A stretch of 64,000 nt of DNA from positions 1 through 64,000 of the forward strand of contig NZ_MBLO01000269.1 of assembly GCF_001854805.1 (NCBI RefSeq), read 5' to 3'. The translations under genes were made by a program, and so were the position numbers. The number at the start of each line of letters is the position of its first letter. Positions within the stretch are counted from its first letter, which is position 1. This document shows positions 1 to 64,000 of this stretch, in pieces. The notes beneath the pieces were generated by a model. It did no database searches. It saw nothing but the letters and a program-made list of their open reading frames with translations, and was not told where the DNA came from. The DNA comes from Pseudofrankia coriaricola. Its GTDB lineage: Bacteria > Actinomycetota > Actinomycetes > Frankiales > Frankiaceae.

Positions 1-60
1 GACCGCACCGCCAAGCCCTACCGCTGGACCTACACCGGCGAACCCCTCAAAGCCGCCTGA
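1..60 (+). mobile_element. C-terminal end of an IS630-type transposase (partial)
   Basis: The first 20 codons are open and end in TGA at 58-60. The peptide ends ...PYRWTYTGEPLKAA, which is the characteristic C-terminus of IS630-family DDE transposases (a [FY]RWTYTG[KED]PL tail). Only this tail is in the window; the catalytic core lies to the left. The 30 bases after the stop (61-90) should hold the end of the element. The stop codon of the next, oppositely oriented gene (91-93) contains a TA dinucleotide, the usual IS630 target, so the element may abut or have trimmed that gene. The family call rests on the tail motif alone. Confidence 0.7.
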
Positions 61-90
61 CAACCCCAGCAAGACTTACGCGGGGCAGCA

Positions 91-834
91 CTAGATGTCC
101 TGTCCAAGCGCGAAGGCCGTTTCCAGGAAGACCTCTTGCACTACTTCGTGGAGGTCAGCCTGGTCCATGGCGTGCAGCGTCAGGATCGTGGTCAGCCGGC
201 GGAGCCGCTTGGTGGCTTCCCTCATCAGTGTGGTCCGCGGCAGCGAGCCCTTCTCCCTGACCAGGCCGAGGTGCGTTTCGGCGATGGCGCGGGCAACCAT
301 CGGGGAGCCACCGAGCGTCGGGCGCTCCATGATGGCCACCGCCTCATCCTCGAGCAGCTGGCCCGCGAGGTCCGTCCCGAGCACGTAGGCCCGCCACCAC
401 AGCCGCCGGAAGACATTGCGTGGCCTGCCGATGAGCCGTTCGTAGCTCCCGCTGCGTTGGGTGTTCGGGAAGCGCCAGAACGCGACGTCGGGAAGCAGGA
501 CGAGGGTGAGGAAGGACCAGACGCCCTCGTCGGCGGCGTCGGCCGGCAGGATTTCCAAGGTGCCGAGCAGGACGTCGTAGAGGCGGTGCTCGAACTCGGT
601 GAAGCCGCCGGTCGGCGCCGAGGGCCAGCCGTACTCGGCCGACAGCGCGCAGACCTTGTCGCGGATGACCATCAGCCGGTCCTGCGAGACCCGCGACCCC
701 CCAGTGGGGTACCAGTCGATGTTCGGATGCTCGGTGGCGGCGAGGGAACGTAGCCGATCCAGCGGCAGGTCGGTGCGCTCCACGAGCAGCACGCGAGACG
801 CACCGGGGTCGAGCCTTGGGAAGACATGGTTCAC
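91..834 (-). CDS. Unknown protein of the Z1/GHKL module, 247 aa (possibly DUF6339-like)
   Basis: Last gene of the four-gene minus-strand module. I start it at the GTG at 834-832, whose bases overlap the upstream stop as GTGA, a pattern of translational coupling; a longer open frame to 942 has no comparable signal. The protein begins VNHVFPRLDPGASRVLL and has no signal peptide or membrane segment. It is Trp- and Arg-rich in the middle (FRRLWWRAYVLG), which suggests a globular, mostly helical cytosolic protein. I recall DUF6339 proteins near Z1 genes and this one looks similar in size and composition, but I could not verify that. No catalytic motif is evident. The stop TAG lies directly at the presumed IS630 boundary, so the C-terminus could be altered by the insertion. 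Confidence 0.75.
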   Translation of the reverse strand: MNHVFPRLDPGASRVLLVERTDLPLDRLRSLAATEHPNIDWYPTGGSRVSQDRLMVIRDKVCALSAEYGWPSAPTGGFTEFEHRLYDVLLGTLEILPADAADEGVWSFLTLVLLPDVAFWRFPNTQRSGSYERLIGRPRNVFRRLWWRAYVLGTDLAGQLLEDEAVAIMERPTLGGSPMVARAIAETHLGLVREKGSLPRTTLMREATKRLRRLTTILTLHAMDQADLHEVVQEVFLETAFALGQDI

Positions 835-1730
835 GGCTGGTGCTCCAGCAGCCGAAGGGACGCTTGGATCTCCGTCGCGAACTCGCCCGGGGACTCTCGG
901 AGCAGCCCGCGCATGCCTGCGACTCCCCTTTCCGGGAAACATACGCGCGCGAGACCGACGAGCAGGTCGCCCAAGGTGCCGGCGCTGTGCTCCGACTCGT
1001 CGTCGAGATCCTCGTGCTCGGCCGCGAAGGCGAGCAGGGTTCTCGCCGTGTCGTAGAAGATGATCTCGCGTAGCTCCGTGTCACCGGATGGATCGACGGC
1101 GTCGAGTATCTGGCGGATCCGCGGATGTGCGCTGTTGAGGTAGAGCCGAACGGCGCCGGTCGCGGAAGCAGCCAGGTCCGTGTCCTCGATGTACAGCGCC
1201 CAGGCACCGCCCCGGCCGTCGGCGATGCCCGCATGGGCGAAGTCGACGGCGACGACCGGGAATCGCTGCGCGTCGTTTCCGAGATCAACGACGGTGCTGT
1301 CTGCCCACAGCGTCGTGCCGGGTCGGGAGGGCGCCAGTGGGTGCTGGGAAACGCCCGGGCGGCGAAGCAGCACACGGGTATCCAGGGTGAGACGCCCGCC
1401 CAACTGCTTACCTGGCAGTTTCAGCTCCAGCTCGGTGGTGCGACTGGTGATCGGAATGCCCGGCAGAGCACCACGGAGGTTCGTCCAGGACGAGTGCCAG
1501 CTGATCGTCGCCTCGAGACGTGCGTCGGCCGGCAGCCGGCAGGCGGCGAGCACCTTGGGAAGGTCCACCTCCAGCGTTCGATGAATCGCGACGTCCTTGA
1601 AGTAGTCCCACTCGGGAAGTTGGCTCGGGTCATCGGCCGCGGGATGGCCAACCGCTGTCAGGTGCCAGCCCGCGCCGTGAATGTCGCCCGCCTCCGGCGT
1701 CAGGAAACCAAGACTCACTGGCGCCTTCAT
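831..1730 (-). CDS. Unknown protein of the Z1/GHKL module, 299 aa
   Basis: The ATG at 1730 overlaps the stop of the upstream GHKL gene (ATGA) and its own stop overlaps the next start (GTGA), so it is clearly part of the same transcript. The N-terminal half is rich in alternating hydrophobic residues and short turns (for example HSSWTNLRGALPGIPI), suggesting beta structure. The C-terminal half has acidic helical stretches. No signal peptide, membrane helix, nuclease or methylase motif could be recognised. Its fixed place between the GHKL ATPase and the 247-aa protein suggests a dedicated component of the module, for example a specificity or effector subunit; that role is inference only. Confidence 0.8.
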   Translation of the reverse strand: MKAPVSLGFLTPEAGDIHGAGWHLTAVGHPAADDPSQLPEWDYFKDVAIHRTLEVDLPKVLAACRLPADARLEATISWHSSWTNLRGALPGIPITSRTTELELKLPGKQLGGRLTLDTRVLLRRPGVSQHPLAPSRPGTTLWADSTVVDLGNDAQRFPVVAVDFAHAGIADGRGGAWALYIEDTDLAASATGAVRLYLNSAHPRIRQILDAVDPSGDTELREIIFYDTARTLLAFAAEHEDLDDESEHSAGTLGDLLVGLARVCFPERGVAGMRGLLRESPGEFATEIQASLRLLEHQP

Positions 1731-3739
1731 CCGACCGCCTCCGCCGCCATCTCCACGTCCAGGACGACCGTGACCGCCGTGTCGCGCGGCTGGAGGATTC
1801 GTACGGTCCAGGCGGGCGGATCGTGGGGACGGACGACGAGGCGTCCGCCGGCGACGAAGGCGTGATCGTCATCGGCCGGCCGCCAGCCCAGCACCGACGG
1901 GACCGCCGCGCCCGCCGGAGTCCCGTCGGCCGGCTCGGTCTGGTTGCCGTCGAGGACCGCCCGAGGCTCCGCGGTGACGTATACCGCCCGTGACCTCTTC
2001 TCGCTGCTCAGCCGGAAACCGAACTCGACCTCCGCCCCCGAGGAGTCCGCCGCTACGAGTCGATGGCGCTGGTTCAGGACCGCCGACACCCGGGCGGGGG
2101 AGCCGCCGCCGCGCCGGCCCGTTGGACCGCTGCCCGGTGCCCCGGTCCCGTTCCCACCGACGGGGTTCTTCCCGCTCGGTGTGCCCGCCTTGCCTGACGC
2201 TCCACCTGGCGACGAGCCTGGATCGGTGGCGCTGGCGTCACCGAGGAAGCGTCCGAGCAGCTCGGAGATGCCAACGATGCCGGCGTGCATGCCTTCCGAA
2301 CCTGGAAGGGGTGGCGGTGTCGAGGTCTTCTTGGCCTCGTCCCGCAGCTTGCGCAGCGCCACGCGAACAGGGTTGGCCTTGTGCTTCGCCGTCTGCGCGT
2401 TGTCGGGTATCCAGTCGTCGTGAGTCACCGGTTCCGAGCGGGCGAAGTCGTCGTTGAGGTCAGGGTCCACTACGAAGACACCCGCCGCTCCCGCGGTGCT
2501 GTTGGGAACCCCGATCTCCAGGTACTTGACGACGAACCGCGGGTTTCTCATGAGGGCGATGCTGTTCTCGAGATCAGCCGGCGGAGCCTCGAGCAGGTTG
2601 GAGGGAGACTTCGGAGCTCGTTCGAAGCCGCGGCTCACTAGGACGCCGAGCCTCCTCGCCGGTCGCTCGGAACAGATCTCCGTCACTGTGTGCGGGCCGT
2701 GCTCGCCCTTCTCGATGTCACCCCGGTAGTAGGCCTGCGCCAGCCGGTAGGCGCTCGTGTAGTGCCGGAGCACTCCTTGGTCCCTGGGCGGGAGGGGGAC
2801 TGGATCGCCGTCGCAGCTCAACCCGAAATCGATCGAGGGGCCGCCAGTAAGCACGCCCATGTCGTGCGGCCACGCGTGCCAGGAGGCCGCCGCCGCGACA
2901 CGGGCGACGATGTCGCGGAGGTCTTGGCCGGCATCCAGCTTCGGAGCCAGCACCATCAGCGCTGTGCCCGTGCGGTCGCTGGGAATCCGGGTCATCCCAA
3001 GGCTCGCCGCGAGGTCCTCGGCGGCCTTGCCCACCACAGGCTCGGCGCCTGTCGTCGCGTTGGGCTCGCCCCAAAAATGACGACCCGTGAAACGCTGCCC
3101 GTCCTCCGGCCGGGCGTACGCGGACCCGAGCGCCAACGCCATGAACCGGCTCACCGGCTCGCCGTCGTCCGTCGATCTGGTGAAGAGGACGATCGTCGAG
3201 CAGGAGCTGGCCTCGTAGAGGATTCCCTTGCCGAAGCCGTAGGTGCCGGCGCCGAGGTGCCTGGTCTCGTCGCGACCGATGTTTCGCACGAAGTTCACGA
3301 AGTCGGTCGGGCCGTCAGCCGAGACGTCGGCGCGGGTGGGCCCGTGGAGCCCGTGCGTGCCCGAGTCCGTGACCATGAGGACGGACAGGTCGTCGGCGCG
3401 GAGCCGATCGCCGATTGCGGGGTCGTCATGCTGCGGCAGGTCCTTGAACACCGCCGTGCTGAGGATGCGACGCTGCTCGTCGCTTACCCGCCAGGCATCG
3501 ACGTGATAGGAGATCGAGCCGCCCAGAATCCGCGCGTCCCAACTGTTCTGCAGCGTCTCGCGGAGAAAGACAGTCCACGGACCGAGGGCGGAACGTCCCA
3601 GTGCGCGCCGGGCGGCGCGTGCGTCAATGTTGCCGCGTGCGTGGAATGGCTCCGAAAAGATCTTGATAATCGTAGCTCCCGACGGCTGAGCTTTTGTACC
3701 GGTGGGGCCGGGGCTTCGGACGCTGTCTTCCGTCGCCAC
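1727..3739 (-). CDS. GHKL (HSP90/MutL-like) ATPase of the Z1 module
   Basis: A GHKL-fold ATPase is shown by its nucleotide-binding motifs: ETLQNSWDAR (motif I, with the conserved E and N) near residue 60, VTDSGTHG (motif II, DxG) near 125, and GAGTYGFGKG (motif III, GxxGxGKG) near 165. The middle region may be the S5-like transducer; a Gly/Pro-rich linker follows near residues 480-560, then a beta-rich tail. Such ATPases with Z1 proteins were described by Iyer, Abhiman and Aravind (2008) as components of restriction-like systems related to MORC proteins. The start is uncertain: I use GTG at 3739. A TTG at 3799 is also in frame but lies inside a strong hairpin, and neither has a good ribosome-binding site. 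The end overlaps the next gene by 4 bases. Confidence 0.85.
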   Translation of the reverse strand: MATEDSVRSPGPTGTKAQPSGATIIKIFSEPFHARGNIDARAARRALGRSALGPWTVFLRETLQNSWDARILGGSISYHVDAWRVSDEQRRILSTAVFKDLPQHDDPAIGDRLRADDLSVLMVTDSGTHGLHGPTRADVSADGPTDFVNFVRNIGRDETRHLGAGTYGFGKGILYEASSCSTIVLFTRSTDDGEPVSRFMALALGSAYARPEDGQRFTGRHFWGEPNATTGAEPVVGKAAEDLAASLGMTRIPSDRTGTALMVLAPKLDAGQDLRDIVARVAAAASWHAWPHDMGVLTGGPSIDFGLSCDGDPVPLPPRDQGVLRHYTSAYRLAQAYYRGDIEKGEHGPHTVTEICSERPARRLGVLVSRGFERAPKSPSNLLEAPPADLENSIALMRNPRFVVKYLEIGVPNSTAGAAGVFVVDPDLNDDFARSEPVTHDDWIPDNAQTAKHKANPVRVALRKLRDEAKKTSTPPPLPGSEGMHAGIVGISELLGRFLGDASATDPGSSPGGASGKAGTPSGKNPVGGNGTGAPGSGPTGRRGGGSPARVSAVLNQRHRLVAADSSGAEVEFGFRLSSEKRSRAVYVTAEPRAVLDGNQTEPADGTPAGAAVPSVLGWRPADDDHAFVAGGRLVVRPHDPPAWTVRILQPRDTAVTVVLDVEMAAEAVG

Positions 3740-3760
3740 AGTTGCACTACGTGTCCTTGT

Positions 3761-3801
3761 CGTTGCTACCGGCTCGCCGTCGTGGCGAGCCGGTAGCAAC
3801 G
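3761..3801 (-). promoter_or_regulatory. Perfect 18-bp hairpin between the Z1 and GHKL genes
   Basis: Bases 3761-3778 and 3784-3801 are perfect inverted repeats around a 5-base loop (GTCGT), with further pairing possible outward for a few bases. It sits 17 bases after the Z1 stop and just before or over the start of the GHKL gene. It has no U-tract after it on the minus strand. It could attenuate or process the transcript, lowering GHKL expression relative to Z1, or be an operator. The other gene junctions of this module are 4-base overlaps, so the hairpin stands out. Confidence 0.6.
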
Positions 3802-3817
3802 ACGGGCGGGCAGCCCG

Positions 3818-6463
3818 TCAGGACTGCGCGTCCAGCTCGTCGATGGCGTCGAGATCGATGATCTCGGTTTCGAGCTGGCGGTTCGAGAGGTCGGCGGACT
3901 TGTAGGCGATCTCGCTCCTGACGCCGCCGGCCTTGGGGAAGAAGACTCCGAGTCCGATCACGTGCTCCACCGCGTCCAGCCTGACGCGCGGGGAGGAACC
4001 CTCCCGGCGCCGCGGCTCGGAGTCCTTGTCGATCGGGTAGACGCACAGAAGACCCACGTCGCCGAGGACATCCTCGCGGTGAACGCGGAGCTTGTCGTCG
4101 TCTGGCCTACCACCGTGGAGCTCGCCGAGCTCCCTGCTGTCGAGCTGGAGATCGGCCACTCGGTCGGTCGTCGAGATCAGAGCCTTGATGTTCGCGTGTG
4201 GGATGCTCGGCATCTGGAGGCGGCTCCGCTGGAAGAGCCCCACCGGCTGGCCGAGCCCGAGGCCGATGGTGCCGCCGGAGCCTGCGCCGGTCCGGTTCAT
4301 GACGACGACGTTCCAGGTGCGCAGGAAGCCCTGCCGGTTCTCACCCGCGATGTACTCGCGAAGGAGGCCTCCCTTCATGCGGAAGGCATCCTCGTGGAAC
4401 CGGTAATCGCTGAGGAATACGTCGATTATCGCCGAGGGCACGCCCCGGAACAGGAGGTGCCCGCTCGGCATCGGGACCGGGTTGGCCCCGATCTGGTGGA
4501 CCAGCCGGCGCGTCGCGTCCTGGTTGTGCAGCAGCCAGTCTTGGTCGCGGTGGTTGAAGAGGATCGTCTGCTCGCGACGCCGGCTGAAGCTGATCTCCGC
4601 GTCAACCGAGTCGCGCATCTTGGCCGCCGAGGTGATCGCCATCGCGGGGTGGGTGCGGATCCTGACCGGAACCTCGAGAGGGCTCAGCCCTTCGACCTCG
4701 TACCTGCGGATGTCCCGCCGGATCTCCTCCTCGACGGTCGCCAGTGCGAAGAACCACTCCTTCAGCTCGTCGGTCATCCAGATTCGAGGCAGGTCACTGT
4801 AGCCGCGGCGGTAGCCGAACCAGCGGCCCATCTGGAGCTGGGTGTCGTAGGCGGAGGCGGCGCGCACGAAGTAGCTGCAGGTAAGTCCCTCGAGCGTGAG
4901 CCCGCGCGAGAGCGTGTTGCCGCCGATCACGACAGCCGTGACTCCGCCTGCGCTGTCGTAGCTGAGCCGGTCCTTCGACAGATAGTTGTCGACGATGACC
5001 CGCACATCACCGAGCACGGCGGGCAGGCACTTCTCGATCTCGCCCCAGACGACCGGGCCGAGGCCCTGGGAGGCGGACGGCAGCTTGGCGGACTCCTCTT
5101 CCCACTGGCCTCGGAGGCTGTCGAGCACGGCGGTACGGCTGTTCGCCACGGCCTTGCGCAACTGGTCGAGGACCTTCTCCACTGGCTCCTTGGTCGCGAA
5201 GTGCGCTCGGGTGTTCATCGAGGTATGGATCAACATCGAGTTGTGGAGCCCACCGTCGGGACGTGCACGGCGAGCGGCCGTCGCGAGCAGGAACCACTGC
5301 AGAGCCTCGACTAGCGACGGCGTGATCTCGGGTTCCCAGAAGTCGAGCTCGTCCTTGGCCCGTGGCGGCCTGATCGCGTCGGCCTCGTCACCCGGGATCT
5401 GGCGGATGATGTCCAGACCCTCGTCGAAGGCGTCCTCCTCGTCGGTGGTCAGAGGATCGCGGCCGAACAGCTTCTCCGGCCCGAAGTACCCGTCCGGACG
5501 TGGCAGGTCCACGACGAAGTCGCGAGGGTAGAGGTCATCATCCTTCGCCGGGTCGATGAGGAGGTTGGCGAACGGCGTGGCGGTGTAGGCGACGTAGGCG
5601 GTCTTCGGCTGCCTGAGGATCTGGGCGATCAGCCCGTTGATCGATGAACGGTCCTTCAGGCTCACGTTGATGCTTGCCTGGTCAGCCTCGTCATCGATCA
5701 CGAGGATCGGGCAGCCCGCGACAACCTCCTCGCCGGCCTTGCGCAGCCAGCTCACGAGACGCCGTAGCCGGTGCGGGTTCTTCTTGACCACGGCGAGCAG
5801 GCGATGATCCGGGTTCGAGAGGAGATTGCGGGCGTTGCCCTTCGCGGTGAAGTCGGACCCCGGGTATGTCAGCAGGTGCCAGTGGGCCTCCAGATCCTCG
5901 ACGAGCATGCTCTGCAGGCGGCCCTGGGTCTGGGCGCGGAGGTTCTCCGTGAGGCCTGACAGCACGATGACGAACCGGTAGCCCACGTCGGCGGCCTTGG
6001 CGATCACGCTCATGAAGTTGGTGGTCTTGCCGCTCTGGACGTAGCCCAGGACCAGACCGCGGACGTTGATCTCGGTCGTGCCGGGTGGCCGGAGGAGGCT
6101 CACGACTCGATCGGATGTTCGGTTGAGAGAGTTCATGGACTCATCGAGGAGGCCGCTGGAACGAAGCCGCTTCTCGAGCGCTGGCCAGAACCGGTCGTCC
6201 GGGCGTGGCCCGGGGTACCACGTACCGGTCTCCCTTTCACGGTTGAGGAGCACGCGCGCGTCGTCGAAGCTGCGGACCCGTTGCGTCCGCTTCTCGTAGA
6301 GCTCCCGCGCGTTCGCTAGGACTTCGTCGGGCGTGTACCTGCTGAGACGTCGGATGGCCCCGTCGACGGAGGCACCGCCGGCCACCATCATCGCGATCGT
6401 GTCGGCCGTCTCGTCCACGAACTCGTCACCCGAAGACAGCACGTTCGATGGTTCGGTACCCAC
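3818..6463 (-). CDS. Z1-domain SF2-like ATPase (restriction-like/defence component)
   Basis: An 881-aa protein starting at GTG 6463, preceded by a GGGGGTCAGGA stretch; the open frame extends to 6709 but the extra N-terminus has no family character. The Z1 core is clear: Walker A GYVQSGKTTN at about 140-149, Walker B/DEAD-like VIDDEAD at about 255-261, TATPFA near 294, then SRGLTLEGL and QMGRWFGYR (helicase motif V/VI-like) in the second half. Z1 proteins (PF10593) are SF2-helicase-like ATPases found with GHKL ATPases, cytosine methylases and nucleases in restriction-like clusters. It is the first gene of a module with the GHKL ATPase and two unknown proteins. No methylase or PD-(D/E)XK gene is visible nearby, so the module is either a variant or incomplete. 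Confidence 0.92.
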   Translation of the reverse strand: MGTEPSNVLSSGDEFVDETADTIAMMVAGGASVDGAIRRLSRYTPDEVLANARELYEKRTQRVRSFDDARVLLNRERETGTWYPGPRPDDRFWPALEKRLRSSGLLDESMNSLNRTSDRVVSLLRPPGTTEINVRGLVLGYVQSGKTTNFMSVIAKAADVGYRFVIVLSGLTENLRAQTQGRLQSMLVEDLEAHWHLLTYPGSDFTAKGNARNLLSNPDHRLLAVVKKNPHRLRRLVSWLRKAGEEVVAGCPILVIDDEADQASINVSLKDRSSINGLIAQILRQPKTAYVAYTATPFANLLIDPAKDDDLYPRDFVVDLPRPDGYFGPEKLFGRDPLTTDEEDAFDEGLDIIRQIPGDEADAIRPPRAKDELDFWEPEITPSLVEALQWFLLATAARRARPDGGLHNSMLIHTSMNTRAHFATKEPVEKVLDQLRKAVANSRTAVLDSLRGQWEEESAKLPSASQGLGPVVWGEIEKCLPAVLGDVRVIVDNYLSKDRLSYDSAGGVTAVVIGGNTLSRGLTLEGLTCSYFVRAASAYDTQLQMGRWFGYRRGYSDLPRIWMTDELKEWFFALATVEEEIRRDIRRYEVEGLSPLEVPVRIRTHPAMAITSAAKMRDSVDAEISFSRRREQTILFNHRDQDWLLHNQDATRRLVHQIGANPVPMPSGHLLFRGVPSAIIDVFLSDYRFHEDAFRMKGGLLREYIAGENRQGFLRTWNVVVMNRTGAGSGGTIGLGLGQPVGLFQRSRLQMPSIPHANIKALISTTDRVADLQLDSRELGELHGGRPDDDKLRVHREDVLGDVGLLCVYPIDKDSEPRRREGSSPRVRLDAVEHVIGLGVFFPKAGGVRSEIAYKSADLSNRQLETEIIDLDAIDELDAQS

Positions 6464-6811
6464 GGTCCTGACCCCCGTCTGTTCCTGCTTCCGCCCTTGC
6501 CGTCGATTGCAGGCCACATGCTGGCATATGGGTGCGACAACACGTGGACCCGCTGTGAGCCAGTGTGATGGTGCTCCGCCGGTCATTTGCGGCGGTAACG
6601 CTCGGCAGTCCGGCATGACAGCTCCAGCCACGGAACAGCGCGATCGCCGTCTCGGTGGAGTGGGGCCGTAGTTCCGTCGGGGCGGACGCGGAGAACCATC
6701 GCTGTTCACCTGGCCGTCCGCGCGAGCGTCGGAAGGTCGCGCGTACGGCCGTTGAGCGGACGGCCGTTGACTGGATAGCGGTGGCGGAGATGGCGCCCGG
6801 CCTTCGGCGGG
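6464..6811. other. Gene-free stretch upstream of the Z1 gene
   Basis: This stretch separates the Z1 start from the decayed RCC1 gene. It must hold the promoter of the Z1 module on the minus strand, but I see no convincing -10/-35 pair. A short direct repeat, ACGGCCGTTGA, occurs twice around 6747-6771. Nothing else stands out. Confidence 0.4.
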
Positions 6812-7388
6812 TCAGCCCTTGCCGGACGTGCCCTCGAGCGGCTGTGGCGGGGCGATGGCGAGCGTGAACAGGGGGCCGGCGGCGACGCCGCGGACGCCCG
6901 TCAGCGGGAGCGGGTGCGGATAGGTCGAGATGCCGCCGGACTTCCCGTAGCCCAGCTGGCCGAAGTAGTTCTCCCCCAGGTCCAGACCGTCCCGTCCTTG
7001 CGCAGCGCTGCGTTGTGCCAGAAACCGGCCGACACCTGGACGATGTCGGTGGGCAGCGTAGCCCGCCGGGCTCGGGACCCCGTTCCCGGTCGTGTAACCG
7101 TCCCCGAGCTGGCCGTCCTCATTGCAGCCCCAGGCGAGCACCCGGCCCTGGTAGGAGGCGGCGGTCGAGATGGCGAGCGCGTGCCCCCAGCCTGCCGTTA
7201 GCGCTGGCCTCGCCGGCGTCGCCGTCACGACGGTGGCGCCCATTGCCGCGGCGGTCGCCAGTGTCGTGGCCAACGCGGCTGGGCGGCAAGGCGGCCGGCG
7301 CTCGATATTAGACCGGCGACGGGGCGCTTGTTCCCCCGCGATGCCCGGAACGGAGACCGCCCCGGGGGGCATGCGATCGCATCCTCAT
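6812..7388 (-). pseudogene. Frameshifted RCC1-repeat secreted protein fragment
   Basis: RCC1-type repeats are recognisable on the minus strand: WGCNEDGQLGDG, then in another frame DIVQVSAGFWHNAALRKDG followed by TVWTWG, then back in the first frame NYFGQLGYG. The frame change corresponds to one extra base near 7068 and one missing G in a G-run near 6974, so the two shifts compensate. A good ribosome-binding site (AAGGAGG at 7395-7401) precedes ATG 7388, but that frame does not continue into the repeats, implying a third lesion. The alternative ATG at 7372 gives an Ala-rich export-like N-terminus. Only about two repeats remain, where intact RCC1-like proteins carry about seven. Sequencing error in the G-runs is the alternative. 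Confidence 0.7.
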
Positions 7389-7734
7389 CACTTGCCTCCT
7401 TGCGAGTCGTTCCTTGAGGAAGCCGGCTGTCTCGTCCACGCGTGCTCCGCATACCGCGGACGACGTCGTCACGCGGTCGGGCCCGCACCTGGACACGGCT
7501 GACGCAGCGGAAGTCGCCTCCGGCCCGGCTGATGCCGAGACGGAGACGACCATAGGAACCCGATCGTCCGGGAAGCTTCCACCCGGTTGTCGCGGTACGG
7601 ACAGACCGCGGTGACGCCAGCGCAGGAGCTGCAGTCGGTCCTGCCGTTCACGGTCGTGGCGCAGAGACTCAGGGTCGAAAACCGGTGCCATGGAAGGCGG
7701 CGCCGTCTGCCCCCAGGTACACCCGCCGCGACAC

Positions 7735-7993
7735 CGAAGCCGGACCGGGTACTGCAGCTCGTCTGGCGGCAGCCCAGCATCCGTAAGAATCAGCCGCACC
7801 CAAGATTCCAACGCCGACTCGGCACGCCCCTCGACCTGGAGGAGCCACGGGCAACGGCTGGCCGTGCCGCGTCGGCTGAAGAGTTCCGCACGTGTGTCGT
7901 CCGATTGAGGATTCAGCGAGCATGCAGCGGGGCTTCCAGCAACGCGACCGCTTTGGGTTGCTCCCAGGCGAGCATCAGATCGGCGGCGTCCGG
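7735..7993 (-). pseudogene. Remnant of a DUF559/AbiEi-type protein gene
   Basis: Two conserved blocks remain in broken frames on the minus strand: DLMLAWEQPKAVALLEAPLH, followed soon by a stop, and further on EGRAESALESWVRL with LPPDELQYPVR. In intact actinobacterial DUF559/AbiEi-like proteins these blocks belong to one reading frame (the LAREQP-AVALLDAAL and GRAESPLESW-R signatures), followed by a Vsr-like nuclease fold. Here the region between and after them is out of frame, so the gene is dead. It extends the decayed, accessory character of the first 8 kb. Confidence 0.5.
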
Positions 7994-8073
7994 GGGATGA
8001 TTGTCGGCTCTGTACTCGGATCAGAACAGTGGCCGGAGCCGTTACTCGGATCTCGGTACAGAACTGGCGATCA

Positions 8074-8847
8074 TCAGTGGGCCGCCAGGTGATCCCGAAG
8101 TGTCGTGGCAACTGGCCCGGCCGTGACGGAGGCGTCGATCACGGCGAAGGCGGCGAACTCGGGGAGGGAGCGGTAGGCGGCGTCGAAGGCGGCCAGGTAG
8201 GCGGGGTCTTCGAGGTCGCGGCCGCGGGCTTCGACGCGGCGGGCGGCGGCGTCTGGGGGGACGGCCAGGTAGAAGGTCGCGTCCGGGTGGGGGAACGCGG
8301 CATACAGGCGGCGGACCCACTGTTCGGCGCGTCCACCGGGGTGACCCGTCTCCAGACCTGTCCACTTCTGCGGATCGGTCCTCGTTTTCGGGCCGGCGCT
8401 CGGACCGCAGTGGGTGCTCGTCTCGCCGTTGCTTTCATGGGCGCGGTCGTCGCGTGTGCCGGGCTCGCTCGTGGCGCGGTCGTGCGCGTCGTCGGCCTGG
8501 TATGTGCTGTCGCCGCGGGCTCGCATGATGGCGTACTGGCAGTAGGAGTAGCGGTCCATCACGGCGACCCGGCGGGTGAGGGTCGAGATCGTGAGCGCTC
8601 GGGCGATCGCGACCCAGCGGATCGACGCCTCGACCGCAAGGTAGCCGCGCCGGCCAAGCAGTTGCCGACCGTCCTGTCGTCCGAGTCGCCGGGCCAGCGC
8701 GTCGATCAGAGGCCGACCGCCCCCGTTCTCGAAGTACCGAGCTGCGGTCCCGGACGCTGTCAGCTCCCGGGCCAGCCATTTCGCCGCCGTCGACTTCCCT
8801 GACCCGTCAACTCCCACCAACACGATCATCATCGGCCGCAGACGCAT
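8074..8847 (-). CDS. Thymidylate-kinase-like nucleotide kinase
   Basis: A 257-aa P-loop kinase: GVDGSGKST near residue 10 matches the dTMP kinase Walker A (GxDGxGKST), followed by a DRY motif (MDRYSYCQYA) near 100 and a LID/C-terminal region with AVPPDAAARRVEARGRD. The start is the ATG at 8847; a second ATG pair at 8832/8829 is also possible. A hydrophilic insertion of about 50 residues (from DDAHDRATSE to GLETGHPGG) lies between the DRY motif and the C-terminal part, so its substrate may not be dTMP. It stands alone, flanked by decayed genes on one side and a divergent SNase-like gene on the other. Confidence 0.75.
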   Translation of the reverse strand: MRLRPMMIVLVGVDGSGKSTAAKWLARELTASGTAARYFENGGGRPLIDALARRLGRQDGRQLLGRRGYLAVEASIRWVAIARALTISTLTRRVAVMDRYSYCQYAIMRARGDSTYQADDAHDRATSEPGTRDDRAHESNGETSTHCGPSAGPKTRTDPQKWTGLETGHPGGRAEQWVRRLYAAFPHPDATFYLAVPPDAAARRVEARGRDLEDPAYLAAFDAAYRSLPEFAAFAVIDASVTAGPVATTLRDHLAAH

Positions 8848-9305
8848 ACCTGACGGTATCTGCCCGTTTGTGTCGTCTGTTCGGGCGTCTTGGTCCCGAG
8901 TAGCTTTGCGGCCAACCAGGAGTGGGCAGCGAACGGATCCAGGTGGTAGGGCGTCCGATTCTGCTCGGCGAATGGGCGGTAGCAGGTTGAACCTAAAGGA
9001 GATCATTGGCGCAAATGGGGCCATTCGGAGTCAAGGTCCCCTTCGGGTCAAGGTCTCTGTCGAGATACTGGGCATGTAGGTCTGGCATTCGTCCTTCGAG
9101 CCCGCGAGACTAGGGGCGAAGGCGCGGCAGGTTCCGTCGGTAGCGGCTCTGTCCGGGTCTTGGCCTGTCCGTGCCGCCGCGGTATGCCGCCTGTATGCCG
9201 TCTGAACGGCGGGAAGACTTCCTCGCGTCATCCTTGTGTCATTTTTCGCTGACTCCAGCCCGCGGTTTTTCAGATCCGCACCGTCCTCCTGGAAGGTTTC
9301 CGCTG
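8848..9305. other. Divergent intergenic region, no convincing gene
   Basis: This region separates the kinase and SNase-like genes and should contain both promoters. A canonical AAAGGAGAT at 8995-9003 precedes a TTG (9006) and an ATG (9015) opening a 35-codon frame that ends at 9113. Its codon use is atypical (many A/T third positions), so I do not call it a gene. The nonamer GTCAAGGTC occurs twice between 9032 and 9056. Confidence 0.4.
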
Positions 9306-10229
9306 ATGCCAGGCCCGCGCTACACGCTGATCACCGGCGATTTCTACATCCTGTACCCCGATCTGCCCCGGAACGGGCCCGAGCCGGACGGCGACACGGT
9401 CAACTTCCTGCCGGACACGGATGCACTCGTCCGCGCGCTGCAGCGTTTCAGTAACGTCGGCCCGGACCGCCGCCATCTGGGCACCTACCCTGTCCGCTTC
9501 GAGGGCATCGACACCCTGGAGACCCACTTCGCGGGCGCGCACCAGGATCTGACCTTCGGGCGTGCCGCCCGCGACCAGATGCTTGGCGAGCTGGGGTTCG
9601 GCGAGGTGGAGTTCTGGGACACGCAGCCGAACAAGGTGCGCTCAGCCCAGAACCACCCGGTCCGCGGATATGTGCTGGCCAACGGGATTGAAAGCAACGG
9701 GCGGGTGCTCGGGCTGGTGTACGCCGGGGAGCCGGCCATCGCGGCCCAGAACGGCGACCGGGTATTCGTCAACGAGGAGCTGCTGGAGGCCAGTGTGAAC
9801 GCCGGCCAGGTCCGTGCCGGCCTGGCCTATGTCGAGCCCTACTCCACCATGCCGCTGACGCTGATCAAACGGCTACGCCGGCTGGTGACCACGGCTCGCG
9901 CCGATGGCGCTGGATTCTGGTCCAAGGAGGACATGACCACGAGTAGCCGGATCCGACCGCGCGGCGTCACCGATCTGTCCACTCTGATCATTTTCCCGAA
10001 GCTGTACCGGCGGCTGGTGAACTACTTCCAGGACGGCCACACCGACCTGATGGCGTTTGACAGCTGGGTACGGGCCGACCCCGTCCGCCGAGACGACCGT
10101 GTCCTGCTCCCCACCGGCGAGATCGGCAACCTGCACGACATCTACGACGTCAACGCGGACGGCATCGTCCTGCGCCACCTGCCCGAGCAGCTCATGTTCG
10201 AGCCGGACCCCGCCGTCTGCGCCCCCTGA
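9306..10229 (+). CDS. Staphylococcal-nuclease-like (TNase) domain protein
   Basis: A 307-aa protein starting at ATG 9306, after a GGAAGG ribosome-binding stretch about ten bases upstream. The SNase-like core shows in VRFEGIDTLETHF (family pattern VRLxGIDxPE) near residue 64, then GRVLGLVYAG near 132, and NEELLEASVNAGQVRAGLAY, which matches the V-N-x-x-L-V-x-x-G-L-A-Y block of thermonucleases. The C-terminal 120 residues are an extra domain I do not recognise. No signal peptide is visible, so it is probably cytosolic. The usual catalytic arginines could not be placed with confidence, so nuclease activity is uncertain. Confidence 0.7.
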   Translation: MPGPRYTLITGDFYILYPDLPRNGPEPDGDTVNFLPDTDALVRALQRFSNVGPDRRHLGTYPVRFEGIDTLETHFAGAHQDLTFGRAARDQMLGELGFGEVEFWDTQPNKVRSAQNHPVRGYVLANGIESNGRVLGLVYAGEPAIAAQNGDRVFVNEELLEASVNAGQVRAGLAYVEPYSTMPLTLIKRLRRLVTTARADGAGFWSKEDMTTSSRIRPRGVTDLSTLIIFPKLYRRLVNYFQDGHTDLMAFDSWVRADPVRRDDRVLLPTGEIGNLHDIYDVNADGIVLRHLPEQLMFEPDPAVCAP

Positions 10230-10394
10230 GGCATCGCCCGCGCGGGATGCAAGGACCGCGAGGTGGCTCTGCCGGCCGTCCACCTAGAGATACCTCTCGC
10301 GACGAAGCTTCCGGAAAAATCCGTATTGCGCTCCTCGATCGGCGTAGGCCGATCACGCTAGCGTCCCGGGTAACGTCGGGATGCCAGGCGCGCT

Positions 10395-10429
10395 GACGAC
10401 CGGGAAAGAACGGAGTGCGCCCGGTCGTC
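10395..10429. terminator. Hairpin between convergent genes
   Basis: Bases 10395-10404 (GACGACCGGG) pair perfectly with 10420-10429 around a 15-base loop. It lies between the plus-strand SNase-like gene and the minus-strand YdcF gene, so it probably terminates both. No strong T-run follows, as is common in high-GC actinomycetes. Confidence 0.6.
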
Positions 10430-10438
10430 TGGTGAATG

Positions 10439-11194
10439 CTACTTTGTCGCCTTGTTGGTTCGGCGCTGGACGCGTCGCTGATGCCAGGCGCGCAGCGGTG
10501 GCATGACGTGGCGGAGGAGGGGGCGGGTTACTTCGTAGGCGACAGTGCCGAGTTTTAGGTGGAGATTTTCCAGAGGACGGTAGTCGTCGGCGGGAATGAG
10601 GCGGGATGCCAGGTCGGGGCGGAGTTGGCGGAGGTAAAGGCGGGCTCGGGCAGCGTGCAGCGGGTCGGAGACAATCTTGATGGTTGTCGCCGATTCCAGG
10701 TAGGCCATCGCGAACGCGAGATTCTGCTTGGTGGTGTGCGCCCGTGTCTCCAAGGCGATCTGTTCCGCGGGGACTCCGAGCACCTCGCGCGCATAGTGGG
10801 CCATCACCTCGGCCTCCGCGGCTGCCGCGCCCCGCGTGGCGGCCCCGCTGAAGACCAGCAGAGTGTCGACCGCGCCCACGGGCACGTCCACATCGCGGCC
10901 GACCTCGTCGCCATCGCTGCTCATCGACCGGACCGCGATCTCGGTACGCCATCGCTGCAGGGGGTGTATCCGTCCTTCGCGGGCCGTCGGATACCCGAGA
11001 ACGAGCAGGGTCTCCCTGATTCCCCGGGCCTCGGCCGGTGGATCGGGCGCCGTCGCGCCGGCTTGCGCCTGGCACCCCGCGCGTCGTCCGAGATGCCGGC
11101 GGGACGCGGCCCAGTGCGGGAGCTCGGCCGCGCCGATCACCAGGCCCACGAGCGCGACAGCTCCAGCGATCACCGCGAGGAGCGTCACCCACAT
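10439..11194 (-). CDS. YdcF/DUF218-family membrane-anchored protein
   Basis: The DUF218 (YdcF/SanA/ElyC) fold shows in LLVFSGAATRG, AEVMAHYAREVLGVP, EQIALETRAHTTKQNLAF and IVSDPLHAARARLYLRQL, the usual order of motifs in this family. An N-terminal membrane helix (VTLLAVIAGAVALVGLVIGA) anchors it. Relatives act in envelope or polysaccharide metabolism, but the reaction is generally unknown. I choose the ATG at 11194 just before the helix. The frame is open to 11308 through an Ala/Thr tract encoded by a 9-bp tandem repeat, which I regard as non-coding or a variable N-terminus. It is divergent from the DUF3516 helicase. Confidence 0.8.
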   Translation of the reverse strand: MWVTLLAVIAGAVALVGLVIGAAELPHWAASRRHLGRRAGCQAQAGATAPDPPAEARGIRETLLVLGYPTAREGRIHPLQRWRTEIAVRSMSSDGDEVGRDVDVPVGAVDTLLVFSGAATRGAAAAEAEVMAHYAREVLGVPAEQIALETRAHTTKQNLAFAMAYLESATTIKIVSDPLHAARARLYLRQLRPDLASRLIPADDYRPLENLHLKLGTVAYEVTRPLLRHVMPPLRAWHQRRVQRRTNKATK

Positions 11195-11220
11195 ATCGAC
11201 AGCAGCCGTGGCGACGACGG

Positions 11221-11283
11221 CCGCGGCGGCCGCGGCGGCCGCGGTGGCCGCGGTGGCCGCGGTGGCCGCGGTGGCCGCGGTGG
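11221..11283. repeat. 9-bp tandem repeat, seven copies
   Basis: Seven head-to-tail copies of CCGCGG(C/T)GG fill this segment, the first two with C and the last five with T. It lies between the YdcF start and the divergent helicase. If translated on the minus strand it would add an Ala/Thr tract to YdcF. A copy-number change would alter promoter spacing or protein length by whole codons. Confidence 0.9.
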
Positions 11284-11549
11284 CAGCGGCCGTCGTGACA
11301 GCGGCCACGGTGACAGCGGTGGCGATGGACGCGGACGGCTCAAACGGGCACGCACGGCTCGATTCTCGCCCGGCCGGCGTCCGCCCTCGGGAACGCCTGG
11401 CGAACGATCGGTACCGGCGAGCGGCCCTACCGGCTGGCCGCGGACCCTCGCTGGCCGGCGGCGACTGGGGTGGCGGAGGATCGTCGGGGTAGGAGGATCA
11501 TCGGGTAGCCGGCCAGCGGGCCGGAATGTCAGGCACGATCGGAAGCACC

Positions 11550-14123
11550 ATGACGCTTGCGACGACCGATCTCGTTGATGCCCTGCCGCCGGGCGGCCTG
11601 GCCGCTGCCCGCGCGGACCCGCTCGGTGAGGACGCGATCTACGCGACCTTCGAGGAATGGGCCGGGGAACAGGGCCTGAGCCTCTACCCGCACCAGCAGG
11701 AGGCGCTGATCGAGATCGTCTCCGGCGCGCACGTCATCCTGTCCACCCCGACGGGCTCGGGGAAGAGCATGGTGGCGGCGGGGGCGCACTTCGCGGCGCT
11801 CGCGACGGGGCGGCGCTCCTTCTATACCGCGCCCATCAAGGCGCTGGTCTCCGAGAAGTTCTTCGCGCTGATCGAGATCTTCGGCGCCGAGAACGTCGGC
11901 ATGATCACCGGTGACGCGGGCGTCAACGAGAAGGCGCCGATCATCTGCTGCACGGCGGAGATCCTGGCGAACCTGGCGTTGCGGGAGGGCTCGGCGGCGG
12001 ACGTCGGCCAGGTCGTGATGGACGAGTTCCACTTCTACGCCGACCCGGACCGCGGCTGGGCCTGGCAGGTTCCGTTGATCGAGCTGTCGCGGGCGCAGTT
12101 CATCCTCATGTCGGCGACGCTGGGCGACGTCACCCGGTTCGACGAGGACCTGACCCGGCGCACCGATCGCCCGACCGCCGTCGTCCGTTCCGTGCACCGG
12201 CCGGTCCCGCTGTACTTCAAGTACGTCGTCACGCCGCTGCAGGAGACGATCGAGGAGCTCCTCTCCACCCACCAGGCTCCCGTCTACATCGTCCACTTCA
12301 CCCAGGCGGCGGCGCTGGAGCGCGCCCAGGCGCTGACCAGCATCAACGTCGCGACGAAGGCCGAGAAGGAGCAGATCGCGGCGGCGATCGGGGGCTTCCG
12401 GTTCACCTCCGGGTTCGGCAAGACGCTGTCCCGCCTGGTTCGCCACGGGATCGGCGTGCACCACGCCGGGATGCTGCCGAAGTACCGCCGGCTGGTGGAG
12501 ATCCTCGCCCAGGCCGGCCTACTGAAGGTCATCTGCGGGACGGACACCCTCGGTGTCGGCATCAACGTCCCGATCCGCTCGGTCATGTTCACGTCGCTCT
12601 CGAAATACGACGGGACGAGGAACCGGGTCCTGACCGCCCGCGAGTTCCACCAGATCGCCGGCCGGGCCGGCCGGGCCGGCTACGACACCGCCGGCTACGT
12701 CGTCGTGCAGGCGCCCGAGCATGTCATCGAGAACGAGAAGGCGCTGGCGAAGGCCGGCGACGACCCGAAGAAGCGCCGCAAGGTCGTCCGCAGGAAGCCG
12801 CCGGAGGGCCAGGCCGGCTGGGGCCAGCCGACCTACGAGCGGCTCGTCGCCGCCGAGCCGGAGCCGCTGACCTCGCATTTCCGGGTCACCCACTCGATGC
12901 TGCTGAACGTCATCTCCCGGCCCGGCGACGCGTTCACCGCGATGCGCCACCTGCTCACCGACAACGACGAGGACCGGGCCACACAGCGGAAGCACATCCG
13001 CCGGGCGATCGCGATCTACCGGGCGCTGCTCGCCGCCGGCGTCGTCGAGAAGCTCGACGAGCCGGACGCGGAGGGCCGCACGATCCGGCTCACCGTCGAC
13101 CTGCAGTTCGACTTCGCGCTCAACCAGCCGCTCTCGCCGTTCGCGCTCGGCGCCCTCGAACTGCTCGACAAGGAGGCGCCCGACTATCCGCTCGACGCGC
13201 TGTCCGTCATCGAGTCGACGCTCGACAACCCGCGCCAGGTGCTGTCCTCGCAGCAGTTCAAGGCGCGTGGCGAGGCCGTCGCGGCGATGAAGGCCGAGGG
13301 CATGGAGTACGACGACCGGATGGAGGCCCTGCAGGAGGTCACCTACCCGAAGCCGCTCGACGAGCTGCTCACGGGCGCGTTGGAGATCTACCGGCGCGGC
13401 CACCCGTGGGTCGACGACTACGAGCTCTCGCCGAAGACGGTCGTGCGCGACATGTACGAGCGGGCGATGACGTTCGCCGAGTACATCCAGTTCTACGGTC
13501 TGGCCCGCTCCGAAGGCCTGCTGCTGCGTTATCTCGCCGACGCGTACAAGGCGGTGCGCCAGACGGTTCCGGACGCGGCCCGCACCGAGGAGCTCACGGA
13601 CCTCATCGAATGGCTCGGCGAGCTGGTCCGCCAGGTCGACTCGAGCCTGCTCGACGAGTGGGAACGGCTGCGCAACCCCACCCAGGGCGACCTCGCCGCC
13701 GCCGCGGCGATCGAGCACGGCGACCGCCTCACCGACAAGCCTCCGGCCGTCACGAAGAACGTCCGCGCCTTCCGCGTCCTCGTCCGCAACGCGCTGTTCC
13801 GCCGGGTGGAGCTGGCGGCGCTGCGCCGTTACTACGACCTCGGCGAGCTGGACGCCGAATCCGGCTGGAACGCCGGGGCCTGGGAGGACGCGCTCGAGCC
13901 GTATTTCGAGGAGCACCGCGAGATCGGCACCGGCGCCGATGCCCGCGGCCCGAAGATGCTCATCGTCGACACGGCCACCGAGCGCGGGAAATGGCTGCTG
14001 CGCCAGATCTTCGACGACCCGGCCGGCGACCATGACTGGGGCATCAGCGCGGAGGTCGACCTCGCCGCCTCCGACGAGCTCGGTGCCGCCGCCCTCACCG
14101 TCACCGCCGTCGACCAGCTCTGA
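11550..14123 (+). CDS. Ski2-like DEAD/DEAH helicase with DUF3516 C-terminus
   Basis: An 857-aa SF2 helicase: Q-motif-like LYPHQQEAL, Walker A STPTGSGKS, motif Ia TAPIKALVSEKF, DEFH (motif II), SATLGD (motif III), HHAGMLPKYR, GTDTLGVGINVP and QIAGRAGRAG (motif VI). This set is typical of Ski2/Mtr4-like helicases. The remaining 400 residues match the helical DUF3516 region of actinobacterial homologues. It probably acts on RNA, or possibly DNA, in the cytosol; the substrate is unknown. I start at ATG 11550 because a GGAAG lies five bases before it; an in-frame ATG at 11526 lacks this. It is followed by an unrelated two-component pair after a repeat-containing gap. Confidence 0.93.
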   Translation: MTLATTDLVDALPPGGLAAARADPLGEDAIYATFEEWAGEQGLSLYPHQQEALIEIVSGAHVILSTPTGSGKSMVAAGAHFAALATGRRSFYTAPIKALVSEKFFALIEIFGAENVGMITGDAGVNEKAPIICCTAEILANLALREGSAADVGQVVMDEFHFYADPDRGWAWQVPLIELSRAQFILMSATLGDVTRFDEDLTRRTDRPTAVVRSVHRPVPLYFKYVVTPLQETIEELLSTHQAPVYIVHFTQAAALERAQALTSINVATKAEKEQIAAAIGGFRFTSGFGKTLSRLVRHGIGVHHAGMLPKYRRLVEILAQAGLLKVICGTDTLGVGINVPIRSVMFTSLSKYDGTRNRVLTAREFHQIAGRAGRAGYDTAGYVVVQAPEHVIENEKALAKAGDDPKKRRKVVRRKPPEGQAGWGQPTYERLVAAEPEPLTSHFRVTHSMLLNVISRPGDAFTAMRHLLTDNDEDRATQRKHIRRAIAIYRALLAAGVVEKLDEPDAEGRTIRLTVDLQFDFALNQPLSPFALGALELLDKEAPDYPLDALSVIESTLDNPRQVLSSQQFKARGEAVAAMKAEGMEYDDRMEALQEVTYPKPLDELLTGALEIYRRGHPWVDDYELSPKTVVRDMYERAMTFAEYIQFYGLARSEGLLLRYLADAYKAVRQTVPDAARTEELTDLIEWLGELVRQVDSSLLDEWERLRNPTQGDLAAAAAIEHGDRLTDKPPAVTKNVRAFRVLVRNALFRRVELAALRRYYDLGELDAESGWNAGAWEDALEPYFEEHREIGTGADARGPKMLIVDTATERGKWLLRQIFDDPAGDHDWGISAEVDLAASDELGAAALTVTAVDQL

Positions 14124-14204
14124 TGACCTCCCGCCAAGGCGGGCCCGAATGTCGCCTGACGAATGTCGACGACCAGTGTTGGCGGCCGAGCGCCGACGGC
14201 CAGT

Positions 14205-14238
14205 GTCGACGGCCGGGCGTCGACGGCCGGGCGTCGAC
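14205..14238. repeat. 14-bp direct repeats after the helicase gene
   Basis: GTCGACGGCCGGGC occurs twice head-to-tail (14205-14218 and 14219-14232) followed by a third GTCGAC; degenerate copies extend upstream to about 14165. The repeats fill most of the gap between the helicase stop and the histidine kinase start. They contain overlapping inverted symmetry (GTCGAC) and may form alternative hairpins. Confidence 0.8.
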
Positions 14239-14296
14239 TTTGGTAGCACCCTTCGGGTGGTTCCGGACGATGTGACGACCCCGTACGCTGCCGCAC

Positions 14297-15865
14297 ATGG
14301 GCGCGGTGGGCACCGGCGGGCGCGTCGGGGTGCGCCGAGTGGAGTACCGCTGGCTGCTGCCGGCCCTGCTCACCCAGGAGATCACCGCTACGCGGGGTGA
14401 CGGCCGGCCGGCACCCCGGTCCGCGCGGGACTGGGCCGTGGATGTGGTCCTTTTCGTGGCCGCTGTCTGGGGCGGGCTCGCGGTGTGGGCGCCGCTTATC
14501 GAGCAGGTGCCCAACGTGCCGCGGGGGCTGCGCGCCGCCGACCTGGCGGCGGGGCTGGTGACCTGCGGGGCGCTGTGGTGGCGGCGGCGCTGGCCGGTGC
14601 CGCTCACGCTCGCGGCCACCGTCTTCGGGACGTTCTCCGCGTCGTCGTCCATTGGCGCTCTGGTCCTGATGTTCAGCGTCGCCGTGCACCGACGGCCGTC
14701 GGTGACCGCCGCGGTGGCCGGCGTGTTCTGGCTGCCCAGCTTCGTCTATCCGCTGGTCTGGCCCGACCCGCAGCTGCCGTACGCGGGCGAGGTGCTGCTC
14801 GGGTTCGGGGTGACGGCCGGGGTGACCGGGTGGGGGATGTTCGTGCGCGCCCGGCGGCAGCTGGTGGTCTCCTGGCGGGAGCGGGCGGCGCTCGCCGAGG
14901 CCGAGCAGCACCATCGGATAGCCGACGCCCGCCGGCTGGAGCGGCTCCGGATCGCCCGCGAGATGCACGACGTGCTCGGCCACCGGCTGTCGTTGCTGAG
15001 CCTGCACGCGGGCGCGCTCGAGTTCCGGCCGAACGCGCCGCCCGAGCAGGTCGCCCAGGCCGCCGGCGTGGTCCGGGCCAGCGCCCGGCAGGCCCTCGTC
15101 GAGCTGCGCCAGGTGATCGGCCTGCTCCGGCGGGACGACGCCGAGCCCGAGCTCAGGCCCGAGCCGCTGCCGCGCCAGGGCGACGCCGGGCCCGTACTCC
15201 TGGCGCGCCAGGACGAGCGGGCGGACGACGGCGAGGGTGCTGGACGTACTGGGGATCACGCGCCGGTTCCAGCGGTTCCGGCCGCCCCTGGTCTCTCGGA
15301 CCTGGCGGGCCTCGTCGACGAGTCCCGCCGCGCGGGTACCACCGTCCTGGCCTCCTACTATCTGACCGAGCCGCACACGGTGTGGCCGGTCGCTGGCCGC
15401 GGCGGATACCGGATCGTGCAGGAAGCGCTGACCAATGCCCGTAAGCACGCGCCTGGGCAGCCGGTCACGGTGCTGGTCGACGGCTCGGCCGCCAGCGGGC
15501 TGCGCATCGAGGCTCGTAACCCAACGGACCGCTCCACAGGCACCGGGACGGCTGCCCGGCCCGGGCTGGTCGGAGGGACAGGGCTGGTCGGGTTGGCTGA
15601 GCGGGCAGCACAGGCCGGCGGGACGCTCCGGCACGAGGTGACCTCGGACGGTGAGTTCCGCCTGTGTGCCTGGCTGTCCTGGTTGCCCATTGAGGACGGC
15701 GACATCGGCTGCGTCAATGCCAACGCCGGTGACGGTGGAAGTGACGTCGTCGGCGAGGGCGCTGGCAGCGGTTCTGGTGACGGTCACGGCGATGGTCACA
15801 GTGCCGGTGCCGGTGCCGGTGCCGGTGCCGGTGCCGTGCGCGGGCTTGGCGGGAGTGACGGGTGA
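14297..15865 (+). CDS. NarL-type sensor histidine kinase (HisKA_3)
   Basis: A 522-aa membrane kinase. The N-terminal 190 residues contain several membrane helices (VVLFVAAVWGGLAVWAPL and others) and little extracellular domain. The HisKA_3 dimerisation motif REMHDVLGHRLSLLSLHAG carries the phosphoaccepting His near residue 227. The HATPase_c region has EALTNARKHAPG (N-box) and GLVGLAERAAQAGGTL (G-box). An Arg/Glu/Pro-rich linker sits between them, and the C-terminus is a Gly/His/Asp and Gly-Ala repeat tail encoded by 6-bp repeats. The stop overlaps the next start as GTGA, coupling it to the LuxR-type regulator. The downstream ABC pair is a likely target. Confidence 0.9.
   Translation: MGAVGTGGRVGVRRVEYRWLLPALLTQEITATRGDGRPAPRSARDWAVDVVLFVAAVWGGLAVWAPLIEQVPNVPRGLRAADLAAGLVTCGALWWRRRWPVPLTLAATVFGTFSASSSIGALVLMFSVAVHRRPSVTAAVAGVFWLPSFVYPLVWPDPQLPYAGEVLLGFGVTAGVTGWGMFVRARRQLVVSWRERAALAEAEQHHRIADARRLERLRIAREMHDVLGHRLSLLSLHAGALEFRPNAPPEQVAQAAGVVRASARQALVELRQVIGLLRRDDAEPELRPEPLPRQGDAGPVLLARQDERADDGEGAGRTGDHAPVPAVPAAPGLSDLAGLVDESRRAGTTVLASYYLTEPHTVWPVAGRGGYRIVQEALTNARKHAPGQPVTVLVDGSAASGLRIEARNPTDRSTGTGTAARPGLVGGTGLVGLAERAAQAGGTLRHEVTSDGEFRLCAWLSWLPIEDGDIGCVNANAGDGGSDVVGEGAGSGSGDGHGDGHSAGAGAGAGAGAVRGLGGSDG
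15801..15836. repeat. 6-bp tandem repeat (GTGCCG x6) in the kinase 3' end
   Basis: Six exact copies of GTGCCG encode the Gly-Ala tail of the histidine kinase just before its stop. Slippage would change tail length in whole codon pairs and leave the GTGA coupling to the regulator intact. Confidence 0.9.
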
Positions 15866-16641
15866 CAGGTCCTCAGCGGCCAGCCGTGCCCGGCACGACC
15901 GACAGGCTCGACCAGGCCGCGCCGGTACGGGTGCTGGTCGTCGACGACGACCCGCTGGTCCGGACGGCGCTCGCCATGGTGTTCGGCGGCGCGGACGGCG
16001 TGCTGGTCGTCGGCGAGGCGGGCGACGGTGACGAGGTGGGGGCCGCGGTCGACGCGCACGGCCCGGACGTGGTGCTCATGGACATCCGGATGCCACGGGT
16101 CGACGGCCTTGCGGCGACCGAGGCGCTGCGTGCCAGGGCCGACCCGCCCGAGGTCATCGTCCTGACCACCTTCGACACGGACGAGCATGCGCTGCGCGCG
16201 CTGCGGGCCGGAGCGAGTGGCTTCCTGCTCAAGGACACCCCGCCGGCGGAGATCGTCCGCGCTGTCCAGCGGGTCGCCGCCGGCGACCCGATCCTTTCGC
16301 CGGCGGTGCTCCGCCGCCTCATGGCGCACGCCGCCACGGCCTTCCCATCGCGCGGCGAAACGTCGCCGTCGGCTTCCGCACGGGCGACGGCCCCCGTTTC
16401 GGGGCGGGGGTCGGCGGCTGCCCAGCGCGCCCGCGCATCGCTCGACCTGCTCAGCGAGCGGGAACACGAGGTGGCGCTCGCCGTCGGGCGCGGGCTGTCC
16501 AACGCCCAGATCGCCGCCGAGCTGTACATGAGCGTCGCGACCGTCAAGTCCTACGTCTCGAAGCTGTTCACCCGCCTCGGTCTCGACAACCGCGTGCAGA
16601 TCGCCCTGCTCGTCCACGACGCCGACCTCGAGGCCGGGTAG
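15862..16641 (+). CDS. NarL/LuxR-type response regulator
   Basis: A 259-aa regulator starting at GTG 15862, inside the kinase stop. The receiver domain has the acidic pocket VVDDDP, the phosphoacceptor Asp in VVLMDIRMP near 74, and the conserved Thr and Lys (VLTTFD, FLLKD). The C-terminal LuxR HTH is clear: LLSEREHEVALAVGRGLSNAQIAA, then SVATVKSYVSKLFTRLGLDNR. A Ser/Ala-rich linker of about 40 residues joins them, longer than usual. It pairs with the upstream kinase; the strong hairpin downstream ends the operon before the ABC genes. Confidence 0.93.
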   Translation: MTGPQRPAVPGTTDRLDQAAPVRVLVVDDDPLVRTALAMVFGGADGVLVVGEAGDGDEVGAAVDAHGPDVVLMDIRMPRVDGLAATEALRARADPPEVIVLTTFDTDEHALRALRAGASGFLLKDTPPAEIVRAVQRVAAGDPILSPAVLRRLMAHAATAFPSRGETSPSASARATAPVSGRGSAAAQRARASLDLLSEREHEVALAVGRGLSNAQIAAELYMSVATVKSYVSKLFTRLGLDNRVQIALLVHDADLEAG

Positions 16642-16701
16642 CCTCGCTCCACCCGCCAGGCCGTGGCAAGCAACGTCGGTCCTCCACGGCGCGAGTTCTG
16701 G

Positions 16702-16753
16702 AGATCCGTCAGACGTTGCGCGCCAAGGGTGACGCGTAGCGTCTGACGGATCT
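16702..16753 (+). terminator. Long hairpin after the two-component operon
   Basis: A perfect 14-bp stem (16702-16715 with 16740-16753) continues inward for seven more pairs including two G-U wobbles, around a 10-base loop. It lies 60 bases after the response regulator stop and about 190 before the ABC ATPase start. It most likely terminates the two-component transcript; an operator role for its palindromic arms is possible. The rest of the 300-base gap (16642-16941) shows nothing I can name. Confidence 0.7.
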
Positions 16754-16941
16754 TCGACCTGCTGGCGCAGGCGACGGGGCGAACGTTCGCCGAAGCGGCA
16801 CCAGACAGACGCCACCGCCCGTACCCGCCGGCCCGGCCCGACCGGGCCGTGTGGCGGCGGCCAGCGGAATCGACCGAGGTCGCCCGCGCCATAGCCCTGC
16901 GGCCGTAGGCGGTGACCGGGCGGCTGGAACAGCTTGGTGGC

Positions 16942-18012
16942 ATGAGCTATCGAGTTGACGTTGAGCGGCTCGCGGTCCGTCATCGGGGCGGTGGCACGGC
17001 GCCACCGGCGCTGGACGACGTCTCGTTCTCCGTGGAGCCGGGCCGCGTCTGTGGGCTGTTCGGCCGTGAGGGAGCCGGGAAGTCGACCTTGCTCGCGTGC
17101 CTGGCCGCCTACCGTCGCCCGTCTGGCGGCACGGTGCGCGTCGACGGTGAGGATCCCTACGAGAACGCGCGGCTGATGAGCGGGATCTGTCTGGTCGACG
17201 GCCGGGGCGGGATCGGGGTCGACGAGTCGACGACGGTCCGCGAGGTTCTCGAGATCGTCGCCCTGCTGCGTCCCCGCTGGGACCAGGCCTTCGCGAACAG
17301 GCTGCTCGACCGGTTCGAGGTCGCCGTCGGCGCGAAGGTCGGCACCCTGGCCCGCGGCCGGCGGGCGGCGCTCGCGGTGACGATCGGCCTGGCGAGCCGG
17401 GCGCCGCTGACGATGGTCGACGAGGCGCACCTGGACCTGGAGCCCGACTACCTGTCCGCGTTCCATCAGGAGCTGCGCGCCGACCAGGCCGCACACCCAC
17501 GCACGATCATCCTGGCTGGTGCCACCGTCGGCGATGGCGATGGCGATGGCGATGACGGCGGCGGCATGGACGGCCGCGGCGGTATGGATAGCCACAGCAT
17601 GGACAGTCACGGCGGCGACAGCCCCGGTGGGGACGGCGGCCGCGAGGACAGCGGCGGCACGGGTAACGGCGGCGGCGGGCTGCTCGACGATGTCGTCCTC
17701 CTCGGCCGCGGGCGGGTGCTGGCGGCCGGGCGGCCCGCCGAGCTGCGCGCGCTCGGCCGTGAGCTCACCGGCGAGGCCGGCACCGTCGCCGATTTCCTGC
17801 GCGCCGTGGTCGGTGATGCCACGGCCGTTGTGGCCGATCGCCGCCTGGGCCGGCTCCGCTCGGTCGTGCTCACCGGCCCGATGCCGCCCGAAGGGCTCAC
17901 CACGGCGGAACGGGCCGGGATCAGCGTCGGCCCGGTGGGGCTGCGCGCGCTCGTCACCTATCTGACCAATGACCGACCCCAGTCCGGCGACCAGCGGGAG
18001 CGCATGTCATGA
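16942..18012 (+). CDS. ABC transporter ATP-binding protein, degenerate signature, low-complexity insert
   Basis: A 356-aa ATPase starting at ATG 16942 (MSYRVDVERL). Walker A is GREGAGKST near 45 and Walker B is LTMVDEAHLDLE near 155, with the catalytic Glu. The signature is LARGRR instead of LSGGQ. After TIILAGATV, where the switch-His loop is expected, there is a Gly/Asp/Ser/His-rich insertion of about 50 residues; no clear H-loop remains. It forms a pair with the next membrane gene, overlapping it by ATGA. Relatives are small exporter or YtrB-like ATPases, often with a GntR regulator; here the nearest regulators are the two-component pair upstream. Turnover by this subunit may be impaired. 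Confidence 0.8.
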   Translation: MSYRVDVERLAVRHRGGGTAPPALDDVSFSVEPGRVCGLFGREGAGKSTLLACLAAYRRPSGGTVRVDGEDPYENARLMSGICLVDGRGGIGVDESTTVREVLEIVALLRPRWDQAFANRLLDRFEVAVGAKVGTLARGRRAALAVTIGLASRAPLTMVDEAHLDLEPDYLSAFHQELRADQAAHPRTIILAGATVGDGDGDGDDGGGMDGRGGMDSHSMDSHGGDSPGGDGGREDSGGTGNGGGGLLDDVVLLGRGRVLAAGRPAELRALGRELTGEAGTVADFLRAVVGDATAVVADRRLGRLRSVVLTGPMPPEGLTTAERAGISVGPVGLRALVTYLTNDRPQSGDQRERMS

Positions 18013-18821
18013 CCGACCCCGACCAGCACGCCGACGACCTGGCGACCGCGGTGACCACGACCACGACCACGACCCCGTCCCCGGCCCCGGCGGGGAACGG
18101 ACGGCCGTCGCTGCCGAACGCCGCCGCCATCACGACGGCCGGAACCATGATCTGGGTCGGCCTGCTGTGGCTGGCGATCGCCGCCGTGTTCGGGATCGTG
18201 CTCGGGATCGTGGCCGGGGCGGGCTCGACCGACCACAGTCTCTGGCAGCACGGGTTCTCCGGCTGGCAGCGGTTCGTGCCGCTCGCCGCGGGCCTGTCGA
18301 TGACGTCGACGTTCGCGCCGATGCTGGTCGGCAACGGGGTCACCCGCGCCCGGGTCGCCTCGGCGGCCACCGTGACGCTGGTCGTCGTCGCGGTGGCCGG
18401 TGGCTTGTTCATCGCTCTCGGGTATGGCTTGGAGGGGCTCGCCTTCCACACGCTCGGCTGGCGCCACGAGCTGTCCGGCGGCCGGCGGCTGTCCGGCGGC
18501 GGCGGGCTGGTCCGGGTGGGCGCCGCCTACGCGGCGCTGTTCGCCTGCTACTTCGCCTCCGGATGGCTGATCGGCGTCGCTCGGGGGGTCCTTGGCCGGG
18601 AGGCGTTCGTGCCCCTGGTCGTGCCGGCCCTGCTTCCGGCGGCCGTGGCGGAGCTGGTGCTGAGGCGCGGCGTCACAGGGCCGCCGCTGGCAGGCCGGCT
18701 GGGCCTGGACAGTCTGCCGCAGCCTCCCCTCACGCTCGGCCTGCTCGCCGCGCTCGCCGCCACTGCCCTCGCCGCCCTGCTTGCCCATGTCGCCAGCCGG
18801 CACATCACCCTGCCCATCTAG
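18009..18821 (+). CDS. ABC transporter membrane protein
   Basis: A 270-aa protein with a disordered Thr/Pro-rich start (about 40 residues, then a membrane helix TMIWVGLLWLAIAAVFGIVL) and about six predicted membrane segments, including TVTLVVVAVAGGLFIALGYG and a C-terminal LLAALAATALAALLAHVA. It overlaps the ATPase gene by four bases, so it is its permease partner. The substrate cannot be read from the sequence. It carries no large extracellular domain. Confidence 0.75.
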   Translation: MTDPDQHADDLATAVTTTTTTTPSPAPAGNGRPSLPNAAAITTAGTMIWVGLLWLAIAAVFGIVLGIVAGAGSTDHSLWQHGFSGWQRFVPLAAGLSMTSTFAPMLVGNGVTRARVASAATVTLVVVAVAGGLFIALGYGLEGLAFHTLGWRHELSGGRRLSGGGGLVRVGAAYAALFACYFASGWLIGVARGVLGREAFVPLVVPALLPAAVAELVLRRGVTGPPLAGRLGLDSLPQPPLTLGLLAALAATALAALLAHVASRHITLPI

Positions 18822-18926
18822 GCGAGGTTCCCGGCGCGGGCCCGTGGTCCCAATGCGCGGCCATACCGGGGACAATTCCGCGATCCGGTCGAACCGTCCG
18901 GCGGCAGCCGGGGCAGACTGGGCCGC

Positions 18927-19646
18927 ATGGGTACAGGGGAGCCCTCCGGGGAGTACTCGGGCCAATATCAGCCGACGGGCTGGTACCAGGGCTACCCGCA
19001 GGCGGGCCAGAACCAGCCGTATCAGCAGCAGTACCAGCCGCCATACCAGCCTCCGTACGAGCAGCAGAACCAGCAGCCGTACGCGCCGCAGTACCAGCCG
19101 GCGACCGGATACCAGTGGGCTCCGCCGGAAGGGCAGGTCCCGCCGGCTGGCCAGAACCCCTGGTACCAGTCGGCCGGCCGCCAGCCGTCGCCGTCCCCCA
19201 GGCGGCCCTGGCTGCTGCCCGTGCTGGTCGTCGGTGGGCTGGTCGTTGTCGCCGGCGTTGTCCTCGGCGTGCTGAGACTGGTCGGCCATGACGGTGGCTC
19301 GGGCGAGACCACGGTGCCGAGCGCCTTCGTCGGAACCTGGTACGGCACGGTCGGCGGCGCCGAGATGTCCCTGGACCTCAAGGACGGCAAGGTCGGCGAC
19401 ATCGTCGGCGCGACGACGTACGCGGGCGCCTGCACCGAGACGGTGACGCTGCTCGAGGTCGGCGACGACTCGTCAGTCCGCGTTCACGAGGCGGCGCAGC
19501 CGGGCGACGAGGTCTGCACCGACGAGGACATCACCCTGATGCTCCAGGGGTCGGGTCGGTTGAGCCTGCACTATGAGTCGCATGCGGGAAGTGACCCGGA
19601 TGGGACGGTCATCCTGACGCGAAACGGCGGAGGCAGGGCGACCTGA
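18927..19646 (+). CDS. Single-span membrane protein with Tyr/Gln/Pro-rich repeats and a small extracellular domain
   Basis: A 239-aa protein. Residues 1-90 are a Tyr/Gln/Pro/Gly-rich tract of YQPPYQ-type repeats, likely disordered and cytosolic. A membrane helix (LLPVLVVGGLVVVAGVVLGVL) follows, then about 120 residues outside that begin FVGTWYGTVGGAEMSLDLKDG, which resembles a lipocalin-like or META-type beta domain. Two cysteines (GACTETV, EVCTDED) may form a disulphide. Actinobacteria encode many such proteins of unknown role. It ends at a double terminator shared with the convergent lytic enzyme. Confidence 0.75.
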   Translation: MGTGEPSGEYSGQYQPTGWYQGYPQAGQNQPYQQQYQPPYQPPYEQQNQQPYAPQYQPATGYQWAPPEGQVPPAGQNPWYQSAGRQPSPSPRRPWLLPVLVVGGLVVVAGVVLGVLRLVGHDGGSGETTVPSAFVGTWYGTVGGAEMSLDLKDGKVGDIVGATTYAGACTETVTLLEVGDDSSVRVHEAAQPGDEVCTDEDITLMLQGSGRLSLHYESHAGSDPDGTVILTRNGGGRAT

Positions 19647-19680
19647 CCGTCGGTCGGGGCGGACGGGAGCTGAACAGCGA

Positions 19681-19721
19681 AACCGCCCTGACCTCGACAG
19701 GAGGGAAAGGTCAGGGCGGTT
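19681..19721. terminator. 14-bp perfect bidirectional terminator hairpin
   Basis: AACCGCCCTGACCT at 19681-19694 pairs perfectly with 19708-19721 around a 13-base loop. The stem starts with AA and ends with TT, which favours termination in both directions between the two convergent genes. Confidence 0.85.
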
Positions 19722-19727
19722 CCTGGG

Positions 19728-19760
19728 CTCCCGCGCCCGGAGGGGGAAGAGGCGCGGGAG
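19728..19760. terminator. Second hairpin of a tandem terminator
   Basis: CTCCCGCGCC at 19728-19737 pairs with 19751-19760 around a 13-base loop, only six bases after the first terminator hairpin. Read from the minus-strand lytic enzyme gene it is met first. Confidence 0.7.
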
Positions 19761-19839
19761 GGCGTGAGTGCCGGCGGGCTGGCCGCATTGCTCACCCACC
19801 GGCGGGATTCCGACCGTCCGACGACGGTCGGGGCCTTGA

Positions 19840-20586
19840 CTAGCCGAACAGAGCCTTGTGGGTCTGCGGCCCGACGACGCCGTCGACCAGCAGGCCGTGG
19901 GAGGCCTGGTAGGCGCGCACGACACCGTTGGTCTGCGGGCCGAAGTAGCCGTCGACCCCGACCGTGTAGCCGAGGCTCGCGAGCTTCTGCTGCAGCTGGC
20001 GGACCGCGTCCAGGTAGGTGGCGTGGTTCGCCGCCTGTGACAGGTACCAGGCATTCGCCGGGATCGCCGGGGCCTTGGCCAGGGAGACCGGGGCGGCGAG
20101 GACCGCGCCGCTGCCGACGGCGTTCGCGGCGGCATTGCCGCGCGCCAGGTAGGCGCGGTAGGCACCCTTGGTGTAGGTGGTCCAGGCGCTGGGGCCGGAG
20201 CCCTTGCAGACCTGGGTGGCGGCCCATGCGTTGGTCGCCGGGTCGTAGAGGTCGCGGCTGCCGACCCAGCCGGCGTGCGCCCGCATGTTGATCTGCCACA
20301 GGCCGCGCGAGTCCTCGCCGACGGTGGCGTGCGCGTAGCGGTTGCCGCTGGACTCGGCGAGTGCGATCGCGACCCAGGTGGCGAGGCCGACGCGGCAGCT
20401 GTCGAGGCCCGCGGAATGCGCGTAGGCGGCGATCTGAGAATCCGAGACGATGGTGGAGGCGGCGCTGGCCGGAGAGGCGCCGGCGAAGACGGCGGCGCCG
20501 GCGGTGGCCGTCATGACACCGGCGGCGACAACAGCGGAGCCGCGGCGGCGGACAACATTCTTCTTACGATGACGACCCTTGCGCAT
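19840..20586 (-). CDS. Secreted lysozyme-like transglycosylase with peptidoglycan-binding domain
   Basis: A 248-aa exported protein. The N-terminus MRKGRHRKKNVVRRR plus a hydrophobic stretch and ASPASA/AST cleavage region form a signal peptide. Residues about 50-130 are a lysozyme-like SLT domain: VAIALAESSGNRYAHA (with the catalytic-type Glu), EDSRGLWQINM, and YDPATNAWAA. The C-terminal 65 residues are a PG_binding_1 domain (LQQKLASLGYTVGVDGYFGP and a second half-repeat). It should cleave or remodel peptidoglycan during growth or spore germination, as Rpf/SLT proteins do in relatives. The leader carries a c-di-AMP riboswitch and a CRP-type site further up, the same arrangement of control as Streptomyces rpfA. 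Confidence 0.92.
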   Translation of the reverse strand: MRKGRHRKKNVVRRRGSAVVAAGVMTATAGAAVFAGASPASAASTIVSDSQIAAYAHSAGLDSCRVGLATWVAIALAESSGNRYAHATVGEDSRGLWQINMRAHAGWVGSRDLYDPATNAWAATQVCKGSGPSAWTTYTKGAYRAYLARGNAAANAVGSGAVLAAPVSLAKAPAIPANAWYLSQAANHATYLDAVRQLQQKLASLGYTVGVDGYFGPQTNGVVRAYQASHGLLVDGVVGPQTHKALFG

Positions 20587-20608
20587 TGTTCGAGATATCT
20601 TTCCCGCA

Positions 20609-20806
20609 CGCCTGTGAGGTTAGCTGTCGGGTTCGGGCCGGGAAGCCCGGCCGGTCATTTTCGGGCGCGTTGAACAAGCGCCTTGAATGGCCGACTTAAC
20701 CCCGAGGGCTGGCGCCACGTGGCGCCAGCCCGGAGGAACGTGGTTCCCCCATTTCTGCCCTGGCGATCTCTCGGAGGGGGCACTGGGCCGGGGGCAGAAC
20801 TCGGCG
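20609..20806 (-). promoter_or_regulatory. c-di-AMP riboswitch (ydaO/yuaA class)
   Basis: On the minus strand the leader contains the conserved blocks of RF00379 in order: CGCCGAGTTCTGCCCC at the start, its partner GGGCAGAA followed by GGGGGAACCA, then a variable perfect stem (GGGCTGGCGCC/GGCGCCAGCCC), GGGGTTAAGTCGG, and the terminal block CCGAACCCGACAGCTAACCT followed by CAGGCG. It ends 22 bases before the start codon of the secreted lytic enzyme. In actinobacteria this class turns cell-wall hydrolase genes off when c-di-AMP is high. The short distance to the start suggests control of translation initiation or nearby termination. Confidence 0.93.
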
Positions 20807-20947
20807 TCCGGACCGGTGCTTGCAGCGAGCGGAGCAACCGTAACTAGCTACCCGCTGTAGTCACAAGCTGGTGAACTGGGCAGATGTCCGGCAGGTCTGT
20901 CACGCAGCGTGCAATACCTTGTGGCAGTGCGCTTACCGGTAGCTAAT

Positions 20948-20963
20948 TGTGACCAGCGTCACA
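20948..20963. promoter_or_regulatory. CRP/GlxR-type operator
   Basis: TGTGACCAGCGTCACA is a perfect TGTGA-N6-TCACA palindrome, the consensus for actinobacterial CRP/GlxR. It lies about 140 bases upstream of the riboswitch and 360 before the lytic enzyme gene. In Streptomyces and mycobacteria, rpfA-type genes are CRP-controlled. It could also act on the divergent gene at 21578, although that is over 600 bases away. Confidence 0.75.
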
Positions 20964-21482
20964 GTAATTGACGCGAAATTCGGGGAACAAGAGCTGGTTG
21001 CCGCGCGAATCATTGTCGCGGAGCGGCTTTTGGTGGTCACTTGTCCCGCTTGTGGCCCGCCGCGAGCGGCGCAGATCAGATGCGCCGCGTAATGCCTGGC
21101 CGGACTTCCCTCTGGTCGAGCAATCGCCTGTCGCGGCGTGTTCCGGTCGTTGGGTCGCCGTGGTTGAGGTCACAGCGGGTGACCTGGGCTCGTCGGCCGT
21201 CGAGGAGTGCGTTCGTGCGGGCCATTTCCTGAACGCGCCGGAGGCGGCTGATGGCGGCGCTTTTCCTTGGGGCGGGGTCGCCGGAGCGGGCCTGACGGCT
21301 ATCTCGAAATGGCTGACGGGGCCGCGGGCGCTTTACCAGCCCGCTCGGCGAACGAGCGGAGTCGCGGATGCGGCGCGGCGAGTGTCATCTCGACGCCGGC
21401 GGTGTGGTGGGGGATGCGACGGGGCCCGGTCCGTCCCGAGGTGTGAACAGAGCATGAACTATGGGTAGGGAGGCTGCCTCCG
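20964..21482. other. Long gene-free stretch between riboswitch gene and PstS-like gene
   Basis: About 500 bases without a gene I can support. A plus-strand frame is open from 20968 to 21468 but its product has no domain, composition bias or start signal suggestive of a real protein. The stretch presumably carries the outer promoter elements of both divergent genes. Confidence 0.4.
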
Positions 21483-21494
21483 GTAGGTACCTAC
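21483..21494. promoter_or_regulatory. Perfect 12-bp palindrome upstream of the PstS-like gene
   Basis: GTAGGTACCTAC is a perfect palindrome in an unusually AT-rich island (about 21483-21530) preceding the chosen start at 21578. The adjacent GTAC-N7-GTAC adds symmetry. It is a candidate operator or promoter element; the regulator is unknown. Confidence 0.45.
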
Positions 21495-21577
21495 TAAGTA
21501 CATTTGTGCCGAAAAATCGCTTCCGCATCAAGGCCGATGCGGAGGGTACTCGGCCCGCGAGTGGGAGCGTTGCCCAG

Positions 21578-23116
21578 GTGTTCGAAGCCACTGCGGACAA
21601 CCTCGGCACGATCTTCTCGGCCGCCGCGCTGGTGGCGTCGCTCGCCGTCTGGTTGATCGACCGCTACGTCCGTCAGCGCCGGATCGTCAGCTACCGGGTC
21701 CACCTGAACACCAAGATCGACGTGAGCCCGCGGTCGGCGGCCGACGTCGCCGACCTGGAACTGCGGCGACGCACCGACGGGCAGCCCGTCCCGGGCGCGA
21801 GCCTGACGCTCGTGCGGGTGAAGAACGCCGGGCGTCTCGACGTGGACGCGGCGGACATCATCACTCCACTCACCTTCACGTTCCCGCGGCGCTCGGCCAT
21901 GGGCATCGAGGTCGTCGAGCCGAGCCCGGTGGAGCTGCGCGATGTGATCATGAACGCCCGCTGGTCGGACCGTTACCCGGGCCGTGCCCCCGGGCCGTTC
22001 ACAGAGGGCGACAGGGTCGAGCTACCGCCCATCGACCTGAACGAGGACGGCCGGTTCAAGCTGCTCGTGCTGCTGTCCGGCGACGGCAACGACGTGCGCG
22101 CCAACGGCTACATCCGCGGCGGCAAGTTCGAGCGCGACACCAACCGCCGCCGCAACCGCGGCCTCGCCTTGGGCGGCCTCTCACTGCTTCTCGCCGGCCT
22201 CCTGATCGGCCTGGTGATCGTCAACTCCCGTTCGGGCCCGAGCGGAAGCACCATCCGCTGCCTACGTGGTGAGCTGCAGATCGAGGGCTCGACGGCGTTC
22301 GCCCCGGTGGTGAAGCTCATCGCCGACGAGTACCACAAGACCTGCGGGGGCGCGGACATCACGGTCGTCGCCAACGGCAGCATCAGCGGCCTGCGGGCCG
22401 TGGCGAACACGGGCGCCAACGACCCGAAGGCGGCGGCGGCCCGGCTCGCGATGTCCGACGGCCCGGCGTCCGGCGATTTCGGCTCGCTGGTCGCCCGGCC
22501 CGTCTCGGTGGTCGTCTTCTCTCTTCTCGTGAACGACTCGGCCGGGGTCCACGGCCTCACCGCCGACCAGGTCCGCGCCATCTACGACGGCCGGGTGACG
22601 AACTGGAAGGACGTCGGCGGGAACGACGTGCCGATACGCCTGATCTCCCGCGGCTCCGAGTCCGGCACCCGCGGGGCGTTCGAGCGCCGGGTGCTGGACA
22701 CGCAGGAACCCCAGGTCTCGTCGAACGACTGCTTCACCAAGGACCGTGACCCGAACGCGGCCACGACCCGATGCGAGTTCAGCAGCGAGGCGAGCCTGCT
22801 CGACCAGATCTCCCGGACCCCCGGCGCGATCGGCTACGCGGAACGCGGCGCCGCCGCCACCTATCCGAAGATCGACGAGATCGCGTTGAACGGTTGGACC
22901 CCAGACATCAGCACGGTCGAACGCGGCGACTACCCGTTCTGGGAGGTCGAGTACCTCTACACCTACGGCACCCCGCCCGGCGACAGCCTGCTTTCGGCCT
23001 TCCTGGAGTACGTCAGCACCGACACGGCCAAGAACCTGCTCCGCGGCGAGGGCTTCACCCCGTGCGTCGACCGCGACAAGAACCTCATGGCCACCCTCTG
23101 CGCCACCCGCCGCTGA
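21578..23116 (+). CDS. Membrane-anchored PstS-like substrate-binding protein with internal cytosolic domain
   Basis: A 512-aa protein from GTG 21578 (GGGAG about ten bases before); the frame is open to 21461 through AT-rich, promoter-like sequence. A first membrane helix (IFSAAALVASLAVWLI) is followed by about 150 hydrophilic residues with no recognised fold, a second helix (LALGGLSLLLAGLLIGLVIV), and a C-terminal 300-residue PstS-like periplasmic-binding domain: QIEGSTAFAPVVKLIADEY, ANGSISGLRAV, ISRGSESGTRGAFERRV. Classical PstS is a lipoprotein beside pstCAB; here there are no pst genes. The topology would place the binding domain outside and the middle domain inside, suggesting sensing rather than transport (inference). 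It is convergent with kdpE, 13 bases apart. Confidence 0.8.
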   Translation: MFEATADNLGTIFSAAALVASLAVWLIDRYVRQRRIVSYRVHLNTKIDVSPRSAADVADLELRRRTDGQPVPGASLTLVRVKNAGRLDVDAADIITPLTFTFPRRSAMGIEVVEPSPVELRDVIMNARWSDRYPGRAPGPFTEGDRVELPPIDLNEDGRFKLLVLLSGDGNDVRANGYIRGGKFERDTNRRRNRGLALGGLSLLLAGLLIGLVIVNSRSGPSGSTIRCLRGELQIEGSTAFAPVVKLIADEYHKTCGGADITVVANGSISGLRAVANTGANDPKAAAARLAMSDGPASGDFGSLVARPVSVVVFSLLVNDSAGVHGLTADQVRAIYDGRVTNWKDVGGNDVPIRLISRGSESGTRGAFERRVLDTQEPQVSSNDCFTKDRDPNAATTRCEFSSEASLLDQISRTPGAIGYAERGAAATYPKIDEIALNGWTPDISTVERGDYPFWEVEYLYTYGTPPGDSLLSAFLEYVSTDTAKNLLRGEGFTPCVDRDKNLMATLCATRR

Positions 23117-23129
23117 TCCCCCGCCCGGC

Positions 23130-23987
23130 TCAAGGCTGGAAGCGGTAGCCCATGCCGGGTTCGGTGAGCAGGTGGCGGGGGCGGGCCGGGTCGTCCTCGA
23201 GCTTCTGGCGCAGGCGGTTGAGGTAGGTGCGCAGGTAGTGGGTCTCGGTCTCGTACCTCGCGCCCCAGACCTCGGTGAGCAGCTGGCGCTGGGTGACGAG
23301 CTTGCCCGGATGGCTGACCAGCACCCTGAGCAGACCCCATTCGGTCTTCGTCAGGTGGATCTCGTCGGCCCGCTCCTCGCCGGCGGCACCGTCGCCCACG
23401 TCACCACCGGCCCCGCCGTCGGCCGAGACGCGCCCGGCGGTGCCGTCAGGGCCGTCCGCGTCGTCGTCCGCATGGCCCGTGCCGTTCGCGCCGCCCGCGC
23501 CGCCCGTGCCGCCCGTGCCGCCCGTGCCGCCCGTGCCGTCGGCGGAAGGCCAGGCGCGGGTGACGCGGTGGGCGGCGAGGTCGACGGTGATGTGGCCGAA
23601 GCGGACGATCGGGCTCGCCCCCTGCTCGCCGCCGCGGCGGCCGACCGCGCGCAGCCGGGCGAGCAGCTCGTCGATGCCGAACGGCTTGGTGATGTAGTCG
23701 TCGGCGCCGGCGTCCAGGGCGCCGACCTTGTCGCGGCTCTCGGCGCGGCCGGACAGGACCACGATCGGCACCCGAGTCCAGCCGCGCAGGCCGTGGATGA
23801 CCTCGACGCCGTCCATGTCCGGCAGGCCGAGGTCCAGGATGACGATGTCCGGGAGGGCCGACGCGGCGGCGGAGAGGGCACCCGCGCCGGTGTCGGCGAC
23901 GACCACCTCGTAGCCGCGCGCCCGCAGGTTGATCCGCATCGCGCGCAGGATCTGCGGTTCGTCGTCGACGATCAGCACCCGCGTCAT
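23130..23987 (-). CDS. kdpE: KdpE response regulator with a long repeat insertion
   Basis: An OmpR-family regulator, 285 aa where about 230 is usual. The receiver has VDDEP, phosphoacceptor Asp in DIVILDLGLPDMDG near 52, and YITKPF. The winged-helix DNA-binding domain is LTKTEWGLLRVLVSHPGKLV to TYLNRLRQKLEDDPARPRH. About 60 residues of Gly/Thr/Ala/Asp repeats are inserted between HRVTRAW and DEIHLTKTEW, that is, in the beta-sheet hairpin that precedes the first helix of the effector domain. Its ATG overlaps the kdpD stop (ATGA). With KdpD it controls the kdp operon in response to potassium limitation or osmotic stress. Confidence 0.93.
   Translation of the reverse strand: MTRVLIVDDEPQILRAMRINLRARGYEVVVADTGAGALSAAASALPDIVILDLGLPDMDGVEVIHGLRGWTRVPIVVLSGRAESRDKVGALDAGADDYITKPFGIDELLARLRAVGRRGGEQGASPIVRFGHITVDLAAHRVTRAWPSADGTGGTGGTGGTGGAGGANGTGHADDDADGPDGTAGRVSADGGAGGDVGDGAAGEERADEIHLTKTEWGLLRVLVSHPGKLVTQRQLLTEVWGARYETETHYLRTYLNRLRQKLEDDPARPRHLLTEPGMGYRFQP
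23491..23535. repeat. 9-bp tandem repeat inside kdpE
   Basis: Five head-to-tail units of CCGCCCG(C/T)G (the first with C, four identical with T) encode the Gly-Thr/Gly-Ala part of the KdpE insertion on the minus strand. Copy-number change would keep the reading frame. Confidence 0.9.
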
Positions 23988-26857
23988 CGGACGCTCCCGG
24001 CGTCTCCGCCGCCCGCCGCCGCGCCGGGCCCGTCATCCCGCCCGGGCCCGTCATCCGGCCCGGGCCCGTGTTCGATCCGGGGTTCGCCGTCCGCGTCGGC
24101 GGGGAGGTCGATGACCATCGTGAGGCCGCCGCCGGGGGTGTCCTCCGGGGTGAGCGTGCCGTCCATCGCCTCGATCAGGCCCCGGGAGAGCGCGAGGCCG
24201 AGGCCGGTGCCAGTGGTGTTGTCGGTGTCGCCGAGGCGCTGGAACGGCTGGAAGATGGCGTCCCGGTCGGCTTCCGGCACGCCGGGGCCGCGGTCGACAA
24301 CGCGGATCTGCACCCGCCCGCCGAGCGTGCTCGTGGTGATCAGCGGCGGAGTTCCGGCCGGCGAGAACCGGATCGCGTTCGCGACGACGTTCGCGACCAC
24401 CCGTTCCAGCAGCACCGGGTCGGCCCGGATCGCGGGCACCTCAGACACGTCGCCGACGTCGCCGATCTCGTCACGACCATGATCTGCGGGCTCGGTGCCG
24501 ATACGGACTCCGGTCGCGTCCGGGCCGATGCCGTCGAGCGCGAGCGCGACGACGTCCTCGGCATGGACCGCCCGCGGGAACACCGACAGCACCCCGGCCT
24601 GCAGCCGGCTCATGTCCAGCAGGTTCTCCACCAGCGCCGTCAGCCGGTCGAGCGACTCGTCCGCCGTCGCGACCAGCTCGGCGCGCTCCTCGTCCGACCA
24701 GGCCACATCCTGGGCACGCAGCCCCGTGACGGCCGCCTTCGCGGCGGCCAGCGGCGCCCGCAGGTCATGCCCGACGGCGGTGAGCAGCGCGGAGCGCACC
24801 CGGTCGGCCTCCGCGAGCGGCCTGGCGCTCGCCGCCTCCTCGGCGAGCCGGAGGCGTTCGGTGGCGGTCGCCGCCTGGGCGGCGAACGCGGCGAGCAGCC
24901 GCCGGTCGGCGGCCGGGAGCGGACGGCCGCGCAGCGCCAGGGTGAACCGGTGACCGGCCGGCACCTCGACCTCGCCCTCCGACGGCCGCGTGCACGGCCG
25001 GTGCCCCACCGACGCGACGACCCGCCAGCGCTCCCGTCCCGTCCTCGCCTTCGCCGGCTCCGCGGCCGCGCCGGCCGTCGTCGACGGCGTCGCCGGTCCG
25101 GTCCGGGCGTCCTCGTCGGGTGAGTAGGACTCGAGCAGCGCCACGGACGTCATCCCGAAGCTCTCACGCGCCCGTTCGAGGATCGCGGGCAATGGGTGCT
25201 CGCTGCGCAGCACGGTGCCGGCGAGGGTGGCCAGGGTCTCCGCCTCGGCGCTCGCCCGAGCGGCCTGGCCAGAGCGCCGGCGGGCCAGGTCGACGACCCG
25301 GCTGACCGCGACCCCGACCGCGACGAACACCACCAGCGCGAACGTGTTGTTGTGCTCGGCGACCGTCCAGTGATGCAGCGGCGGAGCGAAGTAGTAGTTC
25401 AGCAGCAGCGACGAGGCGACCGCCGCGGCCAGCGCCGGCCAGATCCCGCCGACGACCGCCACCGCCACCACGACCAGCAGGTAGAGCAGTATGTCGGACG
25501 TCAGGTTCAGGGTGGAGCGGGTCGCCGCCGCCACCGCCGTGAGCGGCACGAGCGTGGCCGCCGCCAGCGCGAACCCGGCCAGCTGGCGCCGGTACACGAC
25601 CCTGTGGTCGCCACTGTGGCCGTGGCCGTGGCCGTGGCCGGGCGCGCCGGGCCGGTGAGGCCGGCGACCGCCCGCCGGCTCCTCGCCGGTGGGCCGCCCG
25701 CGGCCGCTGGCGGCGCTCGACCGTTCGTGGGTGACGAGGTGGACGTCGATCGAGCCCGAGCGGGCGGTCGTCGTGACGCCGACGCCGCGGCTGAGCACCT
25801 GGGCGAGCCGGCCGCGCCGGCTCGCGCCCAGGACGAGCTGGGTGGCGTTCTCGGCCCTGGCGAAGTCGAGCAGCGCGGCCGGGACGTCGTCGCCGAGAAC
25901 CTGGTGGTAGCTGCCGCCGAGGCTTTCGACCAGGTCGCGCTGGCGGGCCAGCGCCGCCGGGTCCGCGCCGCTGACCAGGCCGTCCGGGCGGCTGACGTGG
26001 ACGGCCAGCAGGTCGCCGCCGCCGGGGAAGCGCGCGGCGATGCGGGCCGCGCGCCGGATCAGGGTGTCGCCCTCGGGCCCGCCGGTGAGTGCGACGACGA
26101 CCCGCTCCCTGGCCTCCCAGGTCGCGGTGATGCCATGGTCGGCGCGGTACCTGTCGAGCTGTTCCTCGACCTGGCCGGCGACCCAGAGCAGGGCGAGCTC
26201 GCGCAGCGCTGTGAGGTTCCCGACCCGGAAGTAGTTCGACAGCGCGGCGTCGACCTTGTCGGCGGCGTAGACGTTGCCGTGCGCCATCCGGCGGCGCAGT
26301 GCCTCGGGGGCCATGTCGACCAGCTCGACCTGGTCGGCGGCCCGGGCGACGGCGTCGGGGACCGTCTCCCGCTGCGGCACCCCGGTGATCTTCGTGACGA
26401 CGTCGTTCAGTGACTCCAGGTGCTGGATGTTGAGCGTGGTGACGACGTCGATGCCGGCGGCGAGCAGCTCCTCGACGTCCTGCCAGCGCTTGGTGTTGCG
26501 GGCGCCGGGAACGTTGGTGTGCGCGTACTCGTCGACGAGCGCGAGTGCCGGCCGGCGGGCGACCACCGCGTCGACGTCCATCTCCGTGAACTCGCTGCCC
26601 CGGTGCCGCAGGACCCGCCGGGGGACGGTCTCGAAGCCCTCGGACATGTCGGCGGTGAGCGGGCGGCCGTGTGCCTCCACCAGGCCGATCACGGTGTCGG
26701 TCCCGCGCCCGGCCCGCCGGTGCCCCTCGGAGAGCATCGCGTAGGTCTTGCCGACCCCGGGCGCCGCGCCCAGGTAGATACGTAGCCTTCCCCGGCGCGG
26801 ACCGTCGGCGGCGCCCGTCGTCATCAACTGCTCGTCTCTGCCTGGTTGTTCAGGCAT
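23984..26857 (-). CDS. kdpD: KdpD sensor histidine kinase
   Basis: About 957 aa from ATG 26857. The N-terminal KdpD domain has the Walker-type GAAPGVGKTYAML, then LVDEYAHTNVPG and TLNIQHLESLNDVV. A USP-like domain (VVVALTGGPEGDTLIRRAAR) follows, a His/Gly-rich linker, four membrane helices (DUF4118), a GAF-like segment, the H-box VGHDLRAPLAA, and an ATPase with NVVANAIRFSP, DRGPGVPEADRDAIF and GTGLGLALSRG. Alternatives: ATG 26824, or TTG 27001, which would overlap the upstream permease stop as TTGA but adds a Pro-rich low-complexity N-terminus. It is followed by kdpE with a 4-base overlap. In this locus the sensor pair sits downstream of the extra permease, not directly after kdpC. Confidence 0.93.
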   Translation of the reverse strand: MPEQPGRDEQLMTTGAADGPRRGRLRIYLGAAPGVGKTYAMLSEGHRRAGRGTDTVIGLVEAHGRPLTADMSEGFETVPRRVLRHRGSEFTEMDVDAVVARRPALALVDEYAHTNVPGARNTKRWQDVEELLAAGIDVVTTLNIQHLESLNDVVTKITGVPQRETVPDAVARAADQVELVDMAPEALRRRMAHGNVYAADKVDAALSNYFRVGNLTALRELALLWVAGQVEEQLDRYRADHGITATWEARERVVVALTGGPEGDTLIRRAARIAARFPGGGDLLAVHVSRPDGLVSGADPAALARQRDLVESLGGSYHQVLGDDVPAALLDFARAENATQLVLGASRRGRLAQVLSRGVGVTTTARSGSIDVHLVTHERSSAASGRGRPTGEEPAGGRRPHRPGAPGHGHGHGHSGDHRVVYRRQLAGFALAAATLVPLTAVAAATRSTLNLTSDILLYLLVVVAVAVVGGIWPALAAAVASSLLLNYYFAPPLHHWTVAEHNNTFALVVFVAVGVAVSRVVDLARRRSGQAARASAEAETLATLAGTVLRSEHPLPAILERARESFGMTSVALLESYSPDEDARTGPATPSTTAGAAAEPAKARTGRERWRVVASVGHRPCTRPSEGEVEVPAGHRFTLALRGRPLPAADRRLLAAFAAQAATATERLRLAEEAASARPLAEADRVRSALLTAVGHDLRAPLAAAKAAVTGLRAQDVAWSDEERAELVATADESLDRLTALVENLLDMSRLQAGVLSVFPRAVHAEDVVALALDGIGPDATGVRIGTEPADHGRDEIGDVGDVSEVPAIRADPVLLERVVANVVANAIRFSPAGTPPLITTSTLGGRVQIRVVDRGPGVPEADRDAIFQPFQRLGDTDNTTGTGLGLALSRGLIEAMDGTLTPEDTPGGGLTMVIDLPADADGEPRIEHGPGPDDGPGRDDGPGAAAGGGDAGSVR

Positions 26858-26997
26858 GTCTGGCTGTCTCGGTGTGGTGGGCGATGGGTTGTGGGGTCGT
26901 GGGGTCGGAGGTAGTAAGTCATGGAGGTGGGTGGCGCCTCGGCGTCCGGTGGACTTCATCGCCGTTGGCAGGGGCTTGAACCGTCCATGGGCGGGTG

Positions 26998-29358
26998 TCA
27001 ACCGACGTGGACGGCGGGGCGGCGCGAACGGTCCGGCTCGGCCTCGCGCAGCACCTCACGAGTGATCGGGGCGACCTCGCCGACGCCGAAGAACAGGAAG
27101 CGCAGCAGGTTCGTGAACGGGTTCCCCTCCGTCCACTCGAAGTAGATGTGCGGGCGCGCGCCCGTCAGGTCGCGCAGGTAAAGCATCAGCGCGGCGATGG
27201 CGTTCGGGACCGACGCGCTGGTCAGCCGCAGCACCCGGTAGCCGTGCCGGTCGACGCCCATGACCGAGAGCGCGCCCTCGAACTCGGACGCGTCCGTGAT
27301 CGAGACCTCGACGTACAGCAGCGGGTCGCCGGCCGGCACGTGGGCGTCCCGGCGGACCTGAGCCTCCTTGTCGCGGTACTCGGCCTCGTCCCCGGAGTCG
27401 GGCTCGTTCGCGACCAGCCGCAGGTGCCCGCCCGGCTCGCCGTCGTGGCCGAGGCAGCAGGCCTCGGCCACGAAGCGGCGGGCGATGTCGTCCATTCGGA
27501 TGTCGGTCACCCGCAGCTCGAACGCGCGCACCGAACGGGAGGCGAACGAGACGAGCAGGATCGTGATGATGAAGATCGACGCGATGATCAGACCGTCTGG
27601 CCGTTCGAAGACGTTCGCGATCGTCGTGTAGATGAAGACCGCCGTGATCATCCCGAAGGTGACCATCCGTCGGGTCGAGCGCCGCCCATCCGCGTCGCGC
27701 CGCATGCACGACAGCGTGACGGCGAGCGAGGCCGACGTGATGAGCACCAGCACGCCGGTCGCGTACGCCCCGCCCTGCTTGTCGACGCTCGCGTCGAACA
27801 CCCAGGTGACGAGAAAACCGATCCCGACGAATATCAGCACCAGCGGGCGGACGGCCCGGGTCCAGCGCGGGGCCATGCCGTACCGGGGCAGGTAGCGCGG
27901 GACCAGGTTGAGCAGGCCGGCCATCGCGGACGCGCCGGCGAACCAGAGGATCGAGATGGTGCTGACGTCGTAGACGGTGCCGAACGCGCCGCCGAGCAGG
28001 TCGTGGGCCAGGTAGGCGAGCGCGCGGCCGTTGGCCGGCCCACCGGTGTCGAAGTCCTTCTCCGGGATCAGCCACACCGTCACCAGGCTGGTGCTCAGCA
28101 GGAACACGCTCATGATCACGGCGGCGGTGGTGAGCAGCCGGCGGGCGTCCCGGATGCGGCCGCGCGGGTGCGCCTCGGTGTCCTCGGGATCACCCTTGAT
28201 CAGCGGCATCACGGCGACGCCGGTCTCGAAGCCGGACAGGCCCAACGCCAGCTTGGGAAACACGATCAGCGCGAACCCGACGAGCAGGAACGGGTTGGGA
28301 TGTTCGTTGACGAGCAGCTGGTGCCAGTCGCTGATGACGTGCGGCTCGCCCACGACCTTGGCGAGGGACACGGCCACGACCACGGCGTTCAATGACAGGT
28401 AGATCACGACGAGGATGACCGCGATCCCCACCGCCTCGGTGAAGCCGCGCAGGAACACCGCTCCCAGCAAGGCGAGCAGCACCAGCGTGATGATCATCGA
28501 CTCCCCGTGCAGGACGCTCGGGGTGTACGGGTTCTCGACGATGTGGGCGGTCGCGTCCGCCGCCGACAGGGTCATCGTGATGATGAAGTCGGTGGCGGCG
28601 AAGCCGAGCAGCGCCAGCACCAGCAGCTTGCCGGCCCACCACGGCAGGAAGCGCTCCAACATGGCGATCGAGCCCTCGCCGTGCGGGCTTTCGTGCGCCA
28701 CCCGCCGGTACACCGGCAACGCCCCGAACAGGGTGAGCAGCACGAGCACCAGCGTCGCGATCGGGCTGACCGCGCCGGCGGCGAGCACCGCGATGCCCGG
28801 CTGGTAGCCGAGCGTGGAGAAGTAGTCGACGCCGGTCAGGCACATGACCCGCCACCACCGGTGCCGCCGGTGTTCCTCGGCCGGCTGGGTGTGCGGGCCC
28901 GCATGCTGCTTCGACTGGTCCGCCAGCCCCTGCAACAGCCAGTTCCGCAGGTCCTGCCGGTAGCGGGCGGCCCGGGTCGGCGGCTGGCCCGCCCGCGCCC
29001 GTCCGGGCGGCCGCCACGAGTCCCATCCCTCGGGCGGCACCATCGCGGCGGACCCAGCCTGGGCCCGCGGCTCAAGGGGTGGCTCAAGGGGTGCGGACTC
29101 GGTCTGCGTGGAGGCGTCCGATGGCCCGGCTACCTCCGAGGAAGAGCCGGAGTGCGTCGCATTCGTGCGTTCGGCCGCCTGCGCGGCCTCGGGACGTGCG
29201 CCTGCCTCTACCTGCCCGTTCGCGGGCGCGGGCGAAGGCGCGGGCGTAGGCGCGCCGTCCGGTGCCGGCCCTCCGTCCGCATGGCCGCCCGCGGTCCCCG
29301 GGGGAGGTGTGCCCACCTTGTCTGGCGCGCTTCCAGGAACCCTCGGCCGCGCCGTCAC
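26998..29358 (-). CDS. APC-superfamily permease, probable potassium importer
   Basis: A 786-aa permease beginning at GTG 29358 with a textbook GGAGG five bases before. The first 180 residues are a hydrophilic Pro/Ala/Glu-rich extension; then about 12 membrane helices begin at [20 protein letters not shown], with typical APC features ([37 protein letters not shown]). A cytosolic C-terminal region of about 190 residues follows ([20 protein letters not shown]). Relatives are annotated only as amino-acid permease-like; its place between kdpC and kdpD and its shared candidate operator suggest potassium uptake, as for KUP/KimA-type carriers. It could also transport an amino acid. The end overlaps or nearly touches kdpD. 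Confidence 0.82.
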
Positions 29359-29755
29359 CGGTACCTCCGTCGCACGTCATCGCCCGGCGACCCCGGCCGC
29401 CGGGCGAGCTGGGCCGGCCCGTCCGGCGCTGTGGTCCTGACCGTGCCACATCGTGGGGTCGGCAGGTGCCTCCGAAGATCCTTGTTGACGGTTTCTTGAC
29501 ACCCCCGACACCCCCGAGCCGGATGCACGGCCTCTACGCTCACCCGACGGCCGCCTCGCCGCCGCGCGCCGCGCCGGGGGCGGCACCCGTGGGAACTGCC
29601 ACGCCGGCCCGCATACCCTCGCGACGATCATCTATTCGTCCGTGCGCGCCGAGATGCCCATGATCTCGGTCCAGGCGTGCCCATATGGGACAAATTGGGC
29701 AGGCCAGGACCTGGGTCGCCATCGTGGGGGCGGCCCAGGCTCTACCCGTCCCTGG
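29359..29755. other. Gap between kdpC and the permease, with candidate operator
   Basis: About 400 bases without a gene. It contains the 11-bp-phased TTGAC pair at 29485-29500 and a very GC-rich segment (29560-29600). The permease is therefore probably transcribed from its own promoter here rather than only by read-through from kdpC. Confidence 0.5.
29481..29501 (-). promoter_or_regulatory. Candidate KdpE site upstream of the permease
   Basis: On the plus strand TTGAC occurs at 29485 and again exactly 11 bases later at 29496 (minus strand: GTCAAGAAACC then GTCAACAAGGA). The same phased element occurs upstream of the kdp operon at 35226-35247, at a similar distance from the start codon (about 140-150 bases). 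OmpR-family regulators such as KdpE bind 11-bp-spaced direct repeats. The assignment is inference. Confidence 0.5.
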
Positions 29756-30667
29756 TCAGCCGGCCGCGGGGGCGGAGGGCTTGCTGACGCGGTCGAGGGC
29801 GGAGTTCAGCTCGACGACGTTGACTGTCGGCTCACCCATGAACCCCAGGGCACGGCCGGTGGTGTGCTCGTCAACCAGTTTCGCGACGACGGCCGGGTCG
29901 AGGCCGCGGTCGTGGGCGACCCGCGCGACCTGGAGGCGGGCGTAGGCCGGCGAGATGCCCGGGTCGAGGCCGCTGCCACTGGCGGTGACGGCGTCGGCCG
30001 GTACGGCGGGCGTCGCCGGGGCGTCGCCCCGGATGGGCACGATCTTGCCGGCCGCGATGTCCTTGCCCGGTTCGCGGCAGCTCACCGCGACGCCGTCGTA
30101 GGTGGCCTGGAACGGCGTGGCCGGGCAGACCTCGTTGACACTGACGACCCGGGTGACCGCGCCCTGGTAGCCCTGCTCGGCGTAGAACACGGCGAGTACC
30201 GCGCCGACGCCGGACGGCGTGCAGTACGGCCGCGAGCCGTCGACCCCGTCCGCCTCGCCGACCGCCTTGCTGCGCGCGCAGACCTGGGTGAGCAGGCTCT
30301 GGCGGCTCTCGTCGTCCGCGGTCGCCGGGTCGTCCGGGGTGTCGACGATGTCCTCGGGGCCGAGGTTCGACGCGCTGGTCGACGTCGGGTCGTAGCCGTC
30401 GCCGGCGGCGGACGGCCGCGGCTGGAAGTAGCCGGGCAGCGGGTTGCCGTCGGCGTCGGTGGTCAGCTGGCCGATGAGCCGCGAGCCGACGACGGTGCCG
30501 TCCGCCGCCTTGATGAGCGAGCCTTCGGCCCTGCCGTGCAGCCCGGGAATCTGGGCCACGGCGAGGAGCGCGAACGGGTAGGCGAGTCCACAGATGACGG
30601 TGAGTACGAGCAGGGCGCGCAGCGCGGCGAGGTGCTGGCGGGCCCAGCTCGGAAGCCGGATGACCAT
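29756..30667 (-). CDS. kdpC: KdpC, accessory subunit of the K+-transporting ATPase
   Basis: A 303-aa protein with one N-terminal membrane helix ([22 protein letters not shown]) and the KdpC motifs [37 protein letters not shown] and [14 protein letters not shown]. Classical KdpC is about 190 aa; here about 100 residues are inserted between the GYDP-SASNLGP block and the C-terminal SGSGLDP block, an extension seen in actinobacterial homologues. It stabilises the KdpA-KdpB complex and aids ATP binding. It starts one base after the kdpB stop. Confidence 0.95.
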
Positions 30668-30668
30668 G

Positions 30669-33182
30669 TCAAATCCCCGGGATGAACTGGATGATCAGGT
30701 CGACGATCTTGATGCCGAGGAAGGGGGCGGCGAGGCCGCCGACTCCGTAGACGAGCAGGTTGCGGCGCAGCATCGACGACGCGCTGGCTGGCCGGTAGCG
30801 CACGCCGCGCAGGGCGAGTGGGACCAGCGCGATGATGATCAGCGCGTTGAAGATGACGGCGGACAGGATCGCGGACTCCGGGCTCGCCAGCCGCATGACG
30901 TTGAGCTTGTCGAGGCCCGGGTAGATCGCGGCGAACATCGCGGGGATGATCGCGAAGTACTTGGCGACGTCGTTGGCGATCGAGAAGGTGGTCAGGGCGC
31001 CGCGGGTGATGAGTAGCTGCTTGCCGATCTCGACGATCTCGATGAGCTTCGTCGGGTTCGAGTCGAGGTCGACCATGTTCCCGGCCTCCTTGGCGGCGGA
31101 GGTGCCGGTGTTCATGGCGACGCCGACGTCGGCCTGGGCGAGCGCCGGGGCGTCGTTCGTGCCGTCGCCGGTCATCGCGACCAGCTTGCCGCCCGCCTGC
31201 TCCCGCTTGATCAGGGCCATCTTGTCCTCGGGCGTGGCCTCGGCGAGAAAGTCGTCGACGCCGGCCTCGTTTGCGATGGCCCTCGCGGTCAGCGGGTTGT
31301 CACCCGTGATCATCACGGTCCGGATGCCCATGGCCCGCAGCTCGTCGAACCGCTCGCGCATTCCCTGCTTGACGATGTCCTTCAGCTGGATGATGCCGAG
31401 GACGCGGGTCCGCGGCTCGCCGGCGACGCCTGGCGCCGGTGCGACCCGTTCGGCGACCACCAGCGGCGTGCCCCCGGTCGCCGAGATCTCGTCGACGGCC
31501 TCCCGGACACCACCCGGGACCGTGCCGCCCTCCTCGTGCACCCAGTGCAGCACGGCCGCGGCGGCGCCCTTGCGGATCGATCGGCGCACGTACACCCCGT
31601 CCGCCCCGTCACCGGTGACGGGACCATCACCGCTGCCGTGACCGCCGTGGTCACCGGCACCGGCACCGTCACTGGCGCCGTCGCCGGTGCTGTCGGTCAG
31701 ATCGACGCCGGACATCCGGGTCTGCGCGGTGAAGGGGACGAACCGGGCGTGTCCGAGCTCGCCGGGGCTGCGCTCGCGCAGTCCGTGCCGTTCCTTGGCC
31801 AGGACGACGATGGAGCGGCCTTCGGGCGTCTCGTCGGCCAGTGACGACAACTGCGCCGCATCCGCCAGCAGGTCGGGCGTGATCCCTCCGAACGGGAGGA
31901 ACTCCGACGCCTGCCGGTTTCCGAGGGTGATCGTGCCGGTCTTGTCCAACAGGAGGGTGTTGACGTCGCCGGCGGCCTCGACGGCCCGGCCGGACATGGC
32001 CAGCACGTTGCGCTGTACCAGCCGGTCCATGCCGGCGATGCCGATCGCTGAGAGCAGCGCGCCGATTGTCGTCGGGATCAGGCAGACCACCAGCGCGACC
32101 AGCACGATCCCGGTGACGCCGTGGGCGTCCAGCGCGCCCGTGTCGCCGACGCCCGGATGCTGGGCGCGGGAGAAGATCGCCAGCGGCTGCAGCGTGGCCA
32201 CCGCCAGTAGGAACACGATGGTCAGGCTCGCCAGCAGGATGTTCAGCGCGATCTCGTTCGGCGTCTTCTGCCGGCTGGCGCCCTCGACGAGCCGAATCAT
32301 CCGGTCGATGAAGCTCTGGCCTGGCTTCTGGGTGATCCGCACGACGATCTGGTCGGAGAGGACCTTCGTGCCGCCGGTGACCGACGACCGGTCGCCGCCG
32401 GACTCGCGGATGACGGGCGCCGACTCGCCGGTGATCGCCGACTCGTCCACGCTCGCGACGCCGGCGACGACGTCCCCGTCGCCGGGGATGACCTCGCCGG
32501 CCTCGACGACGACGTGGTCGCCGAGCAGCAGATCGGGCGCGGGCACCCGCTCGGCCTGGCCCGGGTCTACCGGGGCGCCCACGCGCCAGCCGGCCAGCCG
32601 GTGGGCCACCGTGTCGGTCCGGGTGCGGCGCAGGGTGTCGGCCTGCGCCCGGCCGCGGCCCTCGGCGACGGCCTCGGCGAGGTTCGCGAACAGCACGGTC
32701 AGCCAGAGCCAGGCGACGGTGAGCCAGGCGAACACCGTCGAGTCGGCGATCGCCAGCACCGTCGAGAACACGGCGCCGACCTCGACGACGAACATCACCG
32801 GGTTGCGCCACAGCGTCCGCGGGTCCAGCTTGCTGGCCGCCTCCGGCAGCGAGCGGATCAGCTGCGCCGGGTCAAACATCCCGCCGGCCCGTCGTGCCGG
32901 CCTGTGCGGGCCGTCCACCCCGTGCGAGCCGTCCACCCCGTGCGGGCCGGTCGCGCCGCGTACGCCGCCACCGCCGCTGGCGGGCGTGTCACCTGTCTTC
33001 ATGGCCTTTTCCATCGCGGTCGTCTGAGGAGTCGACGTGGTCCCATCGGGCTTGGACCCGGCACCGCCCGGGGTTCCTGCCGGATCCGGGGTTCCTGCCG
33101 GATCGACGGAGCTTGCGGACGGGGTCCCTGCCGGATCGGCGAAGCCGATCTGGGAGGTCGTGATCTGGGAGGTCCGGCTCAC
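30669..33182 (-). CDS. kdpB: KdpB, P-type ATPase subunit
   Basis: From GTG 33182, whose GTGA overlaps the kdpA stop, the protein is 837 aa, against about 690 in the family. The extra length is an N-terminal low-complexity tract (about 100 residues with DPAGTP and HGVDG repeats) before the conserved [13 protein letters not shown] start, plus a Gly/Asp-rich insertion ([20 protein letters not shown]) in the nucleotide-binding domain. Catalytic features are intact: [11 protein letters not shown] with the phosphorylated Asp, [24 protein letters not shown] and seven membrane helices. A later internal start (an ATG in MEKAMKTGD) is possible and would shorten the tail. The frame also stays open upstream inside kdpA, but that is antiphase, not coding. 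Confidence 0.95.
33070..33138. repeat. 18-bp repeats in the kdpB 5' extension
   Basis: GGGGTTCCTGCCGGATC(C/G) occurs at 33070-33087 and 33088-33105, with a third slightly changed copy at 33121-33138 (plus-strand reading). On the minus strand they encode the DPAGTP-type repeats of the KdpB N-terminal extension. Confidence 0.8.
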
Positions 33183-34906
33183 TGGTGGATTCCTTCGGCG
33201 AGCGGGCCGAGCGCGAGCGCCGGGAAGTAGGTGAGCGCGACGAGGATCAGCGCGACACCGGCGAGCATCCCGACGAACTGCGGACGGTGCGTGGGCAGCG
33301 TCCCCGCCGAGACCGGCACCGGGCGCTGCGCGGCCAGCGAGCCGGCCAGCCCCAGTACCAGCACGATCGGCAGGAACCGGCCGAACAGCATCGCGAGGCC
33401 GAGCGCCGTGTTGTACCAGGTGGTGTTCACCGAGATGCCGGCGAACGCCGAGCCGTTGTTGTTGCCGGCGGAGGTGAAGGCGTACAGCACCTCGGAGAGG
33501 CCATGCGGCCCGGAGTTGAGCATCGACGCGCGCTCGCCGGGCAGCGCCATCGCCACCGCGGTGCCGATCAGCACGACCGTGGGCGTCGCCAGCAGGTAGA
33601 GAGCGGCGAACTTGATTTCTCGCGCACCGATCTTCTTCTGGAGATACTCCGGTGTTCGGCCGATCATCAGCCCCGCGATGAACACCGCGACCACGGCGAG
33701 CATGAGCATTCCGTAGAGGCCGGAGCCGACGCCGCCGGGCGCGACCTCCCCGAGCGCCATGTTCAGGATGAGTGTCGCGCCGGAAATGCTGGTGTACGAG
33801 TCGTGGAAGGAGTCGACCGCGCCCGTCGACGTCAGGGTCGTCGCCGAGGCGAACGTCGCCGACTGCGGCACCCCGAATCTGCTCTCCAGACCCTCGGTGG
33901 ACGCGCCGACGGCCTGCGGGACGGTGCCGTGGTGGGCCATCTGGAATCCCGCGTTGATCGCGAGGCTGCCGATGGCCAGCACCGCCATGACCGCGACGAT
34001 CGCCAGGCCCTGGCGGACGTTGCCGACCATCTTCCCGAACATCCGGGGCAGGCTGAACGGGATTACCAGAATCAGGAAGATCTCGATCCAGTTCGTCCAC
34101 GAGGTCGGGTTCTCGAAGGGGTGGGCCGAGTTCGCGTTGTAGAACCCGCCGCCGTTCGTGCCGAGCTCCTTGATGGCCTCCTGGCTCGCGACCGGCCCGC
34201 CTGTGATCGTCTGCTGGCCGCCGACGACGGTGGCGAACGTCCGGTTGCCGTGCAGGTTCTGGATCGCGCCGCCGGCGACCAGCACGATCGCGAAGACGAA
34301 GCTGACCGGCAGCAGTACCCGCAGCGTGCCGCGGGTCAGGTCCACCCAGAAGTTCCCGAGCGTCGCAATGTCGCTGTCCGAGGCCTCCAGAGGCGCGGAG
34401 GAAGGAGACTCTCGCACCTCCTTCGGCCTTGGGCGGGACCGGGCGAACCCCCGCACCAGCGCCACCGCGACCGCCATGCCGACCGCGGCCGACACGAAGT
34501 TCTGTACCGCGAGCCCCGCCATCTGGACGAGGTGCCCGACGGCCGACTCACCCGAGTACGACTGCCAGTTCGTGTTCGTGACGAAGCTGACCGCGGTGTT
34601 GAACGCCTGGCCCTGCTCCATCGCCGGCATGCCGAGGCTGAGCAGCAGGTGGTTCTGCAGCCGCAGGAACCCGTAGAGGAACAGGACGCCGACGGCCGAG
34701 AACGCCAGCACGGAGCGCAGGTACACCGGCCACCGCTGCTCGGAGCGGGGACTGACGCCGACGAGGCGGTAGACGACGCGTTCCGCCCGAGTGTCACGCG
34801 GGCTCGTGTACACGTGGGCGAGGTAGTCCCCGAACGGGCGGTAGACGAGGCAGAGTGCCGCCACCAACGTGGCGACGAAGAGGACCCCGGCCCAGCCGGC
34901 GCTCAT
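33179..34906 (-). CDS. kdpA: KdpA, potassium-translocating subunit
   Basis: A 575-aa polytopic membrane protein of normal length. The pore-loop signatures typical of KdpA are present: [26 protein letters not shown] and [11 protein letters not shown], and the N-terminus begins with a helix ([17 protein letters not shown]). It carries the K+ selectivity filter of the KdpFABC complex. Its ATG follows the kdpF TAA directly, and its stop overlaps the kdpB GTG, so the operon is tightly coupled. Confidence 0.97.
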
Positions 34907-34996
34907 TTAGAACCTTTCCGGGAAGAGCAGCGCGGCCACCAGGTAGCCGGCGACGGCCACGACGAGGATGAGGCCGGCGAGATTCGCGGCGCTCAT
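34907..34996 (-). CDS. kdpF: KdpF, small stabilising subunit (29 aa)
   Basis: A 29-residue single-helix protein, MSAANLAGLILVVAVAGYLV then AALLFPERF, which matches the usual KdpF pattern (one membrane helix ending in L-F-P-E-[RK]-F). GGAG precedes the ATG at 34996. Its stop is immediately followed by the kdpA ATG, and its start overlaps the stop of the preceding 27-aa frame (ATGA). In E. coli KdpF is a lipid-like stabiliser of the complex. Confidence 0.93.
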   Translation of the reverse strand: MSAANLAGLILVVAVAGYLVAALLFPERF

Positions 34997-35076
34997 AGTT
35001 TCTCCACCCCGCGGGCAATGACCGCGAGCACGACGAAAGACGCGATCACCACCGCGACGAAGACCAGGTCGGACAT
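34993..35076 (-). CDS. 27-aa single-helix small protein preceding kdpF
   Basis: ATG 35076 opens a 27-codon frame: MSDLVFVAVVIASFVVLAVI then ARGVEKL. It is one membrane helix ending in a short polar tail, and its TGA overlaps the kdpF ATG. I have seen similar M-[SA]-D-L-V-F-V-type micropeptides in front of kdpF in other actinomycete kdp operons, so it is probably a real, conserved subunit or leader. Its function is unknown; a KdpF-like role is plausible. The ribosome-binding site is weak. A small hairpin (GGGTCT/AGACCC, about 35095-35122) lies just upstream. Confidence 0.75.
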   Translation of the reverse strand: MSDLVFVAVVIASFVVLAVIARGVEKL

Positions 35077-35225
35077 GGCTTACAGCCCACTTTCTGGGTC
35101 TACCTTCCGTAGAGGACAGACCCACTGGAACGGTGTGGCCAGGGCGAGATCCACCCTTGCCGGAATGAATCGTCCCGGTCTCGGAACCGCTGTCACATCA
35201 TGGGGCGGGCCCGGAGGAGCGTGAT

Positions 35226-35247
35226 CCCTGTTGACGCCCTGTTGACG
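35226..35247 (-). promoter_or_regulatory. Perfect 11-bp tandem repeat upstream of kdp, candidate KdpE operator
   Basis: CCCTGTTGACG occurs twice head-to-tail (35226-35236, 35237-35247), 150 bases upstream of the first gene of the kdp operon. Perfect 11-bp direct repeats are the usual geometry for OmpR-family dimers. A related pair lies upstream of the APC permease. The TTGAC cores could alternatively be -35 elements, but they would face the plus strand, away from kdp. Confidence 0.55.
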
Positions 35248-35274
35248 GCCTCCACCGGGGTTTCTACACCGCTT

Positions 35275-35862
35275 TTACGACCCGGCCTGACCATGTGTCC
35301 CGGGCCACTGCCGGTGTTCGGCGGGGACCGTGGCCGAAAAACATCCATTGTCAGATAACGTGGAAGAAGATCGAGGTAGCTCGATGGAACGGTGACGGGT
35401 GGCGTAAAGGAGGGTGGCGAGGCCATCGGCGGCGGAGGCCAGCCGGGCGCGGCGGCGAGCGGGCCAGGTCACCACTCGGCGCGTCATCGTGGGCGTGACG
35501 GCCGCGCCGGCCAGGAGCGCCAGGGCGATGAGCCCGGAACGGCCGGGCGCGGCCAGCTGGCCGTCGTCGCGGACGACCATCCCGAGATAGAAGGGCCAGG
35601 CAAGCACGCCCGCCAGTGCCGCCCCCGAGATGGTCGCGCGCCAGGCCACCAACGCCACGAAGCAGCAGAGCACCGCCAACCCGACGTGACGGGCCGCCGG
35701 AACCCAGACGAACACGGCGGCGAGCACGAGAACGCCGATGAAGGTGATCGCGAGCACCGCGGCTGTCGGCACGGCCTCGGCCGAGATCACTTCGACGTCG
35801 GCCGCGCCGTGCCCGGCCGACGCCGCCTCGGGAGCCGGACAAGAAGCTGCTCGTGACCGCAT
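35275..35862 (-). CDS. Small polytopic membrane protein, DUF4118-like
   Basis: A frame of 195 aa from ATG 35862 with four membrane segments: AAVLAITFIGVLVLAAVFVW, HVGLAVLCCFVALVAW, AGVLAWPFYLGMVV and GLIALALLAGAAVTP. The short loops and four-helix arrangement recall the KdpD DUF4118 module without a kinase. The last 50 residues are unremarkable and may be a run-on. It sits upstream of kdp, transcribed in the same direction, with the candidate KdpE repeats after it. I am only moderately sure it is expressed. Confidence 0.5.
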   Translation of the reverse strand: MRSRAASCPAPEAASAGHGAADVEVISAEAVPTAAVLAITFIGVLVLAAVFVWVPAARHVGLAVLCCFVALVAWRATISGAALAGVLAWPFYLGMVVRDDGQLAAPGRSGLIALALLAGAAVTPTMTRRVVTWPARRRARLASAADGLATLLYATRHRSIELPRSSSTLSDNGCFSATVPAEHRQWPGTHGQAGS

Positions 35863-36080
35863 GACCGCCTCCGATGCCCGGGCGCCGCCGGCCGCGCACG
35901 GCGCGGCGCTGTCGTCACCTGGCCGGTCGGCCGCGCGGGGGGATCCGGGCTGTGCCAGTCTGCGATCCGCCCAGCCAGGCTCCGTCCACCATTTCTCCGC
36001 CCGCACCCCGTTCGCCCGGCCGTGCACGAGACGTTGACGCGTCTTCGCCCGATCTCAACGCCCCGTATACGCGGCTACCC

Positions 36081-36132
36081 GGCCGGCCTGGGCTACCAGG
36101 CCGGCGGGCCGGCCTGGTAGCCCAGGCCGGCC
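36081..36132 (-). terminator. 24-bp perfect hairpin downstream of the CorA remnant
   Basis: Bases 36081-36104 pair perfectly with 36109-36132 around a 4-base loop (CGGG), the longest perfect stem in the window. It lies 64 bases beyond the stop of the minus-strand CorA remnant and upstream of the DUF4118-like gene (stretch 35863-36195 is otherwise empty). Terminator is the simplest reading; the length is unusual. Confidence 0.7.
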
Positions 36133-36195
36133 CGCCGCGGGCCCGCCGCCGGCCTTGGCGAACGCCTGGCGCGGCTGACCGGATCGCTGACCGGG

Positions 36196-36712
36196 TCACA
36201 GCGGAGGCGGGCCAGGGTCCTCGTCGCGCCGTCCACGGACGTTCGAGGTGTCCACTCGCCGGTCGTGCCGGTCGAGGGTGCCCCACCAGCCGCGGCGGCG
36301 GGCCCAGCGCAGCAGGGTGGCGGACATCGCCACGATCGCGACCAGGACGATGGCCAGCTGCGGATACCGGGTGTGGTCGTTGATGATGATGTTCATCCCG
36401 TAGACCGACGAGACGGCGGTGACCGGAAGCGTGATCGCGGCGATGACGGCGAGGCGCTCGGCCGCGATCGTCATCTTCGTCTCGATCCGGGTGCGGTAGA
36501 ACTCGATCACGCCCTGCAGGTACTCGCGCTGGACGTCGGCCAGGTTCCGAACCTGCTCGAACTCGTCGATGGCCTCCGCGAGCAGCGGTCGCGCGACCGG
36601 CGGCAGCGCCCAGGACCTTCCGCGAGCCGGGCGTAGATCTCCCTGTTCAGCGCGCTGATCGTCCGGGCCGCCAGCAGGCCGTGCCGTGCTCCGGTCACCC
36701 GGACGGACGATA
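36196..36712 (-). pseudogene. CorA-type magnesium transporter remnant, frameshifted
   Basis: The C-terminal half of a CorA protein: EFEQVRNLADVQREYLQGVI, the helix TIAAERLAVIAAITLPVTAV, and the signature SSVYGMNIIIND with the GMN motif, then a second membrane helix. The preceding conserved piece (ARTISALNREIYARLAEG) is in another frame; the shift lies near 36620. Nothing of the large N-terminal cytosolic domain remains upstream. It is therefore a dead gene, or a product of sequence error plus truncation. Confidence 0.75.
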
Positions 36713-36797
36713 GGCCCCCGCGGCACCTTTTCCGGCCGCGCGAGTCAACGGACCGTGAATACTCGCCGCTCGCGTCCCGGACGCCTGACGGTGACCA

Positions 36798-38498
36798 TCA
36801 GGCGTCTCCGCGCTGAGCGGCGTCCCGCTCGGCGTCTCGTTGCACGTGGCGCGCCTCCTGGGCCGCGCGTCGCGCATCCTGGCGTTCGTGCTGGCGTTCG
36901 TGCCTGGCTTCGTGGGCCGCCCGCCTGGCCTCCTTCCCGGACGAGCTGGGACCTGCGCCCACGTCCTGCCAGGGAAGGCGAGCGGTCGCGACGGTCGGGC
37001 CGCCGGGTGGGCTGGTCAGCGTGAACCTGCCGTCCATCGCGCCGACGCGCTCGGCGAGGCCCGCGAGCCCACCGCCGGGAGCGATCGTGGCGCCGCCGCG
37101 GCCGTCGTCGGTGACGGTGAGCTGGAGCCGGTCGCCGGCACGTATCAACCGTATGGACGCGGCCCGGGCGCCACTGTGCTTGCTGATGTTGGTGAGCAGC
37201 TCGGACGCGGTGAAGTAGACAAGGCCCTCGACGGCCGCCGACGGGCGGTGGGTCGGCAGGTCGACACTCACCGTCACCGGCACGGTGCACCGCCCGGCCA
37301 CGTTCGTGAGCGCCGCGCCGAGACCGCGCTCGGTGAGGATCGCGGGGTGGATGCCGCGGGCAAGGTCGCGCAGCTCGCGCAGGGCGACCTTGACCTCGCC
37401 ATGCGCCTGCTCGATCATCTGGGCCGCCACTTCGGGATCCTGGGCCATCCGTTCCTTGGTGAGGCCGAGATCCATGGCGAGGGCGACGAGCCGGGCCTGG
37501 GCGCCGTCATGCAGGTCTCGCTCGATTCGGCGGCGGTCGTCAGCGGCCGCGCCAACCATCGTCTCCCTGCGCGCCTCCAGCTCCCGGATCCGCCGCTCCG
37601 TCGCGCTGGACGGTGACAGCAAGGCCGAGATCATCGCCCGGTCGACCGCGGCGAAGCCGTACACGACGTACGGAACCACCGGCCAGAAGGCGACCAGCAG
37701 GGTGAGCGTCACGGTAAAACTGAGGATCCCCCAGGGCAGCCGGATGAGCAGATACAAGGCGCTGCGCCAGCCGACCGGGTCGGCCAGCCGAGTCCAGAGC
37801 CAGCCGAAGAACCCACTTTCGCGTACGGGCATCTTCGACGGCGACGCGATCTGGAGGCCGAGCAGCGCCCGCGCCCGTGCCCGGTCGACCCGCCCCCATG
37901 CCCGGCAGACCGCCAGGGCGATGGCCAGGAGCGGCAATCCGATGATCGTGATCGCCAACCCGCTGCCGACGCTGAGCAGCACCACCATGCAGACGAACCC
38001 GGCGATCCCGAGCGGCAGGTTCAGCAGCTCGAACGTGACCTGCTTCCACGCGCGTGCCCCGAGCCCCATGAGCGGAATCCGCTCGCCCGCCGGAGCGGGC
38101 GCGGGTGCCTCGGCGGTCCGAGCGGGCGCCGCGGCGGCCGGGTGGGCGGCAGCGGGCGCGTGCGGCGCGTCCGTGGGCCGCGCGTCCGTGAGGGCGGTGC
38201 CGCGCACCGGCGTCTTCGGCATGGCCACCGCCGCCGGACTCTCCGCGTCGAGCCGAGGAAGGCTGTCGTCAGCGCCAACGTCGGCACCCGAGTCGTCGAG
38301 GCCGTCACCCGAGTCGTCAAGGTCGTCATCGACATCGTCGGGGTCGTCATCGATGGGTTCGAGTTCGGTGCTGGCCGCTTCGGGGGTTGCCTGGCCGCGA
38401 GGCTCGGAACCGGCGGGTATGACATCACTGTGCTCTGAGGCGCCCGGCTCCAGCCCACCAGGCGTCGGGGTCTCGTCTTGCGCACGATCGACTTCCAC
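36798..38498 (-). CDS. Orphan NarL-type sensor histidine kinase
   Basis: A 566-aa kinase starting at GTG 38498. Residues 1-150 are an acidic Asp/Ser then Pro/Ala-rich disordered region. A four-helix sensor region follows (LPLGIAGFVCMVVLLSVGSG, LPLLAIALAVCRAW and two more), then HisKA_3 RRRIERDLHDGAQARLVAL with the phosphoaccepting His, and an ATPase with TASELLTNISKHSGA and GGGLAGLAERVGAMDG. The C-terminus is an Arg/His/Glu/Ala heptad-like tail (EARHERQHERQDARR), probably a helix or nucleic-acid-binding tail. No response regulator gene is adjacent, so its partner is elsewhere. Confidence 0.88.
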   Translation of the reverse strand: MEVDRAQDETPTPGGLEPGASEHSDVIPAGSEPRGQATPEAASTELEPIDDDPDDVDDDLDDSGDGLDDSGADVGADDSLPRLDAESPAAVAMPKTPVRGTALTDARPTDAPHAPAAAHPAAAAPARTAEAPAPAPAGERIPLMGLGARAWKQVTFELLNLPLGIAGFVCMVVLLSVGSGLAITIIGLPLLAIALAVCRAWGRVDRARARALLGLQIASPSKMPVRESGFFGWLWTRLADPVGWRSALYLLIRLPWGILSFTVTLTLLVAFWPVVPYVVYGFAAVDRAMISALLSPSSATERRIRELEARRETMVGAAADDRRRIERDLHDGAQARLVALAMDLGLTKERMAQDPEVAAQMIEQAHGEVKVALRELRDLARGIHPAILTERGLGAALTNVAGRCTVPVTVSVDLPTHRPSAAVEGLVYFTASELLTNISKHSGARAASIRLIRAGDRLQLTVTDDGRGGATIAPGGGLAGLAERVGAMDGRFTLTSPPGGPTVATARLPWQDVGAGPSSSGKEARRAAHEARHERQHERQDARRAAQEARHVQRDAERDAAQRGDA

Positions 38499-38691
38499 GC
38501 CTACCAGCCTGCCTTGCCGCCCCGGATCCGCACCATGGGCCCAGACCGCCCGCCACGGTCGGGACAACCCCACCCCGGGTGGGGGTGACCGGGCCAGTCC
38601 ACCTCGCCAGGGCGCCAGAACCGGCCAACTCCGTCGCGTCACGTCGACGGCCGGCGGGAAGCCCGTACCAGGCCTGGATCAGACTGGCTGC

Positions 38692-39132
38692 GTGAGTGGT
38701 CCTCAGGCCGGTTACTCGGGTACGCCGCTTGTCCGCAAGGTCGGGGTGAAGGCTGGACACCGGGTCGTGCTGTGCGCCGCGCCGGATGGCTGGGCGATCC
38801 CGGACCTGCCAGCCGGGGTGACGACGTCAGACCTGGCCCAGCCGCCTCCGGCTGAGCCGCCCACGGCGGCCGGGCAGGCCGACCTCGTCGTCGCTTTCTG
38901 CCGGGCGCCCACAGACCTGACCGCCGCTGTCTCGGGGTTCGCTCGGGCGATCCACCCGGCGGGCGCGCTGTGGATCGCCTGGCCTCGCCGCGCGGCCGGG
39001 CACCACAGCGACGTCACGGAGAACCTCATCCGCGAGGTCGCACTCCCGCGTGGCCTGGTGGACGTCAAGGTCGCGGCCCTCGACACCGACTGGTCCGGCC
39101 TGAAGCTCGTCTGGCGCAAGGAACTGCGCTGA
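38692..39132 (+). CDS. DUF3052-family protein
   Basis: A 146-aa cytosolic protein from GTG 38692. The beginning GYSGTPLVRKVGVKAGHRVV matches the family signature (GYSGTPLxxKLGIKxGxxV), and ADLVVAFCRAPTDLTAAVSG followed by IHPAGALWIAWPRR is the second conserved block. The fold resembles a small Rossmann domain without catalytic residues. The function is unknown. A much longer open frame upstream in the same phase is antisense to the histidine kinase and is not coding. Confidence 0.85.
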   Translation: MSGPQAGYSGTPLVRKVGVKAGHRVVLCAAPDGWAIPDLPAGVTTSDLAQPPPAEPPTAAGQADLVVAFCRAPTDLTAAVSGFARAIHPAGALWIAWPRRAAGHHSDVTENLIREVALPRGLVDVKVAALDTDWSGLKLVWRKELR

Positions 39133-39315
39133 CCGGCCAGAGCGACGGACCAGGTGGATGGTCGCGCGAATGGGCCGGCGACGCGGGTCCGGCTTCGGCG
39201 GTCGGCTTCGGTGGACGGCATCGGTTTGCGGGTGTTAGGACCTTTTCGCGGTGCCGCGCGTTCTCGCGGGGCCGGGCCCTCATCGCGGGGCGCGGAGATG
39301 GGAAGGGTGCCGAAC

Positions 39316-39825
39316 GTGACGGAGACCGACGTGGCCGAGACCGAGCAGGAACGTTTCGAGGTGGCGCGCCAGATCGAGGCGCCAGCCTCGAAGATCTTCG
39401 AGGTGCTGCGCGACCCGAAGGGCCATGTGGCCATCGACAGCTCCGGGATGCTGCAGTCCAGCAACGGTGCGCCGGTGGACGAGGTCGGGGACACGTTCGT
39501 CGTGCACATGGACCGCGAGTCGCTGAACGACATCCCGCTCGGCAAGTACGACGTCACGGTCATCATCACCGAGTACGAGCAGGACGCGCTCATCGAGTGG
39601 ACGATCTCCGGTGTGATCCAGCCGCCGATCGGCCACCTCTACGGCTACCGGCTGGAGCCCAAGGAGACGGGCACCCTGGTGACCTCGTACTACGACTGGA
39701 GCAGGATCCACGAGGCCTATCGCGGCAAGGGGATCTTCCCGATCATCCCCGAGGCCGGCCTTCGAGCCACCCTCGGCATCCTCGCCCGCACCGTCGAGCA
39801 GGGGCAGCAGGGGCAGCAGGGGTAG
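39316..39825 (+). CDS. SRPBCC/polyketide-cyclase-like protein
   Basis: A 169-aa START/SRPBCC-fold protein: FEVARQIEAPASKIFEVLRD is the canonical first strand and helix, and TGTLVTSYYDWSRI is a late strand. I start at GTG 39316, nine bases after GGGAAGG; ATG 39298 and GTG 39307 are in frame. The family binds hydrophobic ligands; no specific role can be assigned. The tail EQGQQGQQG is a small repeat. Confidence 0.8.
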   Translation: MTETDVAETEQERFEVARQIEAPASKIFEVLRDPKGHVAIDSSGMLQSSNGAPVDEVGDTFVVHMDRESLNDIPLGKYDVTVIITEYEQDALIEWTISGVIQPPIGHLYGYRLEPKETGTLVTSYYDWSRIHEAYRGKGIFPIIPEAGLRATLGILARTVEQGQQGQQG

Positions 39826-40096
39826 AGAGGCAACCCGTCCGGGAAAAGCGTCGGACCGCTCGGCCGGAGCCGGGCGTCCCCTGGACAGATGACCAGTGAC
39901 GATGCCCAGATCCGTGCCGTCGGCGACTTCCGTGGCGTCGGCGCGGTGTTCCGTGGCCGGCCGTAACAACTGGCCGGGCGCTGTAACACCGGCTGGGTAG
40001 CGTCCCGTCCCGTCGGAGCGGGATGGGCGCGGTCCGCTGGTCGGTGGTCGGTGGTCGGGCCGGTCCTGCCGGGTCGCGAGAGCCCGAGGAGGCGGC

Positions 40097-41578
40097 ATGA
40101 AGGCGGACGGCGTCGCGGGGGCGGCTGCGTTGACGGTCGTCAACGCGTTGCTGGTGACCATGGCGGACGGGCAGGAGCCGTTCCGCGGGTGGTTCACCGT
40201 CGACGACAGCGGCACGATCACCGCGATCGGGCCGGGCGACCCGTCGGCCGGGGCGCCGTCGGACGGCCCGAGCGGCGACGCCGACGCGGCGGCCGGCTCC
40301 GCCGCCAACGAGGCGGCTGGCTCCGCCGGCGGCGGGACCGTGCTTGACGCGGGCGGCGCGATCGTCGCGCCCGGGTTCATCTCGGCGCACAGCCACCTGT
40401 TCATGTCGGGGCTGCGCGGCCTCGGCGTCGGCGAGACGCTGTACGGCTGGCTGGCGGAGAACATGGCCGTGCTGGCCGGCGCCGGCGTCGAGGACCTGTA
40501 CTGGTTCACGCTGCACGGCTGCCTGGACTTCGCCGAGAACGGCATCACATCCGCGTTCAACTTCACCCAGAGCCGGGTGCTCTGGGAGTACGACCAGCAC
40601 GCGAACAAGGCGCTGCCCGGCCGGATCCAGCCGGTCGACTTCGTCACCCGCCAGGTCGACGCGGGCGCCGACGCCGGGATCCGGGTGATGTCCGCGGTCC
40701 GCCTCGACGACGAGGCGTTCGACGAGGCGCAGGTGCTCGACACCTTCGCCCAGATCGCCGGCTACGCCGACGCCAAGGTCCCCGCCCCGCTCAACCTCGG
40801 CACGGCGGTGTTCGGCGCGGTGCAGTGGGCCAGCTCGCCGCGCAGCGCCGCGCTGGAGGCCGAGCTGATGCGCCGCCACACCGTCATCAACCAGGCCCAC
40901 TTCGTCGAGACGGCGGAGGCGATCGAGCAGCAGCGGGCCAAGTTCGCCTGGTACGACGAGGCCGGGGCGCTGGGGCCGCGTTTCCTGTTCGGCCATTTCG
41001 TCCACCCGACGGACGAAATGGTCGACAAGGCGGCGGCGACGGGCGCCGGGATGGTCTGGCAACCGACCTCGAACGGCCGGCTCGGCTCCGGAATCGCCGA
41101 CATCCCCCGGCTGCGCGCCGCCGGGATCCGGATCGGTGTCGGTCTTGACGACCAGTCCTGCACCGACATCTCCGACCCGTTCCAGAACATGCGGATCGGT
41201 ATCTACACCCTGCGTGCCCTGCATTCCGACGCCAAGGTGCTCATGCCGCGCGAGATGCTGCGGATGCACACCCTCGGCTCGGCCGAGGTGCTCGGCGTCG
41301 CCGACCGGGTCGGCAGCCTGGAGGTCGGCAAGCAGGCGGACTTTCTCGTCGTCGACCCGCGCCAGCCGGATACCGGCCCGATCTGGGACGTCTACGCGAC
41401 CTATGTGTTCGCCTGCGGCCTGCGCAACCTCAAGCAGGTCTATGTCGGTGGACGGTCCGTCTACGACGCGTCGCAACCGCCGTCCGAGCTCGCGACGACG
41501 GCGAGCGCCGAGCTGCACGCCCGCGTCGGGCACGCCGCCCGCGAAGCCGGCGTCACCGTCGGCCCGCTGACCTACTGA
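40097..41578 (+). CDS. Amidohydrolase of the MTA/SAH deaminase-TrzN family
   Basis: A 493-aa metal-dependent hydrolase. The N-terminal beta sandwich (TVVNALLVTMADGQEPFRGW) is followed by the metal-binding HSH in APGFISAHSHLFMSGLRG, a later His in FGHFVHPTDEMVDKAA and the catalytic Asp in GVGLDDQSCTD, then the closing sandwich GSLEVGKQADFLVVDPR. This order fits cytosine/adenosine deaminase-like and chlorohydrolase-like members. An Ala/Gly/Asp-rich insertion of about 30 residues (SDGPSGDADAAAGSAANEAA) extends the N-terminal sandwich. The substrate is unknown. It is flanked by gaps on both sides, so it is probably monocistronic. Confidence 0.88.
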   Translation: MKADGVAGAAALTVVNALLVTMADGQEPFRGWFTVDDSGTITAIGPGDPSAGAPSDGPSGDADAAAGSAANEAAGSAGGGTVLDAGGAIVAPGFISAHSHLFMSGLRGLGVGETLYGWLAENMAVLAGAGVEDLYWFTLHGCLDFAENGITSAFNFTQSRVLWEYDQHANKALPGRIQPVDFVTRQVDAGADAGIRVMSAVRLDDEAFDEAQVLDTFAQIAGYADAKVPAPLNLGTAVFGAVQWASSPRSAALEAELMRRHTVINQAHFVETAEAIEQQRAKFAWYDEAGALGPRFLFGHFVHPTDEMVDKAAATGAGMVWQPTSNGRLGSGIADIPRLRAAGIRIGVGLDDQSCTDISDPFQNMRIGIYTLRALHSDAKVLMPREMLRMHTLGSAEVLGVADRVGSLEVGKQADFLVVDPRQPDTGPIWDVYATYVFACGLRNLKQVYVGGRSVYDASQPPSELATTASAELHARVGHAAREAGVTVGPLTY

Positions 41579-41845
41579 TCTACTGACGGTTTCCGCCTTC
41601 TCCGCGATCGGCGCCGGTATCCGCCGGTCGACTACTTCCCGTAGTCGCCTGTGGCTGACGGGTCGCGTCCGCGGGTATTGAGGGAGTGGCGCCGGCATTA
41701 CGGCCGGTGGTCATGTCCGTCGGTTGTCGGCGTCGCGCGATATCCCGGCCTTCGGGTGCCGTGTCGAACCGCCGTCCGCGGATGAGAGGGCGCTCTTAAC
41801 AGAAGACATAGGTTAGTCGGTCTATAGGCGCGTTAATGTGCCGAT

Positions 41846-44260
41846 ATGGCCGCTTTGGTTGTGCCGGAGGCTGACGGGGGCGTCTCTGTGCCGTCGGATG
41901 ATCGGGGCGAGGCCCGGCCCGCAACGGTATGGCTGTCCGAGGCGATCGTTGGCGGCCTGGTGCTGGTCGTGTCGCTGGTCGCCTGGGTCTCGCTGGCGCT
42001 GGCCGACCTTGGCGCGCACAGCCTGGCGGCGGTCGCGGCCACCACGGCCTGCCTGGCGGTGGCGGTGGCCGGTGCGGTCCTCGGCCTGCGGGCGCTGAGC
42101 GCCGCGCGCCGCCGCCCTCCCCGGGAGCCGGCCGCCGACGAGCCCGGGGAGGCCGAGGAACGCGGGGAGACTGTCGCCTCCGGTGAGGTTCCTGGCAGCA
42201 GCCGGCGGCGGGTGCGGATCCGTGTCGATCCCGCGGGGCTCGTGATGATCGCCGGGATCGCCGCGCTCGCGGGCTTTTTCTTCTTCCCTGGGTTCGCCTA
42301 TGGCGCCGCGGACAAGGACCCCGGCGGTTACGTGGCGCACGGCATGGAAATCGCCCGGACAGGGGGATATTCCCTGCGCGATCCGGCGTCCGACCCATCC
42401 CGGGTGCCAGACGTGGAAATGGCCTCTCCCGGGGCGCGATTCCCGGGAGTGTGGATATCCCATGACGACGTGGTCGTGCCACAGTTCTACGCGCTGTGGC
42501 CAGCGCTGCTGGCGACGGCCGCGGATATCGGCGGCGAGCACGCCCTCACCCAGGTCGCGCCGCTGTGTGGCCTGCTCGCGGTGTGCACGCTGACGCTCGT
42601 CGTGCGACGCGCGGTCACCGGTGCGCTCGGCGGCGCGGCGCCACCGGGCGCAGCCCGCGCCGGGAGCGCCGCCGGGGGCGCCGACCGCGCGGCAGCCGAC
42701 CGCGCGGCAGCGACCACAGGAGCCGCCGCCGCGGAACAGATGACCAGCCGGTGCGGGCGAGCGGAACGAACATGGGCCTGGTTCCGGCTGGTCGGCCGGA
42801 CGTCCAGCCGGTACGCGGGCGCGGCCGGGCTGTTCGCCGGCGCCGCTACCGGCGCGCTGCTCGCGACGAACATGCTGCAGGTCTGGCAGGCCAAGTACCC
42901 ATCGTCGGAGATTAGCGCCCAGATGCTCTTCGTCGGGGCGCTGTTCGGGGTTGTGCTGGCCTTGGCGACCGGTTCCTGGCCTCCCGCGGCCATGGCCGGT
43001 GTTCTCGCCGGTATCGGCTTCCTCGACCGCGCCGACGGGATGCTGACGTTGCTGCTCGCGGCGGCGGCCGGGGCCGTGCTCGTCGCGGTCCGCCGGTTCG
43101 ACCGGCGCGCGGTGGCCTTCGCCGCCGGGTTGGGCGCCGTACTGCCGCACGCGCTCTGGCAGGCCTACTCGCCGGACGCGAACCGTGACTACACCCTCAT
43201 CAACGGCATTCCCGATCTGCCCGTCATCGCGGGCATCGTCGGGACGCTGTTCGCGGCCGGCCTGCTGGCGCGCCCGGTCGTCGGACGGATGATCACCAGC
43301 CGTGCCGCCCGCCAACGCCACACCGTCAGCCAGGCGGAGCGGAACCGACGGATCCAGCTGGTCACGGGCCTGGGCGTGCTGCTGGTCGTGGCGGGGTTGT
43401 TCGCGCTCGGTGTGCTGCGCGGACGGCTGTTCGGCGCGGACTACAAGGACTTCGAGGGCCTCGGCCGCCAGCGGACCTATGACGAGCAGTCTCTCGACCG
43501 GCTGGCCTGGTTCGTGTCCCGGCCGGCGTTCCTGCTGGCGTTCGCGGGCCTGGCCGTGGTCGCGCTGCGTCGCTGGAACGCCATGCTGTGGGCCGTCGTC
43601 CTGTCGACCCTGCCGCTGCTGGCCGTCTACGCCTGGCATACCCACAACTCGGTACGGCTGATGTGGTGGGCGCGCCGCTATGTGCCGGTGGCGCTCCCGG
43701 GGCTGCTCGCCCTGGCCGGGATCGCGCTCGGGGTGGCGCTGGCGGCGCTCACCGTCCGCCGGCTGCCGCCGCGGCTCGTGGTCGGCCTGCCCGCGGCCAC
43801 GGCGCTCGGTGGCCTGCTCGCCTTCGCCCTGCCGCAGTCGCTTCCGCTGCGGCACCACCACGAGATGGGCGGCAGCTTCGCCGTGACCGCCGAGCTCGCC
43901 GCGCTGGCGGACGGCCGCGAGGGCGTCTACCTCTGGCCGCGCGAGCCCTGCTGCCTCACGGAGAGCGACCTCTTCCCGGCGGCGTTGTGGCTTGGCCGGG
44001 GCCAGCTGTCAGCGTTGCTGCCCGGTGACGAGTCGGACTGGCCCGACTATGTCGCGGACTTCTTCCGCGGCTTCCCGGATTCGCCCGTGTTCGTCATCGG
44101 CTCCGGTGCCGACAGACCGCGCATCCCGGGCGTCGGTCTCGTCGCCGCGCGGCGCATCGTCACCTCGTTGCCGTTCTGGGAGGAACGCGAGACCTCGCGC
44201 CCCGACCACGCCACCTCCATCCCGGTCGACTTCACCGTCTGGCGGGTACTGCGCCCCTGA
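41846..44260 (+). CDS. Polytopic membrane protein, glycosyltransferase-like
   Basis: An 804-aa protein with about a dozen membrane helices. A first helix pair is followed by an Arg/Glu-rich loop, and then FFFFPGFAYGAADKDPGGYVAHGMEIA, which resembles the first extracytoplasmic loop of GT-C-like (PMT/ArnT) transferases with an acidic pair (KD). Further helices (LFAGAATGALLATNML, LLLAAAAGAVLVAVRRF) and an extracellular C-terminal part with CCLTESD follow. An Ala/Gly-rich insertion occurs near residues 265-295. An envelope-sugar transfer role is a guess. The leader before ATG 41846 is relatively AT-rich (TATAGG), suggesting its own promoter. Confidence 0.65.
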   Translation: MAALVVPEADGGVSVPSDDRGEARPATVWLSEAIVGGLVLVVSLVAWVSLALADLGAHSLAAVAATTACLAVAVAGAVLGLRALSAARRRPPREPAADEPGEAEERGETVASGEVPGSSRRRVRIRVDPAGLVMIAGIAALAGFFFFPGFAYGAADKDPGGYVAHGMEIARTGGYSLRDPASDPSRVPDVEMASPGARFPGVWISHDDVVVPQFYALWPALLATAADIGGEHALTQVAPLCGLLAVCTLTLVVRRAVTGALGGAAPPGAARAGSAAGGADRAAADRAAATTGAAAAEQMTSRCGRAERTWAWFRLVGRTSSRYAGAAGLFAGAATGALLATNMLQVWQAKYPSSEISAQMLFVGALFGVVLALATGSWPPAAMAGVLAGIGFLDRADGMLTLLLAAAAGAVLVAVRRFDRRAVAFAAGLGAVLPHALWQAYSPDANRDYTLINGIPDLPVIAGIVGTLFAAGLLARPVVGRMITSRAARQRHTVSQAERNRRIQLVTGLGVLLVVAGLFALGVLRGRLFGADYKDFEGLGRQRTYDEQSLDRLAWFVSRPAFLLAFAGLAVVALRRWNAMLWAVVLSTLPLLAVYAWHTHNSVRLMWWARRYVPVALPGLLALAGIALGVALAALTVRRLPPRLVVGLPAATALGGLLAFALPQSLPLRHHHEMGGSFAVTAELAALADGREGVYLWPREPCCLTESDLFPAALWLGRGQLSALLPGDESDWPDYVADFFRGFPDSPVFVIGSGADRPRIPGVGLVAARRIVTSLPFWEERETSRPDHATSIPVDFTVWRVLRP

Positions 44261-44354
44261 CGGGAGCGGCGTTTCTGCCCAGGACCTCGGACGTCAAGAC
44301 GTCGGGCACCGGACCTCGGCCACCAACCAGGGCGGGGGCGCCCGGCCGCGATTC

Positions 44355-44792
44355 TCAGCGGCCGAGCAGGCCGAGCAGGCCCGGTGGCAGCAGTGGCACG
44401 GGCGGCGCCGGCTGGGAGAAATGGGAAAGGGGCCGCCAGCTCACCTCGTCATCGGCGTCCAGGACCTTGCCCAGGTCGTCGCGTTCATAGAACGAACGGT
44501 CGACGAGATCCGCGCCGAAGACGAAGGCGATCTCGTGGTGCGGCCGGCCCTCCCACCTGAAGATGTTCTCCAGCACGCCGAGCAGTTCGACGTTCGTGAG
44601 CTCGGCGTCCAGCTCCTCACGCAGCTCGCGGTGCACGGCCTCCGCGGCCGTCTCCCCGAACTCGACCCCACCGCCCAGCGGGCGAAAGATCCGGTCGCCG
44701 GTGGCGCGGTCCTTCCCCTCGTACACCAGCAGATCGTCCCCGCGCCGCACCGCGGCCAGTGCGATAGGCCGAATTCTCGGAGTTTTCGCCAC
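44355..44792 (-). CDS. Nudix hydrolase
   Basis: A 145-aa protein from GTG 44792. The Nudix box reads GGGVEFGETAAEAVHRELRE then ELDAEL, matching Gx5Ex7REUxEExGU except that the last Gly is Asp. It should hydrolyse a nucleoside-diphosphate-linked substrate with Mg2+. The Pro/Leu/Gly tail (PPVPLLPPGLLGLLGR) is unusual and short. It is transcribed in the same direction as the thioredoxin gene upstream but separated by a strong terminator. Confidence 0.85.
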   Translation of the reverse strand: MAKTPRIRPIALAAVRRGDDLLVYEGKDRATGDRIFRPLGGGVEFGETAAEAVHRELREELDAELTNVELLGVLENIFRWEGRPHHEIAFVFGADLVDRSFYERDDLGKVLDADDEVSWRPLSHFSQPAPPVPLLPPGLLGLLGR

Positions 44793-44879
44793 GTCCCCGG
44801 ACGCTAGCCGACGATCACACCGCCGAGGCGGGATTCGGGTCGGAGTAGCCGATAGCACGTTCCCGCCCGGCGGCCCGAG

Positions 44880-44919
44880 GGCCCGAGGGCCGGCCCGAGA
44901 CCGGGCCGGCCCTCGGGCC
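44880..44919 (-). terminator. 18-bp perfect hairpin after the thioredoxin gene
   Basis: Bases 44880-44897 pair perfectly with 44902-44919 around a 4-base loop (AGAC). It lies 35 bases after the thioredoxin stop on the minus strand and before the Nudix gene start. Confidence 0.8.
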
Positions 44920-44954
44920 ATCCGCGACGCGGTCGATGCCGATGCCTCGTCGTC

Positions 44955-45338
44955 TCAGCCGGCGACCGTGTCGCCGGCCTGCTCGGCGGCGACCTCGGCA
45001 CGGACCTTGTCCATGTCGACATCCTTCGCCTGCTTGATGAGGTCCTCGAGCGTCGCCGCCGGAAGGGCGCCGGGCTGGGAGTAGAGCACGACCTGGTCGC
45101 GCACGATCATCAGCGTGGGGATCGACGAGATGCCGAAATGGGCCGCGAGCTCCGGCTGCGCCTCGGTGTCGACCTTGCCGAACACCGCGTCCGGGTACTT
45201 CTCGGACGCCCGCTCGTACACCGGGCCGAACGTCCGGCAGGGCCCGCACCAGGACGCCCAGAAATCGACCAGAACGAGATCGGACTCACCGCCGACCACC
45301 TCGTCGAAGTTCTCCTTGGTCAATTCCACTGTCGCCAT
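44955..45338 (-). CDS. Thioredoxin
   Basis: A 127-aa cytosolic thioredoxin with VDFWASWCGPC (redox CGPC) near residue 33, the cis-Pro in ISSIPTLMIV, and normal length plus a 15-residue Ala/Asp/Glu tail. The ATG at 45338 has GGAGGAAGG seven bases upstream. It reduces protein disulphides; no reductase gene is adjacent. A very long frame continues upstream on this strand but is antisense to the exporter gene. Confidence 0.95.
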   Translation of the reverse strand: MATVELTKENFDEVVGGESDLVLVDFWASWCGPCRTFGPVYERASEKYPDAVFGKVDTEAQPELAAHFGISSIPTLMIVRDQVVLYSQPGALPAATLEDLIKQAKDVDMDKVRAEVAAEQAGDTVAG

Positions 45339-45638
45339 CGCCGGCCTTCCTCCGTCGGTTTGCCTCGCCCCACTCAAGCACGGGCGGCTCGCCGGCATTC
45401 CCAACCGGGGCCGCGCCGCCCCCCGGTGACACCAGTCTGCCGGCGGCCCCGCGTGGGCATGCCCGCGCGTGTGGCGGCGCCGCGGGGCCGAGGGGTTCCG
45501 CGGAACCCCGGCCGGGCGCGCGGCGGCGAGCCGCGTCCCGGCCACCTCGTGGTGCTCGCTTACGTCACGCGTAATCGACCGGAATCGGCGCGGCGATGAC
45601 GGTAGGTGCCACTGACCATTCGAGGTTCGGAGGCACCG
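45339..45638. other. Divergent promoter region of thioredoxin and MFS exporter
   Basis: A 300-base gap with divergent starts on both sides. The only structure I see besides the two ribosome-binding sites is the inverted repeat at 45560-45574. Confidence 0.5.
45560..45574. promoter_or_regulatory. TTACG-N5-CGTAA inverted repeat upstream of the MFS gene
   Basis: TTACGTCACGCGTAA is a perfect 5+5 inverted repeat around five bases, in a locally AT-richer spot 65 bases before the exporter start. It is a plausible operator for a TetR/MarR-type regulator, none of which is encoded beside it; the XRE/MmyB regulator follows the exporter. Confidence 0.4.
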
Positions 45639-47414
45639 TTGACAGCGACCAGGGATGAGCTCGCCCTGACGCCAGCCTCGCCGCCCATCGGGGTTCGGCC
45701 GGGGAACCCGCACGAGCGACAGCAGGGGGCGCGACCGCCGTCCGTCCCGGCCGCGCGACCGGGCCACGCGGCAGGGCTGGCGGAACCGCGGCACGGCCGT
45801 GAGCCAGGGCTCGCCCGGCTGCTGGAGCTGCCTGTGCTGCTCGCCGGGATCTTTATGATCATTCTGGACTTCTTCATCGTGAACGTGGCGATTCCGTCGA
45901 TGCAGGCGGACCTTGGCGCGAGCCAGACCGCCATCCAGTGGGTGGTCGCGGGCTTCGGGCTGGCGCTGGGCTGCGGCCAGATCATCGGTGGGCGGCTCGG
46001 TGACTCCTATGGGCGCCGTCGGCTGTTCACGCTCGGGATGGCGCTGTTCACCGTCGCGTCGGCGGTCTGCGGACTCGCGGACAGCAGCGAGACGCTGATC
46101 GTCGGCCGGGTCGCCCAGGGCCTGGCGGCGGCGCTGATGAGCCCGCAGATCCTCTCGATCATCAGCGTGAGCCGGGTTGGCGCGCGGCGGGCGCGGGCGG
46201 TCGCCGCCTACGGGACGACCATGGGCATGGCGGCGGCGTGCGGCCAGCTCATCGGCGGCGCGCTGACGCAGGCGGACGTCGCGGGCCTGGGCTGGCGGGC
46301 CTGCTTCCTGATCAATGTTCCGATCGGTGTCGCCGTCGTCGTACTCGCTCCCAGGGCGGTCCGCGAGTCCCGCCTGGACGGGCCGGCCCGCGTCGCCGGA
46401 CGGAAGGCCGTGGCCGGTGGTGACGGTGATGACGATGGCGGCGGTGATGGTGATGGACGCGGAGGCGCGGGCCTGGATCTCGTCGGAGCGACGCTGGCGA
46501 CGGTGGCGCTGGTCGCGGCCGTGCTCCCGCTGGTGCAGGGGCGGGACGCCGGCTGGCCCCTGTGGACCTGGCTGTGCTTCGCCGGCGCCGCCGTACTGCT
46601 CGCCGCCTTCGGAGTTCATCAGCGGTGGATGGCGCGGCACGGGCGGATGCCACTCGTCGACCCGGCCCTGTTCCGCGAGCGCGCTTTCACGGTGGGCCTC
46701 CTCGCGGGCCTGGTGTTCTTCACCGGCATCGCGTCTCTCTTCCTCGTCCTCGCCCTCTACCTGCAAAACGGGCTGGGACTCGACGCGCTGCGCGCCGGCC
46801 TGGTGTTCACCCAGCTCGCCGTCGGCTACCTCGTGACGTCGTTCGCCGGCGGCCCGCTGGTCCGCCGGTTCGGCCGGGCGGCGCTCGCCGCTGGCGCGCT
46901 GGAGATGGCGGCCGGTCTGGGGCTGCTGGCGCTGGTCGCCCATCATGTCGGGACCGGAGGCCCGATCGGCCTGCTCACGCCTCCGTTGCTGATCATCGGC
47001 GCGGGGATGGGCATGGTGATGGCACCGCTGATCGGGGTCATCCTGGCCGGCGTCGCGCCACGGCACGCCGGTACCGCTTCCGGGATGCTCGCGACGGCGC
47101 AGCAGGTGGGCAACGCGCTCGGCGTCGCGATCGTCGGGGTTATCTTCTTTGGCGCACTCAGCCGCCCAGGCGGCCCCGCCGGAGCCGACAGCTCCGAGGC
47201 GTACCCGCACGCCCTGGTCCTGTCGATCGGCTACCTCGCCGCGGCTTCGGTCACGAGCGCCGCCCTGCTCATGCTCCTGCCAGCCGCCCGCCGAAGCGAC
47301 GCCGAAACGGGCGCTCCCCGCCGGCCAATCCCGGACCAGGGTGCCGCCACCCCGCGTCCGTCCGCCCCGGACACCCCTTCCTCGGTGCCTGCTGGCTGGC
47401 GCGGGACCCCCTGA
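45639..47414 (+). CDS. MFS multidrug exporter, DHA2 (EmrB/QacA) type
   Basis: A 591-aa transporter. I start at TTG 45639 because GGAGG (45629-45633) lies five bases before it; GTG 45606 is in frame but has no such site. After a 65-residue hydrophilic N-terminus there are about 14 helices. Helix 1 carries the DHA2 motif LDFFIVNVAIPSMQ, loop 2-3 the MFS motif GGRLGDSYGRRR, and helix 5 the antiporter-type motif. A Gly/Asp-rich insertion (DGDDDGGGDGDGRGG) sits in the central loop. It probably exports drugs or natural products by proton antiport. The XRE/MmyB regulator downstream, same strand, is a possible controller. Confidence 0.92.
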   Translation: MTATRDELALTPASPPIGVRPGNPHERQQGARPPSVPAARPGHAAGLAEPRHGREPGLARLLELPVLLAGIFMIILDFFIVNVAIPSMQADLGASQTAIQWVVAGFGLALGCGQIIGGRLGDSYGRRRLFTLGMALFTVASAVCGLADSSETLIVGRVAQGLAAALMSPQILSIISVSRVGARRARAVAAYGTTMGMAAACGQLIGGALTQADVAGLGWRACFLINVPIGVAVVVLAPRAVRESRLDGPARVAGRKAVAGGDGDDDGGGDGDGRGGAGLDLVGATLATVALVAAVLPLVQGRDAGWPLWTWLCFAGAAVLLAAFGVHQRWMARHGRMPLVDPALFRERAFTVGLLAGLVFFTGIASLFLVLALYLQNGLGLDALRAGLVFTQLAVGYLVTSFAGGPLVRRFGRAALAAGALEMAAGLGLLALVAHHVGTGGPIGLLTPPLLIIGAGMGMVMAPLIGVILAGVAPRHAGTASGMLATAQQVGNALGVAIVGVIFFGALSRPGGPAGADSSEAYPHALVLSIGYLAAASVTSAALLMLLPAARRSDAETGAPRRPIPDQGAATPRPSAPDTPSSVPAGWRGTP

Positions 47415-47419
47415 TGGGC

Positions 47420-47481
47420 GGCGACGGCGCCGTCGCCGACGGCTGGTGCTGGTGCCGTCACCGGGCGACGGCACCAGCACC
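47420..47481 (+). terminator. Tandem hairpins after the MFS gene
   Basis: Two stem structures follow the exporter stop: an 18-base perfect palindrome at 47420-47437 and a 15-bp perfect stem (47445-47459 with 47467-47481, 7-base loop). Together they should terminate exporter transcription before the XRE regulator. Confidence 0.7.
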
Positions 47482-47559
47482 GATGACGATGATCGGCTGT
47501 GGATCCATGACGTCGGACGTAGTGGCGCCGCGGCGGGCATGCCCGTACCGTCCGGATCC

Positions 47560-48528
47560 ATGAACTCGTCGCATCGCGGCGTCCACGCGCGAACGGCGAC
47601 CTCAGCTGGCGCCAGCTCGACCGGTACCGGCTCGGCCGCGACGATGCCGCCGGCGCGGACCGTGACGAGAAATGTCCGGGCCGGGGTCGGTGCCACCGCG
47701 GGCGGCTCCGCTGACGAACCGGTCGGGATGCTGGTGCGGCGGTGGCGGGAGATGCGCCGGCTCAGCCAGTTGGAGCTGGCGCTGGGGGCCGACATCTCCA
47801 CTCGGCACCTCAGCTTCATCGAGACCGGGCGGTCACGGCCGAGCGCCGAGATGGTGCTGCGGCTGGCCGAGCACCTCGACGTCCCGCTGCGGCGGCGCAA
47901 CGAGCTGCTGCTTGCCGCCGGCCACGCGCCCGCCTACCGCGAGACGCCGCTCGGCGCGGCGCCGCTCGCCCCGGTGCTGGCCGCCGCCCGGCAGCTGCTG
48001 CGCGGCCACGAGCCTTACCCCGCGCTGCTCGTCGACCGATGCTGGGACCTGGTCGAGTCGAACGCCAGCCTGGGTGTCTTCACCAGCAAGGCCCACCCGC
48101 GGCTGCTGGAGCCGCCGGTGAACGTGCTGCGCCTGAGCCTGCACCCGGACGGGCTGGCGCCGCACATCGCGAACCTGGGGGAGTGGCGGGCGCATATCCT
48201 TGGCCGGCTGCGCCGGCAGGTGCGCGCGAGCGCCGACCCGGAGCTTCTCGCGCTGCTCGACGAGCTCACGACGTACCCGTGCGACCAGGCGGAACCTCTC
48301 GTGGAGCTGCCCGGGCCCGGCGACGTCATCGTCCCGCTGCGGTTCCAGCACGAGGGAACGACGCTGACCTTCCTCAGCACGACATCGGTCTTCGGCACCC
48401 CCGTCGACGTCACCGTCGCCGAGCTTGCTCTGGAGTCGTTCTTCCCAGCCGACCCGTCGACCGCCGCCACGCTGCACGCGCTGCACCACGACTCCGACCC
48501 AGACGGTCGGGCTCCGACGCTGCGCTGA
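47560..48528 (+). CDS. XRE-family regulator with MmyB-type ligand domain
   Basis: A 322-aa regulator. Residues about 55-115 form the HTH: VGMLVRRWREMRRLSQLELA, STRHLSFIETGRSRPS, EMVLRLAEHLDVPLRRRNEL. The C-terminal MmyB/MLTR domain follows: ALLVDRCWDLVESNASLGVF, a conserved PP-NVLRLSLHPDGLAP block, and LRFQHEGTTLTFLSTTSVFG. Members usually repress a neighbouring oxidoreductase or transporter and respond to a fatty-acid-like ligand. The start is uncertain: ATG 47560 is chosen, but the N-terminal 40 Ser/Thr/Ala residues are variable and a later start is possible. Likely targets are the exporter upstream or the VOC protein downstream. Confidence 0.87.
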   Translation: MNSSHRGVHARTATSAGASSTGTGSAATMPPARTVTRNVRAGVGATAGGSADEPVGMLVRRWREMRRLSQLELALGADISTRHLSFIETGRSRPSAEMVLRLAEHLDVPLRRRNELLLAAGHAPAYRETPLGAAPLAPVLAAARQLLRGHEPYPALLVDRCWDLVESNASLGVFTSKAHPRLLEPPVNVLRLSLHPDGLAPHIANLGEWRAHILGRLRRQVRASADPELLALLDELTTYPCDQAEPLVELPGPGDVIVPLRFQHEGTTLTFLSTTSVFGTPVDVTVAELALESFFPADPSTAATLHALHHDSDPDGRAPTLR

Positions 48529-48693
48529 GGGCGCCGGCCAGCGGGGCGAGGCCGACGGGCGAACGCGGTCCGCGTGCGGTCGGCGTGCCGGGCCGGACCG
48601 CGGCGGAAGGATTTCCGCCGCACCGATGAGTTCGCGAGGGGTGGTGGGTCTACCTGAACGTCCGTTGATTTCACAAGCAAGAGGGAGCCCTCG

Positions 48694-49494
48694 ATGCCTC
48701 CGCTCGACACCACCGTTGTTGGCGCCCCCGTCTGGGTTGACCTGATGACGACCGACCCGGCCGCTGCCCGGACGTTCTATGGCGAGCTGTTCGGCTGGAC
48801 GGCGCAGGAGCCGAGCGAGGAGTTCGGCGGCTACTTCAACTTCCTGCGGGCGGACCAGCCCATCGCCGGCGGCATGCAGTCCCAGCCGGACCAGGGTGTG
48901 CCCGACGTCTGGTCGGTCTACCTGCGCACCGACGACGCCGAGAAGACCGTCGCCGCCGTGGCCGAGAAGGGCGGTCAGGTGATCGCCCCGGCGATGGTCG
49001 TCGGCGATCTCGGCGTGATGGCGGTCGTCGGCGACCCGACCGGCGCGATGATCGGCATCTGGCAGCCCGGGCAGCACACCGGCTTCGCCGTGACCGCCGA
49101 GCCCGGCGCACCCGCCCACTTCGAACTGTTCACCCGCGACCACCAGGCGGCCGTCGGCTTCTACCGCGACGTCTTCGGCTGGAACACCAAGACGGTGGGT
49201 GACACCGACGAGTTCCGCTACACGATCCTGGTGAACGCCGCCGGCGAGCCGCTCGCCGGAATCATGGACGCCTCCACCTTCTTGCCGGCCGGGGAGCCGG
49301 CGCACTGGTCGGTGTACTTCGCGACCGAGGACGTCGACGCGACCCTCGCGACGGCCGCCGAGCTCGGCGGCAAGACCGTCAACCCGCCCATGGACACCCC
49401 GTACGGCCGCCTCGCCACCGCCGTCGACGTCACCGGCGCGGTCTTCAAACTGGTCGGCCCGAACAACGACCCGAACGTCGCGCCGACGGGCTGA
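48694..49494 (+). CDS. Two-domain VOC (glyoxalase-like) protein
   Basis: A 266-aa protein of two tandem VOC domains: PVWVDLMTTDPAAARTFYGE then LFGW starts the first, and PAHFELFTRDHQAAVGFYRD then VFGW the second; both end in a GDPTGA or DVTGAVFKL strand. The ATG follows GAGGGAG by seven bases. Streptomyces homologues are annotated as hydroxylase-like, but the reaction is unknown. Metal ligands could not be assigned with confidence. Confidence 0.9.
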   Translation: MPPLDTTVVGAPVWVDLMTTDPAAARTFYGELFGWTAQEPSEEFGGYFNFLRADQPIAGGMQSQPDQGVPDVWSVYLRTDDAEKTVAAVAEKGGQVIAPAMVVGDLGVMAVVGDPTGAMIGIWQPGQHTGFAVTAEPGAPAHFELFTRDHQAAVGFYRDVFGWNTKTVGDTDEFRYTILVNAAGEPLAGIMDASTFLPAGEPAHWSVYFATEDVDATLATAAELGGKTVNPPMDTPYGRLATAVDVTGAVFKLVGPNNDPNVAPTG

Positions 49495-49526
49495 CGGAAT
49501 GGCGCTCCGGTCCGGGTCCGGGTCCG

Positions 49527-49585
49527 GGTTCTGGTCGAGGCCCGGGTCCCGGTCCGGCAAAGGCCACCTGGCCCGGACCAGAACC
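49527..49585. terminator. Hairpin between convergent VOC and methyltransferase genes
   Basis: GGTTCTGGTC at 49527-49536 pairs perfectly with 49576-49585, with further GC pairing possible in the intervening segment. A GGTCCG triplet repeat lies just before it (about 49512-49528). Confidence 0.6.
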
Positions 49586-49609
49586 ATTCGGCGCCGGCCG
49601 GCGCCTCGA

Positions 49610-50398
49610 TCAGTCGGCGCGGCCCTCGGGAACGCCAGCGGTGGCCTCGAAGATGAGCACCGGTGAGTGGGCCACGACGGGTCGCGGCCGGTCCTGGCCG
49701 GGGAGCTGACGTAGCTGTTTGATCGTCGGTTCGACCACGGAGGCCCAGATGTCGTCCGGCAGGTCCCACAGCCGGGACCAGAGCCGGGCCTCGATCTCCG
49801 CGGCGGCCTGCTCGGGCGTCGCGGCGCCCTCTTCCTGCGCGATCGGGAATCTCTCGACCAGGCGCAGCCCGTGTCGCTCGGCCGCCTCGATGACCGCCTC
49901 GGGCTGGGATCGGGCGGCCCGCAACCGGTAACTGTGCAACCTGGCGCTCATCGCGTCCATGAGGTGGTCGACGTCGGAGACCGTGTCGTGACTGCCCCCG
50001 CCTACGACCGCGAGGCGCCCGCCGGACCGCAGCACTCTGGCCACGTCGCCCAGTACGGCGGATGTGTCGGCGACCAGGTGCAGCACGTGGATGGCGGCGC
50101 AGGCGTCGACGCTGGCGTCCTGGAGCGGGATGGCGCTCGCGTCCGCGCGGATGACCCGTCCCGGAACCCGTTCCGTCGCGTAGGCGAGCATCTGCTCCGA
50201 CAGGTCGATGCCGATGACCTCCCGGCCGAGGGAGGCGAAAGCGGCGGCGATCAGCCCTGTCCCGACGCCGATCTCCAGCAGTCTGCCGTCCGGCAGGTGC
50301 GGTCCGACCTGCGTGGCGATCGAGCGGCCTCGTGCCTCACCGCCGCGGGTCTCGTCGTAACGGTCAGCGATCCGGTCAAAATTGACGGACTCCGGCAC
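49610..50398 (-). CDS. Class I SAM-dependent methyltransferase
   Basis: A 262-aa protein from GTG 50398. Motif I is LLEIGVGTGLIAAAFASLG near residue 41, motif II VIGIDLSEQMLAYA, motif III ADASAIPLQDASVD, and motif IV ARVLRSGGRLAVVGGG; this is the UbiE/Methyltransf_11 type. The N-terminus NFDRIADRYDETRG is typical of small-molecule methyltransferases. The substrate is unknown. Confidence 0.9.
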   Translation of the reverse strand: MPESVNFDRIADRYDETRGGEARGRSIATQVGPHLPDGRLLEIGVGTGLIAAAFASLGREVIGIDLSEQMLAYATERVPGRVIRADASAIPLQDASVDACAAIHVLHLVADTSAVLGDVARVLRSGGRLAVVGGGSHDTVSDVDHLMDAMSARLHSYRLRAARSQPEAVIEAAERHGLRLVERFPIAQEEGAATPEQAAAEIEARLWSRLWDLPDDIWASVVEPTIKQLRQLPGQDRPRPVVAHSPVLIFEATAGVPEGRAD

Positions 50399-50548
50399 AA
50401 TCTCACCCTATGTCCGCCGGCCCGCGTTGATCTTTCGTTTCGCTGGTGCTCCGCAGGCCTTTCCGGCTCAGCGCCGACGCCGTCCGGTGGCCAGCCGTGG
50501 CGCGCGGCGAGGCCCAGCGATCCGGCCGCCGGCGCGGCCGGTCGCGGC

Positions 50549-51163
50549 TCAGTCCGTCGCGGCCTCGGGTGAGGGTGGGCCGGACGGATCCCATTCGAGT
50601 GGTTCCGCCGGGGCGGGGGGCGGGTCGCCGGCCGGGGAGAGGGCGTACCAGCCGACGTCGTGCCAGCGGCCGAACTTGTGGCCGGTGTTCGGGTGGACGC
50701 CGACGAGCTCGAAGCCGACCGCGCTGTGCAGGCCGACGCTGGCCGGGTTCGGATGGGTGACCCCGGCGAACAGCGTCACATAGCCGAGCGCGCGGACCTG
50801 GGGAATGAGCTGGGCGTATAGCCGGCGGCCCAGCCCGCGGCCGCGCTGCCCTGCCTTCAGATAGACGGAGACGTCGGCCGACCAGCGGTAGGCCGCGCGC
50901 GCCGCGTGCTTGCAGGCGTAGGCGTATCCGGCAGGCTCGCCGTCGACCTCGGCGATCAGCCACGGCATCCGCGGACGTGCGTCCATCCGTCCCAGCATCT
51001 CGTCCACGCTGGGAACGACCTCCTCGAACGAGATCGCCGTCTCCAGGATCCAGGGTGCGTAGATCTCCCGAATGATGGCGGCGTCGGCCCGACCCACCGC
51101 CGGCCTGATCACGATCTGGGATTCCGTGGCCGGCGGCGCGTCGGCCCGCTGTATGAGTTCCAT
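50549..51163 (-). CDS. GNAT acetyltransferase, phosphinothricin-acetyltransferase-like
   Basis: A 204-aa GNAT protein. The order is that of Pat/Bar-like enzymes: IREIYAPWILETAISFEEVV with the E-x-x-P segment, AGYAYACKHAARAAYRWSAD then VSVYL, the acetyl-CoA loop QRGRGLGRRLYAQL, THPNPASVGLHSAVGFELVG and GHKFGRWHDVGWYAL. It should acetylate a small amine such as phosphinothricin or methionine sulfoximine. The tail after 180 is Pro/Ala-rich. Confidence 0.9.
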   Translation of the reverse strand: MELIQRADAPPATESQIVIRPAVGRADAAIIREIYAPWILETAISFEEVVPSVDEMLGRMDARPRMPWLIAEVDGEPAGYAYACKHAARAAYRWSADVSVYLKAGQRGRGLGRRLYAQLIPQVRALGYVTLFAGVTHPNPASVGLHSAVGFELVGVHPNTGHKFGRWHDVGWYALSPAGDPPPAPAEPLEWDPSGPPSPEAATD

Positions 51164-51280
51164 GCCGCCATTTTTCTCGGCGGCGAACGTGGTCGGCGAC
51201 CCATGGTGGCAATGTCATGTTGACGTAACGTGTCCGAGACCTGACGCCGAGCGCAGATTGCTGCCACCGCGGGGAGACGC

Positions 51281-52126
51281 CTACCGCAGGGAGATGATCG
51301 TCTCGAGGTAGGTGGACGGGAGCGCCACGCTGCCGCCGTCCTGGTGACGATCCCAACGGCGCGCCAGGTCGGCCAGGTCGGTTCCGAGGTCCCCACGGCC
51401 GTCGTCGTCGAGCGCCTCGAACGCCTTGAGGGTCGGTCCGTACCAGCGGCGGAAGAAGCCGACGAACTCCTCGGGCGAGGCGAACCGGAACACGCAGGTC
51501 CGTTCCACGGACCGGATCTCGGCCGCGGCGTCGCCGAACAGCTCGGCCAGGTGCGTATCGGTGCCCCACAGCATCGGGGACGGGACCCCCTTCGGCCCGG
51601 GGACGTGCTTCGTGATCGTCCGGAACATCTCGCCGATGAAGCCGGACGGCGTCCAGGACACCAGGCCGATCACGCCGCCCGGCCGGGCGGCGCGGACCAG
51701 CTCGGCGGCGGCCCTGCGGTGGTCCGGCGCGAACATCGACCCGAAGACCGACAGCACCGCGTCGAACGAGCCGTCGGGGACGGGCAGGTCCTCCGCGTCG
51801 CCGACGCGGAACTCGACGTCGAGCCCCTCGACGGCGGCGCGCTCCCGGGCGGTCTCCAACAGGCCGGGAACGTAGTCGACGCCGACGGCCTGGGTACCCG
51901 ACCGGGCGGCCGCGATCGCCGCGTTGCCGGATCCGCAGGCCACGTCCAGTACCCGCCAGCCGGCGCGTAGATCGGCCGCCTCCGCCAGCAGCTCACTCTG
52001 CAGCACGATGCGTGCGCCCACGACGGCGAAATCGCCGCTGGACCACGTCTTCTGCTGCTTCGCCTTGACCGCGGCCAGGTCCGGCCCGGTCGCGGTCGCG
52101 GTGGGGGTGGCGGGGGTGAGCGTCAT
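51281..52126 (-). CDS. Class I SAM-dependent methyltransferase, divergent from an HxlR regulator
   Basis: A 281-aa protein with motif I RVLDVACGSGNAAIAAARSG, VGVDYVPGLLETARERA, VGDAEDLPVPDGSFDAVLSV and ELVRAARPGGVIGLVSW. A GAAGGAGAAG ribosome-binding site precedes ATG 52126. The C-terminal region (RFASPEEFVGFFRRWYGPTL) is like that of ubiquinone-type methyltransferases. The HxlR regulator is divergently transcribed 235 bases away, so this is its most likely target. Confidence 0.9.
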   Translation of the reverse strand: MTLTPATPTATATGPDLAAVKAKQQKTWSSGDFAVVGARIVLQSELLAEAADLRAGWRVLDVACGSGNAAIAAARSGTQAVGVDYVPGLLETARERAAVEGLDVEFRVGDAEDLPVPDGSFDAVLSVFGSMFAPDHRRAAAELVRAARPGGVIGLVSWTPSGFIGEMFRTITKHVPGPKGVPSPMLWGTDTHLAELFGDAAAEIRSVERTCVFRFASPEEFVGFFRRWYGPTLKAFEALDDDGRGDLGTDLADLARRWDRHQDGGSVALPSTYLETIISLR

Positions 52127-52358
52127 TGCTCTTCTCCTTCGAGGTTGCCCGGGTCGGTCGTTGTCCCGGGGCGGACTGTCGCGGGCGCCGCCGCCTTCGG
52201 TGGGCCGGTCGACGCCTGCTCGTTGTCCCTGGAAGGAGGTTCGGTCGGGCGCCGGGCCGGCGACCAGTCGCGTTCCTGTACTGGTGGGTGTCCGCTGGTT
52301 GTCAGCTTCGGTACAGGATCTGGACTACCCCGTAGCTGTGTGGCCATGGTCTCATGAT

Positions 52359-52376
52359 CGAATGGCAATCCATTCG
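52359..52376. promoter_or_regulatory. Inverted repeat over the HxlR start codon
   Basis: CGAATGG-CAAT-CCATTCG is a perfect 7+7 inverted repeat that includes the chosen ATG (52362). As DNA it could be an autoregulatory operator; as RNA it would bury the start codon in a hairpin. If the true start is upstream it is simply coding. Confidence 0.45.
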
Positions 52377-53147
52377 GACTACTGTCCGATCGCGCTGTGT
52401 GTCGAGGTACTCGGCGACCGCTGGACGCCGCTGATCATTCGTGAGCTCATGATCGGAGCGAGCGGCTTCAACGAGATTCACCGCGGTGTGTCCAGGATGA
52501 GCCGGACGCTGCTCGCGCAACGGCTCCGGCAGCTGGAGCGTCAGGGTCTCGTCATCCGGGAGTCGGCTGAGCGGGGACGTCCCGGTCGCTATGACCTGAC
52601 GGCAGCGGGTTGGTCGATTACGCCCATCATCTGGGCGATGGGCCAGTGGGCCGCCGAATGGATCTTCAATGACCCGGAGGATGAGGACTGCGACGGACTG
52701 TCGCTGATCTGGCGCATGCACCAGCATGCGGTCATCGACCGGCTGCCTCGGCGACGGACGTTCGCCCACATCGTCCTCACCGGTCCCGGCGCGGCCGAGG
52801 GCTGGCTGGAGATGGAACGTCCCGTGATCACCGTCTGCAAGGACGGCCCGGGGCAGGACGCCGAGCTTTCGATCACCGCCAGCACCCGTGAGATGCACCG
52901 GTGGCTTCTCGGCCGTGCCTCGTTCCGTTCGTTGCTGGACGCCGGCCAAGCCGAGGTGCACGGTCCGGTGGAGCTGGCGCGCGACTTCCCGACCTGGTTC
53001 GACAACGGGTTCTTCGCCGCGGGCCTGCGGCGCGCGGAGCAGCGCAGCGCCGGTATGCCCGTCCCCACCTTCACCGACGTCTTCGCGGCGCACGCCGCGG
53101 CCCTCGCCGCCATTCCTGGCGCTCGCGACGAGGCGATGGCGGTGTAA
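52362..53147 (+). CDS. HxlR-family transcriptional regulator with C-terminal SCP2-like domain
   Basis: A 261-aa protein from ATG 52362. The winged-helix HxlR domain is clear: CPIALCVEVLGDRWTPLIIR, FNEIHRGVSRMSRTLLAQRL then RQLERQGLVIRE. It has the single N-terminal cysteine (YCP) common in HxlR regulators. The C-terminal 140 residues resemble the SCP2-like part found in some actinobacterial HxlR proteins. It probably regulates the divergent methyltransferase and itself. Confidence 0.9.
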   Translation: MAIHSDYCPIALCVEVLGDRWTPLIIRELMIGASGFNEIHRGVSRMSRTLLAQRLRQLERQGLVIRESAERGRPGRYDLTAAGWSITPIIWAMGQWAAEWIFNDPEDEDCDGLSLIWRMHQHAVIDRLPRRRTFAHIVLTGPGAAEGWLEMERPVITVCKDGPGQDAELSITASTREMHRWLLGRASFRSLLDAGQAEVHGPVELARDFPTWFDNGFFAAGLRRAEQRSAGMPVPTFTDVFAAHAAALAAIPGARDEAMAV

Positions 53148-53291
53148 CCCGACGCACCCCGCACCACCCGGCCAACGAAGTGTCCACGAGCCGCTACCCG
53201 GGAGTGCCGTGCCACGGGGCCCTCCGCCGGTCTTCGACGCCGTCTGATAAACGATGTCTGCGGAGGGCGGGATGGCGCGGATGGGAGACGA

Positions 53292-54437
53292 GTGGCACAG
53301 CAGTGGCTGTCTCTGGTCGCGATCGTGGCCACCGTGCCCTTGGTGGTGCTGGTCAGCAATGTGATCCATGAGATCGGGCACGCCCTGGCGGCGCTCTCCG
53401 TCGGTTACCGAGTCCGCGGCTTCGTCCTTGGCGGGACCGGCGCCGACTTCACGAGGTCCGGCAGGTTCCTGCAGTTCGGCCGCAAGTTCGGCAAGGCCAC
53501 CGCGCTCGTCTCTCCCAGGCACGGCTGGGTATCGGGGTGGCGCGGGATCGTCGCCTATGGCGGTGGCATCGCGATGAACTTCGTGGCCATCGCGCTGGCG
53601 CTGCCCGACGGGCTGGGCTTCGCCCGTTGCGGCCTCACCGCGCAGTCGTGCGCGGCCAGGATCGGGAACGGGCCGCTGCCGGCGAGCGGAATGCTCGCCG
53701 AGCGGGACCTGGTCGCGTATGTCGGCGCCATCTCGATCTTGTTCTGTGGCATCAACATCTTCCAGGCGACGACGAACCTCTGGCCGCGTGTCCTCGCCTC
53801 GGGCACGGTCACCGACGCGAAACACATTCTGAACCTGGTCCATGCGCGGCACCTGGTGGAATGGATCCAGGTCGCCGAGTCGTCCGTCGTCGTCGACCGG
53901 CCGCGGGCGCAGGTGTGGGAGTTCCTCGACAACCCCGAGAACATGCCCCGCTACGACCCCGCCGTCATACGGGCCTACCGGAAACCGGGCACGCCGGCCG
54001 GCATCGGGCGGATCATCGTCACCGAGCGCCGCCCCGATGTTCCCGGCGCGGAGGGTCCCGCCCAGGAGACGGAGATCATCGCGTTCGAGCCGCCGCGCCG
54101 GGTGATCGTGCGCAGTGGCGGCCACCATTCCCTGCGCGCCGAGACGCTGCTGCGGGCCTTCGGCCCGGGCGCGACCCGGCTCACCCGGACCGTCTGGCTC
54201 GGGGCCAAACCGACGCTTACGCCGGAGCAGCGCAAACGCATGATCGACGCGCTGAGCGGAATCGCCGCCGAGCTGAACCGGGACAACGAGGCGATCAGGC
54301 GCCTGCTCGAACCCGAACATCGCGATGGCCGGGTGGGCGAACAGACCCGGATGACGCAGGCGATCCGTGTCAGGCGCAACACGCGCGCCCTCGCCCGCAG
54401 ACAGCCTGAAACGCCGGCCCTGAAACGCCGGCCCTGA
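53292..54437 (+). CDS. M50-type membrane metalloprotease fused to an SRPBCC domain
   Basis: A 381-aa protein from GTG 53292 (GGGAG just upstream). The N-terminal half is a membrane M50/site-2-protease-like domain: a first helix leading into SNVIHEIGHALAALSVG with the zinc-binding HExxH as HEIGH, helix GIVAYGGGIAMNFVAIALAL, and LFCGINIFQATTNLWPRVLA then SGTVTDAKHIL, where NxxP and a later Asp correspond to the second metal-binding region (usually NxxPxxxxDG). From about residue 195 an SRPBCC domain follows: VAESSVVVDRPRAQVWEFLD, MPRYDPAVIRAYRKPG, GATRLTRTVWLGAKPT. I know of no characterised protein with this fusion. A ligand-controlled membrane protease, or a protein that only retains the fold, are both possible. 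Confidence 0.82.
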   Translation: MAQQWLSLVAIVATVPLVVLVSNVIHEIGHALAALSVGYRVRGFVLGGTGADFTRSGRFLQFGRKFGKATALVSPRHGWVSGWRGIVAYGGGIAMNFVAIALALPDGLGFARCGLTAQSCAARIGNGPLPASGMLAERDLVAYVGAISILFCGINIFQATTNLWPRVLASGTVTDAKHILNLVHARHLVEWIQVAESSVVVDRPRAQVWEFLDNPENMPRYDPAVIRAYRKPGTPAGIGRIIVTERRPDVPGAEGPAQETEIIAFEPPRRVIVRSGGHHSLRAETLLRAFGPGATRLTRTVWLGAKPTLTPEQRKRMIDALSGIAAELNRDNEAIRRLLEPEHRDGRVGEQTRMTQAIRVRRNTRALARRQPETPALKRRP

Positions 54438-54472
54438 AACGCCGGCCCTGAAGCGCCGGCCCGGAAGCGCCG
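54405..54472. repeat. 14-bp tandem repeat over the 3' end of the M50 gene
   Basis: CCTGAAACGCCGGC occurs at 54405, 54419 and 54433 exactly, with a variant (AAGC) at 54447 and a further degenerate copy. The stop codon TGA (54435-54437) is inside the third unit. Since 14 is not a multiple of three, each copy is read in a different frame, and only one frame hits TGA. Confidence 0.9.
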
Positions 54473-54488
54473 TTCGCGTTTCCGGGCC
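54458..54488. terminator. Hairpin between convergent M50 and VOC genes
   Basis: GGCCCGGAA at 54458-54466 pairs with 54480-54488; four more inner pairs including one wobble leave a 5-base loop. It directly follows the 14-bp repeats. Confidence 0.6.
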
Positions 54489-54641
54489 AGGCGTCTTGGG
54501 ATCAGGTCCCGGCGGTGGGGCCTCGGGCGTCAGGCCCAAGGGCGCGCGACAGTGGCGGAGCCGCGCGTGCCCGGAGGCTCGCCGATCTGGGCATCAGGCC
54601 CTTCCGCCTTATCGGGGGCTGTGCCCCGCGGCCAGGTGTTC

Positions 54642-55193
54642 TCAGTTCTCCGGGCCGGTCCCGTCGGCGTCAGCGGATTCGGCGAGCCAGGCGTCGACGC
54701 GGCGCTGGGCCTCGGCCGGGTCGACGTCCTCGACCCGGGTCATGACGGCCCAGCGGTGGCCCCACGGGTCGAGGAACGCGGCGAAGCGGTCGCCGGTGAC
54801 GAAGGTCGACGGCTCGCCATACCCCTTCGCGCCGAGCTGGACGGCCCGCGCATAGGCCGCGTCGACGTCCGGCAGGTAGGCGACGGTGGAGCGGCTGACG
54901 TCGTCGCCGCCGGACGCCGCGACCAGGTGGTGGTCGGGGGCGGGGTCGGAGAGCTGCATCCGGCCGTTGGCGACCTCGAGCTCGCAGTGAGCGACCTTGC
55001 CGTCGGGGGTGTCGTTGCGGCCGACGACCCGGGCGCCGAGCACCGCCTCGTAGAACGCGATCGCCTGCTCGGCGCCGTTGACGACGAAGAACGGCGTCAG
55101 CGTTGTGTATCCGGCGGGCACCGGGCTTACGGCCGGCGTCGGCCCGGTGGTGGTGGCAGTGGTGTCGCCGCGGTGGCTGGTGTCTGTGGTCAT
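54642..55193 (-). CDS. VOC-family (PhnB-like) protein
   Basis: A 183-aa single VOC domain of PhnB type: TTLTPFFVVNGAEQAIAFYE then AVLGA, MQLSDPAPDHHLV, and DRFAAFLDPWGHRWAVMTRV. A Thr-rich N-terminus of about 25 residues precedes it. It is divergent from the AraC-type regulator with only 27 bases between the start codons, so it is probably that regulator's target. Confidence 0.9.
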   Translation of the reverse strand: MTTDTSHRGDTTATTTGPTPAVSPVPAGYTTLTPFFVVNGAEQAIAFYEAVLGARVVGRNDTPDGKVAHCELEVANGRMQLSDPAPDHHLVAASGGDDVSRSTVAYLPDVDAAYARAVQLGAKGYGEPSTFVTGDRFAAFLDPWGHRWAVMTRVEDVDPAEAQRRVDAWLAESADADGTGPEN

Positions 55194-55220
55194 GGCCGCG
55201 ATCGTGCCTACGCTGGCGGG

Positions 55221-56333
55221 GTGCGGCCTTGGACGAACGCGACACCGCCAGCGGCATCGGAAGATCCGGGAGCGCGGCCACCCGGGACGCCGTCGTCGTG
55301 GCCGGGTGCGGGCGCGGCGCCCCGGTCACTGCCGCCCGAGCTGCCGCGGCCGCCGACGGCGTCGCTCGCCGGCGTGCTGCGTCCCGATGAGGGGCTGCGG
55401 CACTTCACGTTGGGCCGTCTGGCGGCGCATCCGGATCTCGGGCTCTGGGTCGAGCGGTACTGGACAGTTCGCTGGGACCTGCCGCCCGGTACGTCGTATC
55501 TCTCGTCGGTGCTGAGCCACCCGGCGGTGCACCTGTCGGTGGAGTCCGGCGCCGGCCCACGGCACGGGTACGCGATGCCAGGGACACTCGTACACGGCGT
55601 GGTGACCCGGCGCTTCGACATCCTGCTCCACGGTGAGGGCCGGGTTTTCGGGGTGAAGTTCCGCCCGGGTGGCTTCGCCGCGTTCCTGGGTGCCGACGTC
55701 GCCGCCTACACCGACCGCGCCGTTCCGCTGGCGGACGCACTCACCACCCGGGCCGGACCCGCCGACGCGGCCGACGCGGCCGACGCCGACGACGGGGTCG
55801 CCGACGCCGACGCCGCGCGGGAGCGCCCGGGTGAGAACGCGGGTGACTTCGCCGGCCGGCCGGCGGCGCTGGCCAAGGACGCCCATGACCTGCAGGCGGC
55901 GATCCTCGCCGCGACGGAGGACGAGGAACGAGTCGCCCTGATGGACGAGTTCCTCCTGGCCAGGAGGCCCGCCCCCGACCCGCGATATGAGCAGGTGCTG
56001 GCGATCGCCGCCGACATGCTGGCCGACCGCGCGCTCACCGCCGTCCAGGCCGTCGCCGAGCGGCACGACATCGAGCTCCGCACGCTGCAGCGCCTCTTCC
56101 GCCACTACGTCGGCGTCGGCCCGAAGTGGGTGCTGCGCCGCTTCCGCCTGCACGACGCCCAGGCCGCCCTCGACGCCGCGGCGGCGGCCGGTGACCCGGC
56201 CGGCATCAATCTCGCGGAGCTTGCCGCCAGCCTCGGCTGGTTCGACCAGGCCCACTTCAACCGCGACTTCCGGGAGGCCGTCGGCGTTCCACCCGGCGTC
56301 TACGCCGCGTCCGCCGTCACCGCGGGCCGCTGA
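55221..56333 (+). CDS. AraC-family transcriptional regulator
   Basis: A 370-aa regulator from GTG 55221. The N-terminal sensing domain (RYWTVRWDLPPGTSYLSSVL, then FDILLHGEGRVFGVKFRPGG) is of the DUF6597 type; an Ala/Asp-rich insertion (ADAADADDGVADADAA) follows. The C-terminal AraC HTH reads TAVQAVAERHDIELRTLQRL, FRHYVGVGPKWVLRRFRLHD and LAELAASLGWFDQAHFNRDF. A long frame extends upstream in phase but is antisense to the VOC gene. The divergent layout suggests control of that gene. Confidence 0.9.
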   Translation: MRPWTNATPPAASEDPGARPPGTPSSWPGAGAAPRSLPPELPRPPTASLAGVLRPDEGLRHFTLGRLAAHPDLGLWVERYWTVRWDLPPGTSYLSSVLSHPAVHLSVESGAGPRHGYAMPGTLVHGVVTRRFDILLHGEGRVFGVKFRPGGFAAFLGADVAAYTDRAVPLADALTTRAGPADAADAADADDGVADADAARERPGENAGDFAGRPAALAKDAHDLQAAILAATEDEERVALMDEFLLARRPAPDPRYEQVLAIAADMLADRALTAVQAVAERHDIELRTLQRLFRHYVGVGPKWVLRRFRLHDAQAALDAAAAAGDPAGINLAELAASLGWFDQAHFNRDFREAVGVPPGVYAASAVTAGR

Positions 56334-56511
56334 ACCGCCCGGGTGCATTCGAGCGCCGTACGGCAGGGTTACAGTCGCGACGTTCCACGGCTCGTGCCTG
56401 GCCGGCAGACTTGCGGCCAGTCGTCCACTCGGGACGTGCACGGCTGACAAGAATCTTAATGGCTGAAAATTGCCTAAAAGGCCTCGGCGCGGGCTTTGAA
56501 TCCCGGGGCGC

Positions 56512-56544
56512 TCCCAGGAATCTCCCAGGGAATTCCCAGGTTGG
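56512..56544 (+). promoter_or_regulatory. Three TCCCAGG repeats phased by 11 bp upstream of the first ferric-reductase gene
   Basis: TCCCAGG starts at 56512, 56523 and 56534, exactly 11 bases apart, ending 22 bases before the ATG. Three-fold 11-bp phasing is the pattern bound by OmpR/PhoB-family regulators; such a regulator is encoded at 59811. A related, less perfect set precedes the paralogous reductase gene at the same distance. An AT-rich segment (about 56450-56480) upstream could be the promoter. Confidence 0.65.
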
Positions 56545-56562
56545 GTGGACACGCTTGGCGCC

Positions 56563-58140
56563 ATGAACTCCACGCGGGCCCCAGACGACGGGACTACGGC
56601 GACCGAACTCGGTCCCCCCGACTCGACCGGCGCGAGGCGGACGATGTCCGGTCAGCGGCACGAGTCCGTGCCGACGGTGGAGACGTCGCCCGGCCGGGAG
56701 TACCGGTTCGGCTCCGCCGGTGCCGCGGGCCGCCACCGGACGGCGGCCGAGGCCGCGAGCCGGGGCAGTGATCGGGCAGTCGTCCGGTCGTCGCGCTGGG
56801 GTGCGCGGCGGTCGGCGGGGTGGCGGGGGCGGCTCGCGGTGCGGGCTGGGCTGGTGGCCTGGGGCGTCCTGGTCGTGGCGCTGTGGTGGTTGGGCACCTC
56901 AGGGACCGGTGTGCGCGGGGGCGCGGCCGTGATGACGGCGTTCGGCCGGGTCTGCGGGCTGCTCGCGGCCTATCTGATGTTGGTCGAGCTGCTGCTGATG
57001 GCGCGGGTTCCGGCATTTGAACGGGCTGTCGGCCTGGACCGGCTGGCGGCCTGGCACCGAGGGCTGGGTACCAACGTCGTGTTGCTGATGGTTCTGCATG
57101 TCCTGCTGACCGTCTGGGGCTACGCGCTTGCTGACCATAACCAGCCGGTGTCCGAGTTGTTCACGGTGATCACGACCTATCCGGAGATGTGGAAGGCGAC
57201 GATCGGTGTGTTGCTGTTCGTCGCGGTCGGGGTGGCCAGCGCCCGTGCGCTGCGCCCGCGGATCTCCTACGAGGCCTGGTACCTCCTGCACCTGACGAGC
57301 TATGTAGCTGTACTTCTGGTCTTCGGGCACCAGACGGCGACCGGTGCCGAGTTCGTTGGCCATCCGGTCAACCAGCGCATCTGGCAGGCGATGTACGTGG
57401 CCGTCGCCGCCTGCCTCGTCATCTGGCGGCTGGTCCTGCCACTCGCCGCGATTGTCCGGCATCGGCTGCGGGTGGAGCGCGTCGTCGAAGAAGCACCCGG
57501 GGTCGTTTCGGTGTGGCTCCGCGGCCGGCAGTTGGACCGGCTCGGTGCGCGATCCGGGCAGTTCTTGCTGTGGCGGTTCCTCGCGCCTGGGCATTGGATC
57601 AGCGCTCATCCCTATTCGCTGTCCGCCCCGCCCCAGCCGAACCAGCTACGTATCACGATCAAGGCCGCCGGTGACCACTCGAGCACGATCGCCCGCCTTC
57701 GACCCGGCACGTTTGTCGTCGCCGAGGGCCCGTTCGGGCGGTTCACCGCCCAGCAGGCCACCTGCGGCAAATCGTTGCTCGTCGCGGGCGGCAGTGGGAT
57801 CGGGCCGGTCCGGGCGCTCGCGGAGGATCTCGCAGGTCGCGGCGACGATGTCATCGTCGTCCATCGGGTGCGTAGAACGCACGATCTCGCACTGGGGCGG
57901 GAGCTGCGGCGTATCTCGAGCAACCAGCGGCTGCTGGTGCACGGCGTCGTCGGGTCGCGGCGTGAGCTTGGGTATGACCCGATGTCGGCCGACCTGCTTG
58001 CCGAGTCGGTGCCGGACGTGATCGAGCGCGACGTCTTCATCTGCGGACCCGCCGGGCTGACCCACGGGCTTGTCCGCTCACTGCGCGCTCTCGGCCTCGC
58101 CGACGACCAGATCCACACCGAGGACTTCTCGCTGCGCTGA
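56563..58140 (+). CDS. Ferric-reductase-like transmembrane flavoprotein
   Basis: A 525-aa protein from ATG 56563; the paralogue starts with the same MxSTR pattern, supporting this start. After about 90 hydrophilic residues come six helices of a ferric-reductase/NOX-like domain with paired haem-ligand-type histidines (WHRGLGTNVVLLMVLHVLL; WYLLHLTSYVAVLLVFGHQ). The C-terminal ferredoxin-NADP-reductase-like part has HPYSLSAPPQPNQLRI (FAD), PFGRFTA, LLVAGGSGIGPVRALAEDL (NAD(P)) and VFICGPAGL. It should move electrons from cytosolic NAD(P)H across the membrane, plausibly to the flavinylated protein encoded next. It is the first gene of the flavin operon. Confidence 0.93.
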   Translation: MNSTRAPDDGTTATELGPPDSTGARRTMSGQRHESVPTVETSPGREYRFGSAGAAGRHRTAAEAASRGSDRAVVRSSRWGARRSAGWRGRLAVRAGLVAWGVLVVALWWLGTSGTGVRGGAAVMTAFGRVCGLLAAYLMLVELLLMARVPAFERAVGLDRLAAWHRGLGTNVVLLMVLHVLLTVWGYALADHNQPVSELFTVITTYPEMWKATIGVLLFVAVGVASARALRPRISYEAWYLLHLTSYVAVLLVFGHQTATGAEFVGHPVNQRIWQAMYVAVAACLVIWRLVLPLAAIVRHRLRVERVVEEAPGVVSVWLRGRQLDRLGARSGQFLLWRFLAPGHWISAHPYSLSAPPQPNQLRITIKAAGDHSSTIARLRPGTFVVAEGPFGRFTAQQATCGKSLLVAGGSGIGPVRALAEDLAGRGDDVIVVHRVRRTHDLALGRELRRISSNQRLLVHGVVGSRRELGYDPMSADLLAESVPDVIERDVFICGPAGLTHGLVRSLRALGLADDQIHTEDFSLR

Positions 58141-58196
58141 CCGCTCCGCTGACGTGCGGGACCGGAACCGAAGACCGAAGAAGAAAGGAGGTGGCG

Positions 58197-58247
58197 GTGC
58201 CTTCACCCGGTCCCTGGGCCGGAAGCAGGCGCCGCGACTTGACATGA
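58197..58247 (+). CDS. Short leader ORF coupled to the FMN-binding protein gene
   Basis: The best ribosome-binding site in this junction, AAAGGAGG (58185-58192), faces a GTG at 58197 that opens a 16-codon frame (VPSPGPWAGSRRRDLT), and its TGA overlaps the ATG of the next gene as ATGA. The next gene has no ribosome-binding site of its own in phase. This looks like translational coupling through a leader peptide. The alternative is a lost base that broke a longer N-terminus. Confidence 0.4.
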   Translation: MPSPGPWAGSRRRDLT

Positions 58248-58891
58248 ACCTCAACGCCGGGAAGCCCTATCGGGCGCGGCTTGGCTTCGCCGGACTACTG
58301 GGAACCGTCGTTCTCGTCGTCGGCGGCAAGGCCATGGCCACCCAGGGAGACCAACCCGCCGCGCTCGCCATGCCGAGCACGTCCGGGACGGGTCAGTTCT
58401 CCACGGGGTCCTCCAGCAGTAGCGGAGACGAGGCGTCGTCTGGCGACGAGGCCTCAGGGAACGACGGCACGGTGACGGCCACCCCGACCCCATCCGCCAG
58501 CGCCGGCTCAACCGGTTCCAGCAGCGCTGGATCCACCGGCGGTTCCGGCTCGACCGCCTCGGGCACGTCAGGCTCGGGCTCCTCCAGCGGTACATCGGGC
58601 ACTACATCGGGCACGAGGACTGTCACCGGCGACCCGACGGACACGAGGTATGGGGCAGTACAAGTACAACTCGTCATCAGCGGTAACAAGATCACCGATG
58701 TGATCACTCTCCAGGTACCGGACCGGGAGCGACGCGACATCGAGATCAACAGCCAGGCTGTGCCGATCCTGCGGCAGGAGGTCCTCACGGCCCAGAGCGC
58801 CAAGATCGATGTCGTTTCCGGCGCCTCTTACACCAGCAGTGGGTATGCGTGGTCCGTGCAGTCCGCGATCGACAAGGCGGGGCTGACGTGA
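58244..58891 (+). CDS. Exported FMN-binding domain protein (flavinylated)
   Basis: A 215-aa protein from ATG 58244: an N-terminal helix (GFAGLLGTVVLVVGGKAM) serves as signal anchor, then about 90 residues of Ser/Gly/Thr-rich linker, then the FMN-binding domain. The domain shows YGAVQVQLVISGNKITDVIT and the flavinylation motif VVSGASYTSSGY, in which the Thr after SGASY should receive FMN through a phosphoester bond made by ApbE. The apbE gene follows with a one-base overlap. It probably carries electrons outside the membrane, received from the ferric-reductase-like protein. Confidence 0.92.
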   Translation: MNLNAGKPYRARLGFAGLLGTVVLVVGGKAMATQGDQPAALAMPSTSGTGQFSTGSSSSSGDEASSGDEASGNDGTVTATPTPSASAGSTGSSSAGSTGGSGSTASGTSGSGSSSGTSGTTSGTRTVTGDPTDTRYGAVQVQLVISGNKITDVITLQVPDRERRDIEINSQAVPILRQEVLTAQSAKIDVVSGASYTSSGYAWSVQSAIDKAGLT

Positions 58892-59814
58892 TGGCGGACG
58901 GGCGGCCGGGCCATGTGCATGTGGAGCCGGTGATGGGGACGGTCGTGAGCATCGCCGTCCGGTCGCCGTCGAGAACGGCCGGTCTCCACGGCCCGCCATC
59001 GGATGGGGCGGGTCCCGCGGCGCTGGGTGTGGACGCGGCGATCGCGGTGGCGGTGGCGGCACTGCGGCAAACGGATGAGGATTTCAGTACCTTCAGGGCG
59101 GGGTCGTGGGTCTCCCGGCTGCGGCGCGGCGAGATCGGTCTGGAGGACTGCCCTGGGCATGTTCGGGAGGTCTACCGGCTTGCCGAGGCCTGCCGGGACC
59201 GCAGCGGCGGCTGGTTCGATCCGGCGTGGCGTGGTGACGGCACTTTGGATCCGACTGGTCTGGTGAAGGGCTGGGCGGCGGACGTCGCTTCGGCGGCGCT
59301 GTCCCTGGCTGGAGTTGCCGACTATTGTGTGAACGCGGCCGGGGATCTGCGTCTGCGTGGCGCACCGGCGCCGTGGCGGGTGGGGATCGCGGACCCGTTT
59401 CACCGGGATCGGATCGTCGCTGTCGTCGAGGGCACGAATCTGGCTGTGGCCACTTCTGGCATCGCCGAGCAGGGTGGCCATGTCGTCGATCCGTGGACGA
59501 GAGAGCCCGCGTCGGGTCTCGCCTCCGTCACGGTTGTTGGGCCGGATCTGGCGTTGGCCGATGCCTACGCGACCGCGGGTCTTGCCGCGGGCCGGAACGC
59601 ACCGGAACTTTTGAACGACCTCGCCCGTGACGGCTGGGAGTGGCTCACTGTCGACTCGACCGGTGGGGTGGCCTACTCGGCTGGTTTCCGCGGTCAGCCT
59701 GGCCAGTCCGGCCTGGCGGTCGCGGCGTGCTTCAGCTACGTGGGACAGGTCGCCGCCGCCACACTTCCATCGGTCATCGGGCCGGACCTGCCAAGGGCGA
59801 GACTGGGTTTGTGA
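58891..59814 (+). CDS. apbE: ApbE, FAD:protein FMN transferase
   Basis: A 307-aa ApbE-family enzyme with the expected motif order: VEPVMGTVVSIAV, DEDFSTFRAGSWVSRLRRGE, DPTGLVKGWAAD, NAAGDLRLRG, ATSGIAEQGGHVVDPWT and ADAYATAGLAAG. The family uses FAD to attach FMN to a Thr in an SGA[ST]xT motif; the substrate is evidently the preceding gene product. No signal peptide is visible, where many ApbE proteins are lipoproteins; the actinobacterial operon type often lacks one. ATG 58891 overlaps the upstream stop. Its own stop overlaps the next start (GTGA). Confidence 0.94.
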   Translation: MADGRPGHVHVEPVMGTVVSIAVRSPSRTAGLHGPPSDGAGPAALGVDAAIAVAVAALRQTDEDFSTFRAGSWVSRLRRGEIGLEDCPGHVREVYRLAEACRDRSGGWFDPAWRGDGTLDPTGLVKGWAADVASAALSLAGVADYCVNAAGDLRLRGAPAPWRVGIADPFHRDRIVAVVEGTNLAVATSGIAEQGGHVVDPWTREPASGLASVTVVGPDLALADAYATAGLAAGRNAPELLNDLARDGWEWLTVDSTGGVAYSAGFRGQPGQSGLAVAACFSYVGQVAAATLPSVIGPDLPRARLGL

Positions 59815-60569
59815 CGGCATCGGTGAGTCCATCGGCGGGGGACTCGGCCCGCACCTCGACAGGTGGCGCGGGCGGCCCGCGGGTCAGGGTCCTGGTCGTC
59901 GACGACGAGGAGGCGATCACCGATCTTGTCGCCATGGCGCTGCGGTATGAGGGCTTCGAGATAGCCGCCGTGCACTCGGGCCAGGCCGCGCTGACCCGGG
60001 TCGCGCTGGACCCGCCGGATCTGCTCGTGCTCGACGTCATGCTCCCGGACATCGACGGGTTCGCCGTCTGCGAGCGGTTGCGCCACGCGGGGCATGGCGT
60101 TCCGACTCTGTTCCTCACGGCCCGCGACACCACCGAGGACAAGGTGCGCGGGCTGACCCTCGGCGGCGATGACTACGTGACCAAGCCGTTCGCGGTCTCC
60201 GAACTGGTGGCCCGAGTCCGCGCGGTCCTGCGGCGCGCCGGTACCGCCGCGCCCGGCGATGACGGGCCCGCGCCGCTGCGCTTCGCCGACCTGGAACTCG
60301 ACCCACGGACCAGGGATGTCCGCCGCGCCGGGCGTCTTGTCGAGCTGACCGTGACGGAGTACCGCCTTTTGCACTACCTGCTCACCAATGCCCGCGCCGT
60401 CCTGACCCGGGCCCAGATCCTCGACCACGTCTGGGGCCATGACTTCAGCGGGGAAGCCAGCGTCCTGGAGACCTACATCAGCTACCTGCGGCGAAAGATC
60501 GACGATGTTCAGCCGCCGCTGATTCACACGGTGCGCGGGGTCGGCTACGTGCTGCGCCTACCGCGCTGA
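59811..60569 (+). CDS. OmpR-family response regulator of the flavin operon
   Basis: A 252-aa regulator from GTG 59811 (GTGA overlap with apbE). Receiver: VVDDEEA, phosphoacceptor Asp in LLVLDVMLPDIDGF, and YVTKPF. Winged helix: LTVTEYRLLHYLLTNARAVL, ILDHVWGHDF, VLETYISYLRRKIDD, VRGVGYVLRLP. It forms a pair with the following kinase, 17 bases on. Its likely targets are the two ferric-reductase promoters, which carry 11-bp-phased repeats. Confidence 0.95.
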   Translation: MTASVSPSAGDSARTSTGGAGGPRVRVLVVDDEEAITDLVAMALRYEGFEIAAVHSGQAALTRVALDPPDLLVLDVMLPDIDGFAVCERLRHAGHGVPTLFLTARDTTEDKVRGLTLGGDDYVTKPFAVSELVARVRAVLRRAGTAAPGDDGPAPLRFADLELDPRTRDVRRAGRLVELTVTEYRLLHYLLTNARAVLTRAQILDHVWGHDFSGEASVLETYISYLRRKIDDVQPPLIHTVRGVGYVLRLPR

Positions 60570-60586
60570 TCTCGGCGGGAGCTGGT

Positions 60587-62233
60587 ATGTCGTTGCGTGC
60601 CAGGTTGTTGCTCGCCCTGGTGGGACTGCTCGCGGTCGGCCTGACGCTCGGCGCGGTCGGAACCCATTTCGCCTTGCAGTCCTACCTGATGAGACGCCTG
60701 GACCAGCAGGTGCGTGACGCCCACCCGGTGATGGAGCAGACCCTGCTGCGCGGCACTGGCTATGGCGACAACGACAGCGATAACAGCGGTCAAGGTAGGT
60801 GGGGTAGCGCCGACGGTGACGATCGGGACCCGCGATTTGGCAGCGCGTTCCTGGTTGGAACCTACGGAGCGCTGTACGACGGCGGCGGCCATCGGCTGCT
60901 GGAGTCCAGCCCGGGCCCGAGTGGTGCCCGGACGCCGACCGAGCGCCCGGTCATCGAGGCCTGGCTGCTCGCCGCGGCCGAGGTTCGCCCGAACCTGGCG
61001 ACCGCCCCGCTGTGGACCGTGCCCGCCGAGGGGCACGACGACCGGTTCCGGATGCTCGCTGAGCGTTTCGACAACGGGGACGTGCTCGTCGTTGCCGTCC
61101 CCTACGCGGAGATGGACGCCACCCTCGAACGCGTGGCCAAGATCGAGATTATCGCGAGTTCGGTGGTGATGGCTGCACTGGTAGCGCTGGCCTACCTCCT
61201 CATCCGGGTCGGGCTGCGCCCGCTGACCCGGATCGAGCTTACGGCCGACGAGATCGCCGGGGGCGACCTGGCGAAACGGGTCGCGGACACAAGCCGGCGT
61301 ACGGAGGTCGGACGGCTCGGTCTGGCGTTCAACGCCATGCTCACCCAGATAGAGGCGGCCTTCCGCGCCAGGGAGGCATCCGAACAGCGATTGCGTCGCT
61401 TCGTCGCGGACGCCAGCCACGAACTGCGAACCCCGCTCACCTCGATTCGCGGCTATGCCGAGATGTTCCACCGGGGCGCCGCCGAACGGCCCGAGGACCT
61501 GGCCATGGTCATGCGCCGCATCGAGGAGGAGTCCACCAGGATGACCGGTCTGGTGGATGATCTGCTGCTGCTTGCCCGGCTGGACCAGGGGCCGGCGACC
61601 GAACGCGAGCCGGTCGATGTCGCCGCCATGGTCCGCGACATCGTGACCGATGCCCGCGTCGTCGCACCGAACAGGCTCATCGAGACCGGCACACCTCCGT
61701 TCCTGGAGATCACCGGCGATGAGGGCCGGCTACGGCAGGCGATCGGGAACCTCGTCCGCAATGCGCTCGTCCATACCCCGCCGGACACTCCGATCGCCGT
61801 GACCGTCGCCACCACCGTCACAAGTGCCGCGACGACCGCCGTCACCGACGCCGCTCCGAACCTGGCCAAAGCCGTCAAGGCGGCCGAGATCGGCGCGGAC
61901 CTGAATCCAGAGTCGATCGCCACGCCTGGCTCCTCGACGAGCGTGAATTCCTCGGGCAAGCGAGCCATGGGGCCAGGGAAGCACCTGGCTTCGGAGGCAG
62001 CCGACGTAGTGATTTCGGTTATCGATCATGGTGCGGGCATCCCCGAAGACGCCGTCGCCCACATTTTCGAACGCTTCTACCGTGCCGACCCGGGCCGCTC
62101 CCGCGACGCCGGCGGCACCGGGCTGGGCCTGTCCATCGTCGCGGCTGTCGCCGCCGCCCATGGCGGCCATATCGACTACCAGCCCACACTCGGCGGCGGT
62201 GCGACCTTCCGTCTCATCGTGCCCTGCCGCTGA
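60587..62233 (+). CDS. HisKA sensor histidine kinase of the flavin operon
   Basis: A 548-aa kinase with a first helix (LLLALVGLLAVGLTLGAVGT), an extracytoplasmic sensor of about 155 residues, a second helix (IIASSVVMAALVALAYLLI), HAMP (TADEIAGGDLAKRVADT), H-box FVADASHELRTPLTSIRGYA, N-box QAIGNLVRNALVHTP, and G-boxes VIDHGAGIPEDAV and GGTGLGLSIV. About 70 low-complexity residues (Thr/Ala, then Ser/Gly) are inserted between the N- and D-boxes of the ATPase domain. The sensor has a Gly/Asp/Ser-rich stretch (GYGDNDSDNSGQG). It may sense a redox-related signal outside the cell (inference). Confidence 0.94.
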   Translation: MSLRARLLLALVGLLAVGLTLGAVGTHFALQSYLMRRLDQQVRDAHPVMEQTLLRGTGYGDNDSDNSGQGRWGSADGDDRDPRFGSAFLVGTYGALYDGGGHRLLESSPGPSGARTPTERPVIEAWLLAAAEVRPNLATAPLWTVPAEGHDDRFRMLAERFDNGDVLVVAVPYAEMDATLERVAKIEIIASSVVMAALVALAYLLIRVGLRPLTRIELTADEIAGGDLAKRVADTSRRTEVGRLGLAFNAMLTQIEAAFRAREASEQRLRRFVADASHELRTPLTSIRGYAEMFHRGAAERPEDLAMVMRRIEEESTRMTGLVDDLLLLARLDQGPATEREPVDVAAMVRDIVTDARVVAPNRLIETGTPPFLEITGDEGRLRQAIGNLVRNALVHTPPDTPIAVTVATTVTSAATTAVTDAAPNLAKAVKAAEIGADLNPESIATPGSSTSVNSSGKRAMGPGKHLASEAADVVISVIDHGAGIPEDAVAHIFERFYRADPGRSRDAGGTGLGLSIVAAVAAAHGGHIDYQPTLGGGATFRLIVPCR

Positions 62234-62608
62234 CCGCGGTCATCGGCCGCATGGCCCGGCGACAGTTACCGTGGCGGTGCTCGATTGGTCTCGATCCCCG
62301 GAGATCGTGGCCAGATGACTCGCTTGAGGAGGCCGGCGGTCGGTCGGTCCGTTTGCCGGCTCGCCGGGCGTAGGCCAGCATCAGGGCTTGGGGCCGCCGT
62401 ACCACGAACGCATTGGCCCTACACCGTCCGGTGCTCCGCGCCGCGACCCGGGAGACTGCGTCCAGTCTCCGCTCGGTGGCGCATGGTGCTGACCGAACGC
62501 TGATCTACTGGAACGGGCCGTGTGGTCCAGGCACCGGTTCCAGATTCACGAGTCGTCCGCAGGACTCTCCCAGGGAATTCTCCGGCCGAGCGGACACGCT
62601 CTATCCTC
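62234..62608. other. Gap before the second ferric-reductase gene
   Basis: About 375 bases without a gene. A 7-bp hairpin (GGAGACT at 62451-62457 with 62464-62470) may end the kinase transcript. The phased TCCCAGG-type element occupies the last part. Confidence 0.5.
62557..62585 (+). promoter_or_regulatory. Phased TCCCAGG-type repeats upstream of the second ferric-reductase gene
   Basis: The 15-mer TCTCCCAGGGAATTC at 62566-62580 is identical to 56521-56535 upstream of the first reductase gene. Its TCCCAGG (62568) is flanked at exactly 11 bases by CCGCAGG (62557) and TCTCCGG (62579), each matching at five of seven positions. The element ends 23 bases before the ATG, against 22 in the first promoter. 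Confidence 0.6.
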
Positions 62609-64000
62609 ATGGACTCCACTCGGGTGCCGGGTGACGAGGCTTCGGCGGCCGATCTCGATCCCGTCGACTCGACCGACGTGCCGGCGACCATGCCGGGTTA
62701 CCGCCTTGAACCCGCGTCGGTGGGTGACGGGGGTCCGGTGGTCGACCTCGGTGCTGTCGACTCGACCGACGTGCCGGCGACCATGCCGGGTTACCGCCTT
62801 GAACCCGCGTCGGTGGGTGACGGGGGTCCGGTGGTCGACCTCGGTGCTGTCGACTCGACCGACGTGCCGGCGACCATGCCGGGTTACCGCCTTGAACTCG
62901 CGTTGCCGGCAGAAATGATGCCGAGTCCGGGGTCCTGGTCCGACCCGAGCCGCGGCACCGCCGCCGTCGACAACGCCAGGGATGACAACGCCAGGGATAC
63001 CGACGGCGGTAGGGATGCCGGTGCCGGCGAGGACGCCCCGGACGCCGGCGGCGCTGGAGATGCTGAGCGGGCCGGTGGCGGTGTTCCGCGCCGGGCGGTC
63101 GCCGAGGCGGCCCCCTCGGCCGGCGGGCGGTCGGTCGGGCGGGCGTCGGGCCCACGGTCGTCGCGGTCCGCGGGGTGGCGGGGGCGGCTCGCGGTGCGGG
63201 CGGGGCTGGTGGCCTGGGGCGTCCTGGTCGTGGGGCTGTGGTGGTTGGGCACCCCGGCGACCAGTCTGCGGGGCGGCGCGGCGGTGATGACCTCGTTCGG
63301 CCGGGTCTGCGGGCTGCTCGCGGCCTACCTGATGCTGGTCGAGCTGCTGCTCATGGCGAGGATTCCGGTGCTCGAGCGGGCCGTCGGGCTGGGACGGCTG
63401 GCGGCCTGGCACCGGGGGCTGGGCACTAACATCGTGCTGCTGATGGTCCTGCATGTGCTGCTGACGGTCTGGGGCTATGGGCTTGCTGATCACCGGCAGC
63501 CGGTGTCCGAGCTGTTTACCGTGATCACGACCTATCCGGAGATGTGGAAGGCGACGATCGGCGTGTTGCTGTTCGTCACCGTCGGGGTGGCCAGCGCCCG
63601 TACGCTGCGCCCACGGATCTCCTACGAGGTCTGGTACCTCCTGCACCTGACCTCCTACGCGGCCGTGCTTCTGGTCTACGGGCACCAGGTGTCCACCGGT
63701 GCCGAGTTCGTCGGCCACCCGGTCAACCAGCGGCTCTGGCGGGCGATGTACGTGGCTGTGTTCGCCTGCCTGGTCATCGGGCGGCTGGTCCTCCCGCTTG
63801 TCGCGACCGCCCGGCATCGACTGCGCGTGGAGCGTGTCGTCGAGGAGGCGCCGGGGATCGTCTCGGTGTGGATCCGCGGCCGGAACGTGGACCGGCTCGG
63901 GGCACGGCCCGGACAGTTCCTGCGGTGGCGGTTCCTCGCCCCGGGGCACTGGCTCAGCGCGCATCCCTACTCGTTGTCCGCACCGCCCCGGCCGGACCGG
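62609..64000 (+). CDS. Second ferric-reductase-like transmembrane flavoprotein (runs off the window)
   Basis: 464 codons are present and the 3' end is beyond the window. It is a close paralogue of the 56563 gene over the whole membrane domain (RLAVRAGLVAWGVLVV, WHRGLGTNIVLLMVLHVLL, WYLLHLTSYAAVLLVYGHQ) and into the FAD domain (HPYSLSAPP). The N-terminal hydrophilic region is much longer (about 190 residues against 90) because of a 31-residue tandem repeat and an Asp/Gly/Ala-rich stretch. Start ATG 62609 aligns with the first paralogue (MDSTR/MNSTR). A second flavin operon may continue to the right. Confidence 0.92.
   Translation, partial: MDSTRVPGDEASAADLDPVDSTDVPATMPGYRLEPASVGDGGPVVDLGAVDSTDVPATMPGYRLEPASVGDGGPVVDLGAVDSTDVPATMPGYRLELALPAEMMPSPGSWSDPSRGTAAVDNARDDNARDTDGGRDAGAGEDAPDAGGAGDAERAGGGVPRRAVAEAAPSAGGRSVGRASGPRSSRSAGWRGRLAVRAGLVAWGVLVVGLWWLGTPATSLRGGAAVMTSFGRVCGLLAAYLMLVELLLMARIPVLERAVGLGRLAAWHRGLGTNIVLLMVLHVLLTVWGYGLADHRQPVSELFTVITTYPEMWKATIGVLLFVTVGVASARTLRPRISYEVWYLLHLTSYAAVLLVYGHQVSTGAEFVGHPVNQRLWRAMYVAVFACLVIGRLVLPLVATARHRLRVERVVEEAPGIVSVWIRGRNVDRLGARPGQFLRWRFLAPGHWLSAHPYSLSAPPRPDR
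62663..62897 (+). repeat. 93-bp tandem repeat in the second ferric-reductase gene
   Basis: Two apparently identical 93-bp units (62663-62755, 62756-62848) and the first half of a third (62849 to about 62897) encode 31-residue repeats starting VDSTDVPATMPGYRLE. The first paralogue has one diverged half-unit at the same place (PDSTGARRTMSGQRHE), so the repeat expanded after duplication. The near identity suggests it is recent. Confidence 0.92.

Follow-up and report, generated by a model that had tools for sequence, protein, structure and literature searches.

In class II activation of the PhoB type, tandem half-sites occupy the place of the −35 element, and their spacing to the −10 element is fixed. 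For M. tuberculosis PhoP, the published site is a TCACAGC-N4-TCACAGC direct repeat, and PMC4832192 describes motifs of 7 bp whose 4-bp spacing is strict and of which tri- and tetra-repeats are bound more tightly. MsrQ-like flavinylated extracytosolic electron-transfer systems are broadly distributed in Actinobacteria and are described as uncharacterised in PMC8238504, whose main text has no match to "response regulator" and a single match to "two-component", in the title of a listed reference.

The window studied here, i.e., the whole 64-kb stretch of DNA analysed, carries a putative MsrQ-like flavinylated system in which a PF01794 protein gene adjoins FMN_bind and ApbE genes (Table 1). The row from reductase 1 to the kinase contains two gene overlaps and one 17-nt gap, and is followed by reductase 2, which is 85% identical to reductase 1 over 399 residues and has a second FMN_bind gene and a second ApbE gene downstream on the contig.

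Table 1. Genes, half-sites and −10-like hexamers of the locus (positions in the window)
Feature	Position	Strand	Basis or remark
Half-site 1, TCCCGGG	56501..56507	+	In register, one change from TCCCAGG
Half-site 2, TCCCAGG	56512..56518	+	Exact heptamer match
Half-site 3, TCCCAGG	56523..56529	+	Exact heptamer match
Half-site 4, TCCCAGG	56534..56540	+	Exact heptamer match
−10-like hexamer CACGCT, copy 1	56550..56555	+	9 nt past half-site 4, 7 nt before ATG
Reductase 1, MsrQ-like	56563..58140	+	Ferric_reduct (PF01794) and NAD_binding_1, domain search
FMN_bind-domain protein, presumed flavinylated electron carrier	58244..58891	+	PF04205, 25.2 bits (cut-off 22)
ApbE flavin transferase	58891..59814	+	PF02424
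PhoP-clade response regulator of the OmpR family (uncertain start codon)	59811..60569	+	Domains, closest relatives, tree
Sensor histidine kinase	60587..62233	+	HAMP, HisKA, HATPase_c
Degenerate four-half-site array, copy 2	62546..62585	+	TCACGAG 62546, CCGCAGG 62557, TCCCAGG 62568, TCTCCGG 62579; profile score 19.0, 0/300 shuffles as high
−10-like hexamer CACGCT, copy 2	62595..62600	+	9 nt past array, 8 nt before ATG
Reductase 2	62609..64000 (to 64609 on the contig)	+	Homology to reductase 1

Reductase 1 is preceded by four heptamers at steps of exactly 11 bp. The initial annotation had reported three TCCCAGG copies at this spacing, which is right for the exact matches; it overlooked the in-register TCCCGGG at the upstream end and hence fell one short of the total. 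Its other readings of the two promoters were confirmed: they share the 15-mer TCTCCCAGGGAATTC (62566-62580 in copy 2), and the last heptamer lies 22 bases from the ATG of reductase 1 and 23 bases from that of reductase 2. In copy 2, all four half-sites are in register, and the AG of the last one is lost. A GGGAATTCCC palindrome within array 1 was also weighed as a functional element and was not accepted because it is rare elsewhere, being present in copy 1 of genomes G000 and G031 and, among the other arrays compared, only at L025 and L045.

The repeats are real and non-random. By itself, TCCCAGG shows no enrichment in the window (10 copies versus 11.4 expected). When the heptamer triple was searched at 11-bp steps with up to three mismatches, two overlapping matches were obtained versus 0.01 expected, and none of 100 shuffled windows reached two. 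Throughout the 11.2-Mb genome this pattern matched at this site only, and a reversed control pattern matched nowhere. Furthermore, a 55-bp profile built from nine arrays of other Frankiaceae species picked just two sites in the window, the promoters of reductase 1 (49.3) and reductase 2 (score in Table 1), with the next best site at 2.9.

The initial annotation had made its reading depend on conservation of the repeats at orthologous promoters, and the array is clear at 16 of 22 of these. Removal of six near-duplicates (L021, L023, L028, L030, L037, and L045) gave a set of 10 selected arrays; another six orthologous promoters (three copy-2 promoters, L032, L034, and L035) lie outside it. Among the 10 arrays, information content is 1.59 bits in the heptamers versus 0.77 bits in the spacers (0/20,000 permutations), and in every case the second base of the hexamer at offset 9 is A and its sixth base is T, a count that becomes 9/10 if L026, whose register was shifted by one unit of 11 after the hexamer position had been seen, is left unshifted. 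L037, one unit off in the array alignment, is outside this offset count. The half-site consensus is TCnnAGS; relative to TCACAGC, T1, C2, A5, and G6 are mostly kept, and the centre and the last base are variable.

These promoters thus share one layout: the array, exactly 9 nt, an xAnnnT hexamer, 6 to 8 nt, and the ATG. At the −35 place only 2 to 3 of 6 positions match in the ten selected non-redundant promoters, which is chance level. Scanning the region for E. coli-type promoters gave no hit, a result of little weight for this GC-rich genome. A −10-like hexamer about 7 nt before the ATG and the lack of a −35 element are, as far as layout goes, the marks of a leaderless promoter, and the arrangement is probably that of an activator-dependent, leaderless promoter. 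The order-level genome search yielded nothing beyond the 35 family genomes, and the viral contigs searched gave no match.

The regulator encoded in the row has a receiver (PF00072) and a Trans_reg_C winged helix (PF00486), both above cut-off, and is an OmpR/PhoB-family protein. Its best solved relative is M. tuberculosis PhoP (258 bits, 54% identity), ahead of PrrA (176), RegX3 (172), and MtrA (157). In a tree built without the latter three themselves, it falls into a PhoP-containing clade of 44 rows (support 99/97), apart from five other regulators of this genome. Judged by sequence, the regulator is a member of the PhoP clade, and the OmpR-type site class proposed in the initial annotation can be narrowed to that clade. 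Within it, the cluster regulators form a subclade of their own (15 rows, 100/99) and PhoP itself groups with L147 and L169 (98/95); the cluster regulators are outside PhoP's subclade and are not its strict orthologues. An alignment indicated that the base-reading residues Val213, Glu215, Tyr217, and Tyr220 of PhoP are kept in the local regulator. The central base-reading residue, Asn212, gives way to Ser, Gly, or Arg in 13 of the 14 cluster regulators read; in the remaining one, L099, an insertion makes the residue uncertain.

We therefore consider it likely that the operon's own PhoP-clade regulator binds along this array and would activate both branches. We infer that, upon a signal, the neighbouring kinase would phosphorylate the regulator, which would then line up in head-to-tail orientation on the 7-bp half-sites, with one subunit for each turn of the helix and at most four in all. 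Of these, the two nearest the promoter would stand in for the absent −35 element and bring RNA polymerase to the hexamer 9 nt downstream, so that transcription would start at or beside the ATG. The regulator gene shares one row with the genes for the reductase, FMN carrier, ApbE, and kinase, so positive self-control would follow as well. Through the degenerate copy 2, the regulator may also increase expression of the duplicated branch, probably to a lesser degree. The earlier proposal that one two-component system controls both branches is thus probable for the first target and weaker for the second, where the array is degenerate, yet scores well above the background of the window and recurs in three species.

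Alternatively, the arrays could be read by a PhoP-clade paralogue, either by itself or jointly with the local regulator, which we regard as rather unlikely. M. tuberculosis PhoP is the best solved relative of three regulators in this genome, RR2 (C269:72699) and the C113 regulator among them, and the RR2 gene is itself preceded by a similar array (C269:72425) with GACAGT, an xAnnnT hexamer, 9 nt on. Arrays are also retained at loci that lack the local regulator. In Frankia genomes G001 and G012 the array register, the 9-nt gap, CAnnnT, and the ATG spacing are kept, the cluster has neither regulator nor kinase, and a search of the two genomes gave no regulator of the local subclade; in G019 the array accompanies a regulator gene reduced to a fragment. 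The geometry in G001 and G012 weakens a strict one-regulator-one-site account. However, the half-sites of these two promoters are shifted from TCnnAG to TTTCAG or GGTCAG. Moreover, xAnnnT stands at offset 9 in just one of 12 RR2 promoters, its own, the other 11 being read without it; the half-sites there are TCACAGG/GCTCAGG-like, a contrast that is biased because position 4 was fixed in the pattern used to find the RR2 sites.

The G012 (L032) and G001 (L034) promoters were first read as array-less. Reading on to the ATG revealed an array that is altered but retains the register and the 9-nt gap, and the argument that the array is lost along with the regulator was dropped for this reason. In both genomes the choice of a 33-bp profile falls on a pair located one and more units farther upstream (p 0.007 and 0.003), and the 55-bp profile chooses the ATG-proximal place only in G001, at a low score of −2.3.

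Across the class, similar layouts adjoin MsrQ-like flavinylated reductases, and the regulators next to them come from at least two lineages of the PhoP clade. Arrays scored in 13 of 15 upstream regions with an adjacent PhoP-clade regulator versus 7 of 26 without one (Fisher p 3e-4, uncorrected for relatedness), and the contrast is small when collapsed by family (5/7 versus 6/13). Counts of xAnnnT from these searches are not independent, because the profile itself rewards the hexamer. Where the residue at PhoP position 212 is His, half-sites 3 and 4 carry G as their fourth base in 13 of 20 cases (10 loci); where it is Asn, this base is C in 8 of 10 (5 loci). This covariation is only a lead, since the His group is a single tree branch. 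We tentatively suggest that the promoter layout of flavinylated reductases may be old in the class and that its reader may have been exchanged within the PhoP clade, with the half-site following the regulator: a dedicated subclade in Frankiaceae, the RR2 type adjoining the reductase elsewhere in the class, and in some families no nearby regulator. If true, these loci would provide a natural set of re-wired promoters with unchanged geometry.

From the closeness of the arrays to the start codon, the initial annotation had suggested either repression or a very short leader. A short or absent leader agrees with an ATG 6 to 8 nt past the hexamer. Repression by covering the promoter is improbable: an operator so close to the −10-like hexamer could block polymerase, but a fixed 9-nt distance to a conserved hexamer without a −35 element, as seen in the ten selected promoters, is what a positively controlled promoter needs, and a repressor should tolerate other offsets. 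That the likeness of the two promoters is only a trace of gene duplication and the repeats are functionless, as the good alignment of the upstream regions beyond the repeat limits and the identity of the two reductases might suggest, is very improbable and, from the comparison of promoters, already contradicted for array 1, which is kept across genera despite diverged spacers, similar arrays scoring at reductase promoters of distant families.

Activation by the local regulator would place the locus close to PhoB-type class II activation, with the array at the −35 place and at a fixed distance from a −10-like hexamer; the differences are the four half-sites and the probably leaderless start. 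Like the PhoP site, the predicted site is a direct repeat of up to four 7-bp half-sites separated by 4-bp spacers. Unlike M. tuberculosis PhoP, the cluster regulators form a separate, well-supported subclade, mostly have Asn212 replaced, would face half-sites with variable centres (TCnnAG), and have an electron-transfer operon as their predicted target. The arrays also offer a series of PhoP-clade regulators and sites open to test, and a candidate leaderless activator-dependent promoter. Finally, the row resembles the MsrQ-like systems described in PMC8238504 in its PF01794 membrane protein with a C-terminal NAD-binding domain, its FMN-binding protein, and its ApbE, and differs from those described there in having its own two-component system and a duplicated branch; such a dedicated switch with a readable promoter code would give a handle on the timing and signal of MsrQ-like systems.

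The two MsrQ-like reductases lie in one gene row, which runs from reductase 1 (Ferric_reduct and NAD_binding_1 domains) through an FMN_bind protein, ApbE, an OmpR-family regulator and a histidine kinase to reductase 2, FMN_bind 2 and ApbE 2, matching the initial annotation's placement of the regulator and kinase between the two reductase genes. Reductase 2 shares 85% identity with reductase 1 (399 residues), and relatives were found in genomes of Frankia, Protofrankia and Pseudofrankia. Given the chosen start codons, the ApbE gene overlaps its upstream and downstream neighbors, and gaps of 17 nt and 103 nt separate the regulator from the kinase and the reductase from FMN_bind, respectively; thus, the first five genes probably form one operon. 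Three tandem, near-identical 93-bp copies (94% matches) lie in the N-terminal portion of the reductase 2 coding region; the tandem-repeat scan that detected them listed none in reductase 1. The kinase seemingly contains a long low-complexity insert within its HATPase domain, as read from the sequence, and Pfam matches that domain as two separate stretches. In contrast to the single two-component system between the two branches here, genome G033 has two cluster copies (contigs C208 and C228; loci L086 and L089), and each copy encodes a separate regulator and kinase.

Features on contig NZ_MBLO01000269.1
Feature	Position	Strand
Array 1	from 56501	
ATG of reductase 1	56563	
Cluster regulator	59811..60569	+
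Histidine kinase	60587-62233	
Degenerate array (copy 2)	62546	
ATG of reductase 2	62609	
Tandem 93-bp copies	62629-62903	
RR2 locus (L012)	near 72425-73445	
Array before RR2	72425	
RR2, second PhoP-clade regulator	72699	

The phased repeats proved stronger than the three heptamers initially claimed, since array 1 comprises four at 11-bp steps (TCCCGGG, TCCCAGG, TCCCAGG, TCCCAGG). The degenerate version described before reductase 2 was likewise recovered, in the same register (TCACGAG, CCGCAGG, TCCCAGG, TCTCCGG). Shuffled windows predict 0.01 occurrences of a TCCCAGG-type triple with at most three mismatches; array 1 was its only location, in the window as in the whole 11.2-Mb genome. The looser triple TCNCAGG (at most two mismatches) gave four genomic matches, of which array 1 accounts for two and copy 2 and the region before RR2 for one each, versus none for the reversed control. 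RR2 has a direct-repeat array of its own; a kinase, a glycosyltransferase-like protein and a large membrane protein, the last two named from sequence only, are encoded downstream.

Conservation in related strains, which the initial annotation had proposed as a check, was evident. Searching 35 Frankiaceae genomes with the reductase yielded 37 matches spread over 25 genomes; identity was 64% or more for 22 matches. Among the promoters of these 22, a clear four-heptamer array was present in 16, a degenerate one in three (all of copy-2 type, in the host genome G000, G028 and G031), a partial one in one (G015) and an altered one in two (G001 and G012). No clear array appeared in the 10 scanned of 15 distant reductases (at most 46% identity), eight covered by the array scan (best 12 to 14 of 21), which would also miss altered arrays (G012 scored 14 and G001 13), and two by the class profile scan. 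Across 10 nonredundant clear arrays, heptamer columns averaged 1.59 bits versus 0.77 bits for spacers, a contrast equaled in 0 of 20,000 column permutations and partly due to selection, the arrays having been picked for their heptamers. No variation occurs within any half-site at heptamer positions 2, 5 and 6; the fifth base is G in half-site 1 and A in the remaining three.

A −10-like hexamer, xAnnnT (A at position 2, T at position 6), stands exactly 9 nt past the last heptamer in all 10 arrays (9 of 10 without a one-unit register shift of locus L026), and occurs in at most one array at each other offset from 0 to 21. The ATG follows it by 6 to 8 nt in every case, with a second ATG nearby in loci L024, L031 and L033. 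No TTGACA-like element precedes the hexamer by 16 to 19 nt in the ten arrays, the 2 to 3 of 6 matches being at chance level. Because of the fixed offset, the short distance to the ATG and the lack of a TTGACA-like element, the layout is predicted to be that of an activator-requiring promoter giving a leaderless message; half-sites 3 and 4 would span about −40 to −23 if the start site were the ATG. The initial annotation had suggested repression or a very short leader. The latter agrees with the leaderless layout, whereas an array serving repression explains the geometry less well than activation does.

Nine arrays from other species were used to build a 55-bp profile covering the four half-sites, the gap and the hexamer. 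It scored 49.3 at array 1 and 19.0 at copy 2, the next-best score on both strands of the 64-kb window being 2.9; neither score was reached in 300 shuffles of the respective region. Orthologous copy-2 promoters scored 10.0 in G031 and 4.5 in G028, narrowly above all 300 shuffles (largest, 9.1 and 4.2), and a shorter 33-bp profile (half-sites 3 and 4, gap and hexamer) gave P values of 0.03 and 0.007. Since these lower scores still exceed the shuffles in all three genomes, the second array is weaker than array 1 but kept.

The cluster regulator, 74 to 100% identical, is carried by 14 of 21 Frankiaceae stretches, including L095 (G020), where about 30 of its residues are missing in frame and the promoter array is kept. 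Fragments occur in L094, running into a stretch of N, and in L103 (G019), where the gene looks deleted and the array is retained nonetheless; the L095 and L103 defects may belong to the strains or to their assemblies. Five stretches contain no regulator: L090 (second copy), L098, L100, L102 (truncated by the contig end) and L104. The G001 and G012 genomes lack a cluster-subclade regulator (best, 61%), yet their promoters retain the array register, the 9-nt gap, a CAACGT hexamer and 6 nt to the ATG. Thus, the promoter architecture outlives the neighboring regulator, and another OmpR-type protein may read these arrays, of which that of G012 comprises CCACAGG, TTTCAGG, ACATCGA (no match), GGTCAGC and TTTCAGC. 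At 12 RR2 promoters with an array directly before the gene, the offset-9 hexamer is absent from 11, and the 9-nt geometry is mainly a trait of reductase promoters. Since the sole exception is the host's own RR2 promoter (GACAGT), crosstalk could occur there.

A related reductase (E value of 1e-80 or better) is encoded in 132 of 393 genomes of the class Actinomycetes. In a sample of 40 stretches (37 from outside the family and three distant family members), the 33-bp profile, at a cutoff of P = 0.05 against 500 shuffles, was positive in 20 of 41 upstream regions: 13 of the 15 flanked by a PhoP-clade regulator versus 7 of the 26 lacking such a neighbor (Fisher P = 3e-4, uncorrected for kinship). 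Counted by family, the figures were 5 of 7 versus 6 of 13, and within family f18, 4 of 4 versus 1 of 5. The best-scoring position carried the hexamer in all 15 regions with the neighboring regulator and in 10 of the 26 lacking it, a comparison in which the profile itself rewards the hexamer. At L147, L148 and L149, for example, the ATG lies 7 nt past it. The regulator gene is divergent in the nine loci of families f17 and f18 having one; sites there, for example TCATAGG.aaaa.CGAGAGG and TCAGAGC.tgtc.TGAGAGG, still end 9 nt before a CAnnnT hexamer but are followed by a leader.

Taken together, the conservation, the geometry and the regulator family demonstrated here make it likely that the PhoP-clade regulator activates its own operon from a leaderless promoter and, more weakly, the duplicated branch; binding by the regulator, the sign of its control, the start site and the signal are what we infer. 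Two-component control of both branches, as initially proposed, is probable, the case being weaker for the second branch with its degenerate array. MsrQ-like flavinylated systems are broad in Actinobacteria (PMC8238504), and the electron-transfer genes here match them. The main text of that paper contains no mention of a response regulator, and two-component appears solely in a reference title; the main text of a later flavinylation paper (PMC11334425) has no two-component or transcription match. Among the titles and abstract openings listed from the open literature, preprints aside, none describes two-component or PhoP control of ApbE, FMN-binding or MsrQ-like genes; PMC5449479 concerns iron limitation in Bifidobacterium.

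The OmpR-type assignment was borne out, the best solved relatives of the cluster regulator being Mycobacterium tuberculosis PhoP structures (258 bits, versus 176 for PrrA, 172 for RegX3 and 157 for MtrA). In a tree of 49 regulators, cluster regulators form their own subclade (15 rows, support 100/99), neighbored by PhoP proper, the C113-type (a paralogue from contig C113) and the RR2-type. PhoP binds TCACAGC-N4-TCACAGC with a strict 4-bp spacer, and its affinity is 4.6 nM for three-motif and 2.2 nM for four-motif arrays versus about 19 nM (PMC4832192). Alignment indicates that the base-reading residues Val213, Glu215, Tyr217 and Tyr220 of PhoP are retained in the cluster regulator, whereas Ser216 is replaced by Thr and Asn212 by Ser. 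Of 14 distinct cluster regulators, 13 have Ser, Gly or Arg in place of Asn212, and the 14th (L099) is uncertain owing to an insertion there. As Asn212 of PhoP reads the motif center, its replacement would fit the varied half-site centers of these arrays.
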